DNA of 50,452 nucleotides from a virus. Location: positions 1 to 50,452 of the IMG/VR virus record IMGVR_UViG_3300035204_000867, one strand, 5' to 3'. Position numbers and translations under genes: made by a program. Within the stretch, counting starts at the first letter, position 1; each line of letters opens with the position of its first letter. Shown here one piece after another: positions 1-50,452 of this stretch. The notes beneath the pieces are model-generated. The model saw only the letters and a list, made by a program, of their open reading frames with translations. It was not told the origin of the DNA and searched no databases.

Positions 1-926
1 TATTAACACCTGTTACAGAAATTAAGTCCGATGCACCTCTTAAAATAAAAGAAGCCGCTGCTGCTGTTGCAGATACAACCGCCTATGGGCAACTCTGGGT
101 GAAAACAGCTACGCCAAACGAATTGTATTTCACCACAGATGCTGGGGATGATATTCAGCTAACAACCGGCTCATCCCAATCCGGTGAACTTAAATCCAAC
201 TTATGGTGTCCCCCCACCACCGCACACGCTTCAGATGACGAGTTCAACTCAACCTCTATAAGTTCTGCTTGGGAAGCATATAATCAAACCGACGACACCG
301 CAGGCACACTGGATACCATCACTGCGATTGATTATTATGGAACATTTAATAGCGGGAATGCTTTGAGGGTAAGCGCTAATTCCACTTATCGACCATCTTG
401 GCTACAGGTACAAGTTCCTGCGCGAACGAAATATTATTCGATAACAAAAGCTTATACTTTTCCTACAAATGTTTTAATTTATGGTCGCTTTAAATTTACA
501 CAAAGAGACGTGTCAAATGTGACAAATAATGACGGAACAGTGGGCTTCACAATATCAGCAAATAATAGTGGAAATCCTGATGTTGACAATCTTTGTGAGC
601 TTTATATGAATGAACCTGATGCCAATGCTATCAAAGCCGCAATTTGGAAGAAGGAAGGCGGCGGCGCTTGGGCACAAGTTGGCTCCGATACAACAGACAC
701 AAATGATGCTGGTCAAGCGTTAGAATATGCGGCTATCCATAAAGTGGGTTCAAATTATTATTTTTGGGTTGGGACGGAATCGAACTGGATTTATCTAGGC
801 ACCACAACTTTAAGTTTTACTCCCGCCCGCGTTGGGTTTGTATTTGAAAATGCGGCTTCACCCCCTACAAATGTGGTGGGAGCCGACTTTATTCGTTTTA
901 TAGAAACGGACAAATTTGTGTTATAA
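1..926 (+). CDS. Tail fibre/structural protein, C-terminal part (5' truncated)
   Basis: The reading frame is already open at base 3 and runs to TAA at 924-926, so the gene enters from outside the window. A GTG at 99 is in frame but lies inside a continuous coding run and is unlikely to be the true start. Just around it the protein reads AYGQLWVKTATPNELYF followed by TTDAGDDIQLT, a short module I recognise from fibre and appendage proteins of T4-like marine phages. The remaining ~240 residues are rich in aromatic, Gly and Ser/Thr residues, with no catalytic motif, as in a beta-rich adhesin domain. The stop overlaps the next start (TAATG). Receptor binding is inferred from the motif, not shown. 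Confidence 0.6.
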   Translation, partial: LTPVTEIKSDAPLKIKEAAAAVADTTAYGQLWVKTATPNELYFTTDAGDDIQLTTGSSQSGELKSNLWCPPTTAHASDDEFNSTSISSAWEAYNQTDDTAGTLDTITAIDYYGTFNSGNALRVSANSTYRPSWLQVQVPARTKYYSITKAYTFPTNVLIYGRFKFTQRDVSNVTNNDGTVGFTISANNSGNPDVDNLCELYMNEPDANAIKAAIWKKEGGGAWAQVGSDTTDTNDAGQALEYAAIHKVGSNYYFWVGTESNWIYLGTTTLSFTPARVGFVFENAASPPTNVVGADFIRFIETDKFVL

Positions 927-1306
927 TGAAAAAAGATCAAAACTACGTTGCAAAGATTGAAAAAGCAATCAGAGATAAGTACGGAGAGAAGGGAATCCAC
1001 AACCCTCGTTCCGATTGGGACACAGTAAAGGAGAAACAATATCTCCAAGAACTCAAAAAAATTAATGAAAAACACTTTGCTATAGAGCAGCAACAAGAGA
1101 AAATAAACAAAGATGGTGTTTTATTGAGCAAAAAACTACTTATGAAGAGTGGCAATACTTCTTGTCCTATTTGTACAAAGTACAATCTCAAAGCACGCGA
1201 CGAGATTTATATTTTACGATGGGAATGTTGTGAGCGTTGTTACATAAAATATGTCGAAGGTCGTGAAGAAAGATGGCGACAAGGATGGAGACCGAATAAT
1301 GGCTAA
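926..1306 (+). CDS. Hypothetical protein with a Cys4 zinc-ribbon-like C-terminus
   Basis: A 126-aa protein. The first ~75 residues are charged and probably helical. The C-terminal third has paired cysteines, CPIC and then CCERC about 20 residues later, which could hold one zinc ion. It starts on the ATG of a TAATG overlap with the upstream fibre gene and ends 8 bp inside the next gene, so it is translationally coupled on both sides. Position just before the terminase suggests a DNA-packaging or morphogenesis role, but I do not recognise the family. Confidence 0.6.
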   Translation: MKKDQNYVAKIEKAIRDKYGEKGIHNPRSDWDTVKEKQYLQELKKINEKHFAIEQQQEKINKDGVLLSKKLLMKSGNTSCPICTKYNLKARDEIYILRWECCERCYIKYVEGREERWRQGWRPNNG

Positions 1307-1853
1307 TGCAGATTTGAAAATAATCAGAGATTTATCACAAGCGGCTGGTAACATGTATGACGGCGCTGTTGACGACAAGGGCGAGCCTTTAAAGATGGGG
1401 TTGAAAAGAGATGATCTTCTCTCTACTGATCGTCGGTATATTGATGGCGGCAAAATAAGATTTGCCGGTGATAAAATTATTGTTACCTACGAAGCCGAAA
1501 CTCGCCTACAAGACGTACATAAAAATGGGATCAACGGGTTTCAAAATGAAATGAACGACATGATTCAAAATTTAGTTAACCAACTGAAGAAAAATTATAA
1601 AAGCGTGGCTAAAAAGTCCATTACTTTAACTCCCGAAGGCGACAACGCCAAAGTGGATGTTGCATATGTATCACGTTATCGTACTATGGTTCAAGCAATA
1701 CGAGCCTACAAAATTGGTGGCTTGTCTGAGATTATTGCCGCAACTGGCGCAGAGGTTAACAAGCGTGAAATGTCGGACGCATATCGTAAATTTTTGGAGC
1801 AGGGTGGATTTGGCAAGCGACCAAAGAACGACACCAGACCTAAAAATGCTTAA
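1299..1853 (+). CDS. Hypothetical protein upstream of terminase (small-terminase position)
   Basis: A 184-aa protein (MANADLKIIRDLSQAAG...). An in-frame ATG exists at 1251, but the ATG at 1299 is preceded by AAGGATGGAG at 1281-1290 and gives only an 8-bp overlap with the upstream gene, so I take 1299. The protein is mixed alpha/beta and basic at the C-terminus (KRPKND...), with a central helix that could support oligomerisation. It overlaps the TerL start by one base. The position is where the small terminase subunit sits in many phages. I see no clear helix-turn-helix, so a TerS role is only a positional guess. Confidence 0.6.
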   Translation: MANADLKIIRDLSQAAGNMYDGAVDDKGEPLKMGLKRDDLLSTDRRYIDGGKIRFAGDKIIVTYEAETRLQDVHKNGINGFQNEMNDMIQNLVNQLKKNYKSVAKKSITLTPEGDNAKVDVAYVSRYRTMVQAIRAYKIGGLSEIIAATGAEVNKREMSDAYRKFLEQGGFGKRPKNDTRPKNA

Positions 1854-3451
1854 TGTCCCATCAACTTTCCAAGAAGCAGCGACTCCAAGAAATCCTTAAA
1901 GCGGGTAAAGACCCCGTTTATTTTATCTCAAATTACTGTAAAATCTCTCACCCCATGCGGGGTTTAATTCCCTTTCGTCTTTATCCATTTCAAGAAGACA
2001 TTATCCGAGATTTCAATGATTACCGCTTCAACGTAATCAACAAAGCGCGACAGTTGGGATTATCTTCGTCAGCCGCAGCCTATATTGCTTGGATGCTTTT
2101 GTTTCATCGAGAAAAGAATGTTCTCGTTGTTGCGACAAAACTCAGCACCGCGACGAACTTGGTGAAAAAAGTAAAATATATTTTTAAGAATCTTCCCGGC
2201 TGGATGATGATTTCAAAAATTGAAATCGACAATCGCACTTCATTCGAATTAGCCAACGGTTCACAAATCAAAGCATCTTCTACTTCTGGTGACGCTGGTC
2301 GTTCGGAAGCCTTGACTCTCCTCGTTGTTGACGAGGCAGCATTCGTTGAGGGAATGGATGATATGTGGGCTGGTTTATATCCCACACTATCCACTGGTGG
2401 TCGATGTATTGCACTTTCCTCCCCAAACGGTGTGGGTAACTGGTTCCATAAAACTTATACAGAAGCCGAGGAAGGAAAAAACGATTTCAACTGCGCGAGC
2501 TTACCTTGGCACGTCCACCCCGAAAGGGACCAAGAATGGTTTGAAAAAGAAACTCGTAATATGTCGCGAAGAGAAATCGCGCAAGAGCTTGAATGTTCCT
2601 TCAATCAATCAGGCGAAGGCGTATTTCATCCCGATGATATGGAAAAAATAAGAACAACCACCCGCGACCCAATTCACAAAACGGGTATTGACAGAAACTT
2701 TTGGATTTGGGAAGGACATCAAGAGGGCGCAGAGTATCTTCTGGTAGGCGATGTTGCCCGAGGCGATGGCAAGGATCATTCAGCATTCCACATCTGGCGA
2801 CTCGATACGTTCGAACAAGTAGCTGAATATCAGGGAAAACCAAACCTTGACGACTATTCTCACATTATTTATAATGCATCTAAAGAGTATGGATTCTGTC
2901 TGACGGTAGTGGAAAACAATTCTCTTGGCATCGCAGTGTTAGAAAAACTGAAGGAAATGGAGCATCCTAACCTCTATTATTCCATAAAAGGCACCCACCA
3001 ATACGTCGATAAACTCCAAGCAGAGGCTGTAAGCAACTCTATCATTGGATTTTCTACGACTCCAAAGACCAGACCACTCATTATTGCCAAATTGGAAGAG
3101 TTTGTGAGGAATAAACTAATTAAAATAAATTCACAAAGGCTTTATAATGAAATGACAACTTTTATTTGGAACAACGGAAGAGCAGAGGCACAACGAAGTT
3201 ATAATGATGACTTGGTTATGTCCACCGCCATCGGATGTTGGGTGAGGGACACGGCTCTGGTTGTTAACAAGCGTGAACTGGAATATCGTAAAGCGATGTT
3301 AGCCTCAATCAGTGTTTCTAGCGGAATGTTTGATACGAGGATTACTGGAATGAAGGGCTACAAAAAGACCCAAGACTCTTTTTCTCCAAATAAACACAAG
3401 GACTCACAAGCGCATATACAACTTCAGTATCCCGCTTTATTGAAAGGATAA
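1853..3451 (+). CDS. terL: Terminase large subunit (T4 gp17-like)
   Basis: A 532-aa packaging motor: an N-terminal ATPase translocates DNA through the portal and a C-terminal RNase-H-fold nuclease cuts concatemers. Visible motifs: an atypical P-loop at residues ~64-72 (KARQLGLSS, with the lysine at the front and none after the glycine); Walker B plus catalytic Glu at 157-161 (LVVDE, D160/E161); coupling motif SSPNG at 189-193; nuclease acids at D300 (GDVARGDG), E354 (VVENN) and D452/D453 (SYNDDL). Length is somewhat below T4 gp17 (610 aa). It is followed after 5 bp by the portal gene, as expected. Family assignment is firm. Confidence 0.95.
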   Translation: MSHQLSKKQRLQEILKAGKDPVYFISNYCKISHPMRGLIPFRLYPFQEDIIRDFNDYRFNVINKARQLGLSSSAAAYIAWMLLFHREKNVLVVATKLSTATNLVKKVKYIFKNLPGWMMISKIEIDNRTSFELANGSQIKASSTSGDAGRSEALTLLVVDEAAFVEGMDDMWAGLYPTLSTGGRCIALSSPNGVGNWFHKTYTEAEEGKNDFNCASLPWHVHPERDQEWFEKETRNMSRREIAQELECSFNQSGEGVFHPDDMEKIRTTTRDPIHKTGIDRNFWIWEGHQEGAEYLLVGDVARGDGKDHSAFHIWRLDTFEQVAEYQGKPNLDDYSHIIYNASKEYGFCLTVVENNSLGIAVLEKLKEMEHPNLYYSIKGTHQYVDKLQAEAVSNSIIGFSTTPKTRPLIIAKLEEFVRNKLIKINSQRLYNEMTTFIWNNGRAEAQRSYNDDLVMSTAIGCWVRDTALVVNKRELEYRKAMLASISVSSGMFDTRITGMKGYKKTQDSFSPNKHKDSQAHIQLQYPALLKG

Positions 3452-3456
3452 TATAA

Positions 3457-5370
3457 ATGGCAGACCCTAAAAATCCAAGAAACAATGCCGCACCTCTTTA
3501 CAAGATGCTCACGAAGCTATTTTCTGGTCCCATAGTTAAATATGATTCCGAGCAACAAAATAAGTATCGAAGATGGCAATTAGATAAATACAGTACCAAA
3601 TTTACTTCTTTGTCGGGAAAACAATTTAAGAAATCATCTTATAATTTGTATGATAATTTTAGTGCAAAATATTATTCTGCACAAAATAGACTAGAACGTT
3701 ATATAGATTTTGATCAGATGGAGTATACTCCAGAAATTGCTTCGACGTTAGATATCTATGCTGATGAGATGACCACCTTTTCCGACTTGCAGCCTCTTCT
3801 CCACATTTTATGTCACAATGATGAAATTCGCTCTACTATTAACACACTACTCTATCAAATATTAAATGTGGAATATAACCTGTATGGCTGGGCACGGTCA
3901 ATGTGCAAATATGGTGATTATTATCTTTATCTTGACGTAGATGAAAAAATGGGGGTTCAATCAGTTCTCGCCCTCCCTACTAACGAGATCGAGCGCTTAG
4001 AGGGCGAAGACAAAACTAATCCCAATTATGTTCAGTTTCAGTGGAACTCTGCTGGGATGACGTTTGAAAACTGGCAAGTTGCTAACTTTCGTATTCTTGG
4101 CAATGATAAGTATGCTCCCTATGGAACATCTGTGTTGGAGCCTGCTCGACGCATTTGGCGACAACTCACTCTGTTAGAAGATGCCATGATGGCGTATCGT
4201 ATTGTTCGCTCACCGGAACGTCGCGTCTTTAAGATTGACGTTGGCAATATTGCCCCTGAAGATGTCGAGCAATATATGGAGAAAGTAAAAACTTCTCTCA
4301 AAAGGAATCAAGTAGTTGACCCAGACACCGGCAGGGTTGACCTTCGTTACAATCCGATGAGCATCGACGAGGATTATTATATTCCGGTTCGTGGTGGGCA
4401 GAGTTCTGAAATCACGAATCTCCCCGGTGGAGCATTCACCGGAGATATTGATGATGTAAATTATCTGAGAGATAAACTCTTTTCAGCGCTGAAGATCCCC
4501 CGTTCCTATTTGGCACGAGGTGAAGGCGCTGAAGAAGATAAAACTACGCTGGCTCAGAAGGATATTCGTTTTGCACGAACTATCCAAAGACTACAGCGTT
4601 CAGTTATTTCTGAGTTAGAAAAAATTTGTTTAGTGCATTTATATGTTCTCGGTTACCGAGGCGATGACCTTTTGTCTTTCAAATTGAAACTAAACAACCC
4701 GAGCAAGATTGCCGAGCTTCAAGAGTTGGAGCAATGGGAAAAGAAATTTAGTGTTGCTAGCGCAGCCACTGAGGGTTTTGTTTCGCGGCGATGGATTGCC
4801 AAACACCTCTTTAATATGAGCGATGAAGAATTCGTTCGCAATGAAGAAGAGATGTTCTATGATGCTAAATTCAATGCTTCGCTTGAAGCCGCTGGCACTG
4901 TCCCCGAAGCCGGTGGAGAAGGCGGCGGCTTAGACCTTGGTGATGAAGATCTTGACCTTGGGGACGAAGAAGAGTTGGACCTTGGAATGGAAGAAGAAGA
5001 GGGACCACTTTTGGTAGAGCCGGGAGAAGAAGAACTCACTGAGGCAGATGAAGACTCTATTCACTACACTTTTAAAGATGGTGCTACTACTACCAACAAA
5101 TCTAAAGGCAAAATTTATAAGCCCGTCAAGGTAGACAAACGTTCCGCTGGCGCAAAAAAGCGACATCGTAAAGCCGTGGCTAATCCACTTGGCAGTCAGC
5201 GAACCACGAAGCGTGCCACAGGATTGGAAGAACTGGATAAACTAGCAAAGGGTTTTACCGAGGGCAAAACTATTTATGGAGACATGGAGTCCAAAATTTT
5301 GAACTCCAGCAGGGAAATCGAAAAACTAATAGAAAGTTTGGAGAAGGTGAATGAAGCGAAAGCACAATAA
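3457..5370 (+). CDS. Portal protein (T4 gp20-like)
   Basis: A 637-aa protein, slightly longer than T4 gp20 (524 aa). Characteristic regions include YTPEIASTLDIYADEMTTFS near residue 100, the wing/stem section around SPERRVFKIDVGN, and LKIPRSYLARGEGAEEDKTT. About residues 490-530 form a strongly acidic DLGDEDLDLGDEEE tract, followed by a Lys-rich stretch and a helical tail. The portal forms the dodecameric vertex through which DNA enters, and nucleates head assembly. AAAGGA precedes the ATG. The last 20 bp overlap the next gene. The acidic tract is unusual and could be a protein-interaction or DNA-mimicking tail. Confidence 0.93.
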   Translation: MADPKNPRNNAAPLYKMLTKLFSGPIVKYDSEQQNKYRRWQLDKYSTKFTSLSGKQFKKSSYNLYDNFSAKYYSAQNRLERYIDFDQMEYTPEIASTLDIYADEMTTFSDLQPLLHILCHNDEIRSTINTLLYQILNVEYNLYGWARSMCKYGDYYLYLDVDEKMGVQSVLALPTNEIERLEGEDKTNPNYVQFQWNSAGMTFENWQVANFRILGNDKYAPYGTSVLEPARRIWRQLTLLEDAMMAYRIVRSPERRVFKIDVGNIAPEDVEQYMEKVKTSLKRNQVVDPDTGRVDLRYNPMSIDEDYYIPVRGGQSSEITNLPGGAFTGDIDDVNYLRDKLFSALKIPRSYLARGEGAEEDKTTLAQKDIRFARTIQRLQRSVISELEKICLVHLYVLGYRGDDLLSFKLKLNNPSKIAELQELEQWEKKFSVASAATEGFVSRRWIAKHLFNMSDEEFVRNEEEMFYDAKFNASLEAAGTVPEAGGEGGGLDLGDEDLDLGDEEELDLGMEEEEGPLLVEPGEEELTEADEDSIHYTFKDGATTTNKSKGKIYKPVKVDKRSAGAKKRHRKAVANPLGSQRTTKRATGLEELDKLAKGFTEGKTIYGDMESKILNSSREIEKLIESLEKVNEAKAQ

Positions 5371-6163
5371 AAAGAGAAACACCGCGTTTTTATTTGAAGC
5401 GCTGGTTCGCGAAATGACCAAAGCCGCTGTTCGCGGCGACACGAAAAGAAAAGCTAAAGTTTTGAGAGTAATCAAAGAACATTTTGCCAAAGGAAAACCT
5501 CTTTATAAAGAACTGCAACTTTATAAAAGCATTTATGAAACAAAAAGTGTAGACCCCCTAACGGCTACAAAGATTGTGGTCGAGTGCCGAAACGAACATC
5601 GCCAACTTGATAAAAAAGAAGTGTTCAAACATCAATCATTTCTGATTTCTGAAGTCAACAAGACTGTCTCACCTCGCGTTTATAATAATTTTGTTCCCAA
5701 TTATCGTGCATTGGCTACGATAGCACAGCTTTTTAGTGATGATACCCCGGCAAGATCCAGAGTTCTTTTAGAGAACAATCTTATTAAGGAAATGACCGCC
5801 ACCGCAAAAAAATTACCCGAGAAAAAGGGTTTGGATGATTTTACTTTTACTCAATATGTAAAAGTATTTAATAATGAATATGCATCTTTATTAACCGAAC
5901 AAAAAACAGTGCTTGGACTTTTTATTAACGACCGAGTGGCTTTATTATCTTTTTTAAACGAAGAAATAGGGCGTTTACGAAATGCCCTTGTTGTAGGATT
6001 AGACACTAAAGAAATTCAAGAAGACCCAGTGATGAAAGAAAACACTCAAAAAATAGTCCAAATTTTAGAAGAAATGAAGGCAAGCAAAATAACGGAGCAG
6101 TCGATAATTGAAGTTTTGAAAATTCAAAAACTGGTTAACGAGATTCAATCTAATGACGATTAA
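5351..6163 (+). CDS. Hypothetical protein in head module
   Basis: A 270-aa, mostly helical, Lys/Glu-rich protein starting MKRKHNKKRNTAFLFEALVR. The start overlaps the portal gene by 20 bp and has GGAGAAGGTGA directly upstream. The basic first 15 residues followed by alternating helices would suit a head-core or scaffold-associated protein, and T4 has its prohead core genes (67, 68) after the portal. I see no sequence signature tying it to those, so the function is unknown. Confidence 0.6.
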   Translation: MKRKHNKKRNTAFLFEALVREMTKAAVRGDTKRKAKVLRVIKEHFAKGKPLYKELQLYKSIYETKSVDPLTATKIVVECRNEHRQLDKKEVFKHQSFLISEVNKTVSPRVYNNFVPNYRALATIAQLFSDDTPARSRVLLENNLIKEMTATAKKLPEKKGLDDFTFTQYVKVFNNEYASLLTEQKTVLGLFINDRVALLSFLNEEIGRLRNALVVGLDTKEIQEDPVMKENTQKIVQILEEMKASKITEQSIIEVLKIQKLVNEIQSNDD

Positions 6164-6677
6164 AATAAAAGTTGGACGTACAACTAACAGAGAAAAAGTA
6201 ACTCGTAAAATTGCTGTCAAAAAATCTTTGAACGGGGAATTGATGTTTTTATCACATCCTCATATTAATGTTATTGTCAAACCCGAGAAGAACAAAGTCC
6301 TTACATTTGCCAAGGAAGGAAAGTATTCAGACGAGTCCTACGCTGCCATGAAGCGTCTGCTAACTTATCTGGGTAATGAGGGGCTTATACCGTTTGCGTC
6401 TGTGCAGGGTGGAAACATTTATGCTTCTTTGGAGGGGACTTTAGAAGAGCCTATGGATGAGCGCTCTCTTTTGCAATTAGTCACTTTCCACATTGGCGAA
6501 TGGCTTAATAGCGAAAGCAGTGAAGTTTATGATGATTATTATGCTGAAGAGGTAGAAGAATTTTATCTTGATCCCACAGCAGAAGATTCTACAGAACTTG
6601 GCGAGGTTCCACAAGAAGCCCACAAAGGTGTATTGCCAGATAATCCCATAGCCACCCCGCTTATTTACAGGATCTAA
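6153..6677 (+). CDS. Hypothetical protein in head module
   Basis: A 174-aa protein. The N-terminal ~100 residues look like a compact beta-rich domain (LNGELMFLSHPHINVIVKP, then ASVQGGNIYASLEGTL). The C-terminal third is acidic (YDDYYAEEVEEFYLDP), ending in a short hydrophobic tail. It overlaps its upstream neighbour by 11 bp and ends in the TAATG that starts the next gene, so it belongs to the same transcript as the portal and protease. I do not recognise the family. Confidence 0.6.
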   Translation: MTIKIKVGRTTNREKVTRKIAVKKSLNGELMFLSHPHINVIVKPEKNKVLTFAKEGKYSDESYAAMKRLLTYLGNEGLIPFASVQGGNIYASLEGTLEEPMDERSLLQLVTFHIGEWLNSESSEVYDDYYAEEVEEFYLDPTAEDSTELGEVPQEAHKGVLPDNPIATPLIYRI

Positions 6678-6988
6678 TGTCCTTAATAGTTTTTATTCTA
6701 GTCGCTTACGGCTTGACCCAAATATTGGTTTTCGGTTCAATCTTTGATTCCATCCGACCCACCACAGGAAAGCTTGGAGAACTCTTCCAATGCTCAATGT
6801 GTGTGGGTTTTTGGGTTGGCGTGTTTCTCTATGGTATTTCTTTTTATACAGAACTATTTACATTTGAACTGAACGTAGTCAATCCATTTTTATTGGGATG
6901 GCTCAGTTCAGGGACGAGTTATATTTTGAGTCAGCTTTTTGATGACGAGGGAATAAAAATAAAACTAGGGGCAAATAATGAACATTAA
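6677..6988 (+). CDS. Small membrane protein, DUF1360-like
   Basis: A 103-aa protein with two or three hydrophobic segments: residues 1-20, ~43-57 and ~68-85. The central LFQCSMCVGFWVG, a C-x-x-C followed by an aromatic-rich helix, resembles small DUF1360-type membrane proteins found in phages and bacteria. The two cysteines could bind metal or form a disulfide. It starts at a TAATG overlap inside the head operon. Role unknown; a membrane protein next to the prohead protease is unexpected because head assembly is cytoplasmic, although T4 proheads begin at the membrane. Confidence 0.6.
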   Translation: MSLIVFILVAYGLTQILVFGSIFDSIRPTTGKLGELFQCSMCVGFWVGVFLYGISFYTELFTFELNVVNPFLLGWLSSGTSYILSQLFDDEGIKIKLGANNEH

Positions 6989-7049
6989 CATTTACACTGA
7001 TAACCATTGGATGCTACGTCCCCCAACCAACTGCTGCAAGGGGTCGTGA
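6978..7049 (+). CDS. Possible 23-residue micro-ORF before the protease
   Basis: ATG at 6978 follows AGGGG with a 7-base spacer and opens a 23-codon frame (MNINIYTDNHWMLRPPTNCC...) ending in TGA at 7047-7049, two bases before the protease ATG. It overlaps the upstream gene by 11 bp. The well-placed ribosome binding site and stop-start spacing suggest either a real microprotein or a translational coupling device for the protease. There is no homology evidence. Confidence 0.35.
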   Translation: MNINIYTDNHWMLRPPTNCCKGS

Positions 7050-7051
7050 CT

Positions 7052-7633
7052 ATGGGTAAGAAACAAATATTAGTAGAATATTTTCAGCTTGAATCGCTGA
7101 CTGAAGCCAAACGTGCAGACGATGGCTTTGTTTATCTCAAGGGACTGTTACAGCACGCCAACAAAAAGAACGGCAATGGTAGAGTCTATCAAGAGAGGGC
7201 ACTTAAAAGAGAAGTGGAAAATTATAGAAAGATTGTTCGTGAACGACGAGCCTACGGGGAGCTTGATCATCCTGATAGTTCTGTTGTGGAACTGAAAAAC
7301 GCTTCTCATCTCATTACCGAAATTAATATGGAAGGTGAGGGAGTGTATGGAACATTAAAACTTTTGAATACCCCCGCTGGCAAAATCGCCCAGCAGATTG
7401 TGCTTGACGGCGGGTCAATGGGCATTTCATCCCGTGGATTGGGTTCAACTCGCCAACAGGGCGATATCACCCTTGTTGAAGATGATTTTCAACTCATTTG
7501 TTTCGACCTTGTTTCCGAAGCATCAACCCCCGGCGCATATCTTATTAAAGAAGGCAAAGAGCGCGACCTTTTCTGCAAGGCAGACCGTATTAATCGTGCG
7601 CTCAATGACATTCTTGTAGGAAGGAAGAAATGA
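7052..7633 (+). CDS. Prohead core protease (T4 gp21-like)
   Basis: A 193-aa serine protease that matures the prohead by cutting scaffold, capsid and internal proteins. A catalytic His is visible in GELDHP (H73) and the nucleophile Ser in GGSMGISSRGLGS (S126/S127), the herpesvirus-assemblin/gp21 arrangement; length is close to T4 gp21 (212 aa). A TTG at 7007 would extend the frame, but ATG 7052 has AAGGGG 9 bases upstream and is preferred. An LTE|A site at residues 16-19 (QLESLTEAKR) fits the gp21 cleavage rule and could be self-cleaved. The stop overlaps the next ATG (ATGA). Confidence 0.9.
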   Translation: MGKKQILVEYFQLESLTEAKRADDGFVYLKGLLQHANKKNGNGRVYQERALKREVENYRKIVRERRAYGELDHPDSSVVELKNASHLITEINMEGEGVYGTLKLLNTPAGKIAQQIVLDGGSMGISSRGLGSTRQQGDITLVEDDFQLICFDLVSEASTPGAYLIKEGKERDLFCKADRINRALNDILVGRKK

Positions 7634-8061
7634 AGCGAGAACAACTAAAAAAACTTATTAAGCCAATCATTAAAGAATGCATCCACGAAGTTATTATTGA
7701 AAGTGGTGTGCTTTCTAATATTGTAGCCGAAGTAGCCAAGGGCATGGGCAACGTAATTGTTGAAACAAAACAACCCGAAGTTCCTTCTGAGCCAGAGCGC
7801 AATGTAAATCAAGAAGCCATTGAAGTTCAGAAAAGACGGCTTGATGAACAGCGAAAAAAGCTAACTTCAGCCATTGGAAATAAAGCTTATGCTAACATTT
7901 TTGAGGGTGTAGAGCCGTTGACCCAACCTTCAGACAGTCCTACCTCACAAGCATCAGCGCTATCGGGTATGGCACCTAGTGACCCCGGCGTCGATATTTC
8001 TAACATCATGTCTCTGGGCGGTAAAAACTGGAAAGCACTGGCAACTAATAAAAAGAGGTAA
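7630..8061 (+). CDS. Hypothetical head-core-like protein with LIKPIIKE N-terminus
   Basis: A 143-aa protein beginning MKREQLKKLIKPIIKECIHE and containing VIIESG, an I-x-E|S site of the kind cut by gp21-type proteases. The N-terminal ~70 residues are predicted helical with a Lys/Arg/Gln-rich coil (EVQKRRLDEQRKKL). The C-terminal half is Ser/Pro-rich and probably disordered. It lies between the protease and the bS21 homologue in the head operon, starting in the ATGA overlap. A small scaffold or packaged core protein is the best guess; not firmly assignable. Confidence 0.55.
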   Translation: MKREQLKKLIKPIIKECIHEVIIESGVLSNIVAEVAKGMGNVIVETKQPEVPSEPERNVNQEAIEVQKRRLDEQRKKLTSAIGNKAYANIFEGVEPLTQPSDSPTSQASALSGMAPSDPGVDISNIMSLGGKNWKALATNKKR

Positions 8062-8062
8062 T

Positions 8063-8269
8063 ATGGCACACGTTAAGGTCGAGGCTCGATGGAAAGAGCC
8101 AGCGGAAAAATTAATTAAAAGGTTTTCCCGAAAGGTTAAAAAAGAAGGAATTATAGAAGAAGTTCGCGACCGAAGATTTTATAAAAAACCGTCAACTGTC
8201 CGTCGCCAGAAAAAATTGCGACGAAAAAGAATAGCCCGCAAAGTTGCGGAGAAGCAAAGAAATAAGTAG
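8063..8269 (+). CDS. rpsU: Ribosomal protein bS21 homologue
   Basis: A 68-aa very basic protein. The central block EEVRDRRFYKKPSTVRRQKK matches E. coli bS21 (AEVRRREFYEKPTTERKR), and both length (71 aa in E. coli) and Arg/Lys-rich C-terminal helix agree. bS21 joins the 30S subunit late, near the anti-Shine-Dalgarno region, and affects initiation. A longer frame from GTG 7979 runs through the upstream gene; ATG 8063 has AGAGGT at the proper distance and gives the correct bS21 N-terminus. Phage-encoded bS21 has been reported in many aquatic phages. Here it sits inside the head-assembly operon, so it is probably made late. Confidence 0.9.
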   Translation: MAHVKVEARWKEPAEKLIKRFSRKVKKEGIIEEVRDRRFYKKPSTVRRQKKLRRKRIARKVAEKQRNK

Positions 8270-8292
8270 ATAGCGTTTTTCCTGCGTTGCTG

Positions 8293-8302
8293 ACTATTTA
8301 TA
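8293..8302 (+). promoter_or_regulatory. Candidate late promoter motif ACTATTTATA (before scaffold gene)
   Basis: ACTATTTATA followed by AGGA in the 61-bp gap before the scaffold gene, 38 bp upstream of its ATG. No sigma70 -35/-10 pair is visible here. The same motif recurs before other late genes. Its reverse complement contains TATAAATA, the T4 late promoter core, but all neighbouring genes are on this strand, so the orientation is puzzling. Confidence 0.5.
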
Positions 8303-8330
8303 AGGACTAATTCTATTAGGAGAACTGAAA

Positions 8331-9389
8331 ATGTCGTCATTGTTCGAAAAAGCTATCGCTGATGCAAAAGAATTGAAAGAAACTGCTTTAAAAAGTGCAG
8401 AGCAACTGATCATTGAAAAATACTCTTCAGAACTTAAGGAAACTATTGAAAACCTTTTGGAAGAAGAAGAAGTGGAAGATGAGATTGTCGCTGATGAGGA
8501 AGCAGAAATTTCCAGTGATGTCATCGACGAACCAGCCCCCGCAGGCGACGTTGCCTTAATGAATCAGATTCCAGATGCGGCGACACAAGCTGTGGCACAA
8601 GCATTGGCAGATGACGAAGAAGAAATCGTTATTGACTTTGATGAACTAATGGCTGATTATGAGGCGACCACTCCTGATGAAATGGCAATGAATGTGCCTG
8701 AAGAAGCCGAAGCCGAAATCGATCGAGAAGAAATGATAGATGTTGAAGAAGAGGCTGATGAACTTGAAGCGATGATGGAAGAACTTACGGAAGAGCAACT
8801 TACCACGCTCTTAGAAGAAGTTGATATTGATATCAAATCTATCTATCCATCTAATGGCTGGGCAGGCTCCACCACCAGCGACAAAAAAGAAAATGTTGAA
8901 TTGGTCGCACTCGGTCAAGCGATTGAAGAAAAATTAGCTTCCGAGAAAGAAAAGAACGAAAAACTTACGGACGCCAATGTCCAATTAACTGAAAACTTGA
9001 AAAATACAAAAGAACAATTAGCCAAAGCCAAACTTGTGCTGATAGAGATGCAAAATAAGATTGGCGACGTTAATCTCCGTAATGCCAAGTTGTTTTACAC
9101 AACGAAGGTTTTGGAGACAAAAGAACTTAATACCCGACAAAAGAATAAAATTGTCGAGTCCTTAGCGAAAGCTAAAACAACTGAGGAAACAAAGCTGGTT
9201 TATGAAACTCTAAAAGAATCAGTGGGTAGCACCAACGAAACTGCACCAGAATCATTGGTTGAGGCAGTAAACAGAACACGTTCCCTCGTTCTTCGTCCTT
9301 CGAAGCGATTCGAAGCGAAAGATGAAGCTTCCCCGATGTATGATCATTGGAAGAAGCTTGCAGGAATAAATAAACCAAAGGGAGGTTAA
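8331..9389 (+). CDS. Prohead scaffold/core protein (T4 gp22-like)
   Basis: A 352-aa, highly acidic, coiled-coil protein that builds the internal core around which the capsid shell assembles. The N-terminus (FEKAIADAKELKETALKSAE) and C-terminal block (NAKLFYTTKVLETKELNTRQ, then EETKLVYETLKESVG) fit gp22-type scaffolds. A Glu/Asp-rich centre (~residues 45-170) separates two coiled regions; the second is near residues 200-250. It contains several L-x-E sites usable by the protease. It is longer than T4 gp22 (269 aa). AGGAG precedes the ATG. Its position between protease and capsid genes is the T4 one. Confidence 0.85.
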   Translation: MSSLFEKAIADAKELKETALKSAEQLIIEKYSSELKETIENLLEEEEVEDEIVADEEAEISSDVIDEPAPAGDVALMNQIPDAATQAVAQALADDEEEIVIDFDELMADYEATTPDEMAMNVPEEAEAEIDREEMIDVEEEADELEAMMEELTEEQLTTLLEEVDIDIKSIYPSNGWAGSTTSDKKENVELVALGQAIEEKLASEKEKNEKLTDANVQLTENLKNTKEQLAKAKLVLIEMQNKIGDVNLRNAKLFYTTKVLETKELNTRQKNKIVESLAKAKTTEETKLVYETLKESVGSTNETAPESLVEAVNRTRSLVLRPSKRFEAKDEASPMYDHWKKLAGINKPKGG

Positions 9390-9395
9390 AAAATT

Positions 9396-11126
9396 ATGTC
9401 TGCTTTAGAAAAATTAACTGAAGGCATTATTGCTCGCGACCTTGGTCAAGAAGGTGCTGCTCTCATTAACAAATGGGACAAAACTGGACTGCTGGAAGGT
9501 CTCGACTGTGATGTCACGAAAAACAACATGGCTCGGCTCTTAGAGAATCAAGCCAAGGAGCTTCTCCGAGAAGCTTCTAGTATGCAAGCTGGTGACGTGC
9601 AGGGCTTTTCGGCTGTTGCGTTTCCAATCGTTCGACGTGTGTTTGGTGAGTTGATCGCCAATGAACTCGTTTCCGTTCAGCCGATGAGCTTACCAAGTGG
9701 TCTGATCTTCTTCTTAGATTTTACTGCTAATATTAGCAAGCCCGGTTACGCTGCAAGCTCGTCGCTCTTCGGCGGCGCTGCTGTCGCTAACCAGCTTACT
9801 GGCGGTATGAACATCGATGGTTCGACCGGCAACTCCGAAGCTGGTCCGTATGCGCTTAACAACGGTTATGCGTCCCCGACCGGAACGTTTGATCCCGGTT
9901 CGGTGACTTCGATTGCTTCTGGCACTTACAACCGTGGCAATCAGGATTCGTCTGTCAATTTAAGTGCGGTCACCCCCGCAGCGTTCGACAGATTGCTTCA
10001 GTATGATATGGATATTGCTTCTGGTACGACCGTTGCCATCGCTTCGGTGGCGCGTGCTACGCTTGATGCATTCCAGATTGATATGAACAATCTGATTACC
10101 CTTGAGCCGGGTTCGGGTGCTGCTGGTGGCGGTTTCGGTGGACTTCAGCGTCGCCTTACGCGCATTGATCCTTCGGATAACACCAGAGTTCTTTTGGTGA
10201 ACGTTGCTACTGCTAGTGAAAGTGCTAACCAGCTTTCGGAAGAGCTTTCTTCGTTAGATGCAGCGGCTGGTATTAGTGTTGCTATCAAGGATAACTGGAC
10301 TTCAACCGGCGTTTCGATTGGTACAGTTGCTGGTACTACTGTCTGGGGCTTAGAAACCCTTAACAATATCCCCGAGATTGATATCAAGGTGGATAGTGTT
10401 GCTGTGACAGCTAACACCAAGAAGCTGAAGGCTAAGTGGTCGCCAGAGTTGGGTCAGGATTTGAACGCCTACCACAACTTGGACGCCGAGGTCGAGTTGA
10501 CGAGTATTCTGTCTGAGCAGATTGCTTTGGAAATCGATCAGGAAATCCTTGAAGATCTGATTCAGGGTGCCAATAAGTCGGGCGCTGTTCGTTACTGGAG
10601 CCGCAAGGCAGGTAAGTTTGTTAATCGTTCAACTGGTGTCGAGGTCGGTGTCGGTACGACTCCTGACTTCACTGGTACGGTTAGCGAATGGTATGAGACT
10701 CTGGTTGAAACCGTTAACGATGTTTCGGCACAGATTCATCGCAAGACCGTCCGTGGCGGCGCAAACTTTATCGTTTGCGGACCTGAAGTTGCGGGCATTC
10801 TTGAGTTCACGGCTGGCTTCCGTGCTAACGTTGCTGTTGACAGCAACAAAGGCACCGCTGGCGCGATGAACGTTGGTTCACTCAGCAAGAAGTGGGACAT
10901 TTATGTCGATCCTTACTTCCCAAGGAACGTTGTTCTCGTGGGTCGCAAGGGTAACAGCTTCTTAGAGAGCGGTTATGTGTATGCTCCTTACGTTCCGCTG
11001 CAAGTCACTCCGACCATCTTTGGTACGGAAGACTTCGTGCCGCGTAAGGGTGTCATGACCCGTTATGCCAAGCAGATGGTCCGACCGGACATGTACGGCT
11101 TGGTTATTATCGAAGATTTGGTCTAA
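9396..11126 (+). CDS. Major capsid protein (T4 gp23-like)
   Basis: A 576-aa capsid subunit. The N-terminal ~59 residues look like a cleavable propeptide ending LLRE|A (E59/A60), then FPIVRRVFGELIANELVSVQ, which matches the start of the gp23 HK97-like fold; the C-terminus YAKQMVRPDMYGLVIIEDLV is also typical. It starts 6 bp after the scaffold stop with GGGAGG upstream. Codons are noticeably richer in C/G at third positions than in neighbouring genes, as expected for the most highly expressed protein. A Gly/Ser-rich insertion around residues 125-190 may be a surface loop. The downstream hairpin terminates the transcript. Confidence 0.95.
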   Translation: MSALEKLTEGIIARDLGQEGAALINKWDKTGLLEGLDCDVTKNNMARLLENQAKELLREASSMQAGDVQGFSAVAFPIVRRVFGELIANELVSVQPMSLPSGLIFFLDFTANISKPGYAASSSLFGGAAVANQLTGGMNIDGSTGNSEAGPYALNNGYASPTGTFDPGSVTSIASGTYNRGNQDSSVNLSAVTPAAFDRLLQYDMDIASGTTVAIASVARATLDAFQIDMNNLITLEPGSGAAGGGFGGLQRRLTRIDPSDNTRVLLVNVATASESANQLSEELSSLDAAAGISVAIKDNWTSTGVSIGTVAGTTVWGLETLNNIPEIDIKVDSVAVTANTKKLKAKWSPELGQDLNAYHNLDAEVELTSILSEQIALEIDQEILEDLIQGANKSGAVRYWSRKAGKFVNRSTGVEVGVGTTPDFTGTVSEWYETLVETVNDVSAQIHRKTVRGGANFIVCGPEVAGILEFTAGFRANVAVDSNKGTAGAMNVGSLSKKWDIYVDPYFPRNVVLVGRKGNSFLESGYVYAPYVPLQVTPTIFGTEDFVPRKGVMTRYAKQMVRPDMYGLVIIEDLV

Positions 11127-11153
11127 TCTAATCATTGATAAACAAAAAAGATT

Positions 11154-11190
11154 CCCCTCGTCTACTTCGGTAGCCGGGGGGTTTCTCTTT
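11154..11190 (+). terminator. Rho-independent terminator after major capsid gene
   Basis: Stem 11154-11165 pairs with 11170-11181 around a UUCG tetraloop (CTAC-TTCG-GTAG core, then one T/C mismatch and a GC-rich base), followed by TTTCTCTTT. It lies 28 bp after the capsid stop and isolates the head transcript from the neck and tail genes. Confidence 0.9.
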
Positions 11191-11196
11191 ATGGAA

Positions 11197-11204
11197 ACTA
11201 TTTA
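11197..11204 (+). promoter_or_regulatory. Candidate late motif ACTATTTA (before neck gene)
   Basis: AACTATTTAGGG lies just after the capsid terminator and 27 bp before the neck-gene ATG. It is a shortened copy of the ACTATTTAT(A) motif. A promoter is needed here because the preceding transcript is terminated, which supports a promoter role. Confidence 0.45.
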
Positions 11205-11223
11205 GGGTAGAGGAAATTATATT

Positions 11224-12480
11224 ATGCCTGTACCACAACTTAGTCCCGTATCCACTGTAAGTACCTCTGTGTTAACGTCCACGGGTTCCGTGTCTCTTGT
11301 CGCGGCTGCTTTGCCGTTTACTGTCTACAGCAGCAATTCGTCGTTTTTAAGCGGCGCATCGGACCAAGTTGCATATGTGTATAAAAAATTAGGTGGTGAT
11401 GTTTTAGATATTGAAATTAAAGCTGCAAATGTTTATGCGTCTTATCAAGAAGCCGTTTTAGAATATTCATATCTTGTTAACTCCCATCAGGCTAAAAACG
11501 TTTTATCGGATATGTTAGGAGCCACTACCGCATCTTTTGATGAGGATGGAGAGATCTCCGCAGGAGCTTCCGACGCTTCTAGGGATTTTCCACTATTTGG
11601 TTTTGCCTATGCACGACGGGTTGCAGAGGGTATTTCCACTGAAGCGGGTGTTGGTGGTTCCCAAACTCACTATTCTGCAAGTTTTCAACTAGAAGCGAAC
11701 AAACAAGAATATGACCTTCAGCTAATTGTACAAAATAGTAGTTCTGTGTCATCCGTTCCTTTTTATAATCAAATTAACAATAAAAAAGTGCTGATTAGGG
11801 ATGTTTATTATAAATCCCCGGCTACAATGTGGCGCTTTTTTGGTTATTATGGTGGTTTGAATGTTGTAGGTAATTTATCAAATTATGGACAATACGCCGA
11901 TGATTCCACTTTTGAAGTTATTCCTACATGGCAAAACCGCTTACAAGCGATGGCTTTTGAGGATAGTGTGAATGTCCGCTTTTCTCACTATTCTTATGAA
12001 ATAAATAATAATAAAATGCAGGTATATCCACCACCCGGCGATAATGTTGACAGCAGCGACGACGTAATCTGGTTTACATTTACGGTAGAAGAAGACGCCA
12101 ACGCCGTAGATACCACGAGACTTCAAGGTATCAAAGGGGTGAACAATATGAACACCCTTCCCTTTGCCAACATCCCCTATGATAATATTAATTCTGTTGG
12201 TAAACAGTGGATTCGACGCTTTGCACTGTCTCTCTGTAAAGAAACATTGGGACAAGTTCGATCTAAGTTCGCCACTATTCCCATACCCAATGATAGTGTT
12301 ACTCTCAATGGTCCAGATTTAATATCTCAGGCTCGTGAGGAACAACAGAACTTAAAAACAGAATTGAAAGAGCTTTTAGATGCTCTGACTTATGAAGCAC
12401 TGGCTGAAGGTGACGCCAACTTGAATGACCATACAAGCCGCGTTTTTCAAAATGTGCCTAATCCTATTTTTATCGGATAA
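11224..12480 (+). CDS. Neck/head-completion protein (T4 gp13-like, putative)
   Basis: A 418-aa virion protein. The region DVLDIEIKAANVYASYQEAV resembles head-tail adaptor helices, and the C-terminal WIRRFALSLCKETLGQVRSK followed by an acidic helix resembles gp13-type neck proteins of T4-like phages. T4 gp13 is shorter (309 aa); the central ~150 residues are an extra beta-rich domain. It is first in a new transcription unit after the capsid terminator and is followed by two further connector-type genes, the expected order for neck proteins. Assignment rests on position and partial motifs. Confidence 0.55.
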   Translation: MPVPQLSPVSTVSTSVLTSTGSVSLVAAALPFTVYSSNSSFLSGASDQVAYVYKKLGGDVLDIEIKAANVYASYQEAVLEYSYLVNSHQAKNVLSDMLGATTASFDEDGEISAGASDASRDFPLFGFAYARRVAEGISTEAGVGGSQTHYSASFQLEANKQEYDLQLIVQNSSSVSSVPFYNQINNKKVLIRDVYYKSPATMWRFFGYYGGLNVVGNLSNYGQYADDSTFEVIPTWQNRLQAMAFEDSVNVRFSHYSYEINNNKMQVYPPPGDNVDSSDDVIWFTFTVEEDANAVDTTRLQGIKGVNNMNTLPFANIPYDNINSVGKQWIRRFALSLCKETLGQVRSKFATIPIPNDSVTLNGPDLISQAREEQQNLKTELKELLDALTYEALAEGDANLNDHTSRVFQNVPNPIFIG

Positions 12481-12485
12481 TATGA

Positions 12486-12968
12486 ATGGCAAAGTTTACA
12501 AGACCAGCAGCCCCGCCCCCACCACTCTTTGTCGGAGACAAAGAAAGAAAACTAGTTCGTCAAGTTAACACCGAGCTAATTGAAAATGTAGTAGGACAAG
12601 TGGTGGCGTATTACCCCATCAGTTTAGAACACACCAACTTCCATCCTGTATATGGTGAAGCTATAGAAAAAACTTTTTTAGATCCTGTGCGGGTTTATGC
12701 GAGAGTTGAGACATTGCCAGCGGTTGTAACCAACGATACGAAGGGGTATGATAAGCGTCCTCAGATTAGCGTTTATTTCCATCGTAAGCGACTCACACAA
12801 GATCAGGATTTATTTGTCCGAGTGGGAGATTTTTTATATTATGACGGTGATTATTATGAAATTGTTAGTACCACAGGTTCGAAAAGATTGTTTGGTCAAG
12901 CTGACCAAAAATATGAAATAACGGCGCAATGTATTAAGGCGCGAGAGGGGGTGTTCAATGCCGACTGA
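12486..12968 (+). CDS. Neck/head-closure protein (T4 gp14-like, putative)
   Basis: A 160-aa protein. After a Pro-rich start (PAAPPPPLF) it has a small beta-barrel-like domain: FLDPVRVYARVETLP, RPQISVYFHRKRL, DLFVRVGDFLYYDGDYYEIV. The pattern of a 'phase in which pressure is met' is not inferred; what is visible is the G-D-F-x-x-Y/Y-D-G and E-I series also found in T4 gp14 and other head-closure proteins. It is shorter than T4 gp14 (256 aa). It overlaps the tail-completion gene by 11 bp, which fits a neck role between portal and tail. Confidence 0.5.
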   Translation: MAKFTRPAAPPPPLFVGDKERKLVRQVNTELIENVVGQVVAYYPISLEHTNFHPVYGEAIEKTFLDPVRVYARVETLPAVVTNDTKGYDKRPQISVYFHRKRLTQDQDLFVRVGDFLYYDGDYYEIVSTTGSKRLFGQADQKYEITAQCIKAREGVFNAD

Positions 12969-13743
12969 TAGAGTGTGGACACCTTCCACCTTAGAAACCA
13001 TAGACACCGCCTTTTATCGCTGGGTAGACGAAAAGTTAAACCTATCAGTGAGAACAAACAAAGATTATAAAAAAGTACCCGTAATTTGGTCAGGCGCAGA
13101 GCGAGTTTATCAAATAAAACGGTCCAAAGAAGCGCGTGATAATAGTGAAACCTTGATTTTACCTTTAATAACTATCGAGCGCACAGGTGTTCAAAAAGAT
13201 CCATCACGAATGGGTCCATTTGGAAGCAATTTGCCCTACAACAGCGACCGCCGAAAAAATTCTTTTTTAGTACGCCGCGAAATTCAAGCGGATAAAACTA
13301 AAAATTTTGCAAATGCGGATTCGCTGCGGGTGATGGGATATAAAAATTCCAAATTTGTGTCAAAAGATGTTATTTATGAATTTTCTTTTATTCCCACTCC
13401 AACGTGGATTCACGTCAATTATGTGGTGAAGCTCATTACGGAGTATCAGATTCAAATGAATGATTTGGTTACCCCGTTTATGAATAAATATGGAAATGCT
13501 TATTCTGTTGATTTGGGCGACGAGGATAATGCCTATGAGGCATTTATAGCTCAAGAATTTGTGCAAAACAACAGTGGGGCTTCGCTGGATGAGAATGAAA
13601 GAATGTTTGAGACTGAGATACAAATAAGGGTCGAAGGATATCTAATCGGCTCTGGAGACAACCAAGAGCAACAACGGGTCGCCATTCGGCAAAATCAAGT
13701 AAAACTTCGTTTTGGCAAAGAAAAGACAATTTTGACAGGTTAA
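12958..13743 (+). CDS. Tail completion / sheath stabiliser (T4 gp15-like)
   Basis: A 261-aa protein, close to T4 gp15 (272 aa). Similar layout: an N-terminal helix, KVPVIWSGAERV (T4: RVPITYAS), ETLILPLITIERTG, and the central IYEFSFIPTPTWIHVNYVVK followed by ITEYQIQMNDLVTPF, matching the gp15 segment where a beta strand leads into a long helix. gp15 forms the hexameric ring that caps the tail and docks it to the neck. It overlaps the gp14-like gene by 11 bp. The last bases carry a sigma70-like -35 for the sheath gene. Confidence 0.75.
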   Translation: MPTDRVWTPSTLETIDTAFYRWVDEKLNLSVRTNKDYKKVPVIWSGAERVYQIKRSKEARDNSETLILPLITIERTGVQKDPSRMGPFGSNLPYNSDRRKNSFLVRREIQADKTKNFANADSLRVMGYKNSKFVSKDVIYEFSFIPTPTWIHVNYVVKLITEYQIQMNDLVTPFMNKYGNAYSVDLGDEDNAYEAFIAQEFVQNNSGASLDENERMFETEIQIRVEGYLIGSGDNQEQQRVAIRQNQVKLRFGKEKTILTG

Positions 13744-13760
13744 ATGGTTTTCAATATACT
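13732..13760 (+). promoter_or_regulatory. Sigma70-type promoter before tail sheath gene
   Basis: TTGACA at 13732-13737, a 17-bp spacer and TATACT at 13755-13760 give a near-consensus promoter. Transcription would start about 13767, inside the ACTATTTATA motif at 13765-13774. The -35 lies in the last codons of the upstream gene. Confidence 0.6.
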
Positions 13761-13764
13761 CAGC

Positions 13765-13774
13765 ACTATTTATA
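13765..13774 (+). promoter_or_regulatory. Candidate late motif ACTATTTATA (before sheath gene)
   Basis: ACTATTTATAAGGA, 38 bp before the sheath ATG, the same distance as at the scaffold gene. Here it overlaps the predicted start point of a sigma70-type promoter, so it could be a second promoter or a control site at the transcription start. Confidence 0.5.
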
Positions 13775-13802
13775 AGGAAGTTTTTTCTAGGAGAAAAAAG
13801 AT

Positions 13803-16724
13803 ATGTCAGAGAGAAAATTTAAGTTTGTATCCCCCGGCGTTTTTATTAAAGAAATAGACCAATCGGCGTTGCCCGAAGCCGCACAAGAAATTGGTCCTGT
13901 GGTTATTGGTAGGTCATCCCGAGGACCAGCCATGAGACCCGTTACGGTTTCGTCGTTTTCTGAGTATGTTCAGACATTTGGCGAGCCTTATTCTCAAGCA
14001 TCGGTAAGTGACCCATGGCGAATGGGCAACAAAGCGGGAACTACTTATGGGGCGTATGCTGCCAAAGCGTGGTTACGCAATAACGGAACATTAACATTTG
14101 TTCGCCTTCTTGGCAAACAGGGACCGGACGCTGCCTCTTCAGCAACCGCCGCAACACAAGCTGGCTGGAATACGGAAGAGGCGCTGGGACTTTGGGTCTT
14201 CGGCTCGTCGTCTGATGGATATCATACAGGGTGTTTGGCTGGCATTTTCTATCGCGCCGACTCTGGTGTCGGCGTTAAGTTGTCAGGAACATATCTGGAT
14301 TCTACTACGTTTGCTCATGTAGTTGCAGAAACAGGCGCTGGCAACGCTGCCGCCATCATGGCGCAAGCTGGCTCCAGTGCAAAAGATGCAGAATTTAAAG
14401 TTATAATAACTGGTGAAGTTGCTAGAGCATCTGATAGCGAAACTACGGGACAGTATGTGTTCAATCTGAATCCCAATAGTAAAAAGTTTGCTCGCAACGT
14501 GTTCAATACAGATCCCACCCGAACTAATTCTACTATTTATTCAAACAGTTCCACTACCTATAAAAAGTATTGGCTGGGAGAAACTTTCGAAGAAAGCCTC
14601 GATGCTATTACTGGCGACGATTATTTTGCCATTATTGGTGAATTAGCTAATACAGGTTCCGGTGGTGGCGAACAAGGCAGCAATTTTTATTATCCTTCGC
14701 AGAAAGCAGAAAGTGGCTGGTTTATTGCTCAAGACTTAAACGAAAGTACGGGCACCTTTAGTGCCGAAAATCAGCAAAAGCTTTTCAAGTTGCGTTCACG
14801 GGATGCAGGAGTTTGGCTCCAAAACAATCTCAAAGTGTCGATTGAAAACTTACGATATGGGCGCATTTCTGGGTCGTATGGCTCTTTTGATGTGGTGCTG
14901 CGTAAAGTAAATGATACCGATAATGTTAAAGAGATTGTGGAGAGATACAGTAATTGTGATCTTGACCCCTCTTCTGCTAACTACGTTGCGCGAAAGATCG
15001 GAGATAAGTATGTTTCGTATGATTCGGTCAAGCTTGTAAATAAAGAAATCGGACAATACGATAATAAATCTAAGTTTGTATATGTTCAAATGCGAGATGA
15101 AGTCAACGCAGGAACTACTAATCCAGAACTGCTTCCATTTGGCGTCTTTGGACCGTTACGATACGAACGGGGTAATTATGAGTCTGGCTCTAATTCATTT
15201 ACGGATATTGCTGGTAATGAGTTAAATCCCTTTATTGCTTTATCTGGCACCGTTACCACACCGGCAACTTCTTCTGGCGGTAACCGATGTTACATTGGTG
15301 GAGCATCTTCGATTAGATTTAATTTCCCCGAAGTTCCACTGCGACAGTCGGGTTCAGACGGCGGCGTTTTTGAGAACACAGACGCTTTTTGGGGAGCCTA
15401 CACGGGCAAAACCACAGCCAATGCTTCTTTTGCACCTGATATCAGAGACTTGGTACGCTCTCGACCGAGAGGCTTGTTGCAGTCACCAACATCCGAGAAC
15501 AATGAACAAGCCGAAGTCCAAGATGGCGTTACTGGGTTGACTGAATGGTCGTGGGTATTTTCACTCGACAACGTTTCGGCTAGCTTTAGTGGCAACCGCA
15601 CGATTTCCGCAGGATACGGCGCAGGCTTTCGGTCTGCTGGTTACTCCGTAACTGCTGTGAGTGGTCAAAGCTACAAAACGCTTATTGATAAAAACTTAGG
15701 CAAGTTCACGGCAGTTTTTGCCGGTGGATCGGATGGCTTTAATATTACTGAGAAAGAGCCTATGCTCCGTGAAGGTTTATTAGAGGACACTACAAATTCT
15801 CCCTATCAAACTATTCAGCGAGCAATTGACTTGCTTTCGGACCCAGAACAACTTGCGTTCAACATTGCTACCGTGCCGGGGTTGAAGGCAGCAGGCTTAA
15901 CTAAGCGACTTATAGAACGCTGTGAAGACCGCAGTGATGCCCTTGCTATTATTGATGTGGAAAACTCTTTTGTGCCTCCACCGGAGCGCACAGCTACACA
16001 GGCTAGCACTCCCACTAGTAATTCGACCATGGGCGATGTCACATCAGCGGTTAGTACCTTTACCGACCGTCAATTAGATTCTAGTTATGGTTGCGCCTAC
16101 TACCCGTGGGTGCAGGCATTAGATGATAACGGCAGGGTTGTTTATTTACCCCCGTCTGTGGTGGCACTAGGTGTTATGTCGAAGACGGACGCTTCTCGTG
16201 GACCATGGTTCGCGCCAGCCGGGTTTACCCGTGGTGGGCTTTCTGATGGTGACGCGGGCATTGCGGTGCTTAATGCTACAGAGAAACTGAGTTCTAAAGA
16301 CCGTGATGACCTTTATGAAGTGGGCATCAATCCCATTGCTAGCTTCCCGAATGAAGGGGTCGTTATCTTTGGACAGAAGACATTGCAGGCTGACCGTAGC
16401 GCTCTCGACCGCATCAATGTGCGTCGAATGCTCATCTATGTGAAGTCTGGTTTATCACAAATCGCAGAGGGCTTCTTGTTTGAGCCGAACGTCCAAGAAA
16501 CATGGGATAAGTTCTTGTCACGAGCAGAACCTTTCCTGACGGATGTACAGCAGCAGTTTGGTATTGATGAGTTCAAGTTGGTGTTGGATAATACCACTAC
16601 CACTCCAGACCTTATCGACCAGAATATTTTATATGCAAAACTATTTATTAAGCCAACCCGTGCCATTGAGTTTATCGCGGTAGACTTCTTTATCACGAAC
16701 AGTGGCGCATCATTTGAAGACTAG
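13803..16724 (+). CDS. Tail sheath protein (T4 gp18-like)
   Basis: A 973-aa contractile sheath subunit. The N-terminus SPGVFIKEIDQSALPEA with GPVVIGRSSRGPA is the standard sheath opening, and the C-terminal part (SLDRINVRRMLIYV-like region, then KPTRAIEFIAVDFFIT) is the conserved sheath core that interlocks neighbouring subunits. It is far longer than T4 gp18 (659 aa); residues ~110-600 contain extra Gly/Ser/Asn-rich surface domains. GGAG precedes the ATG, and a promoter and the late motif lie in the 59-bp gap. It is directly followed by the tube gene. Confidence 0.95.
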   Translation: MSERKFKFVSPGVFIKEIDQSALPEAAQEIGPVVIGRSSRGPAMRPVTVSSFSEYVQTFGEPYSQASVSDPWRMGNKAGTTYGAYAAKAWLRNNGTLTFVRLLGKQGPDAASSATAATQAGWNTEEALGLWVFGSSSDGYHTGCLAGIFYRADSGVGVKLSGTYLDSTTFAHVVAETGAGNAAAIMAQAGSSAKDAEFKVIITGEVARASDSETTGQYVFNLNPNSKKFARNVFNTDPTRTNSTIYSNSSTTYKKYWLGETFEESLDAITGDDYFAIIGELANTGSGGGEQGSNFYYPSQKAESGWFIAQDLNESTGTFSAENQQKLFKLRSRDAGVWLQNNLKVSIENLRYGRISGSYGSFDVVLRKVNDTDNVKEIVERYSNCDLDPSSANYVARKIGDKYVSYDSVKLVNKEIGQYDNKSKFVYVQMRDEVNAGTTNPELLPFGVFGPLRYERGNYESGSNSFTDIAGNELNPFIALSGTVTTPATSSGGNRCYIGGASSIRFNFPEVPLRQSGSDGGVFENTDAFWGAYTGKTTANASFAPDIRDLVRSRPRGLLQSPTSENNEQAEVQDGVTGLTEWSWVFSLDNVSASFSGNRTISAGYGAGFRSAGYSVTAVSGQSYKTLIDKNLGKFTAVFAGGSDGFNITEKEPMLREGLLEDTTNSPYQTIQRAIDLLSDPEQLAFNIATVPGLKAAGLTKRLIERCEDRSDALAIIDVENSFVPPPERTATQASTPTSNSTMGDVTSAVSTFTDRQLDSSYGCAYYPWVQALDDNGRVVYLPPSVVALGVMSKTDASRGPWFAPAGFTRGGLSDGDAGIAVLNATEKLSSKDRDDLYEVGINPIASFPNEGVVIFGQKTLQADRSALDRINVRRMLIYVKSGLSQIAEGFLFEPNVQETWDKFLSRAEPFLTDVQQQFGIDEFKLVLDNTTTTPDLIDQNILYAKLFIKPTRAIEFIAVDFFITNSGASFED

Positions 16725-16737
16725 GAGAAAATGACAA

Positions 16738-17265
16738 ATGGCAGAAACATTTTGGGCGCAAAAAGATTCACAACCTAAAAGACAACATAGATTTATGATG
16801 TCATTGGGGGATACTAATATTCCTCAGTGGGTGGTATCACAGGTTTCCCGACCAAGTATGGAAATCAGCACAACTGAGCATCAATATTTAAATCACACCT
16901 TTAAATTTCCCGGTCGCGCCAAGTGGAACAATGTCTCAGTAACTTTGAGAGATCCGCTGCAACCTGACGCCTCTCAATTGTTATATAATTTACTAGTAAA
17001 GGCGGGATATAATCCCCCCAACTCTTCGCCAGCCGATGCAAAATCGAAACAGACTTTTACCAAAGCCAAAATGGCTACGGCAATTGGAGCTATTAAAATT
17101 CATGCTCTCGATGCTGATGGTAAAGTTATGCGGGAAACGTGGACTCTACACAATCCCCTTATCGTTAATGTAAATTGGGGCGAATTCAACTATGCATCTG
17201 AAGAATTAGTGGATCTAACTCTTGATATCGCATATGATTATGCAACCATCGAAACAAGAACATAA
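16738..17265 (+). CDS. Tail tube protein (T4 gp19-like)
   Basis: A 175-aa protein, close to T4 gp19 (163 aa). The signature runs from RFMMSLGDTNIPQWVVSQVS through PSMEISTTEHQYLNHTFKFP to WNNVSVTLRDPL, and ends with LVDLTLDIAYDYATIE, the beta-sandwich of stacked tube hexamers. It starts 13 bp after the sheath stop with AGGAGA upstream and is followed 12 bp later by the chaperone gene. Confidence 0.93.
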   Translation: MAETFWAQKDSQPKRQHRFMMSLGDTNIPQWVVSQVSRPSMEISTTEHQYLNHTFKFPGRAKWNNVSVTLRDPLQPDASQLLYNLLVKAGYNPPNSSPADAKSKQTFTKAKMATAIGAIKIHALDADGKVMRETWTLHNPLIVNVNWGEFNYASEELVDLTLDIAYDYATIETRT

Positions 17266-17277
17266 TATGAGGTATAA

Positions 17278-18102
17278 ATGTCGCGCAATGTAGCAAGAAT
17301 AAAACAACAACCTGACCCTGTACAACCAATCCCCCAACAACCCTTAACTTATTCTCCCCCGACCACACACATTACATTACCCTCTCGTGGTGACTTTTAC
17401 CCACCGGCACATCCTTTGCACGGTGAAGATACTATAGAAGTCAAACACATGACAACAAGAGAAGAAGAAATACTAACTTCTCAGGCTCTTATCCAAAAGG
17501 GATTAGTGGTCGATCGCCTCTTGGAGTCAGTGGTACTAAATAAGGAGATTACTCCTGATTCATTACTCGTGGGAGATAAAAACGCCATCTTGGTTGGACT
17601 GCGTATCGACGCATATGGTGAAGACTATACTGTAGATATTCCATGTCCGATGTGTGGATCGGCAACCGAACAAGAAATTAATTTGTCTGCGTTGGAGCCT
17701 AAGCCCCCACCTCCAGAGGATTTGGGTGACCCAACTGAAAATGGAACTTTTATTATAGAATTACCAAGAACTGGTGCAAAGCTTGAAATTCGCCCCCTGA
17801 CGGGTGCCGATGAAAAAAAGATGCTTCAAGCCGCAAAGAAGGCAAAAAAATATAATTTGGAAGAGCGGCATTTGACGAGTCAATATAAAAATATGATAGT
17901 ATCTGTCAATGGCGATGAAAACCCAATAGCAGTTACTTCATTTATTGAAAATATGCCCGCCTTTGATTCTCGCTTACTACGCCAAACTTATAAAAAAATC
18001 AATCCAGATTTGGATATGAGTTTCACTTTCCAATGTGGCATCTGTGACCACGAACAGGGTATGGAGGTGCCCGTCACTGCCAACTTTTTTTGGTCTGAAT
18101 AA
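17278..18102 (+). CDS. Tail assembly chaperone / gp26-like baseplate-hub family protein (zero-frame product)
   Basis: A 274-aa protein with the 'T4 baseplate' (gp26-like) signature: LPSRGDFYPPAHPLHGEDTI, MTTREEEILTSQALIQKG, and LLVGDKNAILVGLRIDAYG. Two CxxC pairs, CPMC near residue 124 and CGIC near 258, probably hold a zinc ribbon. It sits between tube and tape measure, where tailed phages encode tail chaperones. The last codons before TAA are AAC TTT TTT TGG; the T7 run at 18085-18091 is a probable frameshift site giving a longer product in the next frame. The gp26/gp51 link with chaperone function is inferred from context. Confidence 0.8.
   Translation: MSRNVARIKQQPDPVQPIPQQPLTYSPPTTHITLPSRGDFYPPAHPLHGEDTIEVKHMTTREEEILTSQALIQKGLVVDRLLESVVLNKEITPDSLLVGDKNAILVGLRIDAYGEDYTVDIPCPMCGSATEQEINLSALEPKPPPPEDLGDPTENGTFIIELPRTGAKLEIRPLTGADEKKMLQAAKKAKKYNLEERHLTSQYKNMIVSVNGDENPIAVTSFIENMPAFDSRLLRQTYKKINPDLDMSFTFQCGICDHEQGMEVPVTANFFWSE
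18085..18091 (+). other. Putative +1 (or -2) programmed frameshift site, T7 run
   Basis: Seven T residues read as TTT TTT T in the chaperone frame, three codons before its stop. Skipping one base (or slipping back two) continues into GGT CTG AAT AAT... and a 58-codon extension. A -1 slip would stop almost at once at TGA. The geometry is that of the lambda G/GT type tail-chaperone frameshift, here with a different shift direction. Confidence 0.6.
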
Positions 18103-18268
18103 TGACTATATAAAAGGAGTATATACTCAGTTTTTTCATATGAAACAACATGGCAACTGGAGCTTTTTTGAGGCGTACAACCTTCCAGTTCAACTAAGAA
18201 ATTGGTTTTATCAACAACTTTTAGATTTAAAGAAAGCTGAAAGGCAACAATACGAGAAACAAAAATAA
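18092..18268 (+). CDS. Frameshift extension of tail chaperone (gpGT-type domain)
   Basis: The frame is open from within the chaperone gene to TAA at 18266-18268 and encodes GLNNDYIKGVYTQFFHMK then QHGNWSFFEAYNLPVQLRNW and a charged helical tail. The 'aromatic-rich helix, then NLP-x-x-LRNWF' pattern is what I expect of the second half of a tail chaperone or gp51-like protein. No start codon with a proper ribosome binding site serves it: the first ATG (18141) would give only 42 aa and the AAGGAG at ~18113 is 22 bases away. A fused product of ~329 aa is therefore likely. Confidence 0.6.
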   Translation, partial: GLNNDYIKGVYTQFFHMKQHGNWSFFEAYNLPVQLRNWFYQQLLDLKKAERQQYEKQK

Positions 18269-18297
18269 CCAAGGCTCACAGGTCTTGGTTTTTTATT
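18267..18297 (+). terminator. Rho-independent terminator after chaperone extension
   Basis: AACCAAG at 18267-18273 pairs with CTTGGTT at 18284-18290, a 7-bp stem with a 10-base loop, followed by TTTTATTT. The stem starts within the extension's stop codon. Confidence 0.75.
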
Positions 18298-18303
18298 TCC
18301 CAC

Positions 18304-18312
18304 ACTATTTAT
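18304..18312 (+). promoter_or_regulatory. Candidate late motif ACTATTTAT (before 18334 gene)
   Basis: ACTATTTATTCT, 30 bp upstream of the next ATG and directly after a terminator, so a new transcript is expected to begin here. It matches the recurrent late motif and no sigma70-like pair is visible. Confidence 0.5.
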
Positions 18313-18333
18313 TCTACACAGGAGATACCTATT

Positions 18334-18693
18334 ATGTACGATTTGACCGAAGTTACTATTGATTTTCACCAAATAAAACAAAAAAAAGCCGAACTGAACG
18401 AAGAGCAGCTTAATGAATTTATATTTTCTCAAACTGCCGCCATGGGCGGTGCAGTCAAAGTCTTGTTGGGAATGATGGGCTTTGGTGAAAATTTTGGCAT
18501 CCCGGTTAAAATTAAAGGCAACCGACATGAAGTGAATTCGTTTATGCGTGCCCTCAAGGGCGAACGCCGCTATATGGATGCAGTCAAGCGTTATGGCTTG
18601 GATAATCCTACCACCTATAAAAGTAAAATAAGATTGAATAAAGCGATTGAGGGTTTCGAAAAAACCACTGGCATGAAATGGATGATTGAGTAA
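18334..18693 (+). CDS. Hypothetical tail-module protein
   Basis: A 119-aa protein (MYDLTEVTIDFHQIKQKKAE...). It contains a Gly-rich turn FSQTAAMGGAVKVLLGMMGF and a basic helical C-terminal half. It lies between the chaperone and the tape measure, with CAGGAGA upstream. The compact size and position are compatible with a tail-assembly or minor tail protein. I do not recognise the family. Confidence 0.6.
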   Translation: MYDLTEVTIDFHQIKQKKAELNEEQLNEFIFSQTAAMGGAVKVLLGMMGFGENFGIPVKIKGNRHEVNSFMRALKGERRYMDAVKRYGLDNPTTYKSKIRLNKAIEGFEKTTGMKWMIE

Positions 18694-18699
18694 TAACCT

Positions 18700-21021
18700 A
18701 TGGCTAACGGACCACCCCAAGACCCCAAACAAGTAGATGCTCTTAGCGTGGGCATGGCTAAACTTGCAGAAATCCAAGCATCAATTCGGGATTCTGTGGA
18801 TGAGGAGTTTGCCCAACGGCAAGCGACTGCGGGGCTAATAGAAAAACTTACAGACCAAGAAGAAAAGCTTTTGGGCATTACTAAAGACTTACGAGACGCC
18901 CGAAAAGAATATATTGAACAACTGGAAAAGGGCGAAGACACGTCTGCCACCGAAGAAAAAATTAGAAGTTTGACCAAACTTCATGCCATAACGCAAAAGG
19001 TTACTAAAGCTACTAATGACTTACAAAAATCGGAAGATAATTTTGCGAGCAGTGTGCATAAGTCTACCACTGCTATTGTCGAAGCAGCAACCGGAATTAA
19101 AAGCACCGGCAACGCCCTGACCGGATTTGTCAAACAATTGGGCGAAGGATCGAAGTCAGGCACGTTGTTTAACAAAGTGTTTGATAAAACCGCAGTCGCT
19201 GTAACAGGTGCCAATCTTGCCTTCGGGGTGTCGGCGGGTGTGATGTCCAAATTTGCTGAAGCAACATTGAAAGGGGTCCATACCAATGAGCAGCTTTTGC
19301 ATACTTTGGGTAGAGACACAGGTGTAGCCACTACTCGCGGACAAACAACGGCTATTTTAGAAATGGCACAGGAAAGTGAGAATGCTGCTATTTCACAAGC
19401 CTCGCTGGGCGCAGCAATTGCCAGCTTACAAGTTAGTACCCGAGGCATGTTTGGTAATTTAGCTGAAGGCAACATGGAGCTAGCGGTATTTGCTGAGAAT
19501 ATGCGTTCGACCGGCGTCGAAGTGGCAACGAGCGCGGAATTGTTTGAAAAATTTGGGATGGTCCTTGGGCATGACATTCCAGCAATTCAAAAATTAGAAG
19601 AAAATGTTGTAAAGTTAGCAAAGAAAATGAACATGTCTTCGAATGATATGGTGCGCGATGTTGCGGCGATGGCAGAATCTTTGGCACACTTCGGCACAGC
19701 CAGCCAAGATATTGCATTAGACATTGCAGAGATTGCAGCCGCTACAAAGGTTGGTTCACAAAGCATTATAAAGTTTACTCAAAGTTTTGAGTTTATGCCC
19801 GATGCGATTGAAAGAGCAAATCAGTTAAATATTATTTTTGGAAAATCTGTTCTTAATGGGCAACAAATGTGGCAGATGATGAATGATGGTACGAAGGGAC
19901 CGGGCGAGGCATTTAAATTTGCGCTGACTAGTATTGGCACCGAGATTGATGAAACCTTTATTAAGACACCAGCTAAAATGAGAGCCTTTGCGGACGCATT
20001 GGGAGTGAGTAGTTCGGAGGGTTCTCGGTTAGCCAAGGTGATGTTGCAGGCAAAACAGGATGGAAAGTCTTTGACTGAAGTAGTCAGTCAACAAACGGCA
20101 GATTATAAAGAGAACAAAGAAGCGCTCGCTGCTGTCACCAATATTTATGATCAAGCAGCTAAATTTCAAGAGAAATTTGCTGTAGCAATAGAACCCATTA
20201 CCACCTTGGTCGGCGGTTTTCTAGAAATGCTAAACAGCGCTGGTCCCACCGCAACAAAAGTAATAGCCACCCTCGTCGCTGGTGCATTTTTAGCAGTTGG
20301 ATACGCAATTACCCGAACCATACAAAACGTTCGACAGTTGGCTATGGAAATGTCGAAAATGGCTACTCAGGGTGTGCCAGCGGTAAACCAACTCACTGCG
20401 GCAATAAACAATCAAACGAGCGCGTTACAACGCAATGCAACAGCACAAAACAACGCCAACAGAGGTGCCAGCATTTCAACAAGTCCCGCAAGTTCTCCAG
20501 CCGGTACACCCCGTGGCGGCTTCAAAAGCAAACTCAAAGGGGGTCTTGGCGCAGGGCTTGCCATGGGAGCAATGTCATTAGCTAGCACTGCCATGAGCGG
20601 TCAAGAAATGTCTTCTAAAGATATTGTCAAGTCTATTGGTGGTATGCTCGGAGGCGCAGGCGGTTGGGCACTTGGCGCAGCGTTGGCTCCTGCTACTGGT
20701 GGTTTGTCGCTGCTAATTCCCATGGTTTCTTCCATGTTGGGTGGTATAGCTGCCGATGCTGTGGTTGATACGATGATGGATGACTTTATTGTTAAAGGCG
20801 GTCAGGTAATACCTATCAACGCTGCGGACGATATTATTGGGGCAAAAGCTGGCGGCGTATTTGACCGGACAATGGGGGGTAAAGGTGGTGGGACACCCGA
20901 GGCAGTGGAGATTGTTGTTAGCCTTTTCGGGGAAGAACTTGTGAGAAAACTCGTGGATTTGGTGGAAGAAGAACAGGCTAGTCGCACCTCAATTAACAAC
21001 GCTATTCAAGGGGCTAAATAA
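18700..21021 (+). CDS. Tail tape measure protein
   Basis: A 773-aa protein. The N-terminal ~130 residues form a long charged coiled coil. The middle is Ala/Gly/Ser-rich helix. Hydrophobic stretches lie near residues 500-545 (VAGAFLAVGYAITRTIQ) and 610-700 (GAGLAMGAMSLASTAM, GGWALGAALAPATGGL), typical of tape measures that insert into the host membrane. The C-terminus (INAADDIIGAKAGGVF, then VSLFGEELVRKLVDLVEEE) recurs in tape-measure-like proteins of marine myophages. It follows the chaperone pair as usual. It is longer than T4 gp29 (590 aa), so the tail may be longer if length scales as in other phages. Confidence 0.8.
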   Translation: MANGPPQDPKQVDALSVGMAKLAEIQASIRDSVDEEFAQRQATAGLIEKLTDQEEKLLGITKDLRDARKEYIEQLEKGEDTSATEEKIRSLTKLHAITQKVTKATNDLQKSEDNFASSVHKSTTAIVEAATGIKSTGNALTGFVKQLGEGSKSGTLFNKVFDKTAVAVTGANLAFGVSAGVMSKFAEATLKGVHTNEQLLHTLGRDTGVATTRGQTTAILEMAQESENAAISQASLGAAIASLQVSTRGMFGNLAEGNMELAVFAENMRSTGVEVATSAELFEKFGMVLGHDIPAIQKLEENVVKLAKKMNMSSNDMVRDVAAMAESLAHFGTASQDIALDIAEIAAATKVGSQSIIKFTQSFEFMPDAIERANQLNIIFGKSVLNGQQMWQMMNDGTKGPGEAFKFALTSIGTEIDETFIKTPAKMRAFADALGVSSSEGSRLAKVMLQAKQDGKSLTEVVSQQTADYKENKEALAAVTNIYDQAAKFQEKFAVAIEPITTLVGGFLEMLNSAGPTATKVIATLVAGAFLAVGYAITRTIQNVRQLAMEMSKMATQGVPAVNQLTAAINNQTSALQRNATAQNNANRGASISTSPASSPAGTPRGGFKSKLKGGLGAGLAMGAMSLASTAMSGQEMSSKDIVKSIGGMLGGAGGWALGAALAPATGGLSLLIPMVSSMLGGIAADAVVDTMMDDFIVKGGQVIPINAADDIIGAKAGGVFDRTMGGKGGGTPEAVEIVVSLFGEELVRKLVDLVEEEQASRTSINNAIQGAK

Positions 21022-21023
21022 AC

Positions 21024-21680
21024 ATGAACCTCAGTTTTTTAAAAAATCAGCCTGCTACTAGTATCAACAATGTGGTATTGATATATAAAGATGTTAACAG
21101 CAGTAAACCAGACATTTCTTTTCACCCGTTTATAGAGAGCTTTAAGCATGTTTTGACTCCTAAAATAAGCGAAGAGGAATTTGGACTTTTTGCAGTAACA
21201 ACTTATTATCGAAATGGAGTTGCAAAAAACACTTATCAAATAGGCTTGACACTTCCTGCTGTTGATGACGCACATGCAAAGAAGAATTTTGAAGCCGTCC
21301 AAGCCCTTAAGAGATTAGCCGATCCAGAAATAAAGGAACTACAAGGGGAAACTGGGCAAGTGAAATTGCGGGTAGGGAAACTAATTCCGCTAGAGTCTCA
21401 GATAGGGTATATAATGGCAGTAGATGAAACCATGGAAGTGGATCAAGGCTTTTCTAAAGAGGGGTATCCTAAACTCATTCGCCTTAATTTCACTTTTGCG
21501 GTAGATGAAATCCGTCGAGCGCTTTTGGAAAGACCCGCACCACCGGCAGTGGCTGTAAAAAATAACCCCACCCCTACTAAGCCCGCTGGCAGCACCGGAG
21601 AACAAGCTCAAAAATCAAAACGCAAGAAGGGGGCTGGAGGTGACAAAACCAAACCAACACCTCAAAAACAGCCGTGCTAA
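21024..21680 (+). CDS. Putative baseplate/tail-tube junction protein
   Basis: A 218-aa protein starting two bases after the tape measure stop. Residues ~1-170 look like a beta-rich domain with a helical insert (NTYQIGLTLPAVDDAHAKK ... GKLIPLESQIGYIMAVDET ... YPKLIRLNFTFAVDEI), a pattern reminiscent of tube-like baseplate proteins such as gp48 or gp54. The last ~45 residues are Pro/Lys-rich and probably disordered. The position after the tape measure suits a tube initiator. Weakly supported. Confidence 0.5.
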   Translation: MNLSFLKNQPATSINNVVLIYKDVNSSKPDISFHPFIESFKHVLTPKISEEEFGLFAVTTYYRNGVAKNTYQIGLTLPAVDDAHAKKNFEAVQALKRLADPEIKELQGETGQVKLRVGKLIPLESQIGYIMAVDETMEVDQGFSKEGYPKLIRLNFTFAVDEIRRALLERPAPPAVAVKNNPTPTKPAGSTGEQAQKSKRKKGAGGDKTKPTPQKQPC

Positions 21681-21698
21681 CAAGAGGAAACAATAGAA

Positions 21699-22037
21699 AT
21701 GGCAATTTCCAGATATAGAAAAGTGGCTGCGCTTGAAGGAACTTTTTCTTATAAGCTTAATCCTATCACCAAAAAGCGACGTAATCTTATATTTTACAAT
21801 TCATTAAAAATGCGAGCGCTTAACGATGATAGTTTTGAGGACTTAGAGGTTATTGATGTTGCTTTTAAAAGTACGGATACATTGATGGGATTGGCTCAAA
21901 CTTATTATGGTGATCCATCCTATTGGTGGGTAATTGCATTGATTAATAATGTGGGGAGCGAGCGTGATATTGCAATTGGTCAATCTTTAGTAATTTTAAC
22001 TCCCGTGTCTTCTTTATTAGCTGAATATGATCTATAA
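21699..22037 (+). CDS. Baseplate wedge protein with LysM domain (gp53-like)
   Basis: A 112-aa protein. The C-terminal half is a LysM-type module: DVAFKSTDTLMGLAQTYYGD followed by PSYWWVIALINNVGSERDI and IGQSLVIL. T4 gp53, a baseplate wedge component, also carries a LysM domain, and small LysM proteins occur in many myophage baseplate clusters, where the fold clips structural proteins together. GAGG precedes the ATG. It is shorter than T4 gp53 (196 aa). Confidence 0.7.
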   Translation: MAISRYRKVAALEGTFSYKLNPITKKRRNLIFYNSLKMRALNDDSFEDLEVIDVAFKSTDTLMGLAQTYYGDPSYWWVIALINNVGSERDIAIGQSLVILTPVSSLLAEYDL

Positions 22038-22052
22038 AGGGTGTTTTAATAA

Positions 22053-24944
22053 ATGGCTGATGTTCCCGTAGTAAAGACTGAATTTAATTATCAAGACCTA
22101 GATTTTAGTTCTATAGGCTTTCTCAATTATATAATTAGATACGGCGGTGGGACCGAATATAGAGATGAAAATCCTTTGCCGTTCCGACCCATTCGAAAAT
22201 TTGTTTTAGAAACTGCGGATACAACTCAGGAAGCAGAGTCTTTTTTTAAAGAAAAATTTTTTACTTATGTTTCACAAGAACGACGACAGGGCGGCGTTGC
22301 TGACACCCGGCACGATGTCCTTGGCGGGAAAAACCCCTTTGGACCTCGCGACCTCCCCGAAAAAATAGCAAGAGAAACAGAAGAGGCTCTACGGTGTCCT
22401 GCATATTACAAGGTTTTGCCCTCCATAGAACTCCATACCGAAAAAGGGTTGCTCGCCAGCAATCAAGCATTTGGAAGTACACAAGCTGGCATTCGCGTTA
22501 ATATTCAAAATTGCCAGATAGATAAAATTAGTGAGAAAAAATATGGCGACGGCTCCTTGCCTGTGCGCCAAGGTCGCCTTACGTTACAATTTTCTAGTGA
22601 AAATAAAAAAACGGAAATCCTACGAGCAATTGCAGATCCAAAAAATGATTTACTGGGTTGGATTTTTGATGTTACAAAGGAATACCGCATTACTCTAAAG
22701 AATGACCGGCGCACACAAAACTGGCTCCCTAAAGCTGCCGCACGAGATCGCAAAGCCTATGAGGCTTTGATTGCGTCGGAGATATCTTTTCTTACCACAA
22801 CCATCAAATACGAACTCTCTGAGTGGAAACCACATCAAAATAAAGTGACCTTTATTATCCACTTTGCGGATTCTGTCAAAGGTCGAGATGAAGTCACCAA
22901 AGCGGACTCAGGAGAGCCAGAGGTGCCCGTTGGCATGACCGACGCGCTTCAGCGAGCAGAGGAATATTCCTATAAATACAATTTGACCAAAGCCATCCTG
23001 AAGCAATTGGAAAAGAACAACTCCTTGTTTGCTTATAGTTTTATGCAAAAACGCAGAGAAGAAGAAAGATATTTATACATGGTGCAGCCTGTCAACGGAA
23101 GTGCGGTAGAACCCAGCGAATATCAGACATCGAACCGAGGTGTTTTCTTTTTGTTGCGCTCGTTAATTTTTGCCGTGGTACAAACTTATTACGAAAAGGA
23201 AACACAATTAGATAGGAATCTTTTGGGGGATATTTTTTTTAGTGAAGAAACATATAAAAACTTGGTTGTAGGTATCTCCGAAGATGTTGTGCCAACGGCA
23301 CTTATCGAAGCTCCTTTTTGGGACCGGGACGACGATGTTAGGAATACTTACGAAACTATTGCTATAGACACAAACACCTTCACCCAATTTATGGATTCTA
23401 TTTTTATGGAAAAGGGGAGAATTACTATAGATTTTTTACTGGAGCGTATTTTTAATGTGCTTGTCTCCCAAGCCCTAAAAGCCAACATTGCCAAACCTAC
23501 TACTTCGTCAACCAAACTCTTCGGAGGAGATGCACAAGTTTCCTTTGTTGGGACGAGTAGACTTTATTGTAATTTGAATAGTGTTAATATTGATAAAAAG
23601 CCCATGTACACCACTCGATTTGTCAAGCTTGGCAACGACCAGATGAACCATATTTTTGACAAAGCAAAAACGCGCCGCGCAGTAGAGTTGGTAAAATATT
23701 ATGGCAGCGCCCGCACACTAGCTGGCGGGAGTATACGGCTCAACCCCAACAATTGGGGAGCATTAAAGTTCAAGGTTACTAATACTTTTTTTCTCCAAGC
23801 CGCACTAAACGCCGCGAATTCTCAAAAAACGGGGATTTTAATTAACGCCAATACTTCAGCGAGAGAAACTAAAGAAAGCTCTTCAAGCACTCAACAGGTT
23901 AAGAATAAGCAGGTACTGGATACAAAAACTGGACGCAGTTTACATAAGGCAGGAATCATTAAAGTTAATTGGTTCGATCGTAAAAATCCCGAAGAAAACG
24001 TGCGCTATCGTTTTGTTTCCAAAGACGGCAGCAGCCCTTTTAAGTTTAGTGTTTTAGACAACAAGCATTTGGCTAATATAAAGCGTCAAGAAGGTGGTAT
24101 TTCGCCCTTTTTTCATAACATCTACACTTGTAAGTTTTCGATATATGATTATTTAGGGGTTGAGCCATATGGAACAAAATTTTATTTTCCCCCTTCGTTT
24201 TTTGGGTTTGATGATGTGCGCGGAGGATATGGTATTGGCGATGCATTCGGGTTGACAGGGGTATACACTCCCACAAAAACCAGCATTAGTTATTCCAAAG
24301 ATCAGCCGGTGTTCGTCAATACCGTTACCTTGACTGCAACCCAAGAAATTCAAGTTCGCCCCCGTTCAACAAAAACCTTGACAGATTCCGCTGCTCCAAC
24401 ACCTGTAAGCAAAGAAGATAAGGCTTTCAAAGATAAGATGACTAAAGCTCAAAATATTTTAGAAAAGCAGCACGACGAGCTTGAAGCTGTCGAAAAACAA
24501 ATTCGCGAACAAGAAGCATATCTAAAGAAGCTGGAAAAAAGAGGGGGAGCCGAACACAAATATGTTCGTGTGGACGCCAAGACCGGCAAAGAAATAACGC
24601 GACCAGCCATTGGCACAAAGAAAGACGAGGAAGAGTTTAAGGTAGTGTCAACTTCTGAAGGGACTATTGGCGGTGGTTTTAAACCCACCAGCCCGACAGA
24701 GAAACGAAGCCCCGCCAAGGACGATGGCTCTAGCCACTGGGCGATGCGTCGAACAAGACTTGTAAGAAAAACAACAACCGTTGTTGATGTTAAAGCATCT
24801 CTTATCCAATTAAAGAAGGATAAAGAAAAATTAGCGGCTAAATATGTGAGAAGCAGTGATAAGGTCAAAAAATATGCACAAAAATATGAGGCAAAAAAGA
24901 AGAAAAAGGATTGTCCACCCGCAGCCAATAAGGATTGTAAGTAG
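22053..24944 (+). CDS. Large baseplate structural protein (possible hub, gp27-like)
   Basis: A 963-aa protein with no catalytic motif. The N-terminal third is mixed alpha/beta. Near residues 700-770 a conserved-looking stretch (PPSFFGFDDVRGGYGIGDAF, then LTGVYTPTKTSISYS) resembles the C-terminal part of hub-like baseplate proteins that end in a 'GIGGYY-x-V-x-K' beta motif. The last ~170 residues are a Lys/Glu coiled coil ending in a Cys-containing tail (DCPPAANKDCK). It lies between the LysM wedge protein and another large structural gene. Hub identity is a guess; baseplate membership is likely. Confidence 0.5.
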   Translation: MADVPVVKTEFNYQDLDFSSIGFLNYIIRYGGGTEYRDENPLPFRPIRKFVLETADTTQEAESFFKEKFFTYVSQERRQGGVADTRHDVLGGKNPFGPRDLPEKIARETEEALRCPAYYKVLPSIELHTEKGLLASNQAFGSTQAGIRVNIQNCQIDKISEKKYGDGSLPVRQGRLTLQFSSENKKTEILRAIADPKNDLLGWIFDVTKEYRITLKNDRRTQNWLPKAAARDRKAYEALIASEISFLTTTIKYELSEWKPHQNKVTFIIHFADSVKGRDEVTKADSGEPEVPVGMTDALQRAEEYSYKYNLTKAILKQLEKNNSLFAYSFMQKRREEERYLYMVQPVNGSAVEPSEYQTSNRGVFFLLRSLIFAVVQTYYEKETQLDRNLLGDIFFSEETYKNLVVGISEDVVPTALIEAPFWDRDDDVRNTYETIAIDTNTFTQFMDSIFMEKGRITIDFLLERIFNVLVSQALKANIAKPTTSSTKLFGGDAQVSFVGTSRLYCNLNSVNIDKKPMYTTRFVKLGNDQMNHIFDKAKTRRAVELVKYYGSARTLAGGSIRLNPNNWGALKFKVTNTFFLQAALNAANSQKTGILINANTSARETKESSSSTQQVKNKQVLDTKTGRSLHKAGIIKVNWFDRKNPEENVRYRFVSKDGSSPFKFSVLDNKHLANIKRQEGGISPFFHNIYTCKFSIYDYLGVEPYGTKFYFPPSFFGFDDVRGGYGIGDAFGLTGVYTPTKTSISYSKDQPVFVNTVTLTATQEIQVRPRSTKTLTDSAAPTPVSKEDKAFKDKMTKAQNILEKQHDELEAVEKQIREQEAYLKKLEKRGGAEHKYVRVDAKTGKEITRPAIGTKKDEEEFKVVSTSEGTIGGGFKPTSPTEKRSPAKDDGSSHWAMRRTRLVRKTTTVVDVKASLIQLKKDKEKLAAKYVRSSDKVKKYAQKYEAKKKKKDCPPAANKDCK

Positions 24945-24947
24945 GAA

Positions 24948-26243
24948 ATGTCAACAATAGAAGCTTATAACCAACGGCTCGTATACGACGAAGTTCTTCC
25001 GGTTGATTTTTTCAATCAGAATTTTATTGATTATAATTCACTTAATAGATATGGCATCGTGGACACACAAAACAATCTTATTATTCCCCGCTATGAAAAG
25101 TTGAAGCCTTTTAAAAATAGCAAAGGCAAACAGTTACTTTCTTTTGTGTCGCGAGCCTATGAAGGAATGCTTAAAGACTTTCAACAACAAGTAGCTACTG
25201 GACAATGGGAAAAGAATTCTCTTTTCCGTGACCTCCCCGTGGCACAAGCCTTTGTTTCTCCCCTAGAGGCGTTTGATAAATTTATGACGAGTCAATTTCG
25301 CCAACTGATGCCTTCTCCAGATAAGGTTAAACAACAACTACTCTCCATTTATAAAAACAGGGATATTGTAGATTTTGTCAGCTTTGTAAAAGTGTTTGAA
25401 CAATATGTAGTATCAGTGAATTATGATTTCCCCTATACTTTAGTGGGGTTTTTAGAACAACAAAATAATGTGGCGTTTAGTGGATTGCAGATTGAACTCA
25501 GCGGTGTTAATAAAAACAATTTTGACCAAAAAATGGAGCTTATACAAGATCCAGCCTTTAATCGTTATGTGGTGCTGGCGCAGCGCCATGGCTTTTTAGT
25601 TAATAGAAATATGCCATGGATACTAATTGCCGACATAGACTCTACTCCTATGCAAAAATATGCTAGCATAGACGCTGGAATTATTATCGGAACAACAGGG
25701 ATTCTGCAAAGATATTTTCATCGCGCCACCGACCTTTCATATAACTTTTTTACAAAATACCTAATCGGCTCTTATAATTCTATAGCAACTTCTGAGCCAC
25801 AGTTTAGTTATGCTCAATTTGATAAGGACGCCTGCAACGGCTTCAAGCGTATCGTGATCAAAAGGAAGGCAGTAAGGGACTTCGGTGCCCAAGCAACTGA
25901 TAATAAAGCGTTGTTGCAACTCTTATATTTCACGTTAAGATATTATGAGTGTTTTGCTGACCGCGACCGATACAAAGGGGCTTTGCGCCGCTACTACAGC
26001 ACGCAAAAATTAAAAAAATATCCGTTTGCTGTATTGGTGGAAAAAATAGTATCCCCGGTAAAAAATAGCAAAATGGTTTTTTATCAAATTACAGGAACAA
26101 CCATCCCCACTTCTTTTGAATTTTCTTTTCAAGCAGAAGAAGCCGCCGCAAAGTTAGGATCATCAGGCGCACACCAAATGCCCAACGGTCGATGGATGCC
26201 CTGTAAGACTCACGACGAATATATTTCCTTGACAAACCCCTAA
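24948..26243 (+). CDS. Hypothetical baseplate/virion structural protein
   Basis: A 431-aa protein (MSTIEAYNQRLVYDEVLPVD...), Phe/Tyr/Gln-rich and mostly helical. The C-terminus HQMPNGRWMPCKTHDEYIS is a short His/Cys-containing motif that I recall from virion proteins of other T4-like marine phages, where it may bind metal. It starts 3 bp after the upstream stop and is the last gene of the structural block. The -35 of the following promoter overlaps its last codons. Function unknown. Confidence 0.55.
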   Translation: MSTIEAYNQRLVYDEVLPVDFFNQNFIDYNSLNRYGIVDTQNNLIIPRYEKLKPFKNSKGKQLLSFVSRAYEGMLKDFQQQVATGQWEKNSLFRDLPVAQAFVSPLEAFDKFMTSQFRQLMPSPDKVKQQLLSIYKNRDIVDFVSFVKVFEQYVVSVNYDFPYTLVGFLEQQNNVAFSGLQIELSGVNKNNFDQKMELIQDPAFNRYVVLAQRHGFLVNRNMPWILIADIDSTPMQKYASIDAGIIIGTTGILQRYFHRATDLSYNFFTKYLIGSYNSIATSEPQFSYAQFDKDACNGFKRIVIKRKAVRDFGAQATDNKALLQLLYFTLRYYECFADRDRYKGALRRYYSTQKLKKYPFAVLVEKIVSPVKNSKMVFYQITGTTIPTSFEFSFQAEEAAAKLGSSGAHQMPNGRWMPCKTHDEYISLTNP

Positions 26244-26257
26244 AACTCCTGTATAGT
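26229..26257 (+). promoter_or_regulatory. Sigma70-type promoter for the replication block
   Basis: TTGACA at 26229-26234, 17-bp spacer, TATAGT at 26252-26257. The expected start point, about 7 bases after the -10, coincides with the ATG at 26264, which suggests a leaderless mRNA. The promoter marks the switch from structural to replication genes. Confidence 0.8.
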
Positions 26258-26263
26258 AGAGAT

Positions 26264-27448
26264 ATGATTTTTCAAACACTAGACGACAAAGAGTCGTGTG
26301 TCGCATCTTATTATGACGGCGCACTCCATTTTGATGAGGTTCCAACCGATGCATCGGCTACTTGGAACTATCATACATATTTGCCAGAAAATGTCAAGTT
26401 TGCAGAGCTTTACACCGCAGGCAAGACAGCCGACCAAGTTTGCCCAGAGGAACTACAAAAAGATTGGGACGAGGTGACTTCACGCTTGAAGGGAATGCTT
26501 CGCTCATTTTATCATGTGGGGTTAACTCCCGGCAACTTTTGTTTTTACGAACTGGTTCCCCATCGGTTTCTCAAACAACACGCAGAACTAAAAAATAAAA
26601 TCACGCAACACGTTCTCGGCACTTATGACAAGCCACAGAATTATGAACATCTTGTGCAAGTTGAAAAGCTGGTAAAGAGTATCAGCACAACTCCCGTAAA
26701 ATTGAACCCCTCCAATGTGAGGCTTCAAATGGCAACCCAAAAAGGACGTGACCTATACCGCAAATATCAGGCTGACCCAACTATTCGATACAATCAGTTT
26801 GGGACGCGAACAGGACGCCTTACAACGCGCCCGAACAGTTTCCCTATACTCACATTGCCGAAGAAAATGCGAGCGATTCTAGAGCCTTATAGAAACGTTT
26901 TTCTTGAGTTCGATGTGGTGTCAGCAGAGGTTGCTACGTTATTCTATCTCTCTGGTCAACCCGTTCCAGAGGGTGACCTTCACGAGTGGATTAACCAAAA
27001 TGCTTTCAAGGGAAAATTAACACGAGACAAGAGTAAAACTCGTTTTTTTGCGTGGCTATATGACCCAAGAAAGAAGAATTCGGCTCTTGAGAAACTATTT
27101 AATAGGCGCGAAATTTTTGAGAAGTATTACAATAAGGGCAAGATTACCAATCCTCTTGGAAGGACGATTGAGGTGGGGGAAGAAAAAGCTTTGAACTATT
27201 TGGTGCAAAGCACGTTTAATGATATCTTCCTCCACAATATTGCCCGACTGTCTACAGAAATGAAAAAGTGGGGAATGAAATCAGATGTCGCATTTGTCAT
27301 TCACGACTCTGTGGTTCTTGACTTTGATGCCAAGGAGCGAGATAAGATCGAGGACATTAAAAAAATTCTTTCAAGCTATGATACCTGTAATTTTGGTTTG
27401 CATATGAACATCGGCGCAAACTATGGTAATATGAGGGAAGTAGAATGA
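26264..27448 (+). CDS. Minimal family A DNA polymerase (PolA palm/fingers)
   Basis: A 394-aa protein carrying the family A polymerase motifs: TRTGRL (181-186); motif A with D217 and E222 (FDVVSAEVATLFYLSG); motif B in R-x3-K-x3-F-x3-Y form at R254, K258, F262, Y266; and motif C as HDS (H348-D349) instead of HDE. Both metal-binding aspartates are present, so activity is plausible. There is no 3'-5' or 5'-3' exonuclease domain, and it is much shorter than Pol I (928 aa) or T7 polymerase (704 aa). A FEN-type nuclease is encoded separately downstream, so together they could process Okazaki fragments. No ribosome binding site is seen at the ATG. Confidence 0.8.
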   Translation: MIFQTLDDKESCVASYYDGALHFDEVPTDASATWNYHTYLPENVKFAELYTAGKTADQVCPEELQKDWDEVTSRLKGMLRSFYHVGLTPGNFCFYELVPHRFLKQHAELKNKITQHVLGTYDKPQNYEHLVQVEKLVKSISTTPVKLNPSNVRLQMATQKGRDLYRKYQADPTIRYNQFGTRTGRLTTRPNSFPILTLPKKMRAILEPYRNVFLEFDVVSAEVATLFYLSGQPVPEGDLHEWINQNAFKGKLTRDKSKTRFFAWLYDPRKKNSALEKLFNRREIFEKYYNKGKITNPLGRTIEVGEEKALNYLVQSTFNDIFLHNIARLSTEMKKWGMKSDVAFVIHDSVVLDFDAKERDKIEDIKKILSSYDTCNFGLHMNIGANYGNMREVE

Positions 27449-28296
27449 AGAGTGTTTTTGCCATTGGAACACCCGCCGTCCACTTTGGAAACTTTTTAAA
27501 AAGCTATTCCGAGTATACGATTTATTCTTTTAATCACACGGGCGCAGAGTTCAACGTCCCCATCTTTTCAGACATAGAACGCTATGAAGAACCGTTGAAG
27601 GGGCTAAAAAAATATGTGTCATGTGCTGCGGACGATATAACTTGTGTAGTATCAGGTGGCGAGGTGGTCACTTTGACTGCATTACAAATTTTGCAAAAGG
27701 TTAAAAACAAAAATATTGACATCGTTTATTTGCAGCCTCCCTTTGACACTCTTAATAAGACGGGTGTTATGATACACAATCTCGTACACGGGGTACTTCA
27801 AGAAATGGCGCGTTCTCATGTGTTCAGGCGCTTTTATTTATTTGATCTTGAGTTGGTAAAAAAAATGTCTCCCAACGTCGTGCTGGGAGAAGTAAATAAG
27901 ACGACAGCCGAAGCCTGCGCTCAACATTATCATACGTTTAATTGGCTCGCCTCTCAAAAACCTGTTTTTGGACTTAATGAACAAAGTGTTACAAACGCAA
28001 CAATTTCCTCATTGTCTTATTGCGATTTTAACTTGACAAGTGTCGCAGACTTAGGTATACTGAAGTTCATCAGAGAGCAGGAGGTGTTTTACGGCATTCC
28101 AGAGAAACAGATAAAAAAAGACACAGAACTCTATGATAAAGTAATAAAGAGTTTTAAAAACTTTAAGAAGGAGAACATAACCACCTCTTTTAACGTGTGC
28201 AGTGTTCCATTTGAAAACGAAGTGATTTACATTAAGAATTCAACGACCGCTGTACAAAATAAAATTTTGAAAGAAACCCTTGACAAAGAGGGTTAG
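27445..28296 (+). CDS. Hypothetical protein; possible divergent FtsZ/tubulin-like fold
   Basis: A 283-aa protein in a 4-bp ATGA overlap with the polymerase gene. The order of elements is suggestive of a tubulin/FtsZ GTPase domain: strand and Gly loop VFAIGTPAVHFGN, strand YTIYSFN, then ITCVVSGGEVVTLTALQIL where FtsZ has its GGGTG loop, strand DIVYLQPPFDT, and a later CDFNLTSVADLGILKF where FtsZ has its DFADV region. The canonical GGGTGTG signature is absent, so nucleotide binding is doubtful. Some phages encode tubulins for DNA positioning. I rate this as a hypothesis only. Confidence 0.45.
   Translation: MKSVFAIGTPAVHFGNFLKSYSEYTIYSFNHTGAEFNVPIFSDIERYEEPLKGLKKYVSCAADDITCVVSGGEVVTLTALQILQKVKNKNIDIVYLQPPFDTLNKTGVMIHNLVHGVLQEMARSHVFRRFYLFDLELVKKMSPNVVLGEVNKTTAEACAQHYHTFNWLASQKPVFGLNEQSVTNATISSLSYCDFNLTSVADLGILKFIREQEVFYGIPEKQIKKDTELYDKVIKSFKNFKKENITTSFNVCSVPFENEVIYIKNSTTAVQNKILKETLDKEG
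28033..28061 (+). promoter_or_regulatory. Internal sigma70-type promoter upstream of SSB gene
   Basis: TTGACA at 28033-28038, 17-bp spacer, TATACT at 28056-28061, entirely inside the preceding coding region and 292 bp before the SSB ATG. It may add to SSB expression; it could also be chance. Confidence 0.5.
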
Positions 28297-28308
28297 ATAG
28301 TGTAATAT
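28280..28308 (+). promoter_or_regulatory. Sigma70-type promoter for gp32-like SSB gene
   Basis: TTGACA at 28280-28285, 17-bp spacer, TAATAT at 28303-28308, followed by a ~38-base leader with AAAAAGGAG before ATG 28353. The sequence after the -10 (AGAGATAT) is also found after the -10 at 26252, so the two may belong to one class. Confidence 0.75.
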
Positions 28309-28352
28309 AGAGATATCATATAGCAAGCTTATAGCAAAAAGGAGAAAATACT

Positions 28353-29099
28353 ATGGCAATTGATTTTAGCAAAATGAAAGCAAAACTGGACGCTCTTGAG
28401 GGTAAGGGCGGTGGCAAGAACAACAACGTGTTTTGGAAGCCCGAAGTGGGCACCCACAACATTCGTATCCTTCCTGCGGAGGATGGAGATCCTGTGAAGG
28501 AGCTTCATTTTCACTATAACGTGGATAGGGGTGGAGTGATGTGTCCAAAGCGCAACTTTGGCGATGCATGTCCCATCTGTGAGTTCGCGACTTCGCTTTT
28601 CCGCGAGGGAACGCCTGACAGTCAGGACCAAGCCAAAAAGCTGTTCGTGACGCAGCGTTACTATGCTCCATCGGTCATTCGTGGTCAGGAAGAGCGTGGT
28701 CCAGTTCTGTGGTCTTTCCCAAAGTCGGCTTACAAGGCTATCATCGAGACGATTCTTGATGAGGACTATGGGGACGTGACCGATCCGAAGAAGGGTTTTG
28801 ACCTCAAGGTTACTTACGTTAGTAAGAACTTTGGTAAGGGTGACCGCGTTGTCTTCGACAGCCTTCAGGCTCGTCCCAAGCCCACGGCACTGTCGGATGA
28901 CGATGCCAAGAGTGCTGAGTGGATGGAGAATGACATCGATGTTTACAAGATCTTCGATCGAAAGACGCCTGAAGAGGTGCAGAAGGTTCTTGATAACTAT
29001 CTGATGCCAGAGGGTGGACAGGATAACGCCAAGTATGGTGCTAAGTCTGCCCCACAGAAGTCAGCGGTTGACGCTGCCTTCGCCGCGATTGGTGTGTAA
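28353..29099 (+). CDS. Single-stranded DNA-binding protein (T4 gp32-like)
   Basis: A 248-aa ssDNA-binding protein that coats replication and recombination intermediates. A zinc knuckle of gp32 type is visible: His at 52/54, then C64, C73 and C76 (MCPKRNFGDACPIC), matching the H-C-C-C order of T4 gp32. The OB-fold core follows. It is shorter than T4 gp32 (301 aa) and the C-terminus (AVDAAFAAIGV) lacks the usual strongly acidic tail; acidic residues lie upstream instead. Codons are C/G-rich at third positions, consistent with abundant expression. It has its own promoters and a terminator. Confidence 0.9.
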   Translation: MAIDFSKMKAKLDALEGKGGGKNNNVFWKPEVGTHNIRILPAEDGDPVKELHFHYNVDRGGVMCPKRNFGDACPICEFATSLFREGTPDSQDQAKKLFVTQRYYAPSVIRGQEERGPVLWSFPKSAYKAIIETILDEDYGDVTDPKKGFDLKVTYVSKNFGKGDRVVFDSLQARPKPTALSDDDAKSAEWMENDIDVYKIFDRKTPEEVQKVLDNYLMPEGGQDNAKYGAKSAPQKSAVDAAFAAIGV

Positions 29100-29117
29100 T
29101 TAAGCACGGTGGTCGTT

Positions 29118-29146
29118 GGGAGGGGCGCAAGCCCCTCCCTTTTTTT
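29118..29146 (+). terminator. Strong rho-independent terminator after SSB gene
   Basis: A perfect 9-bp stem GGGAGGGGC/GCCCCTCCC (29118-29126 with 29131-29139) with a GCAA tetraloop and seven T residues. It lies between the SSB stop and the recA-like ATG, so RecA expression depends on read-through or a promoter I cannot see. Confidence 0.95.
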
Positions 29147-29159
29147 ATACGGAGGAACA

Positions 29160-30284
29160 ATGGCACGAAAACAAAAAGCTGCAAAGGCAGGAAAATTATC
29201 TTTAAAAGATATGCAGAAACTTATCAATAAGCGAGCAGGAATGGCTGTGGCTTATGATTTAAACGATGACAATCCCACGCTTGTTAAAGAATGGATTTCT
29301 ACTGGCTCACGCTGGTTAGATTCTATTATCTGCCGTGGTCATCTTGCTGGTATTCCAGCAGGAAAGATTGTAGAGATTGCGGGACTACAAGCTACCGGCA
29401 AGTCTTATATGGCAGCACAGATTGCTGCAAACGCCCAACCTTTGGGCTTTGATGTAATTTATTTTGATTCAGAGTCGGCAATTGATCCAAGCTTCTTGGA
29501 GAACGCTGGCTGTGATTTGTCAAATTTGCTTTATGTTCAAGCAACATCGGTGGAGTTTGTTTTAGAAACTATTGAAGACCTGTTGGTAAACAATGAAAAT
29601 AAAATGTTGTTTATCTGGGATTCTTTGGCTCTGACTCCAAGCAATTCTGATGTCGAGGGAGACTTCAATCCTCTTTCCTCTATGGCAGTCAAGCCGCGCA
29701 TTTTGTCAAAGGGGCTATCGAAGCTGACAGTTCCCATTGCCAACAGTGGTTCTATTCTCTTGGTTCTCAATCAGTTGAAAACCAACATTACAATGAATGT
29801 TGCAGAAGCTATGACCACTCCCTACTTCACGCCGGGAGGCAAAGCCTTGGCGTATGCTTATTCGCTCCGCATCTGGTTGACCAGACGAAAAGCCAAGAAC
29901 GCATTTATCGAAAACGAAGCAGGTTTCCGAGTCGGCTCTGAGGTAAAAATTAAGCTGGAGAAGTCCCGCTTTGGCACAGAAGGTCGAATGTGTAAGTTCC
30001 AGATTATGTGGGGCGATAGCCAACCACGGATTCTTGATAAGGAAAGTTGGTTTGAGGCTGTAAAGGTTTCTGACCAGTTGAAGTCTGGTGGTCCTTGGTG
30101 GACGCTTACCTTTGATGACGGGTCGGAAAAGAAGTTTCAGGGCACCAAGTGGCTGGAGATGCTTGAAGATAAAAAGTTTTATGACCAGATTATAAAAATT
30201 ATGGACCGCGAACTTATCCAAAAGTTTGATGAACAAACCGGCAACGCCTCTGATTTTTACGGAGGTGATGACGATGATGAGTAA
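29160..30284 (+). CDS. uvsX: RecA-family recombinase (UvsX-like)
   Basis: A 374-aa strand-exchange ATPase, close to T4 UvsX (391 aa). Walker A GLQATGKS is at 75-82; the Walker B-type KMLFIWDSLAL and the DNA-binding loop 1/2 region with LLVLNQLKTNI are present. The C-terminus is acidic (YGGDDDDE), as in other RecA proteins. A GTG at 29109 would add 17 residues translated from the terminator hairpin; ATG 29160 with GGAGGA upstream is the real start. It works with the SSB and helicase in recombination-dependent replication and repair. Confidence 0.92.
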   Translation: MARKQKAAKAGKLSLKDMQKLINKRAGMAVAYDLNDDNPTLVKEWISTGSRWLDSIICRGHLAGIPAGKIVEIAGLQATGKSYMAAQIAANAQPLGFDVIYFDSESAIDPSFLENAGCDLSNLLYVQATSVEFVLETIEDLLVNNENKMLFIWDSLALTPSNSDVEGDFNPLSSMAVKPRILSKGLSKLTVPIANSGSILLVLNQLKTNITMNVAEAMTTPYFTPGGKALAYAYSLRIWLTRRKAKNAFIENEAGFRVGSEVKIKLEKSRFGTEGRMCKFQIMWGDSQPRILDKESWFEAVKVSDQLKSGGPWWTLTFDDGSEKKFQGTKWLEMLEDKKFYDQIIKIMDRELIQKFDEQTGNASDFYGGDDDDE

Positions 30285-30492
30285 GGCACAAGGTCTTGGA
30301 AGATTCGGAATCGCAGTAAAAAGTTACAAAAAAAATGAAGACGGCTCGGTCGATATGCAAGTAGACCTGACTGATAAATTTAAAAACTGGTTTATGTATA
30401 TGCACCGCTTAGAAGTGTGGGATGAAGAATATTTTAATAAGTGGTTTCTTAAAACGTTAGGCGATTACATTGGAGTAGACCCAAATGAATAG
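30274..30492 (+). CDS. Hypothetical small protein
   Basis: A 72-aa protein (MMSKAQGLGRFGIAVKSYKK...). Several ATGs overlap the end of the recA-like gene; 30274 is favoured because GGAGG (30261-30265) is 8 bases upstream, with 30277 as an alternative. It has a beta-like first half (SVDMQVDLTDKFKNWF) and an aromatic, acidic helix (EEYFNKWFLKTL). It overlaps the nuclease start by 8 bp, so it is part of the replication operon. Family unknown. Confidence 0.6.
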   Translation: MMSKAQGLGRFGIAVKSYKKNEDGSVDMQVDLTDKFKNWFMYMHRLEVWDEEYFNKWFLKTLGDYIGVDPNE

Positions 30493-31438
30493 GATGATGA
30501 TTGTTGATGGAAACAATTCTTTTCTCAGAAATTATGTTGTTGACCCTTCTCTTTCCACGAATGGTGAACCAATCGGTGGTTGTAAGGGCTTTCTCAAATC
30601 TCTACAAAAGCAGTGCCGCATTCTTAAACCGGACTTCGTTGTCGTAGTCTGGGATGGAGAAGGCGGCTCGCTTAAGCGGAGGTCACAAAATAAAAACTAT
30701 AAGGAAGGTCGGAAGCCTATTCGCTTCAACCGTCCTAATACTTTTATGAATGACCGACAGCTTGATAACAATCGAGCTTGGCAGATGGGGAGAGTGTTTG
30801 AATACTTGAATGAACTTCCCATTGCTCAACTCATTTCAGAAAACGTAGAAGCTGATGACCTTGTGGGTTATATTGTTTCACGTTTTCCTAACGCAGAAAA
30901 GGTAATTGTTTCCTCGGATAAAGATTTCTTTCAGCTTTGTGATGACAAAACAATTGTTTATCGTCCCATCCAAGATAAAATGGTAACAAAGAAAACTATT
31001 TTAGAAGAGTACAAGATTCACCCTCGCAACTTTGCTTTGGCTCGTGCCATCACTGGTGACAAGTCCGACAACCTTGATGGTGTTCCGAGGGCTGGGCTGA
31101 AGACAGTTGCAAATCGATTTCCTGAGTTGGCAAGCGATAGAGATATTTTTATTAATGAGCTTATTCAACTGTGCGAGACAGCCGATAAGAAGATGAAAAT
31201 TCACCACAACATCGTGGAATATAAAGATCGGGTGAGCCAAAACTATAAAATGATGCAACTCTATGCTCCTTCTATCTCTACCAGAACCAAGGCGAAGATT
31301 GATTGGAGCATCAAAGATTGTTGCACTGATTTTAATCTTACCAAGGTCAAGACAATGATGATGGAAGATGGATTCGGTGAATATAATTTTGGTCTTCTTT
31401 GGGCAACAATGCGAAATATATCCTTGCAATCGCGATAG
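30485..31438 (+). CDS. 5'-3' exonuclease / flap endonuclease (FEN, T4 RNase H-like)
   Basis: A 317-aa nuclease that removes RNA primers and 5' flaps. Metal-binding acids are visible at D8 (IVDGNN), D57 (VVWDGE), E122/D124/D125 (VEADDL) and D145/D147 (SSDKDF). The helix-3-turn-helix DNA-binding motif is GDKSDNLDGVPRAGLKTV at ~191-208. Length matches T4 RNase H (305 aa). It is equivalent to the N-terminal domain of Pol I, which the short polymerase at 26264 lacks. It overlaps the upstream gene by 8 bp. Confidence 0.9.
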   Translation: MNRMMIVDGNNSFLRNYVVDPSLSTNGEPIGGCKGFLKSLQKQCRILKPDFVVVVWDGEGGSLKRRSQNKNYKEGRKPIRFNRPNTFMNDRQLDNNRAWQMGRVFEYLNELPIAQLISENVEADDLVGYIVSRFPNAEKVIVSSDKDFFQLCDDKTIVYRPIQDKMVTKKTILEEYKIHPRNFALARAITGDKSDNLDGVPRAGLKTVANRFPELASDRDIFINELIQLCETADKKMKIHHNIVEYKDRVSQNYKMMQLYAPSISTRTKAKIDWSIKDCCTDFNLTKVKTMMMEDGFGEYNFGLLWATMRNISLQSR

Positions 31439-31452
31439 ATCTATAGTAGAAT
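31424..31452 (+). promoter_or_regulatory. Candidate sigma70-type promoter before helicase gene
   Basis: TTGCAA at 31424-31429, 17-bp spacer, TAGAAT at 31447-31452. The region also holds TATAGTAGA, as at 26252. The helicase ATG follows 22 bases after the -10, preceded by GGAGG. Confidence 0.5.
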
Positions 31453-31473
31453 AGAGGAAACGCGGAGGGAAAA

Positions 31474-32859
31474 ATGAAAGCACAAGAGTTTGAGATGGAG
31501 ACTTTTTCCAAATTTGGAAAGAGTTTTCAAGAGAAGTTGGTACACTGTATGTTTTACGATCGGTCATTCTATGATCAGATGTCCGATATTTTTGATATTT
31601 ATTTTTTAGAGTTGAAGTATCTCCGTCTTTTTTATTCTCGATTAGCCGAGTATCGCAAGACCTATGAGAAACACCCATCAGTAGATATCATGGCTTCTGT
31701 TATTAAAACAGAGTTGGACGACGAGTCCGAGGTTGTTAAGAAACAAGTCAGAGATTATTTTGCACGCATTGCAGTTACTGAACTGGTTGATGATGTGGAG
31801 TATGTAAAAGCCACTGCGCTTGATTTCTGCAAGAAACAAAAACTAAAAGAAGCCATTATGAAGTCCGTTGGTCTTCTCAAAACTTCTTCTTTTGATGAGA
31901 TCAAAGAAGTCATTGACAGTGCAATGAAGCTGGGGCTGGACAACAATCACGGCTATGATTATCTTCTGGATTTTGAAGAGCGATTTATGTTAAAGTCGCG
32001 CAACCCACAGTCAACTGGCTGGAAACCTATAGATGATATTACCAAAGGTGGTCTTGGGCGTGGAGAGCTTGGCGTTGTGATTGCTCCAACTGGCGCAGGC
32101 AAATCAATGGCTTTGGTTCATCTAGGCGCACAAGCCATCAAGGCTGGAAAAAATGTGGTGTATTATACGCTGGAGTTGCTTGACACTGCGGTCGCTGGCA
32201 GGTTTGACAGTTGCATTACCGGAGTAAAACTTCAGGACTTAACAAAGTTCAAGGATCTCATTTATGATGAAGTCAAAGATCTGGAAGGACGACTTATTGT
32301 TAAGGAATATCCAACTAAATCAGCCAATGTTAACAAGCTAAAACAGCATTTGGAGAAGCTGCGCTTCACTGGGTTTGAACCAGATTTAATTTGTGTAGAT
32401 TACGGAGATCTTTTGTCACCCATATCTTCATATAAAGAGAAGCGCATCGAATTAGAGACTATTTATGAAGACCTTCGTGGTCTCGCGCAAGAGTTTGAAT
32501 GTCCGCTGTGGACAGCTTCCCAAACCAACCGAAGCGGCTTGAACGCAGAAGTGGTTACTATGGAGTCAATTAGCGAGGCTTTTAATAAATGCTTCGTAGC
32601 GGATTTTATTTTCACTCTTTCGCGAACTATCACAGACAAGAGCAATAACACTGGCAGGATTTTTGTTGCAAAGAACAGAAATGGTCCTGATGGGATCGTG
32701 TATCCAATCTTCATGGACACAGCTAATATCAAGATTGATGTGCTGGCTCCCACGGGAGAAACGGCTGACGAGATCAACGAAAACGCCGCTAAAAAGCAAC
32801 AAGAAACACTGAGAGAAAAATATAAAAAATTTAGAAATGGAGCAAAGAATGGATCTTGA
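31474..32859 (+). CDS. Replicative DNA helicase (DnaB/T4 gp41-like)
   Basis: A 461-aa hexameric helicase, close to T4 gp41 (475 aa). A helical N-terminal domain (~1-160) is followed by the RecA-like motor: Walker A APTGAGKS at 204-211, Walker B LICVDYGDLL with D309, and the SQTNRSG sensor motif. The C-terminal ~30 residues are charged and probably flexible. No primase domain is fused and no primase is seen elsewhere in the window. It overlaps the ribonucleotide reductase gene by 11 bp. Confidence 0.9.
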   Translation: MKAQEFEMETFSKFGKSFQEKLVHCMFYDRSFYDQMSDIFDIYFLELKYLRLFYSRLAEYRKTYEKHPSVDIMASVIKTELDDESEVVKKQVRDYFARIAVTELVDDVEYVKATALDFCKKQKLKEAIMKSVGLLKTSSFDEIKEVIDSAMKLGLDNNHGYDYLLDFEERFMLKSRNPQSTGWKPIDDITKGGLGRGELGVVIAPTGAGKSMALVHLGAQAIKAGKNVVYYTLELLDTAVAGRFDSCITGVKLQDLTKFKDLIYDEVKDLEGRLIVKEYPTKSANVNKLKQHLEKLRFTGFEPDLICVDYGDLLSPISSYKEKRIELETIYEDLRGLAQEFECPLWTASQTNRSGLNAEVVTMESISEAFNKCFVADFIFTLSRTITDKSNNTGRIFVAKNRNGPDGIVYPIFMDTANIKIDVLAPTGETADEINENAAKKQQETLREKYKKFRNGAKNGS

Positions 32860-34705
32860 AAAGGAAATTTTATCTGATATTACCGTGCATATGAAGTATG
32901 CCAAGTATGTTGCCAAGAAAGAGCGCCGAGAGACTTGGGGCGAACTCGTTACCCGTAATAAAAATATGCATATCAAAACTTATCCTGAACTCAAGGACGA
33001 GATCACCGAAGTATATAAAATGGTCCGCGCCAAGAAAATCTTGCCTTCTATGCGTTCTATGCAGTTCGGCGGCAAGCCAATCGAGATAAATCCATCAAGA
33101 ATATATAACTGTGCCTTCGCTCCAATTGACGATTGGAGGGTGTTTAGTGAGATTATGTTTTTGCTCCTCGGTGGCACAGGAGTGGGCTACAGTGTGCAAC
33201 AACACCATGTAGAAAAGCTTCCAGAAATCCGCAAACCTAACCCTAATCGCACTCGTCGCTTCCTTATCGGAGACAGCATTGAGGGCTGGGCTGACGCGGT
33301 TAAGGCTTTGATGCGAAATTATTTTTATGGAGGATCTAAGGTAAGATTCGACTTTAGTGACATCCGTCCAAAGGGTGCGAGACTAATTACATCTGGAGGG
33401 AAAGCACCGGGACCACAGCCCTTAAGGGAATGTTTGGTCAAGGTGAAGGGGATACTTCATGAAAAATCTGACGGAGATAAGCTATTACCTGTGGAGGTAC
33501 ATGACATTGTTTGCCATATTGCCGATGCTGTTCTTGCTGGTGGTATTAGGAGGGCTGCTCTTATCAGCCTCTTCTCTGCTGACGACGACGAAATGTTGGC
33601 TGCGAAAACTGGTAATTGGTGGGAGAAAAATCCACAACGAGGACGCGCAAACAATTCTGTCGTATTATTACGACACAGAATTACAAAAGATGTCTTTGAA
33701 TCGCTCTGGGAGCGTGTAAAAGCTTCTGGAGCAGGAGAGCCGGGGTTTTATTTTTCTAACGACAAAGATTGGGGAACCAATCCGTGTTGCGAGATTGCTC
33801 TACGCTCTTATCAATTTTGTAACCTGACAGAAGTTAACGTTAGTGATATCAAGTCTCAAGAAGAATATGAAGCTCGTGTGAAAGCAGCAGCATTTATCGG
33901 GACACTTCAAGCAGGCTACACAGATTTTCATTACTTGCGTGATGTTTGGCGCAGAAATACCGAGAAGGATGCGCTCATTGGGGTATCGATGACGGGTATC
34001 GCATCAGGTGCGGTGTTAGAACTCGACATGAAAGCAGCAGCAAAAGTTGTAAAAGAAGAAAATAAAAGAGTTGCAGAATTGATTGGGGTGAAGCAAGCAG
34101 CCCGATGCACTACAGTCAAGCCAGCAGGCACAACCTCATTGACGCTGGGAACATCAAGCGGCATTCACGCTTGGCACAACGATTATTATCTTCGGCGTAT
34201 CAGAGTCGGAAAGAATGAATCTATCTACACCCACTTGATGCTTCATCATCCAGAACTAATTGAAGACGAATACTTTAGACCCCATGATACAGCGGTTATC
34301 AGTGTTCCCCAGAAAGCTCCCGAAGGAGCGATCACTCGTCACGAATCTGCACTCCAGCTTCTTAAACGAGTAGCCAAGGTTGCAACCGAGTGGGTCAAGG
34401 CGGGACACAGGAAAGGACAAAACTCTCACAATGTGTCAGCCACAATTTCTATCAAGGATGCCGAATGGCAAGACGTTGGAGAATGGATGTGGGAAAACAG
34501 AAATAAATATAATGGTCTGTCAGTTCTTCCTCACGATGGAGGAACTTATATACAGGCTCCCTTTGAAGATTGTTCAAAAGAAAAGTACGAAGTTTTGGTG
34601 CAGACACTCTCAAAGGTTACTGTTAAGGATGTTATTGAGTTACAAGACAACACCAACCTGCAAGGGGAAATAGCTTGCGGCGGTGGTGCTTGCGAGGTAA
34701 CTTAA
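32849..34705 (+). CDS. nrdJ: Class II (B12-dependent) ribonucleotide reductase
   Basis: A 618-aa enzyme making deoxyribonucleotides with adenosylcobalamin as radical source. Catalytic residues are in place: N311-P-C313-x-E315 (NPCCEIAL), redox partners C88 (IYNCAF) and C324 (QFCNLTEV), GGIRRAA, and a C-terminal redox pair C610/C615 (CGGGACEVT). No small radical subunit is encoded nearby. It is shorter than the monomeric Lactobacillus enzyme (739 aa). ATG 32849 with GGAG upstream is preferred over ATG 32837. It supplies dNTPs to the adjacent replication genes and makes the phage dependent on host cobalamin. Confidence 0.88.
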   Translation: MDLEKEILSDITVHMKYAKYVAKKERRETWGELVTRNKNMHIKTYPELKDEITEVYKMVRAKKILPSMRSMQFGGKPIEINPSRIYNCAFAPIDDWRVFSEIMFLLLGGTGVGYSVQQHHVEKLPEIRKPNPNRTRRFLIGDSIEGWADAVKALMRNYFYGGSKVRFDFSDIRPKGARLITSGGKAPGPQPLRECLVKVKGILHEKSDGDKLLPVEVHDIVCHIADAVLAGGIRRAALISLFSADDDEMLAAKTGNWWEKNPQRGRANNSVVLLRHRITKDVFESLWERVKASGAGEPGFYFSNDKDWGTNPCCEIALRSYQFCNLTEVNVSDIKSQEEYEARVKAAAFIGTLQAGYTDFHYLRDVWRRNTEKDALIGVSMTGIASGAVLELDMKAAAKVVKEENKRVAELIGVKQAARCTTVKPAGTTSLTLGTSSGIHAWHNDYYLRRIRVGKNESIYTHLMLHHPELIEDEYFRPHDTAVISVPQKAPEGAITRHESALQLLKRVAKVATEWVKAGHRKGQNSHNVSATISIKDAEWQDVGEWMWENRNKYNGLSVLPHDGGTYIQAPFEDCSKEKYEVLVQTLSKVTVKDVIELQDNTNLQGEIACGGGACEVT

Positions 34706-34709
34706 ACTA

Positions 34710-34715
34710 TATAAT
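34710..34715 (+). promoter_or_regulatory. Possible -10 element before endolysin gene
   Basis: AAACTATATAATATTGG contains a perfect TATAAT in the 26-bp gap between the reductase and endolysin genes. No -35 is found at 16-18 bp. The sequence also resembles the late motif (ACTATATAA against ACTATTTAT), which would fit a late lysis gene. Weak. Confidence 0.3.
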
Positions 34716-34731
34716 ATTGGAGATATAAGTT

Positions 34732-35673
34732 ATGGTTTTACGAGAAGGCACAAAGGGCGAGTTAGTCAAGAAACTGCAAGAGGCTCTGGCAGACTTAGGG
34801 TATCAACCCGGTCCCATCGATGGACACTTTGGAGGGATGACTGAAGACGCTATAGAAGCATTTCAGCGCAAGTCTAAACTCTATGCAGACGGTGTGGTCG
34901 GTCCTTCAACTGCTGCCGCACTCAACAAGGCTCTGGGCGATCCTGCTTTACATTTGGATCTAGAACCTCCAGAGGAAGAAATAAAAGATTCGGATACAAA
35001 ATTAAAGTGGACTAAGTGTCCTGCTGATAAGTTCGAAAGTAGAGGCGGCTTTACCAGAGTCACATTGCGCTCTGATACTGCCGAGGCATATAAGGCGCTC
35101 TATGAGGAAGTGCATCACTTAGGTGGCATCATTACATCAGCAGGCGGCAGGCGTGGTCTGGGCAGCAAAGCCAGCCCTGCGCGAAGTAAAAAATCTATGC
35201 ATTATGTTGGTCGCGCATTTGATATGGCACTCCCAACAGGAATGCAAAATCCTGATACTGATCCTTACCTTGTGGAAAATGCTGGCAATCGCAGATGGAC
35301 AATTTGGTGTAAAACTGACGACCCTAGAATTGCAGAAAAAACAATTGAAGCCTCTTATGTGCAAACAAAAAGAAATTCAAGAGGTAAAAAGTACACTGTT
35401 ATTAAAACTAAGATGATTACCGCAAAAGTTTTTAATTTTACCGAGCTAGCATCCAAACATGGTTTTAAATCCATCCGTGGTCGCAGAAGTTTTTTTAAAG
35501 GCGGCGCATATGGCGGTGCAGAATGGTGGCATTTCCAGTGGGAAGAAAACTTAGAACCTAACAAGACCACGTTTGGAGAAGAGCTTTTAAAAGTTTATCC
35601 AATTGAAAAAGCAAAAAGATTTGTTTATTGGAATGAAGCGAAGAGTTGCAAGTGGAAGGTTAATTGGTTTTAG
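34732..35673 (+). CDS. Endolysin: peptidoglycan-binding domain plus M15 peptidase
   Basis: A 313-aa cell-wall hydrolase. Residues ~1-68 are a PG_binding_1 repeat (KKLQEALADLGYQPGPIDGH ... TEDAIEAFQRK ... ADGVVGPSTAAAL). The C-terminal part is an M15-type zinc D-Ala-D-Ala/L-Ala-D-Glu peptidase: H157 and D164 (SMHYVGRAFDMA) and E264-x-x-H267 (AEWWHFQW). A ~60-residue insert separates the two halves of the active site. No signal peptide is seen, so a holin is needed; none is obvious next to it. GGAG precedes the ATG. It is followed by structural rather than lysis genes. Confidence 0.88.
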   Translation: MVLREGTKGELVKKLQEALADLGYQPGPIDGHFGGMTEDAIEAFQRKSKLYADGVVGPSTAAALNKALGDPALHLDLEPPEEEIKDSDTKLKWTKCPADKFESRGGFTRVTLRSDTAEAYKALYEEVHHLGGIITSAGGRRGLGSKASPARSKKSMHYVGRAFDMALPTGMQNPDTDPYLVENAGNRRWTIWCKTDDPRIAEKTIEASYVQTKRNSRGKKYTVIKTKMITAKVFNFTELASKHGFKSIRGRRSFFKGGAYGGAEWWHFQWEENLEPNKTTFGEELLKVYPIEKAKRFVYWNEAKSCKWKVNWF

Positions 35674-35696
35674 GGGGTTATTTATGGTTTCTTCTA

Positions 35697-35706
35697 ACTA
35701 TTTATA
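35697..35706 (+). promoter_or_regulatory. Candidate late motif ACTATTTATA (before 35738 structural gene)
   Basis: AACTATTTATAGG, 41 bp before the ATG and 23 bp after the endolysin stop. It is one of the fullest copies of the recurrent motif. A partial copy, TTATTTATGG, lies about 20 bp upstream. Confidence 0.5.
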
Positions 35707-35737
35707 GGTGTGAAGATGCACTTCTGAGGAGAATAAT

Positions 35738-36115
35738 ATGGCATATCAACCAAAACCCGGCGTTGGCTCGGTGGGTCAATATCAAATGTCCGGTCAACCT
35801 TATGCAACGGCGAGTCTGGAGATCGACGGCGAGACTCCAACTGAACTTGTTTTTCCAAGAGTTACGAAATTTGTGACCGTGGTCAATTCTCATCAAGGAT
35901 CGAATGCGCCACTATTATTAGGATTTTCATCGTTAGGTATTACCAATACTAATAATTATATCCAATTGGATAATGGCGAAAGCTATACCGGGGAGTGGCG
36001 CGTGCGAAGCGTTTTCCTTTGTGGCACTGGCGACCCGACAACAGGTTCAGTGTATGCGGGTTTAACGGGCATTGAGGCACCCTTGAATTATACTGGCTCG
36101 ACGGGTATTGGCTAA
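35738..36115 (+). CDS. Virion structural protein, probably surface or fibre-base
   Basis: A 125-aa beta-rich protein: GVGSVGQYQMSGQPYATASL, then VFPRVTKFVTVVNSHQGS and VRSVFLCGTGDPTT. Small proteins with this 'S-G-x-P-Y-A-T' start and a strand-rich body occur in marine T4-like phages as virion components. There are no charged active-site clusters. GAGGAG precedes the ATG and the late motif lies upstream, so it is made late although it sits among non-structural genes. The stop overlaps the ATG of the next gene (TAATG), suggesting that the two products assemble together. Confidence 0.6.
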   Translation: MAYQPKPGVGSVGQYQMSGQPYATASLEIDGETPTELVFPRVTKFVTVVNSHQGSNAPLLLGFSSLGITNTNNYIQLDNGESYTGEWRVRSVFLCGTGDPTTGSVYAGLTGIEAPLNYTGSTGIG

Positions 36116-37023
36116 TGTTAAGAAGCGGTTTTGGAACCGACAAGGTTAAAGGTTCCACTGGTGTTTTATCTAAAAGAACCATTGTCGATCGGTATCCTAG
36201 TGTTAGGAGCGCCTTTAACTCCTTTCCAGAAGTTGTCCTTGCTTCAACAACTTATACAGCCAACTTCGCTACCCTTACTGGCATAGAAGCGCCCACTTGG
36301 AACAACTTGTTTAGTGACACCCAATATTTTAGACAAACAAATGCATCTAATTATCCAGCACTAAAAACGGATTCTCCCATAAAGGGCAATGGACCATTGG
36401 AATTTGTTGGTGCCGACTCGTTTGAAACAATTTCGACGCTCCCAGTAACTAGCGGACGAACTATGATTGCGCTTTTTGAGTATAAATGCACTAGCGCTAC
36501 AGACAATTTTATATTGGCTGAGTTTGACCTTCCCCTAGCCACTTCATCCCGTGTTGGCGGGATTGTCTTTTATACTGACAGTACCAACAACGGCTCAACC
36601 ATGAGAAACTGGAAGAGTTGGTTTAAAAAAATTTCCGGCACCAACTACAGCAAAGCCGCTTCGTTCGGACCAACATTTCCAAGAAGTGTTAACTATGGCG
36701 ATAATGTAGAAATTGTTGTAGTCACAGAATTCTGCGATGACAGCGGCGGCGCAGGCAGCGAAGAGCTAAATTATGAAATAAGAAATGAAGATTTAACGTC
36801 AACATCACTAACTATTGAACGCACCGCAGTCGGTGGCGGCACGCCCTCAGAGGCAAATTGGACTGCTACTTATGGTTCTGGATTTCCAGCCATATATTTA
36901 AGACTGGCGTCCACAGCTTCGGAAGACCAATCTTATTATGCAGTTTTAGTATATGATACCGTTTTGGAGGACGCCGCCGTGCAAAAAATTATTAAAATCC
37001 TCAAAACAATGTATGGTTTATAA
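36115..37023 (+). CDS. Adhesin-like protein, possible LamG/concanavalin-type lectin domain
   Basis: A 302-aa protein. After ~90 residues of low-complexity lead (YFRQTNASNYPALKTD) comes a beta-sandwich-like domain: RTMIALFEYKCTSATDNFIL, RVGGIVFYTD, NYGDNVEIVVVTEF, and the closing AVLVYDTVLEDAAVQKIIKI LKTMYGL-type helix typical of LamG/ConA-like lectin domains. Such domains bind sugars on the host surface. It is translationally coupled to the upstream structural gene. The receptor-binding role is inferred. Confidence 0.55.
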   Translation: MLRSGFGTDKVKGSTGVLSKRTIVDRYPSVRSAFNSFPEVVLASTTYTANFATLTGIEAPTWNNLFSDTQYFRQTNASNYPALKTDSPIKGNGPLEFVGADSFETISTLPVTSGRTMIALFEYKCTSATDNFILAEFDLPLATSSRVGGIVFYTDSTNNGSTMRNWKSWFKKISGTNYSKAASFGPTFPRSVNYGDNVEIVVVTEFCDDSGGAGSEELNYEIRNEDLTSTSLTIERTAVGGGTPSEANWTATYGSGFPAIYLRLASTASEDQSYYAVLVYDTVLEDAAVQKIIKILKTMYGL

Positions 37024-37024
37024 T

Positions 37025-37240
37025 ATGAAAGCAACTTTTTTTATAAAGAACAACAAAGACGACACTGCCTCAATAAAAATAAAAAAAGGCAGTTCAACCC
37101 ATTATTTAGGGAATTTTTGGGGTGAACATCAGATAGCCAACGTTTTACATCAAAAAATAATAGAACTAAGTAAAGAGAGTTGGACATCGTGGGTTGCGAA
37201 TCTTGGCTATACAATAGTGAAGGAAAACATTTTTAATTAA
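37025..37240 (+). CDS. Hypothetical small protein
   Basis: A 71-aa protein (MKATFFIKNNKDDTASIKIK...), starting one base after the adhesin stop. A longer frame from 36953 lies within the adhesin gene and is rejected. It has a beta start and a helical half (QIANVLHQKIIELSKESW). No clear ribosome binding site; translation may be coupled to the upstream gene. Unknown function. Confidence 0.5.
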   Translation: MKATFFIKNNKDDTASIKIKKGSSTHYLGNFWGEHQIANVLHQKIIELSKESWTSWVANLGYTIVKENIFN

Positions 37241-37252
37241 GAAACTCAGCGC

Positions 37253-37265
37253 TTATTCATAATAA
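37253..37265 (+). repeat. Small inverted repeat TTATT-CAT-AATAA, possible operator
   Basis: A perfect 5-bp inverted repeat with a 3-bp spacer just upstream of the -35 of the promoter at 37270. The position would suit a repressor or activator site. Short AT-rich palindromes also arise by chance. Confidence 0.25.
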
Positions 37266-37269
37266 ATCC

Positions 37270-37298
37270 TTGACTTTTTCCTTTATATAACCTATACT
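37270..37298 (+). promoter_or_regulatory. Sigma70-type promoter for the accessory/nucleotide block
   Basis: TTGACT at 37270-37275, 17-bp spacer, TATACT at 37293-37298, then TAGGAGG and ATG 37318. It heads the run of small genes, glutaredoxin, co-chaperonin and ThyX, so is probably an early or middle promoter. Confidence 0.75.
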
Positions 37299-37317
37299 AT
37301 GTATAGGAGGTTTAAGA

Positions 37318-37716
37318 ATGAAGAAGGTCGAGATTATTCCGTACACACCGCCTGATTATTGGAGTATTGATAAATCGTTTGACGGAGTTTACAGTGTTTG
37401 CAGGTTCCATCAGAAGGGTGAGTTTGTTACAAAGTTTCCGATTATTATGAAGGCGAAGGTAAACGTTCCATTAAAAAATCAACTGGGCGATGAAGAATAC
37501 ATTTCTTACATCATGGACATTCTAAATGAGCCACCCGATCCCCCTAAATATAAAGGTCGCGGACGACGACCAAAAGCTCCACGCCCCATCTGGGGAAAGC
37601 TGGAGATGATCCGGTACAGATTTCGAAAGGAAAAAAAGCTTGACATTGTCGAGCTAACCATGTATACTAATAAAAAGAAACACAAGAGGCTACTCAACTT
37701 TGGCACGATTACATAA
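37318..37716 (+). CDS. Hypothetical basic protein
   Basis: A 132-aa protein, first in the operon behind the 37270 promoter, with a strong AGGAGG site. It has a beta-rich N-terminal half (WSIDKSFDGVYSVCRFHQKG), an acidic middle (QLGDEEYISYIMDIL), a Pro/Lys/Arg-rich linker (KYKGRGRRPKAPRPI) and a basic end. The AT-hook-like GRGRRPK segment could contact DNA. Early-gene position and basicity suggest host takeover or DNA binding, unproven. Confidence 0.55.
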   Translation: MKKVEIIPYTPPDYWSIDKSFDGVYSVCRFHQKGEFVTKFPIIMKAKVNVPLKNQLGDEEYISYIMDILNEPPDPPKYKGRGRRPKAPRPIWGKLEMIRYRFRKEKKLDIVELTMYTNKKKHKRLLNFGTIT

Positions 37717-37717
37717 A

Positions 37718-37963
37718 ATGAAATATAAAATTTATGCAACGCAGCAGTGTCCCTTTTGCTCGATGGCAAAAAGTATGCTGGAGCGCAAGGGATACGAATA
37801 TGAATACATAACTTTGGAGGCTGACTCGGAGATTATAACAGAATTAAAAAACAGGACAAGACAACAGACAGTTCCGCTTATTTTTGAAGTGGATGAAGAA
37901 AACAATTTTGAAAAGTTTATCGGGGGTTTCGATGAGCTTAAAAAACACATTTGCAAAATATAA
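37718..37963 (+). CDS. Glutaredoxin
   Basis: An 81-aa redox protein with the CPFC active site at C11-C14, the TVPLIF cis-proline motif, and a GGFDEL glutathione-binding turn, in the standard glutaredoxin order and length. It starts one base after the upstream stop; the frame extended to 37700 is rejected. It could recycle the C-terminal cysteines of the class II reductase, although RTPR-type enzymes usually use thioredoxin. It is similar in role to T4 NrdC. Confidence 0.88.
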   Translation: MKYKIYATQQCPFCSMAKSMLERKGYEYEYITLEADSEIITELKNRTRQQTVPLIFEVDEENNFEKFIGGFDELKKHICKI

Positions 37964-37972
37964 GGAGCAAAA

Positions 37973-38242
37973 ATGAGCGACAACAACAAAGCACAACACA
38001 TCGCTGAGTATATTCAGTCCATCGCCGCAATCGAAGAGTGTATGGAACCTTATCGCGACCAGCGAAAAGACCTTCGCCGCAATTATATCGAGAATAAATG
38101 GCTCGACAAGGATGAGATTTCCTTGGCAATGAAAGCATTTCGTATGCTTCAGCATGATGTCGATTTCGACAATCTTTCAGAGATTTATGAAAATCTTTCT
38201 TACACCTTGAAGGGCGGCGACCCTCACGAGTTGGGGGAATAA
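37973..38242 (+). CDS. Hypothetical helical protein (GapR/DUF2312-like?)
   Basis: An 89-aa protein. The first ~55 residues (IAEYIQSIAAIEECMEPYRD ... RKDLRRNYIENKWLDKDEIS) recall the coiled-coil start of DUF2312/GapR proteins, which bind overtwisted AT-rich DNA, but the match is loose and the C-terminal half differs. AGGAG precedes the ATG. The stop overlaps the co-chaperonin start by one base (TAATG). Function uncertain. Confidence 0.5.
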   Translation: MSDNNKAQHIAEYIQSIAAIEECMEPYRDQRKDLRRNYIENKWLDKDEISLAMKAFRMLQHDVDFDNLSEIYENLSYTLKGGDPHELGE

Positions 38243-38532
38243 TGTTTGTTCCACTGAACAGGCACATTCTCGTCAAACGGGAAGAGAACGAGGAGCCGGT
38301 CGCTGACCGCTCCTTTGTTCTTCCTGACGATTATGAGAAGCCCAAAGATCCTTATGAGGTGGTCGAGGTGCTAGCTGCTGCTACTGACTGTAAGTTATTT
38401 GTCGGGGTAGGTGACAAGATTGTAGTTGAGCGGTCGATGGTTAATCTATTGGCGGTCAATGGTGAAGAATATAATCTCGTCCTAGAGAATTATGTTTACG
38501 GAGCGATGAAAAAACGTGCAGCAAAAAATTAA
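38242..38532 (+). CDS. GroES-like co-chaperonin (T4 gp31/Cpn10 type)
   Basis: A 96-aa protein, the size of GroES (97 aa). It begins FVPLNRHILVKREENEEPV, where GroES has 'RPLHDRVIVKR'; then a mobile-loop-like SFVLPDDYEK, YEVVEVLAAA and VGVGDKIVVE, where GroES has 'GEVLAVG' and 'VKVGDIVIF', and a closing strand LVLENYVYGAM. T4 uses gp31 in the same way to fold its capsid protein with host GroEL. The mobile-loop IVL-type tripeptide appears as FVL. The gene overlaps thyX by 17 bp. Confidence 0.7.
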   Translation: MFVPLNRHILVKREENEEPVADRSFVLPDDYEKPKDPYEVVEVLAAATDCKLFVGVGDKIVVERSMVNLLAVNGEEYNLVLENYVYGAMKKRAAKN

Positions 38533-39226
38533 AAAACGCCTTTATAATGACAATATTGGCTTTGTAGAATTGGTTGACGCGGTGGGGGATGACCTCACCG
38601 TTGTCAATTCTGCCCGTGTATCCTTTGGTAAACATAAGGGAGTGTTGGAGAAGAAAGATAAAAAACTTATTAAATATCTTATCAAGCACAAACACACTTC
38701 AACACTGGAACATTGTTTTGTTACTTTCCGAGTGAAGGTTCCTCTCTTTGTTCGCTCTCAGCACCACAGGCATCGCACTTGGTCTTACAACGAGATTAGT
38801 CGCCGTTACACAGACTTTGACATTCAGTTCTACGAGCCAGAAGCATTTAGAACACAGCACAAGTCTAACCGACAAGCAAGCAACCCCGAAGATCTAATCA
38901 ATCCAACGGTCGCTTGCCCACCGTTTACAGTGTGGAAAAGAGACGCAGCGACGGCGATTAGGTTGTATAATAAATCCGCACTGCAAATGTTCAACAATCT
39001 CATCGAAGCAGGCATATGCCGTGAACAAGCCCGTGGTGTTCTGCCACAGAACATGTACACAGAATACTATGCTTCAGCAAACCTCAATAACATTCTCAAG
39101 TTCATTGACCTTCGCACACACGAAGGCGCACAGTGGGAAATCCAAGAGATGGCAAAAGCTATGTTGGACATAATTACTAAGTTATATCCAGTGACTGTGG
39201 GAGCGTATAGGGAAATAAAAAAATGA
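38516..39226 (+). CDS. thyX: Flavin-dependent thymidylate synthase
   Basis: A 236-aa enzyme converting dUMP to dTMP with FAD and methylenetetrahydrofolate. The ThyX motif RHR-x-x-S is at 85-90 (HHRHRTWSYNEISRRY). The substrate region NLNNILKFIDLRTHEGAQWE also matches the family. Start is GTG 38516 with GGAG ~12 bases upstream, overlapping the co-chaperonin gene by 17 bp. It cooperates with the ribonucleotide reductase in dTTP supply. Its use instead of ThyA differs from T4. Confidence 0.93.
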   Translation: MQQKIKKRLYNDNIGFVELVDAVGDDLTVVNSARVSFGKHKGVLEKKDKKLIKYLIKHKHTSTLEHCFVTFRVKVPLFVRSQHHRHRTWSYNEISRRYTDFDIQFYEPEAFRTQHKSNRQASNPEDLINPTVACPPFTVWKRDAATAIRLYNKSALQMFNNLIEAGICREQARGVLPQNMYTEYYASANLNNILKFIDLRTHEGAQWEIQEMAKAMLDIITKLYPVTVGAYREIKK

Positions 39227-39687
39227 GTAACACCTTGACAGCATTAGCGTTATGCGCCGCAATGACGAGCGCACAAATGCCACGGGCAAAATATGCTTGT
39301 AAACACACAGCCCAGATTGTTAAGGAAAGTGAAAAACATAAGTTTGATCCTATTGTATTTGCGGCACTCATTCATGTAGAAAGCAACTGGCGACATCATG
39401 TGGTGAGTTCTGCTAATGCCTGCGGCTTGACACAGGTTATTCCCAAGTGGAGCAAAGGTTACACCTGTAAGCAACTAAAAGTTCCAAAGACTTCAATCAA
39501 AGTTGGTTCAAGAATTTTTGGATATTGGCTAAATAAATACGCAAAGGGAGATTACCTGACCGCTCTGTGTGGATATAACGCAGGCTTTCGGTGTAAAGGG
39601 AAACACCCCAATAAGTGGGGAATGAGATATGCCAAAAAGGTTATGAAGATGGCGACTCTGATTATGTATCACAGCGAGGATAAATGA
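39223..39687 (+). CDS. Secreted lytic transglycosylase (SLT domain)
   Basis: A 154-aa protein. The N-terminus (MSNTLTALALCAAMTSAQ) looks like a short signal peptide. The SLT fold follows: catalytic E53 in HVESNW, GLTQVIP at 68-74, and CGYNAG near 116-121. Six cysteines (positions 26, 67, 82, 116, 124 plus 11 in the signal) suggest disulfides in the periplasm. It starts in the ATGA overlap with thyX, so is probably expressed with nucleotide-metabolism genes rather than at lysis. It may remodel peptidoglycan early or act as a second lysin. Confidence 0.85.
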   Translation: MSNTLTALALCAAMTSAQMPRAKYACKHTAQIVKESEKHKFDPIVFAALIHVESNWRHHVVSSANACGLTQVIPKWSKGYTCKQLKVPKTSIKVGSRIFGYWLNKYAKGDYLTALCGYNAGFRCKGKHPNKWGMRYAKKVMKMATLIMYHSEDK

Positions 39688-40514
39688 AACGACTGAAGCG
39701 ACATGTTTTTACTCACACACCAAATATTGTGATTGGTGGAGATGTTGCTTCTTTTTTGTATGCTTTTAAGAACGATTGTTATGTGGCTTTTACCAAATCG
39801 GAAAAGCCTTTTTTCTTTGAGAAGTTTGATACACGAGATTCAAAAGCCGAAGTCTGGACGTTCTTATACTTCCAGATGATGTATCGGGGAAAAATACTTG
39901 GTGTCGAACCTAATCAAACTATCCGAGTAGAAGAAGATATATTAAAAATAGTTACCGAGGGAAATTCGCTCTTGAATTATAAGTTTTCTACTCTCACGGT
40001 CATCAATCCCCATATGCTCACGGGCATCACACCGGCAGAAACACACAACAGAAAACATTATGTGGTAGATAAACTAAAACTATCAGCCAGAGAACACGGG
40101 CAAAAATATCATAAGGTTGGCGATGACTTTGTTAAGGAATTACACTTTGATAATATTGGAAGACAAAAATTTATTTATGTGGTCTCAGAAATAGCTGAAC
40201 AAAATTTAAATGATTTTGATTATGCTGGCGTCCCGCTGCGTTATAAATTGTTTCCGATTCTTAGAGATCTGGGCATACAAGGTTCGCGCAATGGTAAAAA
40301 CAAATCGTTGTCAATGAAGATAACAGCACTGGAACGGTATCAGCGACCGATGCAGAATCATAAATACGAAGACGAAGAAAATATAAAGTTTGTGGAGATA
40401 AACGAGGATGATATATGGACAACCCAAGCAAGTTCTCTCATAAAAAAATGGTCGGAATCATTCCGCTGGATGGATTCCAAGACAACTGGCAACTTCCGTA
40501 TGCACCTTACTTAG
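39684..40514 (+). CDS. Hypothetical protein with Rossmann-like N-terminus
   Basis: A 276-aa protein. The opening NIVIGGDVASFLYAFKNDCY resembles the first strand, Gly turn and helix of a dinucleotide-binding fold. The rest is mixed alpha/beta and basic, without motifs I recognise. It starts in an ATGA overlap with the transglycosylase gene and overlaps the next gene by 100 bp, which is unusual here. It is probably a partner of the downstream protein. Function unknown. Confidence 0.5.
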   Translation: MKRLKRHVFTHTPNIVIGGDVASFLYAFKNDCYVAFTKSEKPFFFEKFDTRDSKAEVWTFLYFQMMYRGKILGVEPNQTIRVEEDILKIVTEGNSLLNYKFSTLTVINPHMLTGITPAETHNRKHYVVDKLKLSAREHGQKYHKVGDDFVKELHFDNIGRQKFIYVVSEIAEQNLNDFDYAGVPLRYKLFPILRDLGIQGSRNGKNKSLSMKITALERYQRPMQNHKYEDEENIKFVEINEDDIWTTQASSLIKKWSESFRWMDSKTTGNFRMHLT

Positions 40515-41332
40515 CACCAATTGCTGATGGCATCACCCTCGTTGAGAATGCCGTGCTTCATTGTGCGTTTGTAGGATGTAAGCAGATATTTATTGTATGT
40601 GAGGAACGAAGTGTTAGAATGTTGCGTCAACATATTGGTGAGTGGGTGGAAGACCCTGCTTGGTGGTGGCGCAAAACTCTCACCCCAGACGGTTACAGAC
40701 TTCAGATACCTATATTTTATATCAGGATAACGGAGAAAGACAAGCGACAGCGCGGCTCTGCTGCGTGGGGAATCATTCACGGGGCTAAAGTAGCCAATAA
40801 AATGGCAAACAATGTGAGCAAATGGACAGTTGCTTCTCGTTTTTTTGTTACCTTTCCGTGGACAGGTGTAAGCTTTTGGGAGTTCAAACCACATCGCGGA
40901 ACAACATCAAACGTTCAGAATTTTTATTTTACACACGATGGCAAGTCGGCTTGGGATGATCAATACATTCCTTTCACTTTTAATCAAGACGATTTGCGAG
41001 CGATGAAAAAAAACTTTTTTGAGAAAACAACATTAACTTATAAAAAGATTGGAGATTATAAACCGAACGACTCTTCGTGGTTTGAAAGACTACCAAGAGA
41101 AGAACAATTTTCTGGCAGACACTTTACAATCGGGCAACTTTTAGAGCCTGTAGACAACAAAACTTACACACCTTTGGAGATTAAGAAATATTACAATGTA
41201 TATACTTGGGATGGATTACAAAAAGCAATATCAGATTTTCAGTTCAGACGCCCCAAAAGCCGATACTTGCAGTCAGGACAAGAAAGTCGAATTTTACAGA
41301 GAATTGGAGTTAATGACAATGACCAACAATGA
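40415..41332 (+). CDS. Hypothetical protein, nucleotidyltransferase-like start
   Basis: A 305-aa protein. The first ~75 residues (VGIIPLDGFQDNWQLPYAPY then APIADGITLVENAVLHCAFV and GCKQIFIVCEE) have the order of an NTP-transferase (sugar-nucleotidyl) Rossmann core: PLxG, a 'P-x-L-A-P-I' in place of the PK motif, V-E-x-A-V helix, G-C-x-x-I-x-I-V strand. The GGxGTR loop is missing, so activity is uncertain. ATG 40415 has GAGGATGATAT upstream; it lies 100 bp inside the preceding gene. ATG 40448 lacks a ribosome binding site. Confidence 0.5.
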   Translation: MDNPSKFSHKKMVGIIPLDGFQDNWQLPYAPYLAPIADGITLVENAVLHCAFVGCKQIFIVCEERSVRMLRQHIGEWVEDPAWWWRKTLTPDGYRLQIPIFYIRITEKDKRQRGSAAWGIIHGAKVANKMANNVSKWTVASRFFVTFPWTGVSFWEFKPHRGTTSNVQNFYFTHDGKSAWDDQYIPFTFNQDDLRAMKKNFFEKTTLTYKKIGDYKPNDSSWFERLPREEQFSGRHFTIGQLLEPVDNKTYTPLEIKKYYNVYTWDGLQKAISDFQFRRPKSRYLQSGQESRILQRIGVNDNDQQ

Positions 41333-41618
41333 GCAGGAATATGATGAAATACCTTGGAGAGTAAAAGAGGACGTTGGCTTTCCTTCACATTACTTTGAAC
41401 TTTCTTTTGAACAGCGAAATTTTATTGATTATTTGCTTGACAAAGTTGTCGAAATGGGTCATAATATAGAGAGTTTGGAAGCAGAAATAGAGTCTGATCA
41501 ATCAGCAATGGGCAGTCTGGAAGACTTGAACGTTGAAATGGTGGAACAAATTCACGCATTACAACAAGAAGTGAAAGAACTAAAGAATCAACTTAAAGAT
41601 AAACTGCTTGACGATTAG
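41319..41618 (+). CDS. Hypothetical acidic coiled-coil protein
   Basis: A 99-aa protein. The frame is open from 41196, but ATG 41319 has GGAG 9 bases upstream and gives a normal 14-bp overlap with the preceding gene; ATG 41313 is an alternative. The sequence (MTNNEQEYDEIPWRVKEDVG...) has a short N-terminal globular part and a coiled coil from ~residue 40 (VVEMGHNIESLEAEIESDQS ... EQIHALQQEVKELKNQL). It ends 9 bp before the DnaE start, so it could be a polymerase partner. Unknown. Confidence 0.55.
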   Translation: MTNNEQEYDEIPWRVKEDVGFPSHYFELSFEQRNFIDYLLDKVVEMGHNIESLEAEIESDQSAMGSLEDLNVEMVEQIHALQQEVKELKNQLKDKLLDD

Positions 41619-41627
41619 GAGGGTAAA

Positions 41628-44600
41628 TTGTCTGAACGAATTAAATCCAGCATCCCGTTTGTAGGGTTGCACAGTCACAGCGTATACAGCATGTTTGACG
41701 GCTTGGGCTATCCATCCGATCATATTGATTTTGCGTGGGAGAATGGCAGTGATGCGTTGGCGCTCACAGATCATGGTAATATGTCAGGGTTGCCTCACCA
41801 AGTTCTTCACGCGAAGAAAATGAATGAGGAAGGCAAGAAGTTCAAGCCCATCTACGGCATTGAGGCTTACTTTATTGACGACCTTGATAAGTGGAAGAAA
41901 GAAAAAGAAGAGCATCAATCGACACAAAAAAAGAAGAAGAAAAAGGAAGCCTCTGGTCCCGTCATCGAAGACGAACAGGCAAGCAAACGCTCTGCTAAAC
42001 ACGTCCTCAACCGACGAGCGCACCTTGTTCTGCTAGCACAGAACCAAAAGGGTTTGAACAATCTTTTTAGTTTGGTGTCCAAGTCTTACCGAGAAGATAA
42101 CTTTTATCGTTTTCCTCGCATTGATTATAAAATGTTAGAAGAACATAACGAAGGAATTATTGTTTCCTCTGCGTGTCTGGGTGGACCGCTGTCTAAATGT
42201 TTCTGGAACAATCGGGAGACAGGTCCAGAGGCTGTTCACGAGGCGATGGTCAAGACCATCACCGAGTTCAAGAACATCTTTGGTGATAGGTTCTACGGAG
42301 AACTTCAGTGGAATCGCATTCCAGAGCAACACGAAGTTAATCAACATATTATTAGAGCAGCCAAAGAAACTAATACTGAATTGGTTTCAACGGCAGATGC
42401 TCATTATCCGCGACCAGAGATGTTCAAGGACCGAGAGCTTTATAAACAACTTGGCTGGCTGGGCAAAGCCAAACCAGATTACGCAGAGTCTAAGCTTCCA
42501 GAGAAGCGCGAAGACTTGATGTATGAGTTGTATCCAAAGAACGGTGACCAAATGTGGGAGGCTTACAAGTCTTCGGCTGATGAGTTGGGTTTTGAATACG
42601 ATGATGGTCTGGTCCGACAGTCATTGGAAAATACTCATCACATTGCGTTCAATCGCATCGAAGAATTTTATCCAGACACGACGGTGCGTTTGCCAGACTT
42701 TGTGGTTCCCGAAGGGACAACCGCATCGGATGAGTTGAACCGACTGTGTGTAGAGGGGCTGAAGAGCTTTGGGCTTCATACAGACAGCGCTTATGTCGAG
42801 AGGCTTAAGGAAGAACTTCACGTTATTGATGACCGTGGGTTCGCAAAATACTTTTTAACAATGAAGGCGGTGAGTGATGAAGCTAGTCAAGTGCAGCTTG
42901 TTGGGGCTGGGCGTGGTTCTGCTGCTGGTTCACTGGTGGCGTATGTACTTGGAATTACTGGAATCGACCCTATTAAATATGGTTTACTCTTTTCTCGTTT
43001 CCTTAGAAGAGACGCTACAGATTATCCTGATATTGATTACGATGTAGCTGACCCCATGGAGTTGAAGGAAATTCTTATTGAGAAGTGGGGTAACAACACG
43101 GTTGTTCCGATTTCAAATTATAATACTTTGCAGCTTCGTTCTTTGATTAAAGACATTTCTAAGTTTTATGGTATTGACTTTTCTGAGGTGAATCAGGTCA
43201 CAAGCGTGATGGTATTGGAAGCAACACCACTGGCTAAGGCTCGCCATGGCATTACTGCTGGTGTTTACAATCCAACTTTTGAAGAACTAATGGAGTTCTC
43301 TGATTCTCTCAAGAAGTTCTTGCGGAAGTATCCACACGTTGAAACTCACGTCAAAACATTGACAGGTCAATTGCGTTCTATCTCGCGCCACGCTGGTGGT
43401 GTGGTGATTGCTGATGATTTGAACAGTCACATGCCACTAATTAATAGTGGAGGTGTGCAGCAAACACCTTGGAGTGAAGGACAAAATGTTAGACATCTTG
43501 AGCCTCTTGGCTTTATCAAGTTTGATATACTCGGACTTGCATCATTACGAATGGTTGAAGGTTGCATCCGTCATGTGCTTCAGCGGCATTATGGTGTACA
43601 AGACCCTACGTTTAGTGATATTAAGCGATGGTATGACGAAAACTTGAGTCCAGAGAAACTAGACTTAGACAATCAGGAAGTATACGAAAACATTTTTCAC
43701 AAGGGGAAGTGGGCTGGCGTGTTTCAATTTACTGAGAAAGGCGCACAGGGTTTCTGCCAGCGAGCAAAGCCGCGTTCAATCATTGACATCTCAGCTATCA
43801 CGTCTATTTATCGTCCCGGTCCACTCTCAGCCAACGTTCATAACAGTTATGTAAAGGCTAAGAAGAATCCACAGGGCATCAAATATTTGCACCCTCTGGT
43901 CAAGGAAGTCACCGAGGAAACTTATGGCTACTTGATTTTCCAAGAGCAGATTGCGTTGTTGGCTCATAAGCTGGGCAAAAACCTCACGCTTGATGAGGGT
44001 AATATGCTTCGTAAACTTTTGACAAAGAAAGGAACAACAGGAAAGACCTATGAAAAGAAAAAGAAAATTCATAGCAAGTTTATTGAAGGCTGCGAAGAAA
44101 AGGGCATCACAACACGTCAAGCCGAAAAGCTCTGGCAAACCTTCGAATACTTCTCAGGGTATGGTTTTAATAAGTCCCACGCAGTCAGCTATTCTATTCT
44201 TAGCTATCAGTGTGCCCATCTTCTTAATTACTATCCCGTTGAGTGGGCGGCAGCTTTTCTCGACAAAGAGCCAGAAGGAAGAAAAGAACGTGCTATCAAT
44301 ATTGTGCGAAGCCTTGGACTTGGAGTAGAATATCCCGATATCAATTTTTCAGGTAGGGTCTGGGAAATCTCTGATGATGGCGAGTCTCTTATTCAGCCTT
44401 TGACATCTATCAAGGGTTTGGGAGATAAAGCGGTTGACCAGATTATGGCACACCGACCTTTCAACACTGTGGAAGAACTTTTGTTCAATGAGGAAATTGT
44501 TTATTCCAAGTTGAATAAGAAGGGCTTGGATGTGCTGTGTCGCACACAGGCTTTGAACAGCTTGATGGACGAACGCTTTTCTGGACTGAAACACTTCTGG

Positions 44601-45056
44601 TCTGCTATCGCAGTGGACCGACCTAAAAATAAAAAGAAGTTGGCTGAAAATATTGAGCGATACGAGCCAGAAGGCGACTTCACTAAAGAAGAGAAGATTG
44701 CTTATCTAGTTGACTTAGCGGGAATCTTTCCGTTTCATCTGGTGATGTCTCAGCGTGTGAGTTCACAGTTGGAAGAGTTTTGTATTCCACCGCTGGGTGA
44801 GTTTGATAAAGATTTGGGCGCAGCTTGGTTTATTCCTCGCGAAGTTATTAAAAAGAAAACCCGCAGAGGAAAAGATTTTTATATTGTTCGTGCAATTGAT
44901 GATACTTCGCAGACTTCTGTTATCAAGGTTTGGGGTGTAGACCCACGTTTAGATATTATTTATATGAATCGCCCATACATGGCAAAGCTTGATTATTCAG
45001 AGCAGTGGGGCTTTTCAACGCGCTCGATGCGCTACGGATGGAAACTAATCGGATGA
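41628..45056 (+). CDS. dnaE: DnaE-type DNA polymerase III alpha (family C) with PHP domain
   Basis: A 1142-aa replicative polymerase, the size of E. coli DnaE (1160 aa). Visible in order: PHP domain with H15/H17 (LHSHSVYSMFDG), D48/H49 (LTDHGN) and E79 (YGIEAY); palm motif GRGSAAGSLVAYVLGITGID and catalytic D468/D470 (YPDIDYD); fingers (ARHGITAGV, SRHAGGVVI, GVFQFTEKGAQGF, SIYRPGP); helix-hairpin-helix (TSIKGLGDKAVDQIMAHRPF); and a C-terminal OB-like part. A Lys-rich insertion lies at ~residues 88-108. It starts with TTG 41628 behind AGGAGGG. T4-like phages normally use a family B polymerase, so this is a striking replacement. Confidence 0.93.
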   Translation: MSERIKSSIPFVGLHSHSVYSMFDGLGYPSDHIDFAWENGSDALALTDHGNMSGLPHQVLHAKKMNEEGKKFKPIYGIEAYFIDDLDKWKKEKEEHQSTQKKKKKKEASGPVIEDEQASKRSAKHVLNRRAHLVLLAQNQKGLNNLFSLVSKSYREDNFYRFPRIDYKMLEEHNEGIIVSSACLGGPLSKCFWNNRETGPEAVHEAMVKTITEFKNIFGDRFYGELQWNRIPEQHEVNQHIIRAAKETNTELVSTADAHYPRPEMFKDRELYKQLGWLGKAKPDYAESKLPEKREDLMYELYPKNGDQMWEAYKSSADELGFEYDDGLVRQSLENTHHIAFNRIEEFYPDTTVRLPDFVVPEGTTASDELNRLCVEGLKSFGLHTDSAYVERLKEELHVIDDRGFAKYFLTMKAVSDEASQVQLVGAGRGSAAGSLVAYVLGITGIDPIKYGLLFSRFLRRDATDYPDIDYDVADPMELKEILIEKWGNNTVVPISNYNTLQLRSLIKDISKFYGIDFSEVNQVTSVMVLEATPLAKARHGITAGVYNPTFEELMEFSDSLKKFLRKYPHVETHVKTLTGQLRSISRHAGGVVIADDLNSHMPLINSGGVQQTPWSEGQNVRHLEPLGFIKFDILGLASLRMVEGCIRHVLQRHYGVQDPTFSDIKRWYDENLSPEKLDLDNQEVYENIFHKGKWAGVFQFTEKGAQGFCQRAKPRSIIDISAITSIYRPGPLSANVHNSYVKAKKNPQGIKYLHPLVKEVTEETYGYLIFQEQIALLAHKLGKNLTLDEGNMLRKLLTKKGTTGKTYEKKKKIHSKFIEGCEEKGITTRQAEKLWQTFEYFSGYGFNKSHAVSYSILSYQCAHLLNYYPVEWAAAFLDKEPEGRKERAINIVRSLGLGVEYPDINFSGRVWEISDDGESLIQPLTSIKGLGDKAVDQIMAHRPFNTVEELLFNEEIVYSKLNKKGLDVLCRTQALNSLMDERFSGLKHFWSAIAVDRPKNKKKLAENIERYEPEGDFTKEEKIAYLVDLAGIFPFHLVMSQRVSSQLEEFCIPPLGEFDKDLGAAWFIPREVIKKKTRRGKDFYIVRAIDDTSQTSVIKVWGVDPRLDIIYMNRPYMAKLDYSEQWGFSTRSMRYGWKLIG

Positions 45057-45304
45057 GTAATTTAGCCAGAAAAATTCGTAGAAAGAAAGAGAAACAAATT
45101 AAAAAAGATGCCGAACAAAATATGAAAAGGCAGTTGGCTTTGTTTAAACATTTACCCGACGCATGTTCGGGGTGCGATCAGCCCTTTGATAAAACAAGTC
45201 GTGATCATCATATGACATGGAAAGTTAGAGTATATGAAGAAGCACAGCAGGTATATTTAGCCTGTCCTCACTGCCATGAACCACCGCGAGGTAACGATGC
45301 GTGA
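45053..45304 (+). CDS. Hypothetical basic protein with zinc-ribbon cysteines
   Basis: An 83-aa protein starting in an ATGA overlap with dnaE. The first 40 residues are a Lys/Arg-rich helix (MSNLARKIRRKKEKQIKKDA). The rest holds CSGCDQPF and CPHCHEP, a four-cysteine zinc ribbon. Small proteins of this plan occur beside replication genes in other marine T4-like phages. It could bind nucleic acid or the polymerase. The longer frame from 45005 lies in dnaE and is rejected. Confidence 0.65.
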   Translation: MSNLARKIRRKKEKQIKKDAEQNMKRQLALFKHLPDACSGCDQPFDKTSRDHHMTWKVRVYEEAQQVYLACPHCHEPPRGNDA

Positions 45305-46319
45305 AGCAATTACTTATGGTGACGTTCTTTTAGTACCTCAACACAGTACGATTGAAAGTCGCACTGAGGTGGACCTCACACAAAATTTAGACACAAACAT
45401 TGCGCTAGATATTCCTATTATCAGTAGCCCTATGGATACTGTTAGCGAGACCTCAATGGCTATCGCAATGGATTCGGCTGGCGGTGTTGGAATTTTACAT
45501 CGCTATAAAGAGATGATGAAAGAAGCGGAGATGGCTTTTCATTGTCACGAGGCTGGAGCTAAAAATATTGGTGCTGCAATCGGCGTTACAGGAGATTACC
45601 TAATCAGGGCTGAAGCTTTGGTTAACATTGGGAAAGTCAATATCCTGTGTTTAGATATAGCACACGGTCATCATATTTTGATGGAGCGAGCTTTAAAAAC
45701 TTTAAAAGATAAGTTTGGCGACACTGTTCATTTGATGGCAGGCAACGTAGCAACCTTGGAGGGTTTCAATGCATTGGCTGATTGGGGCGCTGATAGTATT
45801 AGATGTGGTATTGGAGGTGGCAGTATTTGCACTACAAGAATACAAACGGGACACGGTGTTTCGGGGCTTGAAACGATACTCCAATGCGCCCAATCAGACA
45901 GAGATGCAAAAATCATTGCAGATGGCGGTATTAAAAATTCGGGTGATATTGTTAAGGCTCTCGCTGCTGGGGCTGATTTTGTTATGTTGGGGTCGCTTCT
46001 AAGTGGCACAGATGAAACTCCCGGTGAAGTTATTACTTTTACTGATGGCAGTAAACGCAAGGCTTATCGCGGCATGGCGAGCCGAAAGGCTCAAGAAGCA
46101 TGGCGAGGAAAGTCAAGCGCACCAGAAGGCATAGCCACCACGGTCCATTATAAGGGTTCTGTGTCCAACATCTTGAATGATTTGGTTGGCGGCATAAAAA
46201 GCGGCTGTTCTTATTCGGGCGCAAGAGACTTGCACGAGCTTCGCACGACAGCCAAGTGGACTCGTCAAAGCGGTGCTTCGATGGCAGAGAGTTCAGCCCA
46301 CATTTTAGGGAGGAACTGA
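45297..46319 (+). CDS. IMP dehydrogenase / GMP reductase family enzyme, CBS-less
   Basis: A 340-aa purine enzyme with the IMPDH/GMPR barrel: GDVLLVPQHS start, IISSPMDTVS, LDIAHG (D120), catalytic loop GIGGGSICTTR with C178, ADGGIKNSGDIVKALAAGAD, and a late YKGSV...LVGGIKSG. The ~110-residue CBS module of most IMPDHs is absent. Length matches GMP reductase (GuaC, 347 aa), but SIC and APEGIA look more like IMPDH. The mobile flap between YRGM and YKG is shorter than in either and lacks the RY pair of IMPDH. It acts on guanine nucleotide pools either way. ATG 45297 has GAGGT upstream. Confidence 0.85.
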   Translation: MREAITYGDVLLVPQHSTIESRTEVDLTQNLDTNIALDIPIISSPMDTVSETSMAIAMDSAGGVGILHRYKEMMKEAEMAFHCHEAGAKNIGAAIGVTGDYLIRAEALVNIGKVNILCLDIAHGHHILMERALKTLKDKFGDTVHLMAGNVATLEGFNALADWGADSIRCGIGGGSICTTRIQTGHGVSGLETILQCAQSDRDAKIIADGGIKNSGDIVKALAAGADFVMLGSLLSGTDETPGEVITFTDGSKRKAYRGMASRKAQEAWRGKSSAPEGIATTVHYKGSVSNILNDLVGGIKSGCSYSGARDLHELRTTAKWTRQSGASMAESSAHILGRN

Positions 46320-46636
46320 TGCCCAGCATTGACAAAGAAACCCAAAGCCGTTTAGTTTTTCTTTTAGAAAAAGATTTGCATAACCAGTTCCGCGCTTCCT
46401 GCGCTGAAGATGGTCTGTCTCAAACCAAGTTTGTGGCAGGTATCATCAAGGCTTATGTCGAGAAAAACAAAAATATTATTAAGGTGGTAGAAAATATACG
46501 CGGGTCATCTAAGGTGGATGCCCAAAAAAGAATTAAAAACTTGGAAAACGAAACCATAAAAGATTTTTATGAATTTGATGACGACGAAATAGAAAATATT
46601 TTTGATAAAATCGAGGAGGCAAACCCAGACTTATGA
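46319..46636 (+). CDS. Ribbon-helix-helix-like regulator
   Basis: A 105-aa protein. Residues ~8-50 (QSRLVFLLEKDLHNQFRASC then AEDGLSQTKFVAGIIKAYVE) have the strand-helix-helix pattern of RHH/CopG-type DNA-binding proteins, with DLH..F and SQ-x-x-F-V positions typical of that fold. The C-terminal half is an acidic helix that could serve dimer contacts. It overlaps the upstream stop by one base (TGATG), with AGGGAGGA upstream. A phage transcription regulator is plausible. Confidence 0.65.
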   Translation: MPSIDKETQSRLVFLLEKDLHNQFRASCAEDGLSQTKFVAGIIKAYVEKNKNIIKVVENIRGSSKVDAQKRIKNLENETIKDFYEFDDDEIENIFDKIEEANPDL

Positions 46637-46857
46637 AAAAATGTATTGACAAAATCGGAGATCCGTGTCATAATAAAGAATGTCGCCAATGGATAGAATA
46701 TCCAGAAGACGACAACTGTGTTTTGGAAGCGGTAAGAAAGAACGGAAGAATGACCTTAAGAGAGTGCGCCAAGAGATTGGGTGTTTCTTATGTTAGGGTC
46801 AAACAGATTGAGGATAAAGCCCTCAAAAAACTTGAAAAAAAGCTGCTTTCTTCATAG
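46633..46857 (+). CDS. Mini sigma-factor-like protein (region 4 HTH)
   Basis: A 74-aa protein. Residues 40-69 (TLRECAKRLGVSYVRVKQIE then DKALKKLEKK) match sigma70 region 4.2, the -35-binding helix-turn-helix, and have the characteristic R-V-K-Q-I-E-D/A-K-A-L-x-K-L ending. The first 30 residues carry four cysteines (C4, C12, C17, C29) that may bind zinc. There is no region 2, so it cannot melt a promoter alone; it may redirect host RNA polymerase or act as an anti-sigma-like co-regulator. It starts in the 4-bp ATGA overlap. Confidence 0.75.
   Translation: MKKCIDKIGDPCHNKECRQWIEYPEDDNCVLEAVRKNGRMTLRECAKRLGVSYVRVKQIEDKALKKLEKKLLSS
46646..46674 (+). promoter_or_regulatory. Possible sigma70-type promoter inside mini-sigma gene
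   Basis: TTGACA at 46646-46651, 17-bp spacer, CATAAT at 46669-46674. It lies at the start of the mini-sigma coding region and could drive the small gene at 46885. Because it is embedded in coding sequence it may be accidental. Confidence 0.35.
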
Positions 46858-46884
46858 TTATAATATGAACCGGGAGTCTACAAA

Positions 46885-47055
46885 ATGAAGTATAATGTGC
46901 AATACAAAACAGATGAATGCGAGACTGCTCCAAAAGAAATTGAAGTCTCAGTGGACAACTACGACGAGTTGGTGAGTTGGCTCAATCTGTTCCAGCAGTT
47001 CAACAAAGCCAAAGAGGTCGAGTTTTCACTAGTTTCAGAGGATTTAGAGGTTTAG
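46885..47055 (+). CDS. Hypothetical small protein
   Basis: A 56-aa protein (MKYNVQYKTDECETAPKEIE ... VSWLNLFQQFNKAKEVEFSL) from ATG 46885 to TAG 47053-47055, preceded by CGGGAG 9 bases upstream. It has strand-helix-strand character (VQYKTDE; YDELVSWLNLFQQF; EVEFSLVSED), so is a good candidate for a real small fold. It is the only gene between the mini-sigma gene and the late motif at 47059. Family unknown. Confidence 0.65.
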   Translation: MKYNVQYKTDECETAPKEIEVSVDNYDELVSWLNLFQQFNKAKEVEFSLVSEDLEV

Positions 47056-47058
47056 CAA

Positions 47059-47067
47059 ACTATTTAT
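47059..47067 (+). promoter_or_regulatory. Candidate late motif ACTATTTAT (before acidic head protein)
   Basis: AAACTATTTATTTT, 39 bp upstream of ATG 47098, nearly the same spacing as at the scaffold, sheath and 35738 genes. It suggests a return to late expression after the accessory block. Confidence 0.5.
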
Positions 47068-47097
47068 TTTGATTCTTTTTACAGGAGAGTATATATT

Positions 47098-47820
47098 ATG
47101 AAAAGGAACATGAAAGTATTACTTGAATCGTGGCGAGGCTACATCAAGGAAGATGAGGAAGAGTTAGAACTTTCAGCCGCTGACGAAGAGGCTGGAGCAG
47201 AAGACGCTATGGACGACGCTGCTGACCATATGGAAGACGCCGTGGACGATATGGAAGATGCGATGCACGACAAGGTGGAAGCCTTGGTCGATGCTATTGC
47301 CGCTGCCATTGAAGACGAGACCGGCGTTGCGGTTGAGGTCGAAGGCGAAGCCGAAGACGCGACCGACGAGATGGAAGACATGGGCGATACCGAAGAGGAA
47401 GCCGAAGATACGGTCGAAGACTTGGAAGAGATGGGCAGTAAGAAGGGCGAATACAAACGTCGCGATAAGTCTGCTGAACATCCCGAAGGTCATCGAGCCG
47501 GTGATGTCGAAGGTCACTACAAGGCTTACATGGAAGAGGGCGAGAAGGCTGGTGATAAGTCCAAGACCCACAAGGGTGAAGAAGACTACACCGCTAAGAA
47601 AGAAAAGCCCGGTGAAGATAAGCGCGAGGACGCTGAGAAGGACGGTGCCGAAGCCACTAAGAAGAAGACCAGTGGCAAGGGACGCGGTGAGAAGAAAGGT
47701 GATGATGCCTATGTCAACGAAGCCCTTGAAGAGATTGTCAGCGAGGTCACTGACCGCGTTGCAAAGCGACTTGTGAAGGAAAACCTTAAGCGCAAGTTAG
47801 CCAAGCGACTCGCTCAGTAG
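47098..47820 (+). CDS. Low-complexity acidic protein, possible head-internal protein
   Basis: A 240-aa protein beginning MKRNMKVLLESWRGYIKEDE. Residues ~17-110 are extremely acidic and Ala/Met/Asp-rich (DDAADHMEDAVDDMEDAM), residues ~112-200 are highly charged Lys/Glu (KKGEYKRRDKSAEHPEGH), and the end is a basic helix. The LLE|S at residues 8-11 fits the L-x-E rule of gp21-type proteases. AGGAG precedes the ATG and the late motif lies upstream; the codons are C/G-rich as in capsid and SSB genes, so it is probably abundant. A packaged DNA-condensing or scaffold-like protein is my best guess. Confidence 0.55.
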   Translation: MKRNMKVLLESWRGYIKEDEEELELSAADEEAGAEDAMDDAADHMEDAVDDMEDAMHDKVEALVDAIAAAIEDETGVAVEVEGEAEDATDEMEDMGDTEEEAEDTVEDLEEMGSKKGEYKRRDKSAEHPEGHRAGDVEGHYKAYMEEGEKAGDKSKTHKGEEDYTAKKEKPGEDKREDAEKDGAEATKKKTSGKGRGEKKGDDAYVNEALEEIVSEVTDRVAKRLVKENLKRKLAKRLAQ

Positions 47821-47822
47821 GA

Positions 47823-48455
47823 ATGAACGAAATATTTACTCTCAAACGGAAGAGTTTAGAGAGTCACATCAAAGAAGAGTTTCCTGAATACGAAATACTA
47901 GACAAGAAAAACTCTACTCTTATGAAGTGGCTCTCTAAGCTTTTATTTTTCAACAAAGACTTTATGTCCCGTTACATTACAGTAATCGGACCTAAAGTTT
48001 ATGTTCCTCAAGTTCCGTGGAACAAAAACAAGCCCCTCTCTGCTTGCACCGTCTTGGCTCACGAGTGGGTTCATATGAAAGACGGCAAAAAGTTTGGACC
48101 TCTGTTTAAATTTTTATATTTATGCCCCCAAATTTTAGCACCACTGGCATTGTTGGGATTTTTCAACTCTGCTTTCTTTTGGTTCGCTTTATGTTTATTA
48201 CCGATCCCCGCACCATTCCGTGCGTGGTTTGAGTTCCGAGCCTATGTGGTGAGCATCGCAGTTCGTTGGTGGCTAGCCAAAGCCTCTACCAACGCTGATT
48301 GGTTGGCTGGGCAATATACCACAGGTGCATATTATTGGATGTTTCCATTCAAGTCTTTTTTGATAAAACAATTTGCAAAAGAGTTTGAGCGCATCAAGCG
48401 CGATGATTTAAAAGATTACGAGCAAGAAATAAAAAAAGCACTCAAAGTTGTTTAG
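47823..48455 (+). CDS. Membrane protein with HEXXH zinc-protease motif
   Basis: A 210-aa protein. HEWVH at 80-84 is a canonical zinc-metallopeptidase motif, with E137 in WFEFRAY as a possible third ligand, the spacing and 'E-x-R-A-Y' context resembling gluzincin proteases. Two hydrophobic stretches (~95-112 and ~114-130) suggest a hairpin in the membrane between them. It starts just after the acidic protein gene. The substrate is unknown; a membrane protease could affect host envelope proteins or superinfection. Alternatively it is a degenerate metallopeptidase. Confidence 0.6.
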   Translation: MNEIFTLKRKSLESHIKEEFPEYEILDKKNSTLMKWLSKLLFFNKDFMSRYITVIGPKVYVPQVPWNKNKPLSACTVLAHEWVHMKDGKKFGPLFKFLYLCPQILAPLALLGFFNSAFFWFALCLLPIPAPFRAWFEFRAYVVSIAVRWWLAKASTNADWLAGQYTTGAYYWMFPFKSFLIKQFAKEFERIKRDDLKDYEQEIKKALKVV

Positions 48456-48734
48456 ATGAATAAGAAAACCCTGATGAAGTTTCTTCGTACCACGAAGGCT
48501 GTTGCCGAAGTGGATAACATTGTATATGCAGAAAAAGCATTTGTTATCAATCAGGTGATGCGCTTTCTTGGTGAAAAAAAACTTCCCGAGGATCAGTTTC
48601 TAAAAGTTTTAGCGCTGGTCAATAAATATGTTAATGACGAAATAACACTCTTTTTTCAAGATGATAATATCATCGTGGAGTTCATAGATGAAGAAGAAGA
48701 AATCGCTAATGACGTTTTGGCAAATTCCCTTTGA
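48456..48734 (+). CDS. Hypothetical small acidic protein
   Basis: A 92-aa protein (MNKKTLMKFLRTTKAVAEVD...), starting at the base after the upstream stop. It has helical segments (FVINQVMRFLGEKKLPEDQF) and a very acidic tail (FIDEEEEIANDVL). It overlaps the next gene by 47 bp. Unknown function; possibly a two-gene unit with its downstream neighbour. Confidence 0.5.
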   Translation: MNKKTLMKFLRTTKAVAEVDNIVYAEKAFVINQVMRFLGEKKLPEDQFLKVLALVNKYVNDEITLFFQDDNIIVEFIDEEEEIANDVLANSL

Positions 48735-48972
48735 GGGAGATGAATTGGAATTTCGCTTGCAAGCGGACAGGCTGACACCTCAAGCGAAAAGGAAAGTCAA
48801 ACAATTATTAAAAGATTGGGAAATTGTAGCCGAAGGATATTGTAAAAGATATGAACTTCTTGTCTTTTCTAAACTGTTCAGCGACCGAGACACAGCCCGA
48901 GAATTTGTAGAGAACTTTCCCGAAGACCTAATTGTAAAAGGCTATAACGGAAAAGAGATTACTCATTTCTAG
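48688..48972 (+). CDS. Hypothetical small protein
   Basis: A 94-aa protein. ATG 48688 is favoured because GGAG lies 7 bases upstream; ATG 48709 is an alternative with a weaker site. It reads MKKKKSLMTFWQIPFEGDEL, then a helix (ADRLTPQAKRKVKQLLKDWE) and a strand-helix end (YELLVFSKLFSDRDTAREFV). The overlap with the previous gene is 47 bp. No family recognised. Confidence 0.5.
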   Translation: MKKKKSLMTFWQIPFEGDELEFRLQADRLTPQAKRKVKQLLKDWEIVAEGYCKRYELLVFSKLFSDRDTAREFVENFPEDLIVKGYNGKEITHF

Positions 48973-48973
48973 A

Positions 48974-48982
48974 ACTATTTAT
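48974..48982 (+). promoter_or_regulatory. Candidate late motif ACTATTTAT (before IP-like gene)
   Basis: GAACTATTTATCGC lies only 12 bp before ATG 48986. If it is a -10-type promoter the mRNA would be nearly leaderless, and no ribosome binding site is seen at the ATG. This copy has the most unusual spacing. Confidence 0.4.
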
Positions 48983-48985
48983 CGC

Positions 48986-49441
48986 ATGGAATATAGCACT
49001 TTACATTTACGCTTTCAAGAATTTCTTGCAGAAGCGGAAATAAAGTATGATGAGTTTACTGGCGACAGATACATTATAGACCTTGACAACCTTTCTGTTG
49101 TTGCGAGTAAGCACGCCGAAGAGCGCTCCCGCCGACATGTCGGTCAGCGTGGACGTGGGGGCGCAAGAGCCGGTAAGATTAGTCGGGACAGTGTGAAACG
49201 AGCATTAGACCGCGCACTCCCCGAGATTTTGGACGACTTTGCCAACGGCGAATTAGATAATAAAGAAGCATTTCACGTCAAAGCCGAACAGGGAAATCAA
49301 CCGGCTCTAAATGTTATTGGTAAACTTGATATGCGTAAAGGTCCAGACAAAATGGTACTAATTACTATGATGCGTAAGGATGACTTTCGCACCGACGCTT
49401 TTGGCGGGGGTGACCAAAAGACCTATGAGGTGAGCATATGA
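48986..49441 (+). CDS. Candidate head-internal protein with T4 IP-like targeting sequence
   Basis: A 151-aa protein. The N-terminus LRFQEFLAEAEIKYDEF closely recalls the capsid-targeting sequence of T4 internal proteins (MKTYQEFIAEA), including an L14-A15-E16|A17 site for gp21-type cleavage. The rest has a basic stretch (RSRRHVGQRGRGGARAGK) and a mixed alpha/beta C-terminal domain. T4 internal proteins are packaged in the head, trimmed by the protease and injected to counter host defences. The late motif lies 12 bp upstream. The function of the mature ~135-aa protein is unknown. Confidence 0.6.
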   Translation: MEYSTLHLRFQEFLAEAEIKYDEFTGDRYIIDLDNLSVVASKHAEERSRRHVGQRGRGGARAGKISRDSVKRALDRALPEILDDFANGELDNKEAFHVKAEQGNQPALNVIGKLDMRKGPDKMVLITMMRKDDFRTDAFGGGDQKTYEVSI

Positions 49442-50452
49442 GACCGCGACAATTAATTATTGAAAGTTTATTAAAAGAAGCCAGCGAAGAAGAAAAGCTG
49501 GCTGCGGATCTTTTAGACGGTGTTTTTGATGAAATCGCATCAGATATCAAGGCTAATAAAGATGCCCTTATTCCCCAGCAACAAAATGAAGCTGTTGGTC
49601 TAGCCATCCTCGGCGGTGTAGTAGCTGGTCCAGCCATTATGAAAATAATTGGTAAAGGGGTCAAACTGGGGCAAAATGCGCTACGAAAGAGGAAAGGCGA
49701 AGAGCCGATTGATTCCAACGCCATTATCGAGATGGCTGAAAAGCTTCACCACATGTTTATCGGTGGCATAGAAAAGGCTCTCTTTTTTATAAAAGATAAA
49801 GATAAGAAGCACAGGCTGGCTGTGATTATTTTTCACGCAGTTGTCGCTGGTTTATTGGTTGCCTCTGGCAAAGGATTTTTTAAGGCTCTCGCAAAGCACC
49901 AAGACTTAACGGCGTTTATTGAAGCAATGCTTTCAGCAATTAAGACGGGTGAGTTGGGCGTTTTCGCTGTAGAAACTTTTGGCTCTTTGTCTGCTGCCCT
50001 CGGAACCGCTACAGAACTTACTGATGCCATTGAGTTGGCAGACATGGAAGGAATAATGGAAATGTCGTCAATGGCTGGCGGCTCAGTTGCAGGATACAGT
50101 TTACCACTTGGCGCAAAGCCAAAAAAAGATTTAGAGGAAAATCAAATGAACAAATTAAAATTAACCAAAGGGCGTTTGCGTGAAATTATCGCAGAAGAAG
50201 TTGCTCGTCATAAAAAGGTTGCCGAAGGTATGTATGACGGCACTGATGATGCGGAGATTGAAGGCGCAGAGGCTAAGGAATTAGCCGCACAGGAACCCGC
50301 CCGTGCGGAAGATCCGTTCTATGAGCATCGCGATGAAGAAGAATGGGAAGAGCATGATGTCGGCGCAGCCGAAGATGATTGGTCGCAGATCCACAAGCTT
50401 GAGAAGGATGCCCATTGGGATAGAGAAGAGCGCGAAAGACTGCGCGAGAAAG
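49438..50452 (+). CDS. Candidate head-internal/structural protein (3' truncated by window end)
   Basis: The frame starts at ATG 49438 in a 4-bp overlap (ATATGA) with the previous gene and is still open at the last base after 338 codons. The N-terminus MRPRQLIIESLLKEASEEEK has IIE|S and LKE|A sites as in the other candidate cargo proteins. Two hydrophobic segments follow (AVGLAILGGVVAGPAIMKII near residues 52-72; LAVIIFHAVVAGLLVASG near 128-145). From 50146 the protein reads MNKLKLTKGRLREIIAEEVA, itself like a protein start, with AGAGGA 7 bases upstream, then a very acidic tail. It may be one long protein or have an internal start. Confidence 0.6.
   Translation, partial: MRPRQLIIESLLKEASEEEKLAADLLDGVFDEIASDIKANKDALIPQQQNEAVGLAILGGVVAGPAIMKIIGKGVKLGQNALRKRKGEEPIDSNAIIEMAEKLHHMFIGGIEKALFFIKDKDKKHRLAVIIFHAVVAGLLVASGKGFFKALAKHQDLTAFIEAMLSAIKTGELGVFAVETFGSLSAALGTATELTDAIELADMEGIMEMSSMAGGSVAGYSLPLGAKPKKDLEENQMNKLKLTKGRLREIIAEEVARHKKVAEGMYDGTDDAEIEGAEAKELAAQEPARAEDPFYEHRDEEEWEEHDVGAAEDDWSQIHKLEKDAHWDREERERLREK

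Follow-up and report, generated by a model that had tools for sequence, protein, structure and literature searches.

Candidate T4-like head-loading tags on probable late proteins at the end of an uncultured phage contig

To our knowledge, few of the proteins that large phages inject besides their DNA are known, because they have no recognisable body in common. T4 carries a 10-residue signal on three proteins, IPI, IPII and IPIII (MKTYQEFIAE↓A, where the arrow marks a cut), all of which are now known as restriction-enzyme blockers. Other close comparisons are T4 Alt, a packaged and injected ADP-ribosyltransferase with an N-terminal cut at ITE-6, and the inner-head and ejection proteins of phiKZ and SPN3US, whose propeptides mostly exceed 100 residues and, in phiKZ, end in S/A-x-E. 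In the T4 targeting sequence, mutation assigned residues 4 and 7 to targeting and residues 8 and 10 to processing, and gp21 cuts after L/I-x-E (PMC9026906).

Here we analyse IMG/VR record IMGVR_UViG_3300035204_000867, a stretch of 50,452 nucleotides (the window), at whose end an initial annotation had placed a set of injected proteins with T4-like N-termini. Products are named by their start positions, and all coordinates are on the + strand. We confirmed the N-termini of the 48986 (MEYSTLHLRFQEFLAEAEIK), 47098 (MKRNMKVLLESWRGYIKEDEE) and 49438 (MRPRQLIIESLLKEASEEE) products at the end of the viral contig. Our findings indicate that 47098, 49438 (together with a shorter product from 50146) and probably 48986 are likely to be late proteins that are loaded into the prohead through T4-like N-terminal helices and then cut. 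Support for head-targeted cargo is strong, and purely computational.

As in the T4 internal proteins, a short N-terminal helix with aromatic-x-x-F-[LI]-x-E occurs in a phage that encodes a gp21-type protease, and one signal stands ahead of several unrelated bodies. The tag described here differs in its added MKLxxEN start, in the replacement of Tyr by Trp, and in its presence on far more body families, recognisable enzymes included; the mature parts are unrelated to those of the IPs and packaging is predicted. The likeness to Alt concerns an ADP-ribosyltransferase-type cargo with an L/I-x-E site in a sister-phage array; however, that family is ART-PolyVal, its tag differs, and none lies within the window. 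Cuts after Glu by a gp21-related protease, predicted here, recall phiKZ and SPN3US, whereas the propeptides here measure 14-18 residues and end in L/I-x-E.

Head genes and late-type motifs of the window

The window encodes a gp21-type head maturation protease (7007..7633; phrog_207, E 3.6e-46), followed by a probable prohead core protein (7630..8061), assigned from its gene position and with equivalents in other phages, whose N-terminus, MKREQLKKLIKPIIKECIHE, is weakly class 2-like (seventh in the class 2 scan described below, at only -7.5 bits). A probable scaffold protein in the gp22 position (8331..9389) is assigned from gene order between protease and capsid, and its residues 25-37 give the second-best, weak class 1 match of the window (5.2 bits). 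The major capsid protein (9396..11126; phrog_138, E 2.3e-70) has a predicted propeptide end, ARLLENQAKELLRE↓A60, that is near-invariant across tag-bearing phages. As a source of the class 1 tag, the capsid propeptide end (LLENQAKELLRE↓A) was rejected: it is similar, but its spacing is one residue longer, which leaves it as a hint only.

The late-type motif ACTATTTA occurs 13 times on the + strand and 0 times on the - strand of the whole window. The late motifs previously reported ahead of two of the genes are borne out: late-promoter-like copies lie at 47059..47066, 38 nt before the 47098 ATG and in the same place in contigs G004 and G005, and at 48974..48981, 11 nt before the 48986 ATG, a distance kept in both contigs. 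The view of the region as a cargo set may hold for the three genes with tags, but three of the six genes (47823, 48456 and 48688) are untagged.

The class 1 tag and the bodies it heads

The 47098 product begins with the class 1 tag MKRNMKVLLESWRGYIKE (47098..47151), with a predicted cut after E18. A class 1 profile built from other phages and scanned over 15,758 window positions gave its best match at residues 6-18 (KVLLESWRGYIKE), with 27.7 bits against 5.2 for the next. The N-terminus is kept among relatives, as judged from the orthologue alignment, and W12, Y15, I16 and E18 reproduce the spacing of T4-type propeptides of 10-19 residues, with aromatic, F-type, L/I and E residues at -7, -4, -3 and -1 of the predicted cut. 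The LLE↓S site originally proposed for this product is present as LLE, but it belongs to the tag's LLEN/LLES element, and a cut after E18 (I16-K17-E18↓D19) appears more likely than one after E10. In several orthologues, the L-x-E is displaced downstream (VLTE↓G). The strongest case in the window is 47098 and not 48986, which fails the class 1 profile.

In IMG/VR, the class 1 tag (MKLxxENWKxFLxE) heads 163 genes with 78 unrelated body families, and its W-x-x-F-L-x-E end is spaced like T4 Y4, F7, I8 and E10; the scan for this shape also flags T4 IPII and IPIII as well as the gp23 cut, FGSFLTE↓A. The corresponding DNA pattern matched 98 viral stretches and none of the 257 Gb of GTDB prokaryote genomes, and a codon-shuffled control gave 0 matches. 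When genes were selected on the first tag half alone, with pattern matches excluded, the second half still carried F/Y (83%), L/V/I (86%) and E (74%) at +3, +4 and +6 of the W. A class 2 tag (MKITKxQLKQIIKEE) is found on 184 body families in related phages, and acetyltransferase-like homologous bodies occur with either class. The earlier reading of such N-termini as signals gains support: they behave as conserved tags, and class 1, which has the T4 spacing, is reused on dozens of unrelated bodies. Neither tag was found in cultured phages, nor were the tag strings found in the open-access literature. Reuse on hundreds of unrelated proteins suggests a widespread candidate cargo-delivery code in uncultured, largely marine phages.

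It is quite possible, if short of an even chance, that the tagged window proteins are structural parts of the prohead core or scaffold that are digested in the head rather than injected effectors. The mature part of 47098 (47152..47820) is acidic, like T4 gp67, and the orthologue alignment shows conserved ends, including the C-terminus, a conserved middle helix, and an acidic, low-complexity central stretch that varies in length; this product may be more an acidic core component than an effector. The 49438 product is helical, and a relative of its N-domain lies directly 3' of the capsid gene in Microcystis phage Mel-JY01. However, close relatives carry arrays of 8-10 genes headed by the tag, and sister-phage array bodies behind class 1 include SAM-lyase-like, ADP-ribosyltransferase and NUDIX-zeta kinase proteins, with HD proteins there or in other phages; cargo fits such enzymes better. 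The SAM-lyase-like protein (PF23780, E 1.3e-9) belongs to an array of a sister phage, outside the window, and, with the ADP-ribosyltransferase, is a plausible candidate for counter-defence cargo. The expectation that the mature parts would be unlike known internal proteins is upheld, since neither 47098 nor 49438 significantly matches any PHROG or Pfam family, and a search of 50,697 phage records, among them T4, gave nothing for the 48986 product at E up to 1.

A nested class 2 module and the 48986 product

The N-terminal segment of 49438, MRPRQLIIESLLKE (49438..49479), is conserved in five orthologues and has a predicted cut before the invariant A15. Both sites noted initially, IIE↓S and LKE↓A, are present, and LIIExLLKEA is invariant across the five orthologues; yet this start (LIIESLLKE↓A) is a good match to neither tag profile, reaching a weak 2.8 bits (rank 3) against class 1. 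A second tag class (LTKGRLREIIAE) lies further in, behind a conserved internal ribosome-binding site and ATG. This GAGG (50134..50137) stands 8 nt before an in-frame ATG, an arrangement kept in all five orthologues despite differing codons, and the putative class 2 tag MNKLKLTKGRLREIIAE (50146..50196), starting from that ATG within the 49438 frame, scores 31.0 bits against a profile from other phages, with 1.4 for the next best in the window. The T4-type aromatic pair is absent from both the 49438 start and class 2, so the docking partner of class 2 may differ. The fold prediction for 49438 was discarded as unusable (pLDDT 38).

In 48986, the putative tag MEYSTLHLRFQEFLAE (48986..49033) has a predicted cut after E16, and F10, F13, L14 and E16 are spaced as T4 Y4-F7-I8-E10. 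The T4 likeness claimed for LRFQEFLAEA survives in part: F-x-x-F-L-x-E, its only support, is invariant in all eight orthologues while neighbouring positions vary, but the Ala after the cut is ruled out as T4 homology, since orthologues have E or D there, and the N-terminus falls outside the class 1 profile, at -12.2 bits. The mature domain (49034..49441) is conserved, with a helix and four strands in an AlphaFold2 model of mean pLDDT 63, and has no convincing fold match: Foldseek and VIA-align results were weak, and no PDB match was found at E up to 0.001. The best VIA-align Z scores, 6.0 for a CdiA-CT toxin chain and 5.6 for a YeeU-type protein, are ordinary for a model of such quality, so we make no toxin claim. 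One match (TM ~0.5) was to a model from Tenacibaculum phage PTm1. Relatives were found neither outside the eight loci by profile search nor in cultured phages.

The low scores of 48986 and of the 49438 start speak for a rival reading, which we regard as unlikely, in which their likeness is due to chance and true tags are confined to 47098 and the 50146 module. Independent profiles rank these two far above all other window positions. In the window alone, tags are single copies only. A motif-free all-against-all comparison of N-termini, which gave 0 pairs in the window alone, also speaks for this reading; in the sister contig G004 it gave 33 pairs where 0.35 were expected, and most of the significance is thus owed to relatives. 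Against chance stand the invariant elements of 48986 and 49438 described above. L/I-x-E by itself was dropped as evidence, being too short and too common; the longer [FWY]xx[FY][LIV]xE occurs near the N-terminus in two genes, 47098 and 48986, with one internal case in the whole window proteome (Poisson P ~0.004).

Proposed route into the head and its implications

In the loading model that we prefer, the aromatic face of the short N-terminal helix would bind the prohead core, the gp21-type protease would then cut after the terminal Glu, and the mature protein would be freed within the head, from which it may be injected. Among tag-bearing records of at least 100 kb, 19 of 21 carry a gp21-type protease, as do 4 of 8 large random control records; the controls weaken co-occurrence as proof and leave a modest association (P 0.03). 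In several phages the protease gene is flanked by tagged genes, which is suggestive only, because tagged genes are numerous. It is improbable that the tags instead route proteins to a membrane, replication compartment or host complex, with the terminal L-x-E arising incidentally from an acidic, amphipathic helix: the class 1 helix is strongly amphipathic and packaging support is entirely by analogy, but the aromatic, F, L and E spacing is that of the mapped T4 determinants, L-x-E is retained even when not selected for, and tagged genes adjoin the head protease gene.

On balance, we lean towards the broader reading that T4-superfamily phages, uncultured and largely marine, load hundreds of accessory families into their heads by means of at least two interchangeable N-terminal codes, and that the window has both, one on a nested product. 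If this two-code reading is true, a phage's injected arsenal could become readable from sequence alone. If the tags work as in T4, the predicted injected proteins that they label would span hundreds of families, including ADP-ribosyltransferases, SAM-lyase-like proteins, NUDIX-kinase fusions, HD and acetyltransferase enzymes and many unknowns. The tags would then offer a means of loading chosen proteins into phage heads and allow new counter-defence and host-takeover proteins to be searched for directly.

Six genes of a phage with a T4-type head block

The window is a phage fragment of 50,452 bases, uncultured and taken from IMG/VR, and carries a T4-type head block whose terminase, portal, gp21-type protease and gp23-type capsid genes all have strong PHROG family matches. 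The region under study comprises six genes on the + strand, and Pfam and PHROG gave no significant match for any of them. The N-termini that the initial annotation described for 47098, 48986 and 49438 (genes named by start position) are present as stated, and the late motifs it placed before 47098 and 48986 are likewise there. This late-type motif, ACTATTTA, occurs 13 times on the + strand and never on the - strand (for instance at 8294, 13766, 18305, 47060 and 48975), often 26-40 nt before late genes, and also precedes the scaffold and sheath genes. Just 11 nt separate it from the ATG of 48986, with no clear ribosome site; this arrangement is conserved in relatives and suggests a leaderless late message.

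Several genes in and near this region deserve mention. Sigma-70 region 4 (Pfam E 7.5e-9) makes up nearly all of the 74-residue product of 46633-46857; the 92-residue product of 48456-48734 weakly matches the late promoter regulator family phrog_254 (E 0.015); the two are possibly a late transcription pair of this phage. The untagged product of 47823-48455 has a metallopeptidase-like HEWVH (HExxH) motif and hydrophobic stretches, with no Pfam or PHROG match, and 45276-46319 is a phage-borne IMP dehydrogenase/GMP reductase-type gene (Pfam E 3.8e-103).

A class 1 tag at 47098 and its counterparts in T4

Two long relatives were read whole. In the sister contig G004, about 8-10 adjoining genes, located about 25 kb downstream of the part matching the window's six-gene region, begin with a near-identical MKxLLENWKxFLNE and continue into unrelated proteins. 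When N-termini were compared without any motif, G004 yielded 33 similar pairs, its internal segments gave 0.35, and the window yielded none, so the case is proved by relatives and not by the window alone. Scored with a profile of 72 class 1 tags (MKLxxENWKxFLxE-type N-termini) from other phages, the window's clade excluded, the start of 47098 reached 27.7 bits, compared with 5.2 for the next window position and 8.0 for the best other six-frame position. Judged by sequence, it is the same tag as in the G004 array. Among orthologues, the N-terminus MKVLLESWRGY is kept (MKVLLESWGNY in one), and the middle part of the protein varies in both length and sequence.

The class 1 DNA pattern matched 98 stretches in IMG/VR but gave no match in bacterial and archaeal genomes totalling 257 Gb; a control pattern with the same codon classes reordered had zero matches in IMG/VR. 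Since IMG/VR holds only about 14-16 Gb, as estimated from two control words, this contrast is not a matter of size. The 163 tagged genes around these matches fall into 78 body families (the body being the part behind the tag), and 34 of 89 locus strands carry at least two, the longest run being six. Because the pattern required the terminal Glu, we retested 70 further genes selected on the first half of the tag (xxENW) only, with pattern matches excluded: F/Y occurred at W+3 in 83%, L/V/I at W+4 in 86% and E at W+6 in 74%, and several exceptions kept L/I-x-E shifted one residue later. The second half is conserved even when unselected, so the protease-type site belongs to the tag.

The end of the class 1 tag, W-x-x-F-L-x-E, has the same spacing as the T4 capsid targeting sequence. 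According to a review of T4 head assembly, the first ten residues of IPIII are sufficient for targeting; within them, targeting depends on positions 4 and 7 and processing on positions 8 and 10, and gp21, the head protease, cleaves after L/I-x-E (PMC9026906). As IPII and IPIII share the N-terminus MKTYQEFIAE|A, these residues are Y4, F7, I8 and E10. Applied to the T4 head and internal-protein regions, the same simple motif finds the N-termini of IPII and IPIII, and its few other matches include the known gp23 cut FGSFLTE|A.

A search of 50,697 phage records gave no relative of the 48986 product; relatives are encoded at eight loci (72-85% identity, gene order unchanged). In residues 1-16 of their alignment, M1, Y3, R9, F10, F13, L14 and E16 are kept and the rest vary. 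The Ala that the initial annotation counted in its close-looking T4 match proved specific to the window.

A class 2 tag and a probable nested start in 49438

Orthologues of 49438 keep the start MRxRxLIIExLLKEA save for conservative changes. Two sister phages have a GroEL-like reading frame, recognized by eye (L007:13352-14923 and L009:12598-14172), located after the orthologue of 49438 and a protein of 328-554 residues. The 49438 frame contains a class 2 tag (MKITKxQLKQIIKEE-type), with KLTKGRLREIIAEE at residues 241-254; this copy scores 31.0 bits against 1.4 for the next window position. It starts at an in-frame ATG (50146) with GAGG eight bases upstream, and this signal is kept in all five orthologues despite differing encoded residues, an argument that a shorter product is made as well. 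A comparable internal start is annotated in T4 gene 21.

The pattern MKxTKxxL[KR]xIIxEE matched at least 120 stretches in IMG/VR versus 8 in GTDB, all eight in metagenome-assembled contigs. Among the matches listed, at least 210 genes carry the tag on at least 184 body families. Four GTDB contigs with many class 2 tags (L284, L286, L287 and L288), labelled Methylococcaceae TMED69 and Halobacteriovorax, come from assemblies that also hold a gp21-type protease, and are probably phage contigs binned with bacteria.

Homologous acetyltransferase-like bodies carry class 1 in several contigs (for example, L120:12001-12735) and class 2 in another (L183, gene at 3590, reverse strand); the tags thus look like alternative labels with the same purpose. 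Class 2 lacks the aromatic pair, so its docking may differ. The core protein adjoining the protease (window 7630) weakly resembles class 2 at its N-terminus, which is only a hint.

Among records of at least 100 kb, a gp21-type protease was found in 9 of 10 with class 1 and 10 of 11 with class 2, compared with 4 of 8 random records of that size and 4 of 28 of at least 37 kb, a real but modest association (P 0.03 and 0.004). In L122, a class 2 gene precedes the protease gene and two class 1 genes follow, directly adjoining; a class 2 gene lies directly before it in L124 and directly after it in L125 and L126.

Tagged cargo and its proposed delivery

We propose that the products of 47098, 49438 and the nested 50146 are most likely loaded into the prohead by their N-terminal tags and then freed by the gp21-type protease, and that the 48986 product, less surely, follows the same route. 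The sequences show the tags, their conservation and their reuse, and from there loading, cleavage and injection are inferred. The T4 proteins IP1, IP2 and IP3, all of them injected, block three different type IV restriction enzymes, one each (PMC12373910).

The bodies behind the tags of the G004 array (G004 is the same as L059) include a NUDIX-zeta kinase fusion and an ADP-ribosyltransferase (PF18760, E 4e-12); another is SAM-lyase-like (PF23780, E 1.3e-9), and one weakly matches an acetyltransferase. In another locus, L078, the tag MKKWKQFLKE, as in L059, runs straight into the kinase with the NUDIX domain absent, which indicates that the tag is constant while domains behind it are gained or lost. 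Tagged bodies elsewhere include HD, NUDIX and metallopeptidase-like proteins; no such enzyme cargo is found in the window. The parallel with T4 Alt and the IPs makes these bodies candidates for counter-defence and host takeover.

No paper containing the tag strings was found in the open-access literature, subscription journals and preprints being outside the scope of the search. The general idea that one short signal directs diverse proteins to a T4-type head is already known and has been proposed for T4-like phages (PMC9026906); the two tag families are new here, as are the scale of their use, the enzymes among their cargo and the nested start.
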